Below, one piece after another: positions 1 through 22,265 of a stretch of 22,265 nucleotides of DNA. A program made the translations under genes and the position numbers. The notes beneath the pieces are model-generated. The model was not told where the DNA came from, searched no databases, and saw only the letters and a list, made by a program, of their open reading frames with translations. How positions within the stretch are numbered: the stretch's first letter is position 1; each line of letters begins with the position of its first letter. The stretch is taken from the IMG/VR virus record IMGVR_UViG_3300037517_002742, positions 1-22,265 of that record. One strand, given 5' to 3'. Source of the DNA: a virus.

Positions 1-1
1 T

Positions 2-244
2 GCCAAGGTGGGTATCAAAACAGGTACCAAGAAGAAGACGGTTTCACACAAAGAACTATCTGATGCAGAGAAAAAGGCGAATTTTTTGGCAGCAAAAGCA
101 GCAATACAGTCAAAGTTGGGTGCGGAAAAGCACCGCTCAGCTGCCGTAAGCTCCGCCAACAAAAAGTCAAAGCAAAATGCTGCTGCTAAATCAGCAGCTT
201 ATGACAAGAGGTGGGGACTTTCTGGATTAAAGGCCAAGAAGTAA
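2..244 (+). CDS. 3' end of an unknown phage protein (partial)
   Basis: The frame is already open at the left edge, so this is probably the C-terminal part of a longer gene cut by the window. A GTG at position 8 could start a 78-residue protein, but no ribosome binding site can be assessed. The visible part is very rich in Lys and Ala, with almost no hydrophobic residues, and ends GLKAKK; it would be a basic, probably helical or disordered tail. It stops six bases before the gp10-like gene. A head-completion or connector role is suggested only by position, and no family is recognised. Confidence 0.6.
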   Translation, partial: AKVGIKTGTKKKTVSHKELSDAEKKANFLAAKAAIQSKLGAEKHRSAAVSSANKKSKQNAAAKSAAYDKRWGLSGLKAKK

Positions 245-249
245 CTTGC

Positions 250-648
250 ATGTCGAACTTTGCAGCGGACATCGCTCGGTTTGCTACAAAGGTAGGCATC
301 AGCCTCGATGCTGCCCACAGTAAAATCTGTTTGGATCTATTCCGTTCCCTGGTGATGAAGTCTCCGGTAGATACAGGCAGGTTTCGTGGCAACTGGCAGA
401 TTGGTGTCGGTGATATAAATTTGGATACTTCCGGTGCAGTTGATAAAGCTGGCGGCCGTGTTCTTGCGAATGGTACAATGACATTGCTGGCAGTTAAAGC
501 GGGTGGCATCATTTACCTAACGAACAGCCTGCCCTACGCGATTCGACTTGAGTATGGCAGCTCACAGCAAGCACCACAGGGGATGGTTCGCATTACAATG
601 GTAGAGCACCGCAGCAATCTTACTTCTATCCTTGCTGGGCTCAATTAA
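250..648 (+). CDS. HK97 gp10-like head-tail connector / tail completion protein
   Basis: A protein of 132 residues that resembles the HK97 gp10-like family, small proteins acting at the head-tail interface. Visible signatures are the SPVDTGRFRGNW stretch (about residues 38-49) and the later YAIRLEYGSSQQAPQGMVR segment followed by a C-terminal helix; both are characteristic of this family. A longer reading frame from GTG at 211 would overlap the upstream gene. ATG at 250 is preferred because it begins the conserved part six bases after the upstream stop, although its ribosome binding site is weak. Position just before a tail terminator and tail tube gene fits the usual order. Family assignment is from recall of the motif. 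Confidence 0.8.
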   Translation: MSNFAADIARFATKVGISLDAAHSKICLDLFRSLVMKSPVDTGRFRGNWQIGVGDINLDTSGAVDKAGGRVLANGTMTLLAVKAGGIIYLTNSLPYAIRLEYGSSQQAPQGMVRITMVEHRSNLTSILAGLN

Positions 649-659
649 GAGAAACCAAA

Positions 660-1064
660 ATGGACATTAATTCAGTTTACTCCGCATTGCGCCAAGACCT
701 TGCTTCTATCAGCGGCATCCTGCCCATCTCCTGGGAGAATGTGGAATACCGATCAAAGGGGACGGCGTACTTAAAGGTGTCAATTCTTCCCGCGCAGATT
801 GTAGCACCTATGTTTGGTTTGGGAGCACCGCAGCGGTACGAAGGTGTGCTGCAACTCCTCGTGCTCTATCCCGCAGGTAAAGGTACTAAGGATATCGATT
901 TGATGGTGAAGAAGCTCTTGGACCACTACACAAGAGGGCTGACTCTTACAAATAGCGGAAACACTGTTCTCATATTAAAATCATGGCGTGGGTCTGGAGT
1001 TGATTTGGACGCATATTTTCAAATTCCAGTCTCTGTTCAATTTCAGTCCTACTTGATACCTTAG
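660..1064 (+). CDS. Tail terminator-like protein (DUF4128 / gpU-like)
   Basis: A protein of 134 residues. The pattern of an N-terminal helix, then ISWENVEYR, TAYLKVSILPA, an RYEGVLQLLVLYP strand, and a C-terminal YFQIPVSVQFQ strand is that of the DUF4128/tail-terminator group. These proteins form a ring that stops tail tube polymerisation and joins the tail to the head. The gene lies 11 bases after the gp10-like stop and 10 bases before the tail tube gene, the usual place for a terminator. It has an AGAGAAA-type ribosome binding site. No truncation is visible. Confidence 0.75.
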   Translation: MDINSVYSALRQDLASISGILPISWENVEYRSKGTAYLKVSILPAQIVAPMFGLGAPQRYEGVLQLLVLYPAGKGTKDIDLMVKKLLDHYTRGLTLTNSGNTVLILKSWRGSGVDLDAYFQIPVSVQFQSYLIP

Positions 1065-1074
1065 GAGAAGTAAA

Positions 1075-2283
1075 ATGGCACTCGAAACAGGCGTAGCGAA
1101 AAAGCTAACCTTCAAGAAAGAAACCACGTGGGGCACTATTGCGGGAACATCTGGTGGTCAGCGTCTTCGTCGTGTCACATCCGACATCGACTTGAAGAAA
1201 GACACGTACCAGTCCAATGAAATTCGTGATGACTACCAAATTAGTGATTTCCGGCACGGTATGCGTAAGGTGGAAGGTTCCATTCAAGGTGAGCTTTCTG
1301 CCAAGACGTATGGTGCCTTCTTCGAATCGATGCTTCGTCGCGACTTTGCCGCTGTTACGTCACTGACTGCGCTCTCTCTTACTATCGCAGGTTCCGGACC
1401 GTACACAATTACGCGTGCTGCGGGAGACTTCTTGACTGGTGGTGTCAAGGTCGGTGATGTAGTTCGTCTGAGCGTCGGTACATTGAATGCAGCGAACATC
1501 AACAAAAATATTTTCGTGACGGGCGTTACAGCTTTGGTTGTTACGGGTTACCCGCTCAACGGCGTTGCCCTAGTTGCAGAAGGCCCGATTGCATCTTGTA
1601 CGATGTCATGGCCCGGCAAGCGCACCTACGTACCGTTGACTGGACATACGGATCAGTCTTTCTCGATTGAGCATTTCTACAGCACCATCGCACAATCTGA
1701 AGTCTTCACTGGTTGTAAGATGACTGGCGCTGAAATTCAATTGCCAACTACTGGTATGGCAACTGTCAATTTCAGCGTGATGGGCAAAGACGTCGTAACT
1801 GGTACGTCTGAATACAACTCTTCACCTACCGCGTCAACCACGACTGGTATTCTTGCAGCTGTGTCCGGCTATTTGATACTCCAGGGGTCACCGGTTGCAA
1901 TCGTCACCGGAGCAAGCATTTCCATCTCTGGTGGTCACTCTACGAGCAGTGCTGTTGGTTCTAACAGCACCTCAGCGGTATTCCCTGGCCGCGTTCAGGT
2001 GTCAGGAAACTTGTCGGTCTACTTCCAGGATGCCACGATGCGCGATATCTTCCTCAATGAGACGGAGGCTTCCATAGCTTTGTACCTCACTGATGGAATC
2101 GCGGCAACGGCTGACTTCGTCAGTTTCATTATGCCGCGCATCAAGCTGGGAGGTTCGTCTAAATCTGATGGGGAGCAGGGCATTGTGCAGACGTTGCCCT
2201 TTACGGCACTGTTGAACTCAGCGGGCGGCACGGCTCTTGCTACTGAGAAGACAACGCTCGTCATGCAAGATTCACAGATGTAA
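1075..2283 (+). CDS. Major tail tube protein
   Basis: A protein of 402 residues starting at an ATG behind a strong AGGAGAAG ribosome binding site. Its N-terminal segment (KKLTFKKETTWGTIAG, then LRRVTSDIDLKKDTYQSNEI) and the repeated beta-rich, Ser/Thr/Gly-rich body are typical of the large tail tube proteins of siphoviruses (Phage_tube_2-like). Subunits stack as hexameric rings around the tape measure. It is followed immediately by a terminator hairpin, as expected for a structural protein made in much larger amounts than its downstream neighbours. An embedded insertion with repeated TGV/AVSG stretches may be an Ig-like surface domain; this is an inference from composition. Confidence 0.85.
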   Translation: MALETGVAKKLTFKKETTWGTIAGTSGGQRLRRVTSDIDLKKDTYQSNEIRDDYQISDFRHGMRKVEGSIQGELSAKTYGAFFESMLRRDFAAVTSLTALSLTIAGSGPYTITRAAGDFLTGGVKVGDVVRLSVGTLNAANINKNIFVTGVTALVVTGYPLNGVALVAEGPIASCTMSWPGKRTYVPLTGHTDQSFSIEHFYSTIAQSEVFTGCKMTGAEIQLPTTGMATVNFSVMGKDVVTGTSEYNSSPTASTTTGILAAVSGYLILQGSPVAIVTGASISISGGHSTSSAVGSNSTSAVFPGRVQVSGNLSVYFQDATMRDIFLNETEASIALYLTDGIAATADFVSFIMPRIKLGGSSKSDGEQGIVQTLPFTALLNSAGGTALATEKTTLVMQDSQM

Positions 2284-2299
2284 AGTAGGAGTTTGTCTG

Positions 2300-2331
2300 A
2301 GCCCACCTATTGCGGGTGGGCTTTTCTTTTT
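2300..2331 (+). terminator. Rho-independent terminator after tail tube gene
   Basis: A GC-rich stem (AGCCCACC pairing with GGTGGGCT, about 8 bp) with a 7-base loop is followed directly by TTTTCTTTTT. It lies 17 bases after the tail tube stop and before the chaperone gene. It probably lowers read-through from the abundant tube transcript into the chaperone and tape measure genes. Confidence 0.85.
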
Positions 2332-2351
2332 AACTGACTGTAGGAAATACC

Positions 2352-2783
2352 ATGGACCTCGCCTCACTCCAACCTTCTGAAACTCCCATCTCTTTTGATG
2401 TGATTCACCCGATTTCTCGCAAGCCCATTGGACTCTCCATTTCAGTCTTTGGGTCTGACAGCTCTGTATACCGCGCAGCTTCCGCGTCTCGGTCTGAGCG
2501 TCGTATGAAGTTGATGAAGCCCGGCCGTATCCAACTCTCTTCTGAAGAGATTCAGGATGATGCAACAGCTATCCTGGTTCAATCGACTGCCGGTTGGAAA
2601 TGGACTGAGGGTTGCACTTTCCATGGCGGTGTGCCCTCCTTTGATCGCGCTACTGTTGAACAGGTGTACCGCGAGCTTCCCTGGGTTATGGAACAGGTGG
2701 ATTCTTTCATTGGAGACCGTTCTAATTTTTTTACGCAAACGGTGACCAACTCCGAGACTACTGCAAGTGGTACTTCCGAGTAA
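2352..2783 (+). CDS. Tail assembly chaperone, G-type short product
   Basis: A protein of 143 residues behind a TAGGAAAT ribosome binding site. Its place between tail tube and tape measure, the AILVQSTAGWKWTEG and YRELPWVMEQVDSFIGDR segments, and the following frameshift signal identify it as the lambda gpG-type chaperone. Such chaperones coat the tape measure protein during assembly and do not remain in the finished tail. After the slippery heptamer the zero frame runs on for only 16 codons (a Thr/Ser-rich end), while the -1 frame continues for a further 119 codons. The normal product is therefore G alone and the minority product is GT. Confidence 0.85.
   Translation: MDLASLQPSETPISFDVIHPISRKPIGLSISVFGSDSSVYRAASASRSERRMKLMKPGRIQLSSEEIQDDATAILVQSTAGWKWTEGCTFHGGVPSFDRATVEQVYRELPWVMEQVDSFIGDRSNFFTQTVTNSETTASGTSE
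2726..2732 (+). other. -1 ribosomal frameshift slippery heptamer T TTT TTT
   Basis: Seven T residues form the heptamer in the register T_TTT_TTT relative to the chaperone frame, followed by ACG. This is the ideal X_XXY_YYZ arrangement for tandem slippage by tRNA-Phe. The -1 frame becomes open at exactly the first base of the heptamer. No strong downstream stem was identified by eye. Confidence 0.8.
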
Positions 2784-3091
2784 ATCGGTTATCCACAGAC
2801 GGTAAATCTACGATTCGAGCCCACCTTGAAACAGCACAACGAGTCTCGGGAGAAACACCTCCCGAGCTCATTCCTCCGGAATACCCGGAAGCACAAAAAG
2901 TGATTTGGGATCTGTTCATGACCCTACACCGCAGACGCTCTGTAGGATTTTCCTCCCCGAATCCTATATCATACACAGAACTCCAAGCCTTCGCCGCGAT
3001 GTTTCGTATGCCTATTACTCCTACCATCGCAGATTGGGTTATTGGTCTCGATGATTGCTTCTTAGCTGCGATTGCAGAGAAAGATAGTTAA
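2726..3091 (+). CDS. Tail assembly chaperone, T-type extension made by -1 frameshift
   Basis: This frame has no usable start near its beginning: it is open from 2726, right after a TAA at 2723-2725, and ends at TAA 3089-3091. Conceptual fusion of 127 codons of the upstream frame with 119 residues of this one gives a protein of about 246 residues. The reading frame contains DYCKWYF near its start and SYTELQAFAAMFRMPITP followed by WVIGLDDCFL near its end, a pattern of the T domain of tail chaperones. In lambda the T part recruits the tape measure and tail tube subunits. A conventional gene-caller would miss or truncate this part. The GTG at 2900 gives only a fragment. Confidence 0.8.
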   Translation, partial: FFYANGDQLRDYCKWYFRVNRLSTDGKSTIRAHLETAQRVSGETPPELIPPEYPEAQKVIWDLFMTLHRRRSVGFSSPNPISYTELQAFAAMFRMPITPTIADWVIGLDDCFLAAIAEKDS

Positions 3092-3108
3092 GGTAAAAAC
3101 AGGTTAAG

Positions 3109-3143
3109 AATCAATAGGTTAGGTATAATATAACTAATTGATT
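3109..3143. promoter_or_regulatory. Dyad site 1 (AATCAAT...ATTGATT) before the tape measure gene
   Basis: Two 13-base arms, AATCAATAGGTTA and TAACTAATTGATT, are inverted repeats with two mismatches, separated by a 9-base spacer that contains TATAAT. The same half-site and spacer length recur at 12685-12729 and 20230-20268. It sits in the 94-base gap between the chaperone stop and the tape measure start. The spacer TATAAT could be a -10 element, but no good -35 is present at 16-18 bases. Interpretation as a protein-binding operator is inference. Confidence 0.7.
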
Positions 3144-3185
3144 CTGTTGTGTATTTTGATATCACCCTATTTAGGATGGTGCCGT

Positions 3186-5660
3186 ATGGCAGATATCGCA
3201 ACACTAGGCATTGCAGTCGACTCATCCGATGTAACAAACGCCGATCGTGCGTTGGTTCGCTTAACTAATACTGCTTCAGGTGCAGTGAGTGCTGTGAAGG
3301 GGTTGGTGGGTGCTTGGGCGGGATGGCACGTTGTCAAGTCTATTATCGTTGAGTCCGCCCAGTTGAATGCTCGGTTTGAGACGATGGGTGTCGTACTCAA
3401 TGTAGTCGGTCGCAATGCGGGATACTCTGCTACCCAGATGGCTGGCTACGAACAGTCCTTGCGCAAGACGGGCATCGCGATGATTGAAGCTCGTGAAACG
3501 CTCACTCGTATGTCACAGGCCCAGCTTGACTTATCAAAGACATCGGCCCTTGCTCGCGTTGCTCAGGATGCAGCAGTAGTCGGTGGAATCAATTCCTCTG
3601 CAGCGTTCGAGCGTATGGTACAGGGTATCCGATCTGGTGAAGTTGAAATCCTACGCACTATCGGCATCAATGTGAGCTTCCAGCAGTCATATGAGAAAAC
3701 TGCGAAAGAGCTGGGAAAGAATGTAACTGCTCTTACGGAGGCTGAAAAGAGCCAGTCCAGGATGAATGCCGTTCTGGAGGAGGGAGCTAAGCTCTCAGGC
3801 GTCTACGAGGCTGCAATGGGCACTGCTGGCAAGCAGATGCAGTCCATGAAACGCTACACGGATGATTTGAAGGTCAAGTTCGGAGAAGTGTTCAATGAGT
3901 CGCTGACGGTAGGTATCTTTGCACTATCTGATGCGTTCAAATCTGCCGGACGCGAAATGGATGCTCTTGCTGCGGATAAGGAAATCTTCCGGTGGGGTGA
4001 AAGTCTCACAGATACGTTCGTGAACTTAGCAGACTCCGTTCATAATACCTATTTACGTTTCCACATGTTGTACAAGGCAACGGCTTTGGGTATGGGAGGT
4101 ATCAAGGACTTTCTTACTTCTGGTACTCAGAAAGATTTCGATGCGAAGTCAGCGAGCCGTTATGCGGAGTGGGAGAAGAACTTCACAGCCGACGTCAATA
4201 AGGGTGATGCTTTTGTTCGTGCATTAGAGGATCGTCGTAAATCAAAGGCTCGCGACACGTATCTAGGAAAAGGTACATACGGAGGGTCAGACCTTGCGCG
4301 TGTATCGAAGGGTTTTGGTATCTCTGCTGGCAGTGACCAAGCGTCGTTACTTGCTGCCCAGGATGCTGACTTCTTCTTAACGAAGCCCGGAAGTGCGGGT
4401 GGTGCTGGATCAAAAACAACCGGTAAATCTGCAACTGATAAAGTAAAGGATTTCATCGATGCGCTGAAGAAGGAAGCGGCTACCTTGGGCATGACATCCG
4501 AGGAGCATAAGAGGTACGAGGCTTCTCTACTTAAGATGTCCTCAGCTCAAAAAACCACAGTGGATAGCTTGCTGAAGAAGATTACAGCACATAAAGACGA
4601 ACTCGCTGCAGCTCAACGCAGCAATGAAGCGTGGGATGCAAGTTTCGAGGTGATTGAAAAGCTCCGCATTGAGCAGGAAGATGCCATCAAGACACAAAGA
4701 ATTTGGTTGGAGGGGATGAACCAAGAGTTCTCTCTTCTAGGTAAAACAAATGAGGAGCGTGAGATCGAGCTTCGACTGCTTTCTTTGCGTAAGGCAGGTG
4801 TGAACGCTCCCGGTATGGAAAAACAAATACACGATGCTACCTATCAGGGTGCTGCAAATCAGTATATGCGCGCAGCGATGACCCCACAGGAACTCTTTCT
4901 AGAGGAGCGCTCTCGTGTTGATAAGATTTACAAGGAAGGTGGTTTTGGTTCCGAGGAGAGTGCTCTTGCGATGGAGAAGTATTCCATCGCAGTCGGTGTT
5001 GTCAATGAGAAGTATAAGTCTCTCGGAGACACAGTAAAGGCCACGAACTCCATTTCACATGATTTGGGTATGACGTTCGCCTCCTCCTTTGAGAAAGCAA
5101 TACTGAGTGGCGGAAAACTTCGCGGTGTCTTGCAGGGATTGATTGCGGACCTACAAGCGATGTTTATTCGTAAGAGTGTCACCGAGCCGCTGATGGCATC
5201 ACTGTCGAGGTCATTCGGTGGGTTTGGTCTGGACTCGCTGTTTTCATCAGCATCGACTCCTGCTAATATTGCTGCATTTAGTTCAATGGATTTCGGTTCC
5301 ATCAGCGCATTTTCTACCGCATTCGCAGATGGCGGTATTATGACCTCACGTGGCAGATTGCCTCTCAGGACATACTCCGGCGGAGGTATTGCAAATTCTC
5401 CCCAAGCTGCTATCTTTGGCGAAGGGCGCACACCAGAAGCGTATGTTCCCGTGCCTTCAGGTAAAATACCGGTACAGCTTTCTGGCGGTGGCGGGAGTAG
5501 TGTTACGATTATACAATCCTTTGATTTTCGTAATGCAGATAGCAATAGTGAGTCTCGGTTACGTAGTGAAGCTGGTAGGATAAAGCGAGAAACATTAGCA
5601 GAGCTTATGGATAACTTAAATCGTGGCGGCAGCTTCGCCGTTGCCACAGGAAGGAAATAA
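3186..5660 (+). CDS. Tail tape measure protein
   Basis: The start is set at ATG 3186, which has AGGA nine bases upstream and begins the conserved sequence MADIATLGIAVDSS; the upstream in-frame start at 3138 has no ribosome binding site. The protein is 824 residues. The N-terminal part is of the lambda/T5-like tape measure type, followed by long heptad-rich helices (about residues 430-600) and a C-terminal region with GGGIANSPQAAIFGEG and EAYVPVPSGKIPVQL, the classic end of gpH-like proteins. Tape measures set tail length (roughly 1.5 angstrom per residue, so about 120 nm here) and help DNA entry. Its stop overlaps the next start (TAATG). Confidence 0.92.
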   Translation: MADIATLGIAVDSSDVTNADRALVRLTNTASGAVSAVKGLVGAWAGWHVVKSIIVESAQLNARFETMGVVLNVVGRNAGYSATQMAGYEQSLRKTGIAMIEARETLTRMSQAQLDLSKTSALARVAQDAAVVGGINSSAAFERMVQGIRSGEVEILRTIGINVSFQQSYEKTAKELGKNVTALTEAEKSQSRMNAVLEEGAKLSGVYEAAMGTAGKQMQSMKRYTDDLKVKFGEVFNESLTVGIFALSDAFKSAGREMDALAADKEIFRWGESLTDTFVNLADSVHNTYLRFHMLYKATALGMGGIKDFLTSGTQKDFDAKSASRYAEWEKNFTADVNKGDAFVRALEDRRKSKARDTYLGKGTYGGSDLARVSKGFGISAGSDQASLLAAQDADFFLTKPGSAGGAGSKTTGKSATDKVKDFIDALKKEAATLGMTSEEHKRYEASLLKMSSAQKTTVDSLLKKITAHKDELAAAQRSNEAWDASFEVIEKLRIEQEDAIKTQRIWLEGMNQEFSLLGKTNEEREIELRLLSLRKAGVNAPGMEKQIHDATYQGAANQYMRAAMTPQELFLEERSRVDKIYKEGGFGSEESALAMEKYSIAVGVVNEKYKSLGDTVKATNSISHDLGMTFASSFEKAILSGGKLRGVLQGLIADLQAMFIRKSVTEPLMASLSRSFGGFGLDSLFSSASTPANIAAFSSMDFGSISAFSTAFADGGIMTSRGRLPLRTYSGGGIANSPQAAIFGEGRTPEAYVPVPSGKIPVQLSGGGGSSVTIIQSFDFRNADSNSESRLRSEAGRIKRETLAELMDNLNRGGSFAVATGRK

Positions 5661-6250
5661 TGACAACCGAGACTTTCCCCAGCATCGCTCCAGACCGTAT
5701 GCGCTTCGGTATGGTTTCGAATACGCAGGAACATACTTCACCGCTTTCCGGTTCTACGCAGACGATTGAGCTCCCATCCCCGCGCTGGGTAGCAGAGCTG
5801 ACCTATCAGCGTCGCCCACCGGAGCAAGCAGCCTTATTACAAGCGTTTCTTGCGAAGCTTAGAGGTCGGGCGGGTAGATTCTATATGCCGAACTTTCAAC
5901 GCGCAATTCCTCGCGGTACCATTGCCGGTACGCTACAAGTGAATGGCGCTGCGCAAACCGGAAGCTCTTTGATTCTAGATGGAGCGACACCCGCTACTTC
6001 TTTTGCGATTGGTGATTACTTTAGTGTCAACTACGAACTGAAGATAGTGACAGCTGTAGCTACGTCCGACGGGGCCGGTAACATCACAGTTTCTTTTTCG
6101 CCACCATTACGCGCCTCTCCTGCGGATAATGCTGCCGTCACATTAAGTAGCCCTACTGCTATTTTTCGTCTGGAAGAGGATAAGAGCTACTGGGATGACG
6201 AAGCTGGTCTTTCGTCTGATTTTACTATTTCTTGTATTGAGGCGTTCTGA
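5660..6250 (+). CDS. Minor tail protein, distal tail / lambda M-L position
   Basis: A protein of 196 residues whose ATG overlaps the tape measure stop by one base (TAATG), behind an AGGAAGGAAA ribosome binding site. It contains AELTYQRRPPEQAALLQAFL and GRAGRFYMPNFQRAIPRG near the middle, followed by beta-rich sequence. The place directly after the tape measure corresponds to lambda M/L, whose products join the tape measure to the tip. I do not recognise a named family with certainty; distal tail protein or tip-complex component is an inference from order and beta-rich composition. Confidence 0.65.
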   Translation: MTTETFPSIAPDRMRFGMVSNTQEHTSPLSGSTQTIELPSPRWVAELTYQRRPPEQAALLQAFLAKLRGRAGRFYMPNFQRAIPRGTIAGTLQVNGAAQTGSSLILDGATPATSFAIGDYFSVNYELKIVTAVATSDGAGNITVSFSPPLRASPADNAAVTLSSPTAIFRLEEDKSYWDDEAGLSSDFTISCIEAF

Positions 6251-6810
6251 TGGCTACCCGAGTAACAACAACTGCAGTTGATACCGCACTAGCGCAACCA
6301 AATATACCTCTCCTCTTATTGGTTGAACTTGATTTTGCATCCGGATTTCTTCGATTGACGAATGCTGCACAAGAGTTTACGTGGAATGGATATACCTGGA
6401 CGGGTGCGGGAGCTTTGGGCACCGTTTCACCTGTGGAAGAGACGGGTGATCTACAAGCACGTGGTATGGCATTTAAGATTACAGGAATTGACGCCAGCAA
6501 CGTCACTCGGGCTTTGGCTGAGCATTACCAAGGTAGGTCTGCTAAAGTTTGGCTTGCTTTGCTTGATGACAATTACAACATCATCGCAGATCCGATCCTC
6601 GCTTATACCGGAAGGATGGATATCATGTCCATCGAGCTCGGACAGACGGCAACAATTACTGTCACAAGTGAATCACATCTTGTGACGTGGGAGACACCGA
6701 AAGTTCGTAGGTATAACCATGCAGATCAGCTGCAACGTTTCCCAGCAGACCTCGGCTGTGAGTTCGTGGAGCAGATGGTAAGTAAAGAGCTTGTTTGGGG
6801 AAGAGCATGA
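6250..6810 (+). CDS. Minor tail protein, DUF2163-like / tip hub-associated
   Basis: A protein of 186 residues overlapping the previous stop by one base (TGATG). The segments LLLVELDFASGFLRLTNA, TWNGYTWTGAGALGTVSPVEE, VWLALLD and RRYNHADQLQRFP followed by GCEFVEQM are the pattern of phage minor tail proteins of the DUF2163/phiJL001 Gp84 type. These sit between the tape measure end and the tail hub. It is shorter than most DUF2163 proteins but ends in the usual place. Strict translational coupling with its neighbours on both sides is likely. Confidence 0.7.
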   Translation: MATRVTTTAVDTALAQPNIPLLLLVELDFASGFLRLTNAAQEFTWNGYTWTGAGALGTVSPVEETGDLQARGMAFKITGIDASNVTRALAEHYQGRSAKVWLALLDDNYNIIADPILAYTGRMDIMSIELGQTATITVTSESHLVTWETPKVRRYNHADQLQRFPADLGCEFVEQMVSKELVWGRA

Positions 6811-7229
6811 CACTGCAGCGTAAAGAAAATTGGGCTTCTGCTTTGGCTTTGGTAGTCGAAAGTGCGCATTCACGTCCCTACCGATTGGGAGACTGGGATT
6901 GCTTGCGTTTTACGTGCAACTGCGTAGAGGCCCTCACTGGGGTAAACTTCTGGGAATCCTTTGCAGGTAAGTATACGACGCGACGAGAAGCTCTGCGTAC
7001 TATTGCGGAGGTTGCTGCCGATTTAGGTGCAGCTCTCACAAAGACACTCGGTGTTGTTCCGAAGCCGATGCTTTCAGCTAATCGTGGAGACGTCGTGCTC
7101 TACCGAGACGCTGCCGGTGAGCACTTAGGTATCTGCCTAGGAGCACAGGTTGCTGTTCTCGAAGCGCACGGGTTGCATTACGTGGACCTGCTGCACCCGA
7201 ACTGTATCGCTTCTTGGAGTGTTGGATAA
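6807..7229 (+). CDS. NlpC/P60-like (DUF6950-type) tail-tip peptidase-like protein
   Basis: The start ATG at 6807 overlaps the upstream TGA (ATGA); the longer frame from 6795 is less likely. The protein is 140 residues. The motif YRLGDWDCLRF places Cys32 as a candidate nucleophile, and a later RGDVVLY and GEHLGIC (His about 106) match the catalytic and structural points of NlpC/P60-like papain-fold proteins found at this position in phage tails (lambda gpK-like). It may trim peptidoglycan during DNA entry, or be a non-catalytic assembly factor. The stop overlaps the next start (TAATG). Confidence 0.75.
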   Translation: MTLQRKENWASALALVVESAHSRPYRLGDWDCLRFTCNCVEALTGVNFWESFAGKYTTRREALRTIAEVAADLGAALTKTLGVVPKPMLSANRGDVVLYRDAAGEHLGICLGAQVAVLEAHGLHYVDLLHPNCIASWSVG

Positions 7230-9925
7230 TGCCTTCAAGCATAATTGCTGCTCTAGTTGGCGCTCTGGTCCAGGGATTTTCCTGGGCGCTATTCACTAAG
7301 CTGTTTGTGACTAATTTGGTATTGAGCGCTTTATCTAAAGCGCTTACTCCGAAGCCGAATCGCGGTTCAAGCATTGCTGAGTTACGAGATCGTACTGTTA
7401 TCGTGCGATCTTCAACTGAAGCGCATCGTGTTATTTACGGAGAAGCTCCTGTGTCAGGGGTTCTTCTTTACGCAGAATCGACTGGAAGCACAAAAGAATA
7501 TATTCATTTGATTATTGCATTAGCAGGGCACGAGTGCGACTCTATTGGAGATGTATTTCTAAATAATGTACCCGTTGGTACATTAGATGGCAGCGGCAAT
7601 GTCACAAGTGGTGTTTACTCCGGCTGGGTTCGTATCAAAAAGCATCTAGGGTATTCTGCGCAAGCCGCCGATGCTGACCTCGTTTCTGAGTCTGCAGGCC
7701 TTTGGACAAGTAATCATCGTCTGCAAGGTATTTGTTACCTGTACATTCGTTTAAAGTTTGATTCCACGGGTAAGGTGTTTCCATCTGGCATACCTAATAT
7801 CTACGCGACAGTGAAAGGCAAGAAGGTATATGACCCGCGTACGTCACTTACGGACTGGTCTAATAATTGGGCGCTATGCTTGAATGATTACCTTTTGTCT
7901 GATTATGGGCTAGCATGTACGACGTCAGAGATCAATCAAACGCTGCTAGCCTCCGCTGCTAATGCCTGCGATGAGTGGGTAACAATGGCAACGCATGCTG
8001 CTACAATCTCCCCCATTTCTGCAGACGACATTACCAATGACACGTTTACGTTCGCCAACGATGAGTTCAGAATCGTATCCGGAGATAAGGTAACACTATC
8101 CACAACAGGTACCCTACCAACTAATTTCAATGTCGGACAATCTTATTATGTTCGACGTATTTCAAAAACACAATGTAAGTTAGGCGCAAACCTAGACGGA
8201 GCCCTTCACGGTACTTTTATAGATATCGTAGATGCTGGAACGGGCACGCACACGATGAACCATTCGGCGCAGTTGCGTTATACAACAAACGGCACCTTCC
8301 AGCTCTCTGACCGTCCCATTGACATACTACAATCTTTGCTCACATCTGCAGCTGGTACTCTTGTATGGACAGCAGGAACCTGGGATATGTATGCCGGTGT
8401 GTACTCAATTCCGACGTTATATCTTAATGTTGATTCTTTGCGAGGTGCAGTATCTCTCCGCGCCAAAACAGCACGTAAGGAATTATTCAATGCGGTTCGC
8501 GGTGTTTATTCGGAACAGTGGAAGGACTGGCAACCCACCGATTTTCCGTTGATGGAAAATTCTACATACGCTGCGCAGGATGGACAAGTAATCTATCGTG
8601 ATATTGAATTGCCTCACACAACTGATATGGTGCGCGCGCAGCGTATTGCCAAAATCCATCTGGAGAAAGCACGGCAGGGAATCGTAGTCGAACTTCCCTG
8701 CAAGCTCCTTCCCGCGACGTTTAAGTTAAAGGTGCAGAACTCTGTCTACGTGACGTTACCGCAACTGGGCTGGTCGAATAAAGTATTCCGTGTACTTGAG
8801 TGGAAGCTGTCGGAGACTGCGGGCATCGATTTGCTTCTGCAAGAAGATACAGCAGCAAGTTACGATTGGAATTCTGGAGAAGCGACATTTACAGACCCGT
8901 CACCCGATACAATTCTTCCCAGTCTTTCAGTTGTCAGCCCGCCGACGTCTCTTGCTTGCTATTCTGGTGTCACATACCAGCTGGCGCAAGCTGATGGTAT
9001 AAAACTTTGTCGTATATACTGCACATGGACGGCAGCCGCAGATGCCACCGTACAGTACTACGAGATTCAGCACAAATTGACAACAGACAGCACGTATTCA
9101 TCTGCTGTAATGTCTTCGGTGGTGCTCACTACTTACCTATCTCCGATGGTATCGGGCTCTTCTTATCATGTACGTGTACGCTCCATCAGTATAAACGGTA
9201 CACCGAGCGCATGGGAAGGTCCAGTCACCATTGCTGCCAGCTCGGATGCAAGCACAGTGTCTGCCTCAGTAGCTTATGCAGACATCACAGGTACCAAGCC
9301 TCCCTCTGATGCCGACAACACAAGCACCGCTGTCAATGCTGGAACCACCGTAACCGCCGCTGCTGGCGGCATCACCTTCAGCGCAAACGGCGCAATCAAA
9401 GGCGGCCAGACTGACTACAACACAGGTACGGGCTGGTTCCTGGGGTACAGCAGTGGGGCGTATAAATTCAGCATCGGTAATCCTGTTGGAAATCAATTAA
9501 CGTGGAACGGTAGCAATCTAACTATCAGCGGTAATATATTAAAAACGTATCAAGCGGGTGCAACTTTATTACTTGGAACTGGTTCTTCAAGTGCAACAAT
9601 AAGATATCCTTCATATAAAGAATGTGCAAGATTTATAATAAATGAGGGGGTAGGAACGGTAACTGTAGTTTTTTCGTATTTTTCTTCCGTATCAAGTTCA
9701 AATGCTTATTATAAAATCACAAGAAATGGAACTATTGTAGGGAGTGGCGTAAATAGTACGGCATCAACAACAATAAATGTTTCTTTGAATGTTGCTGTGC
9801 AATACGGAGACGTTATATCAATTCATGCATGTGAACAAGATAATGGTGCCACTTGCTATATAAGTGGAATGGCAATTAAATATTCAACATCTACAGCACA
9901 AACAAATTCAGCAACATATTATTAG
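7229..9925 (+). CDS. Tail tip / host-specificity protein, J-like
   Basis: The start at ATG 7229 overlaps the previous stop; the TTG at 7214 is ignored. The protein is 898 residues. It begins with a hydrophobic segment (IIAALVGALVQGF), then ELRDRTVIVRSS and AHRVIYGEAPVSGVLL, the start of the lambda J family hub. Residues about 250-347 form an insertion with a GTLPTNFNVGQSYYV and DAGTGTHTMN pattern that recurs in many phage proteins. Residues about 567-676 look like a fibronectin type III domain. Residues from about 769 are encoded by DNA that is clearly AT-richer than the rest, suggesting a swapped receptor-binding tip. It joins the tail to the host receptor. Confidence 0.88.
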   Translation: MPSSIIAALVGALVQGFSWALFTKLFVTNLVLSALSKALTPKPNRGSSIAELRDRTVIVRSSTEAHRVIYGEAPVSGVLLYAESTGSTKEYIHLIIALAGHECDSIGDVFLNNVPVGTLDGSGNVTSGVYSGWVRIKKHLGYSAQAADADLVSESAGLWTSNHRLQGICYLYIRLKFDSTGKVFPSGIPNIYATVKGKKVYDPRTSLTDWSNNWALCLNDYLLSDYGLACTTSEINQTLLASAANACDEWVTMATHAATISPISADDITNDTFTFANDEFRIVSGDKVTLSTTGTLPTNFNVGQSYYVRRISKTQCKLGANLDGALHGTFIDIVDAGTGTHTMNHSAQLRYTTNGTFQLSDRPIDILQSLLTSAAGTLVWTAGTWDMYAGVYSIPTLYLNVDSLRGAVSLRAKTARKELFNAVRGVYSEQWKDWQPTDFPLMENSTYAAQDGQVIYRDIELPHTTDMVRAQRIAKIHLEKARQGIVVELPCKLLPATFKLKVQNSVYVTLPQLGWSNKVFRVLEWKLSETAGIDLLLQEDTAASYDWNSGEATFTDPSPDTILPSLSVVSPPTSLACYSGVTYQLAQADGIKLCRIYCTWTAAADATVQYYEIQHKLTTDSTYSSAVMSSVVLTTYLSPMVSGSSYHVRVRSISINGTPSAWEGPVTIAASSDASTVSASVAYADITGTKPPSDADNTSTAVNAGTTVTAAAGGITFSANGAIKGGQTDYNTGTGWFLGYSSGAYKFSIGNPVGNQLTWNGSNLTISGNILKTYQAGATLLLGTGSSSATIRYPSYKECARFIINEGVGTVTVVFSYFSSVSSSNAYYKITRNGTIVGSGVNSTASTTINVSLNVAVQYGDVISIHACEQDNGATCYISGMAIKYSTSTAQTNSATYY

Positions 9926-9941
9926 ATGCCTTATATATATC

Positions 9942-9958
9942 CCGCCCACGTAGGGCGG
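9942..9958 (+). other. GC hairpin after tail tip gene
   Basis: CCGCCC and GGGCGG form a 6-bp stem with loop ACGTA, 17 bases after the tail tip stop. No T-run follows on the plus strand, so it is not a canonical terminator; it may protect the 3' end of the transcript or reduce read-through. Confidence 0.4.
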
Positions 9959-10016
9959 AAAAGCGCCGCCCCATCCGCCGCATAAATCCAACTCAATGAA
10001 CCTCAGAAAGACCGAT

Positions 10017-10406
10017 ATGGCCACAGACACCACCGATCAGATCATGCAAGCCATTGCGGACTGTAAAGATGAAGACCTCCGGGCCGTTTTAATCATCATC
10101 CATTCCGGTTTTTCTCAGCTTAATTCAAAGATCGATGCAGTCCTCAAGAACGAAGACCAGATCAAACGCATCGCCCTGAACGGAAGCTATGACCACCACG
10201 ACGAAGATCATCACGATTGGCGGGCTTTCAAGTTGACCCACCCAGAAGGCAAATGCGCCTACGTCCGCCGGATGGAGCGGGAAGCAGAAGCCGCCAGCAA
10301 CAGCAAGCGCAGCGTTTTTGAAAGCGTCGCAGCCCACTTACTGACTGCCGGCCTGCCGCGCACCATCACCAACCGATCAATCGTCGTCTCGACGCACAAG
10401 AGGTAA
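10017..10406 (+). CDS. Unknown small phage protein
   Basis: A protein of 129 residues if ATG 10017 is used, behind AGAAAG about six bases upstream; an in-frame ATG at 9996 would add seven residues. No family recognised. It contains a central YDHHDEDHHDWRAF stretch with many Asp/His, then KLTHPEGKCAYVRRMEREAEAA, and ends in AHLLTAGLP. The GC-richer base composition (high C at third positions) differs from the AT-rich end of the tail tip gene just before it. Position after the tail tip suggests an accessory or lysis-associated gene, but no membrane segment is evident, so no function is assigned. Confidence 0.65.
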   Translation: MATDTTDQIMQAIADCKDEDLRAVLIIIHSGFSQLNSKIDAVLKNEDQIKRIALNGSYDHHDEDHHDWRAFKLTHPEGKCAYVRRMEREAEAASNSKRSVFESVAAHLLTAGLPRTITNRSIVVSTHKR

Positions 10407-10411
10407 CTTCA

Positions 10412-10846
10412 ATGGAACCGTCTACTGCAGTTATTGTATTCTTCAAATGTATCCTCGCAACTGGTGGAGTCGTATATCAAGATGTTCCTTGTTCCGATGC
10501 ACCGTACTGGGCTACACAAAATGAAACGATAATAGAGCAACTCGAAGTTCAAGTTCCTATGCCGACACAAGAGCAAGTGCAACAGGCGAAGGAAATCGCA
10601 GAACGTGAAATTGAGTGGTATAAGAAGCGGCTGGAAGAAGAACAGAAAGAGAAAGAACACCAACAAATTTTAGATGAGATTGCTGCCCGTCGGGAGCAAG
10701 AACGAAACTTACAATCTGTGAGATGCGCGCAGTGGGACGCACAGATTCGAGGTGAAGAAGAAATTGCTTTGAAGTATTGGGGTGATATTGCAGTTACAGC
10801 AAGAACGCAGGCAGCACGTCGTCAGTATCAGCTAGAGTGTCAATAG
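10412..10846 (+). CDS. Unknown coiled-coil protein with N-terminal DUF4124-like segment
   Basis: A protein of 144 residues behind GAGGTAACTTCAATG. The first 30 residues contain FKCILATGGVVYQDVPCSD, which matches the DUF4124 pattern of Cys-x(n)-G-x-V-x-Y-x-D-x-P-Cys found in exported Gram-negative bacterial proteins (Cys13 and Cys27). No clear signal peptide precedes it. The middle (about residues 50-100) is a highly charged helix rich in Glu, Gln, Lys, likely coiled coil. It is the last gene before the convergent terminator and may be an accessory gene carried with the tail module. A lysis role such as spanin is conceivable but no lipobox or membrane helix supports it. Confidence 0.6.
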   Translation: MEPSTAVIVFFKCILATGGVVYQDVPCSDAPYWATQNETIIEQLEVQVPMPTQEQVQQAKEIAEREIEWYKKRLEEEQKEKEHQQILDEIAARREQERNLQSVRCAQWDAQIRGEEEIALKYWGDIAVTARTQAARRQYQLECQ

Positions 10847-10873
10847 GAGGTAGAACTCCTATAATGTATCTAG

Positions 10874-10916
10874 GCGCCCCACCCTAGGCTTATTTCTGCT
10901 CTATTGGGTGGGGCGC
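10874..10916. terminator. Bidirectional terminator between convergent gene blocks
   Basis: An 11-bp perfect stem, GCGCCCCACCC against GGGTGGGGCGC, with a 21-base loop, lies 28 bases after the last rightward stop and 11 bases after the last leftward stop. It lacks an obvious T-run on either side, but its position between convergent transcription units makes it a likely terminator. Confidence 0.65.
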
Positions 10917-10927
10917 AGCACATAACA

Positions 10928-11116
10928 TCACCCTTTGAGTGTGCACTTTCCTGCAAGGGCTTTTCTGGCCAACTTGTCTCCTGGGTACCCAGAAGGTAAG
11001 TCGTCCTTATTACGTGAGTTTCTTCGCGACGGAGTGCCTCCCTGGTACCCTGTTCTAGGCAAGGCCGTTTGAAGCCAAGCAAGCAGCATACCAACCGCCG
11101 TATTATTGATTTTCAT
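10928..11116 (-). CDS. Small unknown protein, last gene of leftward operon
   Basis: A protein of 62 residues. It starts at ATG 11116 behind GAAGGAG at ideal distance, overlapping the last 14 bases of queE in another frame. It is basic, with a short hydrophobic start (AVGMLLAWLQ) and then a polar part containing YQGGTPSRRNSRNKDDLP and YPGDKLARKAL. The excellent ribosome binding site and coupling to queE support a real gene. Another leftward reading frame, 10870-11094, is its shadow. No function is recognised. Confidence 0.7.
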   Translation of the reverse strand: MKINNTAVGMLLAWLQTALPRTGYQGGTPSRRNSRNKDDLPSGYPGDKLARKALAGKCTLKG

Positions 11117-12650
11117 TGTGGATCTCCTTCAGGATTGACGTGCTGATGAGTTCTTCCTCTCGGAAGTCGTCTGGGAACAGATATTTGTGCAGTTGCAAGT
11201 TCAGTCCGATATTCATATCTCGGCAGAGTTCGTCTCCCATCATTAAGTTGAAAAGGTCCACCGCCTTCATGTTTGTGTGGTCCGGTGAGAAGAATATCCG
11301 CGCGTAACACCCCGCATCGATGAGCTTCTTAGTTTCCGTCAGTGCCCACTCGAACTCCGCGGGACTAGATACCACTACTTTGATACAGTGCTGCTTTGAC
11401 CCCAGCTTCGCCATTTCACTTAGCAGAGGTTGCTGGTGCCCGGGTACAGTCGTCGGAGACTTCAAGTCGACTACCAACGACAAGTACGGAACAGCAGCGT
11501 AGTGCATAAATGGATACATCCCAGAAGTTTCAATACTTACCAAGTAGTCCAGAGCAAGGAGCTGCCGAAGGAGATCAATAAACTCGTCTCCGTCCTGCTC
11601 GAGTGGTTCTCCACCCGTGATTGTAACTTTGCGAATACCACCGCCGATATCACGCACACGACTGACGATGTCGCTGGGAGTGAATTGCTGTCCTTGGTGA
11701 ATGGGCCAGGAGTACTTGGTGTCACAGTTATGCACCCACATAGTGTTCAATAGATATGTATTGAACGGTGAGCATGATACATTGAAAACGTCTAGGCTGT
11801 CTATCATCCCGTCTGCTTTCCAATTCGCGCCGGAACCTCGATTTACTTTTTTAACTGAGAGGACTTCGGCTCCATTATGATTTAATTCAGCAAAACTCCT
11901 TTTTCCGTCAGATCGCTTTCCATTCCAGAAATTAGCACCACGCTGGTGAAGATGTGAGTGGCATGTGTGGCAAAGAGAAGAAAGATTGCTCTCAGCATCG
12001 TTCTCACGATCACCATCTTTGTGGTGCACCTCCAACATCCGCACTTTACTGCATAACTCGCATCTTCGCTCTTCTTTCAAATTTCGCGCTTTTAGTTTGT
12101 CGTAATTAACGCTGTGGAAGATAGTGTCTTTATAATTCGGGTTTCGACTTCCCTGTTTGTAGTATGCTATGAGTTCGTTGGGGTGTACGTGGTAAATATC
12201 ATCACCCACTCTTAAATCACCTGCCTCGACTTGCCCTCTGGTTGTAAATATAGGATGTTCTGGAGTCACAAAGAATACAGTTGAATCTAACTTTGTATGA
12301 TTTTTTACCTTCACTTCTACCCACTCAGTTACACTGCGTTTCTGCGTCGCTGTTACTGTGGTAGGTACTATCGCATGATTTTCATCTAGAGTCAGAAGAA
12401 TGTCTCCTGCAACCACTTGACTAAGTTTTTTTCTACCTCCAGATGCTAAATGCACTTCCGGGTGCCTTTTCCCTTCCTTTTGTCCGAAACAATAGGAGCA
12501 GCCAACACGGCATCCCGTCAGTCGTATGAACACTGACATACTACCCTGCCCGAACCCATTGCATTCACCGTCCACTGTTGCGAAGATGGAAAGCACATTC
12601 AAGTGTCCCGTAGTGTTTGCACGTGCTTTCAAATAGGCTTCTGACGCCAT
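11103..12650 (-). CDS. queE: QueE-like 7-carboxy-7-deazaguanine synthase interrupted by an intein
   Basis: The full frame is 515 residues, but residues 54-308 are an intein, leaving a 260-residue QueE. QueE is a radical-SAM enzyme that converts carboxytetrahydropterin to 7-carboxy-7-deazaguanine, a precursor of queuosine and of 7-deazaguanine DNA modifications in phages. The spliced protein would restore RLTGC-RVGC-SYC-DTKYSW: Cys47, Cys51 and Cys309 are the CX3CX2C iron-sulfur cluster ligands. Later TITGGEPLEQ, IETSGMYPF and VVDLKSPTTVPG are QueE motifs. Without splicing the cluster motif would be broken, so activity depends on it. The ribosome binding site is AGGAT, five bases before ATG 12650. 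Partner enzymes lie outside this window if they exist. Confidence 0.9.
   Translation of the reverse strand: MASEAYLKARANTTGHLNVLSIFATVDGECNGFGQGSMSVFIRLTGCRVGCSYCFGQKEGKRHPEVHLASGGRKKLSQVVAGDILLTLDENHAIVPTTVTATQKRSVTEWVEVKVKNHTKLDSTVFFVTPEHPIFTTRGQVEAGDLRVGDDIYHVHPNELIAYYKQGSRNPNYKDTIFHSVNYDKLKARNLKEERRCELCSKVRMLEVHHKDGDRENDAESNLSSLCHTCHSHLHQRGANFWNGKRSDGKRSFAELNHNGAEVLSVKKVNRGSGANWKADGMIDSLDVFNVSCSPFNTYLLNTMWVHNCDTKYSWPIHQGQQFTPSDIVSRVRDIGGGIRKVTITGGEPLEQDGDEFIDLLRQLLALDYLVSIETSGMYPFMHYAAVPYLSLVVDLKSPTTVPGHQQPLLSEMAKLGSKQHCIKVVVSSPAEFEWALTETKKLIDAGCYARIFFSPDHTNMKAVDLFNLMMGDELCRDMNIGLNLQLHKYLFPDDFREEELISTSILKEIHNENQ
11727..12491 (-). mobile_element. Intein with HNH homing endonuclease in queE
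   Basis: Encodes residues 54-308 (255 residues) of the queE frame. It begins with Cys54 (Cys1, directly after CSY) and ends with VHN, followed by Cys309 as the +1 nucleophile, the standard splice junctions. The first part has hedgehog/intein features (VHLASGGRKKLSQVVAGDILL; block B TPEHPIFTTRGQVEAGDL). The middle has a zinc-type HNH motif: CELC, then LEVHHKDGDREN and SLCHTCHSHLH (about residues 197-235). The last part is block F/G, VFNVSC to WVHN. This is one unbroken frame, so the element appears active. Confidence 0.9.
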
Positions 12651-12684
12651 TTTCTATCCTTTACATAGTAGGTTGAAAAAAGGT

Positions 12685-12729
12685 ATAGTAATCAATAGGT
12701 TACACTTTACCTAACCTATTGATTACTAT
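12685..12729. promoter_or_regulatory. Dyad site 2, 18-bp perfect arms, before queE
   Basis: ATAGTAATCAATAGGTTA at 12685-12702 is the exact reverse complement of the sequence at 12712-12729, with a 9-base spacer (CACTTTACC). It shares the core half-site AATCAATAGGTTA and the spacer length with sites at 3109 and 20230. It lies in the 130-base gap between the exonuclease stop and the queE start, about 34 bases before the queE ATG. An operator for a dimeric or tetrameric regulator is the simplest reading. Confidence 0.8.
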
Positions 12730-12780
12730 CATTAAATTCTGCCTATCCGATTTGGTAGGCTGCTGTCGGTATATATACAG

Positions 12781-13650
12781 CTATCTTCTGCGTAATGGCC
12801 TATGCGAGATTTGCGCTAATGCTTCCACCATTACTTCAGTGATGCGAATCTCCCATCGAGCAACTGCTTGGTAGAGAGTTCTCGGATTGAACTCCCACGT
12901 TACCGATGACATCAAAAAAGGTGGGAGTTCTAACCCTTCAAAAGGAAGCAAGTTCATCTTTTGATTCTCCGCAAACACTTTACGTTCTTCTGGTGACATC
13001 CAGCTGATGTTGTCGTAGGTTGGTCCCAGCAGCTTGATTGCAGTTTTAATGCCAATCCCCTTCCTTACACCAACAACATGATTATGCGACCCTGCGACGG
13101 AGATGATGTTCACCCATGCATGCGGAGGTACACCATGCTCTTTGTCCAGATCTACTTCACCGTAGAAGGGTGGGTGCTTTCCGCCCTTATGCATCGACAC
13201 TTTGTCACCCAATAATTGGTACATGTCACTGTCTCCTGACATGATGATTGCAACTCCCAGATCACGAACAGAGACAGAATTACACACATGACCAATTATG
13301 TCATCAGCCTCTGCTCCCGATACTTTTAAGTAAGGCAATCCCACGCCGTCGATGAGTTCATGCAGTTGTCGTTTCGTAGCGTCCACCCGTGCGCGTAACC
13401 CCTCATCAATCGTTCTGTCTGCTTTGAACGTCTCCGCGATCCCTTCTGCTTTCAAGTAGGGAGGCGCGTCGAATGCGATGAGAAGATGAGTTGCTCCCGT
13501 ACGCAAAATTGCAGTGCATACCTGACCGATGAACCCGAATACTCCACCAGTGAACTCACCTTCAGAATTGGTGAGCCCACTGTGGGTATGGCACGCCCGG
13601 TAGATGATTGTAGATGCGTCTACAATCAAAAGACGTGTTTCAGTTTTCAT
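12781..13650 (-). CDS. 5'-3' exonuclease / flap endonuclease (PIN-FEN family)
   Basis: A protein of 289 residues like the N-terminal nuclease domain of DNA polymerase I and T5/T7-type exonucleases, which remove RNA primers or flaps. Visible motifs are LLIVDAS (Asp11), LIAFDAPP (Asp61), GAEADDIIG (114-117), IIMSGDSDMYQLL (Asp140, Asp142), and the helix-hairpin-helix-like GVRKGIGIKTAIKLL (194-208). Before that loop the usual GDxSDN acidic pair seems changed: the stretch reads SVAGSHNHVVGV, so the third carboxylate pair is missing. Its ATG overlaps the stop of the DUF932 gene (ATGA), indicating co-translation. No polymerase gene is present in this window. Confidence 0.88.
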   Translation of the reverse strand: MKTETRLLIVDASTIIYRACHTHSGLTNSEGEFTGGVFGFIGQVCTAILRTGATHLLIAFDAPPYLKAEGIAETFKADRTIDEGLRARVDATKRQLHELIDGVGLPYLKVSGAEADDIIGHVCNSVSVRDLGVAIIMSGDSDMYQLLGDKVSMHKGGKHPPFYGEVDLDKEHGVPPHAWVNIISVAGSHNHVVGVRKGIGIKTAIKLLGPTYDNISWMSPEERKVFAENQKMNLLPFEGLELPPFLMSSVTWEFNPRTLYQAVARWEIRITEVMVEALAQISHRPLRRR

Positions 13651-14423
13651 TCTTCCACCTCATCATAGAAAAGAGCCGACACTCTATCATCTAATTCCAC
13701 TTGCCGATTGATGGAGGATGTCATGTGTGTCGACGCATATGTAAATCTACTATACAGGTCCCACAGCGACATCGGAAACTTCCCCGCCAAGATATATTCG
13801 GCATGCTTCTTTGGAACCCAAGGAGCAGCTTCCAGTCGCGCACGAACTGATTCTTCTGATACCTGCGTGTGTCCCCAGAGCTCCCAGCGTGACCCCAGTT
13901 TGGGTAGATTCCCCACCATCGCGCTCAAACTAGATGTGATCACTTTTAGATCCTCCCCGATGACACCCTTGTAATGCTTTGCGGAGACTGATCCAAACTC
14001 ACGGCCTACTACCATACCGTTTTTACAAACCAGCTGATGCGCTGCAAGTCGGATATCTAATTTCCAGCTCAGGTCGTAACTATTGGTGATGCGTAGAGCT
14101 GTATGCACCACATCACCAACCTGGGGTTCTAATTTCAATTGTGGCAGGCGGTACTCTGCGAGCATCCGTGCGCCTTCGTTCGTGGTAACGATGTTGCGCT
14201 TGTAGCCCGTAAGATCAATCCCTTTCAAAGCCTGCTCAACTGTGTCAATCAAAATACGGTGCGGAACGGGTTGGTAGTTTTTTCCCGCGACTGCAAAGAT
14301 CTTCTTTCGATCGTGGCTGAAAATGCATTGACGGGATTGGAACTCTCTTACCTGATTCAATTCAGGGAAGGCCTGATTGAGGGGAAGTACGACGGGATCA
14401 TTCTTCCAATCGAAAAGTTTCAT
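13647..14423 (-). CDS. DUF932-like phage/plasmid protein
   Basis: A protein of 258 residues starting behind TTAGGAGAACTACATG. The stretches REFQSRQCIFSHDR, KNYQPVPHRILID, LRITNSYDLSWKLDIRLAAHQLVCKNGMVVG and VSAKHYKG are hallmarks of DUF932 (phage/plasmid-like TIGR03299 proteins), whose role is unknown but which is often found near replication or anti-defence genes. The stop overlaps the downstream exonuclease start by four bases, so both are probably translated together. No missing segments are evident. Confidence 0.75.
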   Translation of the reverse strand: MKLFDWKNDPVVLPLNQAFPELNQVREFQSRQCIFSHDRKKIFAVAGKNYQPVPHRILIDTVEQALKGIDLTGYKRNIVTTNEGARMLAEYRLPQLKLEPQVGDVVHTALRITNSYDLSWKLDIRLAAHQLVCKNGMVVGREFGSVSAKHYKGVIGEDLKVITSSLSAMVGNLPKLGSRWELWGHTQVSEESVRARLEAAPWVPKKHAEYILAGKFPMSLWDLYSRFTYASTHMTSSINRQVELDDRVSALFYDEVEE

Positions 14424-14443
14424 GTAGTTCTCCTAAGTAGACT

Positions 14444-14463
14444 GCCCGCGCGGTTACGCGGGC
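14444..14463 (-). other. Intercistronic hairpin between ParB-like and DUF932 genes
   Basis: GCCCGCG and CGCGGGC form a 7-bp stem with a 6-base loop, 12 bases after the ParB-like stop. It is not followed by a T-run on the minus strand and lies just before the ribosome binding site of the next gene. This is the same arrangement as the three repeated elements at 17.7, 18.7 and 19.4 kb, so an RNA-processing or stability role is plausible. Confidence 0.55.
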
Positions 14464-14475
14464 ATTGTTGTGGAA

Positions 14476-15510
14476 TTACTCGTCACCGATGATAGAACGC
14501 ATACCGATAATCTTTCCCACCAGAAGCGCAAGCCGGATGACCTCATGAGCTCGGTACTGCGGAAGGTCAAAGTCTGCGTCTGCTTCATTCACTTGAAGGA
14601 ACAGTTCCTTCAAGTTCAGCGAGACGGGATGGCTGATAGTCCGGTTCTTTGTTTTCTTGGTGATGACGTCCAACTCACCGTCATTCAAAAGATCGTTCAG
14701 CTGATAGACGAAGCTTGCTTCTTCGACAGCAGTGGCATCTGCAATCAACCCCGGCACTTGATCAGCAAACCAGAGTGCTTTGCTTTGGTACTCTTCTTCC
14801 AGGTTGCTCAATTCTGCTGCGGCCATCTCCCTGATGAACTTCGGAATCTGCTTGCTGGCAGTCGTAGCAGCACTGCGAGAACCCTTTGCTGCTTTGGCCG
14901 CTGTCAGCTCAGTACGTACTTGCCTGCGCTCCATTGGGCCCTTCGTTGCGTGCTCTGCCAAACGCTCGCGCTCTGTATCATCGGACACAGTGTTGAGGAT
15001 CTCAGAGGCGATTGTCGTCCCCAATTTACCAGCAGTGATTTTTTCCTTCACACTGTCGGGCGCCTCAAGAAGTTTCATGCGGTCCATGACGTAGATATCC
15101 GACCGACCGACCTTGTTCGCAATCTCCAGGTAAGTCAATCCCGCATCCTTCAAACGCTTCAACGCAGAAGCCTCCTCGAGGGGCAGGAAGGGCTTGCCGC
15201 TATTCGCAGTGACAGCCAGCACCAGAGCTTCGACATCATCCAACTTCGTGTCCATGATGGCGGGTACTGTCTCCACTCCCGCTGCCAGGGCGGCACGCAG
15301 ACGACGTTCACCATCAATCAGCTCGAGGAGGCCATCGGCGTTACGACGAACACGGATGGGGACACGAACACCGTACTCGCGAACGCTTTCGGTGAGCTCC
15401 TCCATCCCGCTGAAATCGAAGCGAGGGTTCCAACCATCACGCACATGAACTTCAGATGGCACGACTTTGTAAGCACTCAGACGGCCTGCGATACCTTGTT
15501 GCTCAGACAT
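14476..15510 (-). CDS. ParB-like nuclease-domain DNA-binding protein
   Basis: A protein of 344 residues with a strong AAGGAGAAACAAAATG start. The N-terminal ParB/Spo0J fold is clear: NPRFDFSGMEELTESV (from about residue 28), then LIDGERRLRAA (GERR at 67-70, the nucleotide-binding box II motif). A helix-turn-helix follows at about 115-137 (LTYLEIANKVGRSDIYV). The rest is helical with an Ala/Lys linker and Leu-rich C-terminal part. ParB proteins bind palindromic parS sites in plasmid segregation; in lytic phages ParB-like proteins often act as transcription or replication factors instead. No ParA is visible here. The three dyads in the window are candidate targets. Confidence 0.85.
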   Translation of the reverse strand: MSEQQGIAGRLSAYKVVPSEVHVRDGWNPRFDFSGMEELTESVREYGVRVPIRVRRNADGLLELIDGERRLRAALAAGVETVPAIMDTKLDDVEALVLAVTANSGKPFLPLEEASALKRLKDAGLTYLEIANKVGRSDIYVMDRMKLLEAPDSVKEKITAGKLGTTIASEILNTVSDDTERERLAEHATKGPMERRQVRTELTAAKAAKGSRSAATTASKQIPKFIREMAAAELSNLEEEYQSKALWFADQVPGLIADATAVEEASFVYQLNDLLNDGELDVITKKTKNRTISHPVSLNLKELFLQVNEADADFDLPQYRAHEVIRLALLVGKIIGMRSIIGDE

Positions 15511-15550
15511 TTTGTTTCTCCTTGTAAAACGGTTACGCGACTATTCGCAT

Positions 15551-15620
15551 GTAGAATATATACCCCGAATGGCGCGATTCTACTTCGCACCCAGGAGGAT
15601 ATTTTTTTGAGAATATCCTC
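15551..15620 (-). promoter_or_regulatory. Upstream region of ParB-like gene with two inverted repeats
   Basis: GTAGAAT (15551-15557) and ATTCTAC (15577-15583) form an inverted repeat spaced by 19 bases, overlapping an AT-rich GTATATATTC stretch that could hold a -10 box on the minus strand. Upstream, GAGGATATT (15595-15603) and AATATCCTC (15612-15620) form a 9-bp stem with an A-rich loop. This fits an autoregulated promoter or operator for the ParB-like gene; no convincing -35 hexamer was found. Confidence 0.45.
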
Positions 15621-15636
15621 GAGGCTGCGTGGTAGT

Positions 15637-16056
15637 TTAGAAGTCGTCCTCTTCCTCCTCCGAATACTCTTCGTCATCACAGTCTTCATCAAACGCCGTC
15701 GGTATGAAGATGTTTCCAATCTGGATGACGCCGTTGTGACTAGCCACATCTGGGAAGGAATCAAACTCGTAGATGTTGCCAAGACCTATATTAGGCCCCG
15801 TTATAGCTAGCGGATCGCGAATATCCTCCAGCGCAATAACACCAATCAGTCCTGCGTCCACGGGATACTGTTTGCCGTTTTGGTCGTGATACGTGCCATC
15901 CCCATAGGCCGTACCCTTACAGCCAAACTTGCGTCCATCGGCCAGCGTGAACACACCGTCAGTCACGCATCTATCAGTGATCGTCAAGGAGCAGAATTCA
16001 TCCCACTCAGGGTGCATGACGTAACACAAATCACCAATCCAATATTTCTGTTTCAT
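15637..16056 (-). CDS. Conserved phage protein of unknown function, acidic tail
   Basis: A protein of 139 residues behind TAGGAGAAAGACATG. It contains YWIGDLCYVM, FGCKGTAYGDGTYHDQNG and YPVDAGLIGVIALED, a pattern I recognise from a family of small phage proteins without known role. The last 20 residues are very acidic (Asp/Glu-rich, ending EEEEDDF). Gene spacing is tight (nine bases to the preceding stop). The acidic end could mimic nucleic acid or chelate metal, but that is inference. Confidence 0.7.
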   Translation of the reverse strand: MKQKYWIGDLCYVMHPEWDEFCSLTITDRCVTDGVFTLADGRKFGCKGTAYGDGTYHDQNGKQYPVDAGLIGVIALEDIRDPLAITGPNIGLGNIYEFDSFPDVASHNGVIQIGNIFIPTAFDEDCDDEEYSEEEEDDF

Positions 16057-16065
16057 GTCTTTCTC

Positions 16066-16365
16066 CTAGTAGTAAAAAGGATTACTGATCAGGCTTGGAG
16101 TATCGTCTACCACTCCCATCCAACTTCTGGAATCTTCATTTGGCCACCAAGACCCGTAGCTGTGACACTTCTTGGGATCATCTTCGCATTTCAAAGTGAC
16201 CCAAGTCTCACCGTCATATGAAGTTCGGAGGTGACTGAAGTGTTCTTCTAGCACCGGGAAACGTGCAAGCAGCGCGTCTACCCATTCCTTGTAGTTGTAG
16301 TATAGATCTCCCGTTTCCTGATCCTTGTTGCAATCGTAGTATCGTTTGGCTTTTTTCTTTGCCAT
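16066..16365 (-). CDS. Small unknown protein
   Basis: A protein of 99 residues. The start at 16365 (MAKKKAKRYYD) is chosen because TAAGGAGAGGAAC lies directly upstream; a longer frame from 16386 has no ribosome binding site. The protein has a basic start, many aromatic residues (WVDALLARF, YGSWWP, WMGVVDD) and a YDCNK motif. No function is recognised. The ribosome binding site overlaps the stop of the upstream gene. Confidence 0.65.
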   Translation of the reverse strand: MAKKKAKRYYDCNKDQETGDLYYNYKEWVDALLARFPVLEEHFSHLRTSYDGETWVTLKCEDDPKKCHSYGSWWPNEDSRSWMGVVDDTPSLISNPFYY

Positions 16366-16375
16366 GTTCCTCTCC

Positions 16376-16693
16376 TTAGCGTACATTCATGTTGAGGACT
16401 GCGGAGCATACCTTGTGTGCGACCACAAACGGTGTCTGTGTATCTAGACCCTGTAGCCACCTGCGGTAGACTGTATCCAGGTGTTTCTGTTTGGGCTGGG
16501 CGGACACGGCTGCTACCAATTCTACCGCATTTCTCATACGCGAGATGTAGGGGTCGCTCCACTTTCCCGGGTGGATATCCCCTGTCCGTACGTTCATGAA
16601 CATCGGCACTGAGTATGCCACATCATGCCCGATGCAGATAACGTAGACCTGAATGGAGCACTGCTCCAATTTAGTAGCATCAACTGTTCTCAT
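16376..16693 (-). CDS. Small unknown protein
   Basis: A protein of 105 residues from ATG 16693, which has GGGAGGT seven bases upstream; a longer frame reaching 16783 would swallow the small membrane gene upstream and is unlikely. Contains CSIQVYVICIGHDVAYSV and SDPYISRMRNAVELVAAV, with five Cys/His. No family is recognised. Its stop is followed directly by the ribosome binding site of the next gene. Confidence 0.65.
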   Translation of the reverse strand: MRTVDATKLEQCSIQVYVICIGHDVAYSVPMFMNVRTGDIHPGKWSDPYISRMRNAVELVAAVSAQPKQKHLDTVYRRWLQGLDTQTPFVVAHKVCSAVLNMNVR

Positions 16694-16694
16694 C

Positions 16695-16820
16695 TCACTT
16701 ACCTCCCATACGTTTACGATAATCACGCCCTGCAAGGTACTCGGCCAGAAATCCGAGGGCCGCGAACATACCTCCCAGAGCACCGAAAAGCATCAAGCCT
16801 ACTGCAAAGTCGCTCCACAT
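16695..16820 (-). CDS. Small membrane protein, 41 residues
   Basis: This gene is too short for a usual caller. ATG 16820 has GGAG six bases upstream and the frame ends at TGA 16695-16697, leaving a one-base gap before the next start. After MWSDF comes a hydrophobic Gly/Ala/Leu-rich segment (about residues 6-26, including GLMLFGALGG), then a positively charged end (GRDYRKRMGGK). The positive-inside pattern suggests one transmembrane helix with a cytoplasmic C-terminus. It could be a host-membrane effector, or an accessory lysis protein. No homologue is recalled. Confidence 0.6.
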   Translation of the reverse strand: MWSDFAVGLMLFGALGGMFAALGFLAEYLAGRDYRKRMGGK

Positions 16821-16822
16821 GA

Positions 16823-17266
16823 TTAACTCCAATCCACTGAAATTGTAGATTCCAAATCTTCGAGCTCACCGATCAGGGTGTCTAACTCTTCGATGAGCTC
16901 TTCATGCTCCTCCTCCTCTAGATCAGAGATCTGACATTTGAGCTCCTCAACTACGCTCAGTATCTGAGACCGGAAGTCTTCAATCTCGCAGAGCCTGTTC
17001 GTCTTGCTCATGTACTTAGGATTGCCGAACTTGAAAGATACCGTGGGGTCGTATCCTTCAACCTCGGGCACATCCGGCTCATCGACACCTTCCAGCTCGC
17101 CGGCTGCGTCTTCCACCGCAGCATGCTTGTCGCTGTCCTGCATGTTCTCGGGCATGTTGTCTGCCCAGTCCTGCAATTCGTTTGCCAGGTCTTCAATTGC
17201 ACCATAAAGTATTCCGACGGCTTGCGGCAGGGTGAAGGTTTGAGGAGGGGTAGGTTTGCGGGCCAT
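16823..17266 (-). CDS. Highly acidic helical protein, possible DNA mimic
   Basis: A protein of 147 residues behind AAGGAGTAATATC. By my count about 38 of 147 residues are Asp or Glu against about 9 Lys/Arg. After residue 50 almost every helix turn is acidic, for example SDLEEEEHEELIEELD. The C-terminal part is likely a coiled coil. Phages often use acidic DNA-mimic proteins to inhibit restriction, RecBCD or other nucleases (for example T7 Ocr). Nothing proves that here. Its stop is two bases before the next start. Confidence 0.65.
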   Translation of the reverse strand: MARKPTPPQTFTLPQAVGILYGAIEDLANELQDWADNMPENMQDSDKHAAVEDAAGELEGVDEPDVPEVEGYDPTVSFKFGNPKYMSKTNRLCEIEDFRSQILSVVEELKCQISDLEEEEHEELIEELDTLIGELEDLESTISVDWS

Positions 17267-17277
17267 GATATTACTCC

Positions 17278-17463
17278 TTAATCAATTCGACGAATACAAC
17301 TGGGGCCAATCAAGTGCGCTGCAGGAAACTTGTCCTGGATAACCGTGTGCAGATCATCTAGGTCGCGCGCGTCAATATTCCTACACCGCGTGAAAGTGGG
17401 GATTGCCAGATTCAGCGGTGCAGTTTGATACTTGTACGTTAGTGTTACTTGGTAAGTAGGCAT
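17278..17463 (-). CDS. Small unknown protein
   Basis: A protein of 61 residues. ATG 17463 is chosen since AAGGTG lies five bases upstream; a GTG at 17469 would add two residues. Contains the stretches VTLTYKYQTAPLNLAIP and ARDLDDLHTVIQDKFP. It may be a small beta-alpha fold. No family is recognised. Confidence 0.6.
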   Translation of the reverse strand: MPTYQVTLTYKYQTAPLNLAIPTFTRCRNIDARDLDDLHTVIQDKFPAAHLIGPSCIRRID

Positions 17464-17465
17464 GT

Positions 17466-17675
17466 TCACCTTTCCTGGGCTTCTACCCAGAAGCTAGTGT
17501 TATCAGGGTTATCATCGATGTATTCGGCATTGCATTCATCTGCATACGCTTGTGCATCTGTCCAAGTCATGAAAGGCTCGGAAGTTTTTCCGTGCGAATT
17601 GATAACAACGAACAATTTCTTCGCTATAGAAATTTCACGCACCTTACCACTCAATTTCAATACTGTTTCTGCCAT
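17466..17675 (-). CDS. Small unknown protein, downstream of repeat element A
   Basis: A protein of 69 residues if ATG 17675 is used; the TTAGGAG ribosome binding site is then six bases away, whereas ATG 17681 would be only one base away. Motifs are LSGKVREISIAKKLFVV and WTDAQAYADECNAEY. No family is recognised. It is one of three genes directly preceded by the conserved RNA element, so its translation may be controlled by it. Confidence 0.6.
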   Translation of the reverse strand: MAETVLKLSGKVREISIAKKLFVVINSHGKTSEPFMTWTDAQAYADECNAEYIDDNPDNTSFWVEAQER

Positions 17676-17681
17676 TTCCAT

Positions 17682-17743
17682 CTCCTAAATAAATATGAGC
17701 GGAGTTGCTCCCGGGTTGGCCTGTTGCCAAGCCAACCGAAGAG
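17682..17743 (-). promoter_or_regulatory. Repeat RNA element, copy A
   Basis: On the minus strand: a hairpin (stem GGTTGGC/GCCAACC, 17714-17737), three bases, then GAGCAACTCCGCTC (17697-17710), an AT-rich stretch, and TTAGGAG ending at 17682. GAGC and GCTC can pair, exposing CTCC in the loop; that CTCC is complementary to the GGAG of the ribosome binding site. Copies at 18.70 and 19.34 kb share the layout. Confidence 0.8.
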
Positions 17744-17744
17744 T

Positions 17745-17948
17745 TCACCGAATGTTTACCCAGGCCATGCAGGTTCGGAGCACATTGTTGTAATCACCGC
17801 TCGTTGCCTCATCCCGGAATTTGGTAACCTCCTCTGGCGGAACCTTGGCCCTGCGTAATTCACGCTGCACTGATCCGATAATCATAAAAGCATTGCCGTC
17901 TTGCCCAGTAAGCTTCACTGTCACGTTGGGATATTTTACGTCTGTCAT
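17745..17948 (-). CDS. Conserved small phage protein
   Basis: A protein of 67 residues behind AAAGGAGAAATGAA. The sequence VTVKLTGQDGNAFMIIG, then RAKVPPEEVTKF and ATSGDYNNVLRTCMAWV, is a widespread small phage protein pattern that I recognise without a known role. It stops just before repeat element A. No unusual residues are seen. Confidence 0.7.
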   Translation of the reverse strand: MTDVKYPNVTVKLTGQDGNAFMIIGSVQRELRRAKVPPEEVTKFRDEATSGDYNNVLRTCMAWVNIR

Positions 17949-17960
17949 TTCATTTCTCCT

Positions 17961-18317
17961 TTAGCCTAACCAAACTGTGGTACGTTGAAAAGTGCCAGAA
18001 TTGAGGTGCACCTCAATTGGGAACCTAGCACCTCGGCCTTCTAGTCCGTTACCGTTTTTCATTCGGGTTACCATTTCCCACGCCTCTACCCGACTCAAGT
18101 TCAAGTAGGTGGAAAACCCACTTTGGAAGTACTTACCCGTCGGGCCCCCATCCTCATTTACTGTGGGTGCATCCCGCGTGATATGTACTGCGAAACTAAC
18201 TTTCGGGCCTGTTACATTGCGTATGAACTTCACTGCATCATCCAAAGGCAGCAAGTACTTGCTTACAACCAGCTTGCCTGAGTCTGACTCTTCGACTGCA
18301 TAGGGTTTAGCTTTCAT
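17961..18317 (-). CDS. Small unknown protein
   Basis: A protein of 118 residues from ATG 18317, preceded by AAGGAGGGCC; a longer frame from 18395 lies inside the upstream gene and is rejected. It contains DDAVKFIRNVTGP, FAVHITRDAP and YLNLSRVEAWEMVTRMKNG. It overlaps the previous gene by 11 bases, so coupled translation is likely. No family is recognised. Confidence 0.65.
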   Translation of the reverse strand: MKAKPYAVEESDSGKLVVSKYLLPLDDAVKFIRNVTGPKVSFAVHITRDAPTVNEDGGPTGKYFQSGFSTYLNLSRVEAWEMVTRMKNGNGLEGRGARFPIEVHLNSGTFQRTTVWLG

Positions 18318-18693
18318 CTTCCGGCCCTCCTTGCTCTTCCTTCGCCCAGGAGTAGTAATCCATGACGTAAGTCGGGTACAACTGGTTACCACCATTGCAG
18401 CGCGCTACAGAGTCTTCAAACCAGCGGATGCCCATTTGCAGTCTAGGGATTGCAAAGTGGCCGATGTCATCTTGGTGTACCGAGAAGAACAAATCAGTGC
18501 GCCCACCGGTGCCATCAACGATCTTGCCATCTTTCAGATCGGGGTAGGTATTGATTTCTTCCAGGTACTGAACCCGGGCCTTGAACTCCTCAAGCATAAA
18601 GTTTTCGAAGTCTGCAATCTTGTCCGGACCGACAAGTGTTCCCGGCCATACACAAACTTGCGAATAACCTTCCTTACGTTCAATTGCTTTCAT
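18307..18693 (-). CDS. Conserved small phage protein, downstream of repeat element B
   Basis: A protein of 128 residues. ATG 18693 lies five bases after AGGAGG; GTG 18696 is possible but less favoured. The segments VCVWPGTLVG, FENFMLEEFKARVQYLEEI, GGRTDLFFSVHQDDIGHF and LQMGIRWFEDSVA match a phage-wide small protein of unknown function. The Asp/Trp/His pattern could form a small active site but this is speculative. It is the second gene placed under a copy of the repeat RNA element. Confidence 0.7.
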   Translation of the reverse strand: MKAIERKEGYSQVCVWPGTLVGPDKIADFENFMLEEFKARVQYLEEINTYPDLKDGKIVDGTGGRTDLFFSVHQDDIGHFAIPRLQMGIRWFEDSVARCNGGNQLYPTYVMDYYSWAKEEQGGPEDES

Positions 18694-18698
18694 CACAA

Positions 18699-18752
18699 CC
18701 TCCTAAATGTATATGAGCGGAGTTGCTCTCGAAGCCCGCTGTCACCGGGCTT
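18699..18752 (-). promoter_or_regulatory. Repeat RNA element, copy B
   Basis: Hairpin AAGCCCG/CGGGCTT (18732-18752, loop GTGACAG), then three bases, the conserved GAGCAACTCCGCTC (18715-18728), an AT-rich stretch and TTAGGAGG at the ribosome binding site of the 128-residue protein. The hairpin sequence differs from copies A and C but the fold and spacing persist. Confidence 0.75.
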
Positions 18753-18758
18753 GAAGTG

Positions 18759-19070
18759 TTACTCCTGCGCAGTCTTCTCAACGAACGAGACTGCCTTAAT
18801 CACCGGCTGGAGAATACGGCGCTTCACGCTCTCCATCGTAATGCTAGTTGACGCATTGTGTCCGGTCCGGAGAGCTCCTGCTTTTCCCAAGTACCAAAAC
18901 ACCTGACCATACGTTGTCAGTTTGTTGTAGGTCTCCGATGTCCAGGCTGTACCGTCTGCATTACGGGTTCTCGTGAATACTCGGAACTTGGAGGACTTCC
19001 CTTTGATTTCCTTCTCACCTATTAAATCGAAGTGGACTGCCAGCTGCTGCTGAATAGTAAGTTTTGACAT
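18759..19070 (-). CDS. Small unknown protein
   Basis: A protein of 103 residues starting at ATG 19070; the TTAGGAG ribosome binding site lies inside the last codons of the upstream gene, so the two are translationally coupled. It contains LTIQQQLAVHFDLIGEKEIKG, KFRVFTRTRNADGTAW and WYLGKAGALRTGHNAS. The basic mid-part and Trp/Arg pattern may suggest nucleic-acid binding, but no family is recognised. Confidence 0.65.
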   Translation of the reverse strand: MSKLTIQQQLAVHFDLIGEKEIKGKSSKFRVFTRTRNADGTAWTSETYNKLTTYGQVFWYLGKAGALRTGHNASTSITMESVKRRILQPVIKAVSFVEKTAQE

Positions 19071-19071
19071 T

Positions 19072-19335
19072 TCAGGCTCCTAAGTGAACGACTTTGGAAA
19101 GTTCTTTCAGCACGGTAGCATAACCATGCTGCTTGAGAAGCTCTTTCAATTCATCTTCAGATTCCTGCGAACCGAAAGTGCTCAACCGTTCTGCGTCGAT
19201 ACAGGATTCCACCAAGCACTCGTTATCCGTCTCTTCTGCATACGCAAGAACGTCGAATCCAATTGCATTCCAGACTTGGTAGATGTCGTACAGAAGTTCG
19301 TCAGAAAACGAAATCAATTTTTCAACTGCTTCCAT
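19072..19335 (-). CDS. Small acidic protein, downstream of repeat element C
   Basis: A protein of 87 residues. ATG 19335 is favoured over ATG 19338 because AGGAG is six bases upstream of it. The sequence is acidic and helical, with FSDELLYDIYQVW, YAEETDNECLVESCID and SEDELKELLKQHGY. No family is recognised. It is the third gene under a repeat RNA element. Confidence 0.6.
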   Translation of the reverse strand: MEAVEKLISFSDELLYDIYQVWNAIGFDVLAYAEETDNECLVESCIDAERLSTFGSQESEDELKELLKQHGYATVLKELSKVVHLGA

Positions 19336-19341
19336 CATGCT

Positions 19342-19402
19342 CTCCTAAATGAATATGAGCGGAGTTGCTCCCGGGTGGGTCTGTTTCCAAACCCACCGAA
19401 GA
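19342..19402 (-). promoter_or_regulatory. Repeat RNA element, copy C
   Basis: Hairpin GGTGGGT/ACCCACC (19374-19397) with loop TTGGAAACAG, then three bases, the conserved GAGCAACTCCGCTC (19357-19370), an AT-rich stretch and TTAGGAG. Relative to copy A two stem positions are changed on both sides (T-A to G-C, C-G to T-A), so pairing is preserved. Confidence 0.8.
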
Positions 19403-19413
19403 GGATTCCGGTG

Positions 19414-19650
19414 TTATTCCTGATCCGCTAAGAACTCGGCAACGATTTCTTCATCGCTGCGAGGATCCTCAGGGAGGCCCATCCCTTTCGTACCCATGAT
19501 GCGGATGGCTGCCGCAGCTTCGGGGCCTTCCGTCTCCCTAGCGAATTTGGTGATTGCCCGGAAGGCTGCGGAGTCGTAAGCATGACAACCAAAAAACACA
19601 TGCTCCTCGATTTCCTGCAATGAGTTGAACTCGATGTGGTTGAGGTCCAT
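19414..19650 (-). CDS. Small unknown protein, first gene of leftward operon
   Basis: A protein of 78 residues, ATG 19650 behind AATAGGAGTTTCAAA. It contains IEEHVFFGCHAYDSAAFRA and EGPEAAAAIRIMGTKGMGLPE. As the first gene after the long leader it is probably expressed early and strongly. No family is recognised; first-position small genes of phage early operons often encode host-takeover proteins, which is only an inference here. Confidence 0.65.
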   Translation of the reverse strand: MDLNHIEFNSLQEIEEHVFFGCHAYDSAAFRAITKFARETEGPEAAAAIRIMGTKGMGLPEDPRSDEEIVAEFLADQE

Positions 19651-20037
19651 TTTGAAACTCCTATTGAGTGTGTGACAACGAAATCAAGTACCCTATGAAA
19701 TAAGATACTTGACAGGGTTGTCGCCGCTGCCGGAACCGTTGTCACGAACCCTGCGACTGTGTGTAAGATCAGGTACTATATAGGTAATACAAGTATTTGG
19801 TGTTCCCGTCGTTTGGGTTCCTTGGTTCCGTGAGAGAAGATGTTCGAGGATTGAAACCGTTGCAGGAGCACCCCTGGTCTGCTGTCCTTCCTAGGTGTCC
19901 GTTTGTCTTAATTGGGATCTTACTAGGAAGTAATCTTTCGCTTACTTATCTTCTCCGTGGTCCCGGGTGGGGCCACTTATGGGTCGTTTTGTTAAAGAGC
20001 GCGTCTGCGGGGTGGTTCCCCTTGATAACTAATCTTG
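19651..20037 (-). promoter_or_regulatory. Long structured leader of leftward operon
   Basis: About 390 bases lie between the predicted promoter and the first gene, with no convincing gene on either strand. Near the gene, GTGACAACG (19672-19680) pairs with CGTTGTCAC (19737-19745), enclosing TCAAGTA/TACTTGA (19684-19690 with 19706-19712). CAGGGTT (19713-19719) can instead pair with AACCCTG (19747-19753), a fold that competes with or is knotted through the first. A further AAGTAA/TTACTT hairpin is at 19928-19947. This could be a regulatory RNA or antitermination region. Confidence 0.5.
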
Positions 20038-20044
20038 CATTTTA

Positions 20045-20072
20045 AGTATAATACCTAATGAAAATTTGTCAA
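20045..20072 (-). promoter_or_regulatory. Sigma70-type promoter for leftward operon
   Basis: On the minus strand, TTGACA (20067-20072) is followed after 16 bases by TATACT (20045-20050). The hexamers match consensus six of six and five of six. Transcription would start near 20038 and run left through the leader into the small genes. Confidence 0.7.
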
Positions 20073-20229
20073 CTATTATTTTTTGGGATGATATTCGCTG
20101 ACCCTCAGCAGCAGTGGGGAGTCACGAGGGTAGAGCTGGATGGCACTATTATGATAATAGACGCGCGTATATGACTTAAATACTAGGTAGGTAATCGCCC
20201 TAGAAACGGAAGGCGTAAATTCTACCTAT

Positions 20230-20268
20230 TAAATCAATGACTTAGGCTTGACGTAACCTATTGATTTA
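20230..20268. promoter_or_regulatory. Dyad site 3 between unknown gene and leftward promoter
   Basis: TAAATCAATGACTTA (20230-20244) and TAACCTATTGATTTA (20254-20268) form an inverted repeat with three mismatches near the centre and a 9-base spacer. The right arm has the same core half-site as sites 1 and 2. It overlaps the last codon of the 20266-20820 gene and lies about 160 bases upstream of the leftward promoter. Confidence 0.7.
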
Positions 20269-20820
20269 TCTACGGTTTTTCTCACGTCTATGTAGTCGGT
20301 TGATTTGGTTGATAAAAACGATACTAATCATGCCTGACTGTATGTAGCCTGGAAAGCGACGGTCTAGGGTATCCTCCCACCTATCCACCGCTTGTAAGAT
20401 ATTCTTCAATGTTACCGGAACTCCGTACAATTCCAAGTCGTCTGCGGTGTACCTTGCAAAGCGGGTGCATACGGACACAAAAGTAGCCGACGTCCACGAC
20501 GGTAAGTTCTTTTCACAGAATTGAGTCAGGCGATCTGTCGCCGACACGATCAGCCGCTTCTTTTCATAGACTCGCATGTAAGCAGGGAAAGGCTGCGTCA
20601 TCATGTGAAATCGCTGCTCGAGCTGGCTTGAAATAGCGATATACAGCTGGTTACCATTTGATTCTTCGCGACTTCGTGAGCCTTCCGTAGCCAGGGTACC
20701 AGTCGGCTGCTGAAAGCCGCTGGTAACTGCTGTAGTTCCAAGCAGGAGATTGCAATAATCCCTAACCGCCACAAGGTCCTTAGTGTTCAAGGTAGCGATG
20801 CGCTTCTTCAAATCTTGCAT
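20266..20820 (-). CDS. Unknown protein
   Basis: A protein of 184 residues from ATG 20820; a TTG at 20832 would add four residues and neither has a strong ribosome binding site. It begins MQDLKKRIATLNTKDLVAVR, has a polar linker at about 40-55 and then a helical part with QLEQRFHMMTQPFPAYMRVYEKKR, and ends in a basic stretch, RLHRREKNRR. It lies between a helix-turn-helix gene and the leftward promoter, so a regulatory or replication role would fit, but no family is recognised. Confidence 0.6.
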   Translation of the reverse strand: MQDLKKRIATLNTKDLVAVRDYCNLLLGTTAVTSGFQQPTGTLATEGSRSREESNGNQLYIAISSQLEQRFHMMTQPFPAYMRVYEKKRLIVSATDRLTQFCEKNLPSWTSATFVSVCTRFARYTADDLELYGVPVTLKNILQAVDRWEDTLDRRFPGYIQSGMISIVFINQINRLHRREKNRR

Positions 20821-20832
20821 GGTAATCTTCAA

Positions 20833-20984
20833 TCCGTGGTAGATGCTTACCTATACAAGAGATTGGAGCATTCTCTCACACGCGCACACGTACGTACACA
20901 CCCCCCACCCCACTTACAGTGGGTATGGGTGTGTTGGTTTTGGGGAGAAGGGGTGGGGATATGAAAGTAAAAAGAGAAGTAAGG
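20833..20984. other. Intergenic region with alternating purine-pyrimidine tract and hairpin
   Basis: No gene. It contains an alternating CA/CG/TA tract at about 20878-20904, a C-rich run, a small hairpin CCCAC/GTGGG (about 20910-20924) and a purine-rich G/A stretch on the plus strand after it. The tract could adopt Z-DNA. Promoters for the leftward gene could lie here but no clean hexamer pair was found. Confidence 0.4.
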
Positions 20985-21401
20985 TCAGTATGCGTTTCGT
21001 ATGTTTCTCCAACCTACACCAGCACTGGTACGTATCTCATTCCTACGACGACGTACCAAGACATGAACTCTGTATTTCTGTACCCATTCCATGAGTTCAT
21101 ATTTTTTGATAATGATTTTGGTTTGCTTACCAGGTTTACCTTTCGATCGTGGTACCCTACGAATTGTATGCGGTGGGACTTGTACCGGTAAATTGTAAGG
21201 TCCGATTTTGAGGTACTGACCTTGTAACCACCGACACATTGTCATCCTTGTAACCCCTAGGAATCTCGCAGCCTCCGATGCATTCATTTCAAAATCATAT
21301 TTTCTCGGTCGAGCTTGGTACATCATACCAGTCAGCGGTCTGCGCGGCAGCTGATATTCGACTGGTATCCTCTTAAAATTTCCATAATTCAGGCCACTCA
21401 T
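20985..21401 (-). CDS. Helix-turn-helix DNA-binding protein
   Basis: A protein of 138 residues starting at ATG 21401 behind a weak GAGAG. Residues about 39-62 (MNASEAARFLGVTRMTMCRW) form a MerR/excisionase-like helix-turn-helix. The protein is very basic, with KGKPGKQTKIIIKK and VLVRRRRNEIR in the C-terminal half. It is divergent from the helicase gene, so it may regulate that gene or the leftward block, and is one candidate to bind the dyads. Specific family is not assigned. Confidence 0.75.
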   Translation of the reverse strand: MSGLNYGNFKRIPVEYQLPRRPLTGMMYQARPRKYDFEMNASEAARFLGVTRMTMCRWLQGQYLKIGPYNLPVQVPPHTIRRVPRSKGKPGKQTKIIIKKYELMEWVQKYRVHVLVRRRRNEIRTSAGVGWRNIRNAY

Positions 21402-21435
21402 TTTCGTGTATCTCTCGGTATATCTGAAAGAGCCA

Positions 21436-21463
21436 ATTTTATTCCGTCCGTTTCCTTAAACAA
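21436..21463 (-). promoter_or_regulatory. Candidate promoter for helix-turn-helix gene
   Basis: On the minus strand, TTGTTT (21458-21463) and TAAAAT (21436-21441) are spaced by 16 bases in the 73-base gap between divergent genes. Both hexamers are imperfect, so this is a weak call. It would overlap the start of the helicase transcript. Confidence 0.35.
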
Positions 21464-21474
21464 AGAGAGGTAGC

Positions 21475-22265
21475 ATGAGCGAAAACATTTCAGGCATGTT
21501 GCAGGAGAACGTACTTACGTTGCTCTGCTTTGATGATGCCGCCGCGAAGCTGATACGAGGATCGATTCAGTCGCACCACTTTGAATCCGTCTACTTCCGC
21601 GACATCGCATCTGTTGCAATTTCTTTCATCGATAATTTTGGTGTTGCGATAAAGGAGCACCTTCCCGATGAATTAGAACACCTCCTTACTTCCGACGATC
21701 AGAGAAAGGCAAAACTTTACAAACAGATACTTTCCGACCTGTTCCTGTCGAAGGAAAGCATCAACCGTGAATATGTCCTTTCCCAACTTGAGAAGTTTCT
21801 TCGACAGCAAACCTTGAAGATAGGTTTGATATCGGCAGTCGAGGAACTCCAAAATGGAAACTTGGACCAAGCCGAGGAGAAGATAACAGCTGCCTTAAAG
21901 AGTCGGCTACATACCTTCGACCCCGGCACGATGTTGTGGGATCAAGCGAAGAGCCTTTCCTTCTACGACAAGTTGGATGTTCCATCGATTCCGATGGGGA
22001 TTCAAGTTTTGGATGAACTTCACGTCGGTCCACGTGAAGGCGAGCTTTGTATTATGATCGCGCCTCCGAAACGTGGTAAAACGTGGTGGCTGATAAATTG
22101 TGGTAAGAGTGCCCTTTTGGCTAGGAAAAAGGTTCTCCACATCACCTTGGAGATGGCGGAGCATCAAATTGCGCAGCGTTACATACAAGCACTGTTTTCG
22201 GTAACTAAGCGTGATGCGACGACACGACTTCCGAGGCTCCATAAAGACGCGACTGGTACTCTGAT
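21475..22265 (+). CDS. DnaB-like replicative helicase (3' end cut off)
   Basis: ATG 21475 has AGAGAGG four bases upstream, and the frame stays open to the window end (263 complete codons). An N-terminal helical domain (about residues 1-150) resembles the DnaB N domain. A RecA-like ATPase core follows: VLDELHVGPREGELCIMI, a P-loop APPKRGKT (196-203), then KKVLHITLEMAEHQIAQRY. The P-loop starts with Ala where Gly is usual, as in many phage DnaB-like proteins. The helicase would unwind phage DNA at the replication fork. Its catalytic second half lies outside the window. Confidence 0.85.
   Translation, partial: MSENISGMLQENVLTLLCFDDAAAKLIRGSIQSHHFESVYFRDIASVAISFIDNFGVAIKEHLPDELEHLLTSDDQRKAKLYKQILSDLFLSKESINREYVLSQLEKFLRQQTLKIGLISAVEELQNGNLDQAEEKITAALKSRLHTFDPGTMLWDQAKSLSFYDKLDVPSIPMGIQVLDELHVGPREGELCIMIAPPKRGKTWWLINCGKSALLARKKVLHITLEMAEHQIAQRYIQALFSVTKRDATTRLPRLHKDATGTL

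Follow-up and report, generated by a model that had tools for sequence, protein, structure and literature searches.

A probable HNH-carrying homing intein at an iron-sulphur ligand of a phage QueE

The insert that interrupts queE, the gene of a radical-SAM enzyme of DNA/RNA modification, in the viral DNA analysed here (a virus record of 22,265 bases, the whole of which is termed the window) is very probably a bifunctional, selfish homing intein. As read from the DNA, it possesses the full set of splicing blocks, an HNH endonuclease in frame between the halves of the splicing domain, and an insertion site that is recurrently occupied in other queE genes. In favour of this reading are the open frame, the blocks, the Hint and HNH profile matches, the fold, the existence of QueEs with an empty site, eleven further inteins at the same site, mini-intein (L057) and remnant (L040) forms, and a compositional contrast with the exteins; against it stand a Pfam Intein_splicing score below cutoff, an asparagine in block F, and endonuclease models of low confidence. 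As far as the literature was checked, the element is of a known, ordinary kind, its novelty lying in the host protein and the site of insertion.

Organisation of the interrupted gene

The precursor and its parts lie on the minus strand as follows:

11103..12650, minus strand: queE precursor ORF, 515 aa, ATG start
12492..12650, minus strand: N-extein, 53 aa, ending ...GCRVGCSY, with the first two cluster cysteines, the second being Cys-3 relative to the intein
11727..12491, minus strand: intein, 255 aa from Cys1 to the terminal Asn, supported by open frame, profiles and model fold match
11103..11726, minus strand: C-extein, 207 aa plus stop, starting CDTKYSW (third cluster cysteine = +1 Cys) and containing TITGGEP
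12489..12491, minus strand: Cys1 codon TGT, predicted first-step nucleophile, invariant in alignment A2
12252..12266, minus strand: block B TPEHP (TxxH), intein residues 76-80, with T76 and H79 invariant in A2
11946..12062, minus strand: HNH endonuclease core CELC...VHHKDGDRENDAESN...LCHTCHSHLH, matching PHROGs HNH families (E 1e-7) and, below threshold, Pfam PF01844 (E 0.006)
11727..11792, minus strand: blocks F and G, DVFNVSCSPFNTYLLNTMWVHN, with F:4 an Asn rather than Asp, and N237, H254 and N255 invariant in A2
11724..11726, minus strand: +1 Cys codon TGT, the third [4Fe-4S] cysteine by sequence and QueE alignment

Profile matches are to QueE at the two ends of the ORF (TIGR04349, E 3.5e-32; phrog_2076 'QueE-like radical SAM domain', E 2.2e-24) and to Hint and HNH domains in between. 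The precursor scores lie below the strict equivalog cutoffs of NCBIfam, and the substrate is taken from the best match and from the CX3CX2C-DT motif, which appears once the insert is removed in silico. This removal leaves a QueE of 260 aa that aligns without gaps to uninterrupted phage QueEs and matches QueEs in 136 phage records, a single place covering at least 80% in 60 of them; alignment of the joined extein to QueE families was the check that the sequence-only reading had proposed, and its length of 260 aa is borne out. The nearest viral relative (L002), 41% identical to the joined extein, reads ...GCKYCDTKYSW and is free of any insert.

Alignment to B. subtilis QueE locates the insertion precisely: query residue 55 corresponds to residue 62 (so that 54 corresponds to 61), and the alignment resumes with query residue 309 at residue 61. 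Intein Cys1 and the +1 Cys therefore both fall on the third cluster cysteine and, as the first reading had also noted, both are encoded by TGT, with the insertion lying exactly before that cysteine. Because the third cluster cysteine is also the +1 residue, imprecise loss of the intein would destroy QueE, and the element is therefore expected to be kept in place.

The insert consists of 255 codons without a stop, in frame with QueE on both sides; random codons of equal base composition would leave such a stretch free of stops with a chance of about 4e-8, and the other five frames contain 9-21 stops. Its GC content is 0.427 versus 0.50-0.51 in the exteins, and at third positions 0.384 versus 0.53-0.60. 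As expected of a class 1 intein, it is inserted in frame into a conserved protein whose homologues lack it, with a nucleophile at position 1 (Cys1), a Cys at +1, the TxxH of block B (TPEH, 76-79) and a C-terminal His-Asn (H254, N255, in the VHN that ends at 255). An aspartate in block F is commonly conserved in inteins and assists splicing; it is mentioned in a review (PMC10663303) and is here treated as not strictly defining for a class 1 intein. Its place is taken by Asn237 in the window intein, and all eight QueE inteins of alignment A2 have Asn there. The endonuclease carries the catalytic His, Asn and His together with zinc-type CxxC pairs (CELC at intein residues 144-147, VHH at 155-157 and CHTCHSHLH at 174-182), the Pfam HNH match being subthreshold only. 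Pfam PT-HINT passes its cutoff on the insert (E 7e-7) and Intein_splicing falls far under (E 0.002, 18.5 of 35.8 bits). These features uphold the sequence-only reading, which had described a complete HNH-type intein at exactly 11727-12491, with Cys1, TPEHP, an HNH core with two CxxC pairs, a terminal HN and a +1 Cys.

In AlphaFold models, with a mean pLDDT of 67.8 for the precursor and 69.3 for the intein alone, the splicing domain is predicted with fair confidence and the endonuclease part poorly, with low confidence. The precursor model matches inteins and B. subtilis QueE structures. The Hint fold is indicated by the profile matches together with the match of the intein model to the Mtu RecA intein (Z 17.6, rmsd 2.0, 134 aligned, residues 1..255 on 1..440). 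Among PDB entries, a profile of eight QueE inteins finds the Mtu RecA, Spl DnaX, NrdJ-1 and gp41-1 inteins; the top Foldseek match is the bacterial intein-like (BIL) domain 2lwy of C. thermocellum.

Judging from these residues, Cys1 would attack its upstream peptide bond after translation, in the manner of class 1 splicing, the acyl group would move to the +1 Cys, and Asn255 would cyclise, releasing the 255-aa intein and leaving a 260-aa QueE with its CX3CX2C cluster motif intact. The HNH domain would cut intein-free queE alleles near TGCTCCTAT^TGTGACACC, and repair would copy the intein into the cut allele. A near-identical intein-free allele of the window phage was not found, and homing is therefore something that we infer.

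QueE inteins at the identical site

Near-sequence searching of viral contigs with the window intein returned a single HNH fragment only, and junction patterns were therefore used: HN^CDT followed by QueE-type residues was scanned in viral contigs and 84,980 species genomes, every match being read in frame; only those with CX3CX2C ahead of the junction and GGxP behind it were kept, the others being taken as chance or as other proteins. Eleven further queE genes carry an intein at C-X3-C-X2-^C-D-T (nine viral contigs, one Streptomyces genome and one Thermoplasmatota MAG). Ten are readable across the insert; in all eleven the intein precedes the third cluster cysteine, L005 being judged from its C-terminal side. 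The resulting twelve genes are a lower bound, since a QueE intein with different residues at its junction would escape such scans. The eleven are:

L034: HNH, 270 aa
L010: HNH, 273 aa
L006 (13137-14153): PD-(D/E)XK/Vsr-like by motif, 339 aa
L037 (207-1214): PD-(D/E)XK/Vsr-like by motif, 336 aa
L008 (3319-4302): LAGLIDADG, 328 aa
L053: LAGLIDADG, 319 aa
L005: C-terminal part only, resembling L008 and L026
L057, IMG/VR contig (10861-11349): no endonuclease, 163 aa
L040 (1965-2570): 39-residue endonuclease remnant, 202 aa
L026, Streptomyces sp. TRM68367 (2293-3276): LAGLIDADG, 328 aa
L015, Thermoplasmatota MAG: mini-intein, 136 aa

Neither a profile search of A1 nor a search with L034 gave further QueE-intein loci. 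QueE inteins are rare: in samples of 199 Streptomyces-genus genomes and 194 Thermoplasmatota, a full match occurred only in the starting genomes, the remaining readable matches being other proteins such as RtcB. QueC, QueD and/or FolE are present in most of the other viral records with a QueE intein.

The sequence-only reading had doubted whether any QueE intein was described. No paper joining 'QueE' or '7-carboxy-7-deazaguanine synthase' with 'intein' was found in a partial check of the literature, and among papers combining 'intein' with 'queuosine' or 'radical SAM' none describes one; on that side the doubt holds, but the window is not a lone case, as the same site is occupied in eleven other queE genes. 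One viral gene labelled 'radical SAM protein-like protein' (Virus Rctr197k, KX853510.1; L060, H49) was set aside, as the encoded protein reads as helicase-like and not as a QueE, its intein being of LAGLIDADG type; the label is likely a misannotation.

The full-length intein nearest in plan to that of the window is L034 (29% over 227 aa, E 2e-14), with similar splicing and HNH parts; the zinc cysteines of the window intein are missing in L034. In the splicing-domain tree the window intein groups with L057 and L040 (support 93/89), and other branches are not separated. Placing the eight non-LAGLIDADG QueE inteins in a single clade is not rejected (p-AU 0.35) but has no support either, so that this tree does not decide between one and several origins for them. 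The L057 mini-intein is 35% identical to the window intein over 97 residues. It shares with its longer twin L040 an N-extein identical over 74 aa and a near-identical intein, L040 retaining 39 residues (NHNPMHDHGVAA...) absent from L057; an NPM stretch like that of L040 is found in the nuclease region of L037 and L006. We read L040 and L057 as apparent stages in a stepwise loss of the endonuclease.

The nuclease label of L006 and L037 derives solely from the motif PDF...E[IV][YW], no Pfam or PHROG nuclease profile having matched; PD-(D/E)XK/Vsr-like enzymes are an uncommon endonuclease type for inteins. In the LAGLIDADG inteins L026 and L008, block B lacks the usual TxxH (SADT/AADT), and their splicing mechanism may differ.

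Comparison with described inteins

Annotated HNH-carrying phage inteins, such as the portal protein intein of Mycobacterium phage Gizmo, likewise interrupt a phage protein with a Hint domain into which a nuclease is inserted; their host protein and site differ from those of the window, and the phage inteins that match the window or L010 intein do so mostly in the N-terminal splicing part (37-38% over ~95 residues). The best structural match to the modelled splicing domain, the Mtu RecA intein (PDB 3ifj, 2in8), lies in a different host protein, is 14-16% identical, and was solved as a splicing domain without endonuclease. Closest in the tree are the splicing domains of L057 and L040, which share the insertion site of the window; however, L057 is without an endonuclease and L040 has only the remnant, whereas the window intein has its HNH domain, and neither was found described in the literature.

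A parallel missed by the earlier reading is that with the redox trap of the MoaA intein. In P. abyssi MoaA, a disulfide between Cys-3 and Cys1 blocks splicing of the intein under oxidation (PMC3922620, PMC10663303). Like that of the window, this intein interrupts a radical-SAM enzyme (GTP 3',8-cyclase) and, going by its published description, has Cys-3 and Cys1, as would fit an insertion ahead of the third cluster cysteine; the one resides in an archaeal MoaA, the other in a phage QueE.

Alternative readings

Extending rather than replacing the homing-intein reading, the intein might also act as a redox switch, a tentative suggestion that we consider possible but doubtful: as in P. abyssi MoaA, a Cys-3/Cys1 disulfide would block splicing when oxidised, and the oxygen-sensitive QueE would mature only in a reducing cell. 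The disulfide is documented for the intein of MoaA, an enzyme from the same superfamily as QueE (PMC10663303, PMC3922620), and the fold matches include 3nzm, a solved DnaE intein with a redox trap. With cysteines at position 1 and at -3 of the N-extein, the window intein has the redox-trap chemistry available to it; likewise, position -3 is a cysteine in every QueE intein whose N-junction is readable (CSY^C, CPG^C, CSW^C, CIW^C, CHW^C, CPW^C, CVY^C, CEW^C, CNF^C). However, the cluster motif forces Cys-3, so that its conservation neither shows regulation by itself nor counts independently as evidence that a switch was selected for, and the bacterial cytoplasm is usually reducing.

That the intein is dead, with splicing or homing lost in a decaying queE, is unlikely. 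The 22-kb window holds none of the preQ0 pathway genes QueC, QueD and FolE, and stages of endonuclease loss exist at the same site elsewhere (L040, L057); but the window is a fragment, so that absent pathway genes say little, while the splicing and HNH catalytic residues are all present and the 515-codon frame is open.

Less likely still is cleavage in place of splicing, by a BIL or PT-HINT domain. Although PT-HINT is the best Pfam model, 2lwy heads the Foldseek list and F:4 is Asn, true inteins including Mtu RecA match too, and the HNH core and +1 Cys are present. The insert also lies in a conserved enzyme, at one fixed site common to eleven other genes, where cleavage without ligation would destroy QueE. 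A natural insertion domain of the QueE family, for which no supporting evidence was found, is the least likely reading, given the uninterrupted relatives and gap-free joined extein, the intein fold of the model, and the occupation of the same site by different endonuclease families.

The homing-intein reading is thus preferred. The recurrence of the site, the variety of its endonucleases and the likeness to MoaA add to the interest of the case. Common to at least twelve genes with three endonuclease types or none, the QueE site offers a compact natural series for endonuclease gain, swap and loss within inteins. It also lies on an iron-sulphur ligand, with the Cys-3/Cys1 geometry of MoaA, the only radical-SAM intein found described; this shared geometry brings the question of whether inteins sense redox state within reach of a test in phage base modification, where redox-gated splicing is possible by analogy. 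More speculatively, and in our estimation improbably, the third cluster cysteine of radical-SAM enzymes could be a convergent intein niche in which Cys-3 and Cys1 supply a ready-made redox lock, the QueE inteins of phages, Streptomyces and archaea being post-translational redox gates on 7-deazaguanine synthesis, retained for use and not only as parasites.

Genomic setting

The plus strand of the window bears tail genes, and the minus strand an early-type gene set (an exonuclease, a ParB-like protein and small genes) that includes queE. Two elements lie upstream of the queE start:

12657..12662, minus strand: Shine-Dalgarno-like AAAGGA upstream of the queE ATG, read from the sequence
12685..12729, no strand assigned: terminator-like element, an 18-bp inverted repeat without mismatch around a 9-nt loop, with TTTTTT after it on the minus strand

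The terminator-like element falls between the exonuclease gene (12781-13650) and queE, and is context outside the intein. Elsewhere in the window a 63-nt intergenic element occurs three times (17681-17743, 18699-18761 and 19341-19403), each copy directly upstream of a minus-strand start codon. The element holds a Shine-Dalgarno-like AGGAG as well as the hairpin-forming GGGAGCAACTCC, and may serve these genes as a common leader or attenuator.

Follow-up and report, generated by a model that had tools for sequence, protein, structure and literature searches.

Within a 22,265-base virus fragment from one uncultured tailed phage (the window, by which the whole analysed stretch of DNA is meant), the leftward genes are tightly packed, with most junctions overlapping or spanning no more than 12 nt. 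Among the gaps between leftward genes, the first three to exceed 50 nt measure 78, 65 and 69 nt, and hold, respectively, copies C, B and A of the same segment, all on the minus strand, in which a hairpin is followed by a block of fixed sequence. The question raised by this locus is what the segment does at these three positions, and whether it acts as RNA or as DNA.

A block repeated ahead of three gene clusters

A pattern search with GAGCAACTCCGCTCATATNNATTTAGGAG returned three perfect matches in the window, all on the minus strand (Table 1), against none in 100 shuffles and none expected by chance. A first-pass annotation had placed the copies at 17682, 18699 and 19342; the exact block is indeed found at the first and last of these positions, whereas the second copy begins at 18700. 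Every copy has an ATG exactly 6 nt past AGGAG, at 17675 (A), 18693 (B) and 19335 (C), and this constant distance makes these ATGs the likelier starts of the genes concerned. The first 18 nt of the block are unchanged while stems and flanks have diverged, a degree of conservation that exceeds the needs of a ribosome binding site (RBS). Copies A and C are 90% alike over the 63 nt of the entire element, and 13 of the first 15 coding bases are common to B and C (score 11, background maximum 8), a likeness in early codons that may mean that part of the conservation stems from recent duplication. A covariance model search revealed no fourth copy in the window, and the covariance models of the Rfam families gave no match at gathering score.

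Table 1. Positions of the repeated elements, the genes that follow them and the leader signals, numbered along the window.
Feature	Position	Strand	Description	Remark
Block, copy A	17682..17710	-	GAGCAACTCCGCTCATATTTATTTAGGAG, 29 nt, including the Shine-Dalgarno sequence	pattern search
Block, copy B	18700..18728	-	GAGCAACTCCGCTCATATACATTTAGGAG, 29 nt	pattern search
Block, copy C	19342..19370	-	GAGCAACTCCGCTCATATTCATTTAGGAG, 29 nt	pattern search
Hairpin, copy A	17708..17743	-	CTCTT C GGTTGGCTTG [GCAA] CAGGCCAACC C GGGAG	overlaps the first 3 nt of the block
Hairpin, copy B	18726..18758	-	CACTT C AAGCCCG [GTGACAG] CGGGCTT C GAGAG	
Hairpin, copy C	19368..19403	-	CTCTT C GGTGGGTTTG [GAAA] CAGACCCACC C GGGAG	
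First gene after copy A	17466..17675	-	69 aa, no family match (scan with the frame from 17681)	ATG 6 nt after AGGAG
First gene after copy B	18307..18693	-	128 aa, no significant family match	
First gene after copy C	19072..19335	-	87 aa, no significant family match	
Candidate sigma70 promoter of the leftward operon	20045..20072	-	TTGACA-16-TATACT	11/12
Perfect BoxA in the operon leader	19990..20000	-	GCTCTTTAACA	consensus GYTCTTTAANA (PMC5725501)

The copies sit in the leftward, non-structural gene region, and each heads a run of closely packed genes rather than a single gene. Copy C is followed by genes at 19335-19072 and 19070-18759, copy B by genes at 18693-18307, 18317-17961 (overlapping the first) and 17948-17745, and copy A by genes at 17675-17466 and 17463-17278 and by further genes. 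The suggestion that three small genes are the targets was accordingly replaced, as each site heads a tightly packed run within one operon. Among the cluster proteins scanned, the sole informative family match was that of 17948-17745 to phrog_1933, a family of unknown function. Later long gaps in the leftward genes (after 15637, 14476 and 12781) have a strong hairpin after the stop codon and no block, indicating that hairpins are common in the operon and that the block is the specific part; since hairpins trail the stops there too, the hairpin may be a general feature of 3' ends, with the block alone being specific to the three sites.

The candidate sigma70 promoter of the operon is followed by a leader of about 390 nt, in which a small hairpin, GGGGAACCACCCC, precedes the perfect BoxA. 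This combination suggests that the leftward operon undergoes Nus-dependent antitermination, its host being one that has the gamma-proteobacterial BoxA. At the three copies themselves, no match was found to a sigma70 promoter (-35/-10 hexamers with 16-18 nt spacing), and the block misses the BoxA consensus by 3-4 mismatches, the only perfect match being that in the leader. A distance of four or fewer from GYTCTTTAANA is reached by 3% of the 11-mers in the window, and a BoxA within the block, considered in view of the perfect leader BoxA, was rejected on the consensus.

Several other features of the window were recorded. A stop-hairpin-TTAGGAG arrangement with a 9-bp stem and no block occupies 14424-14475 (minus strand), ahead of a DUF932 gene, and a long hairpin lies at 15511-15636 (minus strand), immediately past the stop at 15637, in the gap of 126 nt that separates this stop from a ParB-like gene. 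Three related 35-nt palindromes of the form AATCAATAGGTTA-N9-TAACCTATTGATT are located at 3109-3143, 12690-12724 and 20232-20266, with 2, 0 and 3 mismatches, respectively, where none is expected; in the second, the stem is perfect over 18 bp and, on the minus strand, a T run comes after it. These palindromes are candidate operators, terminators or ParB sites, the last being included because the phage encodes a ParB-like protein. Finally, the gene at 11103-12650 (minus strand) encodes a QueE-like radical SAM protein with an in-frame, intein-like insertion (HINT and HNH matches), apparently inside the iron-sulfur cysteine motif (CRVGCSY / CDTKYSW).

Structure and covariation of the hairpins

The hairpins begin 1 nt (A), 0 nt (B) and 10 nt (C) downstream of the preceding stop codon, in keeping with the first-pass description of a hairpin after the upstream stop. 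Copies A and C have 10-bp stems with GNRA tetraloops (GCAA in A, GAAA in C), and between them two pairs have changed in a compensatory manner (U-A/G-C and C-G/U-A) and a single base of the loop differs, as had also been noted. The B stem, of 7 bp, is unrelated in sequence to these, and the earlier view that B has a different stem within the same architecture stood up well, with a C.C mismatch that is invariant in all three hairpins and a kept loop motif. Conversely, what had been taken for a three-base spacer between hairpin and block proved to be this conserved mismatch together with the beginning of a basal helix. That helix pairs CTCTT with GGGAG in copies A and C and CACTT with GAGAG in copy B, and its final three bases are the GAG with which the block opens.

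Covariation was assessed on a structure-guided alignment, for which three N were put in the B loop so that the stems line up. All seven alignable stem pairs are changed on both sides in at least one copy, and 95.6% of cells are paired, whereas shuffles gave 76.4% and sliding of the partner strand no more than 57.8%; on this alignment, no shuffle reached the observed pairing together with seven double-sided changes. These apparent compensatory changes come from three paralogous copies in one 22-kb fragment, and kinship of this type can inflate covariation. The loop motif GGNRACAG is common to A, B and C, although the B hairpin is otherwise nearly unlike the other two; MAFFT, unaided, also lined up these loop letters, and the motif occurred in 0.4% of shuffled B hairpins. 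Stems of the observed length or longer directly before the block arose in shuffles with frequencies of 0.005 (A), 0.04 (B) and 0.008 (C).

Predicted folding was better in the transcribed strand than in the other strand, with energies of -23.4 versus -17.0 kcal/mol for A, -23.4 versus -16.9 kcal/mol for C and -14.2 versus -13.5 kcal/mol for B, and corresponding z values of -4.7 versus -2.4 (A), -4.1 versus -1.6 (C) and -2.7 versus -1.1 (B). The asymmetry arises from G-U pairs, whereas a DNA palindrome or cruciform would be symmetric, and better folding of the transcribed strand indicates that the 29-nt block and the preceding hairpin are most likely an RNA element. For the copy B hairpin considered alone the case is weak, to judge from the stem frequency of 0.04 and the z value of -2.7. 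The hairpins of the three copies have no T run, and an RNase III site was, in our own judgement, unlikely given the short stems.

The first-pass annotation had proposed a covariance search of related phages; compensatory changes were found among the three copies, but homologues outside the record were not. Block patterns returned nothing real from the IMG/VR and GTDB genomes, where matches read in context looked like chance (one 14-base pattern, run against IMG/VR, was too unspecific to use), and blastn against GenBank phages gave no homologue, with the proviso that all three collections may omit records very near the window. The ParB-like, exonuclease and DUF932 proteins retrieved no relatives from IMG/VR, whereas the tail protein retrieved eight distant ones, in which neither the block nor a match to the covariance model was found. 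When the fetched loci were surveyed for 18-mers repeated ahead of start codons, the window and a distant relative, L129, were the only two to stand out, and the start-associated repeats of L129 differ from the block described here. They comprise a 130-nt unit in three copies (14155-14284, 15648-15777 and 17683-17812); there is also a motif around AACAAAAAACGGAG with six start-proximal copies, and the repeat positions include 14771, 15114 and 18622 as well.

Possible functions of the repeated element

The first-pass annotation had envisaged a switch in which a GAGC/GCTC hairpin exposes CTCC for pairing with the GGAG of the Shine-Dalgarno (SD) sequence. Such a self-contained device, perhaps toggled when a ribosome occupies the upstream stop, has in its favour the CTCC/GGAG complementarity present in all copies and the behaviour of B, for which partition-function folding from the stop codon gave a CTCC:SD pairing probability of 0.28-0.48, rising to 0.42-0.87 when the first 12 nt past the stop were held open. 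The same pairing was at most 0.06 in A and 0 in C, and the GAGC:GCTC pairing, possible on paper, reached up to 0.86 in B but was at most 0.01 in A and 0.11 in C, and is not the predicted fold of either. Opening the RBS was calculated to cost 2.0 (A), 5.3 (B) and 5.5 (C) kcal/mol, which is not high beside the 1.0-9.3 kcal/mol of other genes of the phage, and the predicted pairing partners of the block differ in each copy. Taken together, the low pairing in A and C, the ordinary opening cost and the differing partners indicate that the copies have no shared autoinhibitory fold. Indeed, folding with and without constraints yielded no common fold that pairs the SD in all copies, and SD sequestration, the GAGC/GCTC hairpin and the ribosome-toggled switch were dropped for lack of a common structure, leaving self-pairing as the least probable of the mechanisms considered. 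The broader idea of a shared element acting at the RNA level fared better than the CTCC mechanism attached to it, being favoured by the compensatory changes, the kept loop, the strand-asymmetric folding and the constant SD-ATG spacing.

The best explanation, to which we assign a probability of roughly 0.45, is that the three copies represent a single RNA cassette, reused three times within one leftward operon, through which a factor supplied in trans acts at translation initiation of the three clusters. The 5' part of the cassette would be an mRNA hairpin just past the stop codon of the preceding gene, in which pairing and loop matter and the letters of the stem do not; the 3' part would be a leader of 29 nt, fixed in sequence and closing with the SD, 6 nt ahead of the ATG. 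The hairpin may shield each cluster from the message that precedes it. The fixed leader, made up of GAGCAACUCCGCUCAUAU and the SD, may be read by a phage or host protein, or by an RNA, and translation initiation at all three clusters would thereby be set jointly. The repeat, the covariation, the kept loop, the strand asymmetry of folding, the SD/ATG spacing and the position in the operon are the components of this explanation that derive from sequence analysis. The putative trans-acting factor is suggested by the invariant 18-nt stretch, which takes up no structure common to the copies, beside the SD and behind a loop-conserved hairpin; this stretch is best read as the site of such a factor, and its lack of a common self-structure fits recognition in trans.

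The block may be a promoter for a phage-encoded or alternative (non-sigma70) RNA polymerase, a possibility that counts against the RNA-cassette reading; three sub-operons would then start at the SD, with the hairpin ending or stabilising the preceding transcript. This is rather unlikely, yet it deserves weight because the nearest analogue, the ESAS repeats of cluster K phages, has been reinterpreted as a SigA-like promoter with an inverted repeat (PMC11373665), and because the 130-nt repeat of L129 is promoter-like, a TTGCAA-16-TATAAA being readable in it by eye. It would also account for a 29-bp block that is fixed in sequence, next to a hairpin that is not, at three long gaps in the operon. 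The first-pass expectation that the element is not a promoter held for sigma70, the one class searched for at the copies. Further points against a promoter are that no -35 region is common beyond the block, that no polymerase or sigma gene was seen among the proteins scanned (the rest of the genome being missing), that the hairpins have no T run, and that a strong promoter is already present upstream. Alternatively, the cassette could be a duplicated module boundary that recombination has maintained and that does no more for regulation than supply a good RBS. Repeats ahead of start codons could serve as recombination points, and the near-identity of the entire element in A and C and the early codons common to B and C are as duplication would leave them; compensatory stem changes, a kept loop and 18 invariant nucleotides beside diverged stems and flanks are more than this would require, and we consider it improbable.

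In phage lambda the BoxA is CGCUCUUA, and nut sites of the lambda type have BoxA followed by boxB. The copies might themselves be nut-like, with a degenerate BoxA, CGCUCAUA, that follows the hairpin and recruits NusB-S10 beside the SD, the outcome being either antitermination loaded anew or, as in the case of suhB, a block to ribosome entry. In the operon leader, too, the perfect BoxA comes after a small hairpin, in a similar order and, by eye, at a similar distance from it (7 nt, against 6 nt in the copies). There is precedent in suhB, translation of which is repressed by a BoxA 6 nt from the SD (PMC5725501), and in phage mEp021, whose three nut sites include one downstream of gene gp32 (PMC11893012). 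Despite these parallels, the mismatches of the block to the consensus, at a level attained by 3% of 11-mers in the window, make nut-like copies slightly less probable still than a duplicated boundary. A yet more improbable variant is a nut-like hairpin and BoxA fused to the RBS, by which the Nus complex loaded at the leader BoxA would also gate translation at the three internal clusters; if true, one host complex would control both elongation and initiation along a phage operon.

Comparison with known start-associated repeats and BoxA systems

Start-associated repeats (SAS and ESAS) have been described in actinophages since 2011, and the papers considered here still call their role unclear. 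In cluster K phages the SAS, GGGATAGGAGCCC (13 nt), is found at start codons, accompanied by the ESAS inverted repeats. The copies described here resemble this system (PMC11373665) in that an asymmetric block, which carries the SD core (AGGAG) a few nt upstream of the start codon, is repeated at non-structural genes and mostly in the larger intergenic gaps; in this respect, the layout of a SAS is seen in all three copies. An inverted repeat just upstream accompanies a subset of the cluster K sites (PMC11373665), as opposed to all three copies in the window. The 29-nt block is unrelated in sequence to the 13-nt SAS, and no match to the SAS consensus with two or fewer mismatches was found at the copies, matches elsewhere in the window being at chance level. 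The authors of the cluster K work found little support for RNA hairpins in the ESAS, where departures from the repeat fail to preserve pairing. In the ESAS it is thus the sequence of the inverted repeat that is conserved, whereas here pairing is kept and the letters of the stem are free to vary; the ESAS also have SigA-like -35/-10 hexamers, whereas no sigma70-type hexamers occur at the copies. For comparison, ESAS arms are visible in phage Anaya, in which the covariance model gave no match, while the arms of copy B are unrelated in sequence to those of A and C.

Phages of Microbacterium cluster EF have an independent SAS-like motif (PMC7302621). It is likewise an RBS motif (GGGAAAGGACCCC, 13 bp), with a weakly conserved upstream extension, but differs in sequence from the block, and no covarying hairpin is described in the passages considered. 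Among BoxA systems, suhB (PMC5725501) offers a protein-binding RNA site directly upstream of an SD, and a perfect BoxA is present in the leader here, although the repeated block itself departs from the BoxA consensus. The nut sites of mEp021 (PMC11893012) are phage RNA sites that combine a hairpin (boxB) with BoxA and number more than two per genome; the lambda-type order, however, has BoxA before boxB, no N-like gene was identified in the window, and the nut sites are not described as lying on an SD.

On present sequence comparisons, the element would be a variant of the start-associated repeats, with a covarying hairpin and an unrelated sequence, and not a member of the SAS/ESAS. A phage with a proteobacterial-type BoxA would then have an independent start-associated repeat whose hairpin behaves as RNA in predictions, such that the question of RNA versus DNA action of these repeats becomes directly testable; it also suggests that common translational control of scattered gene clusters may have evolved more than once in phages.
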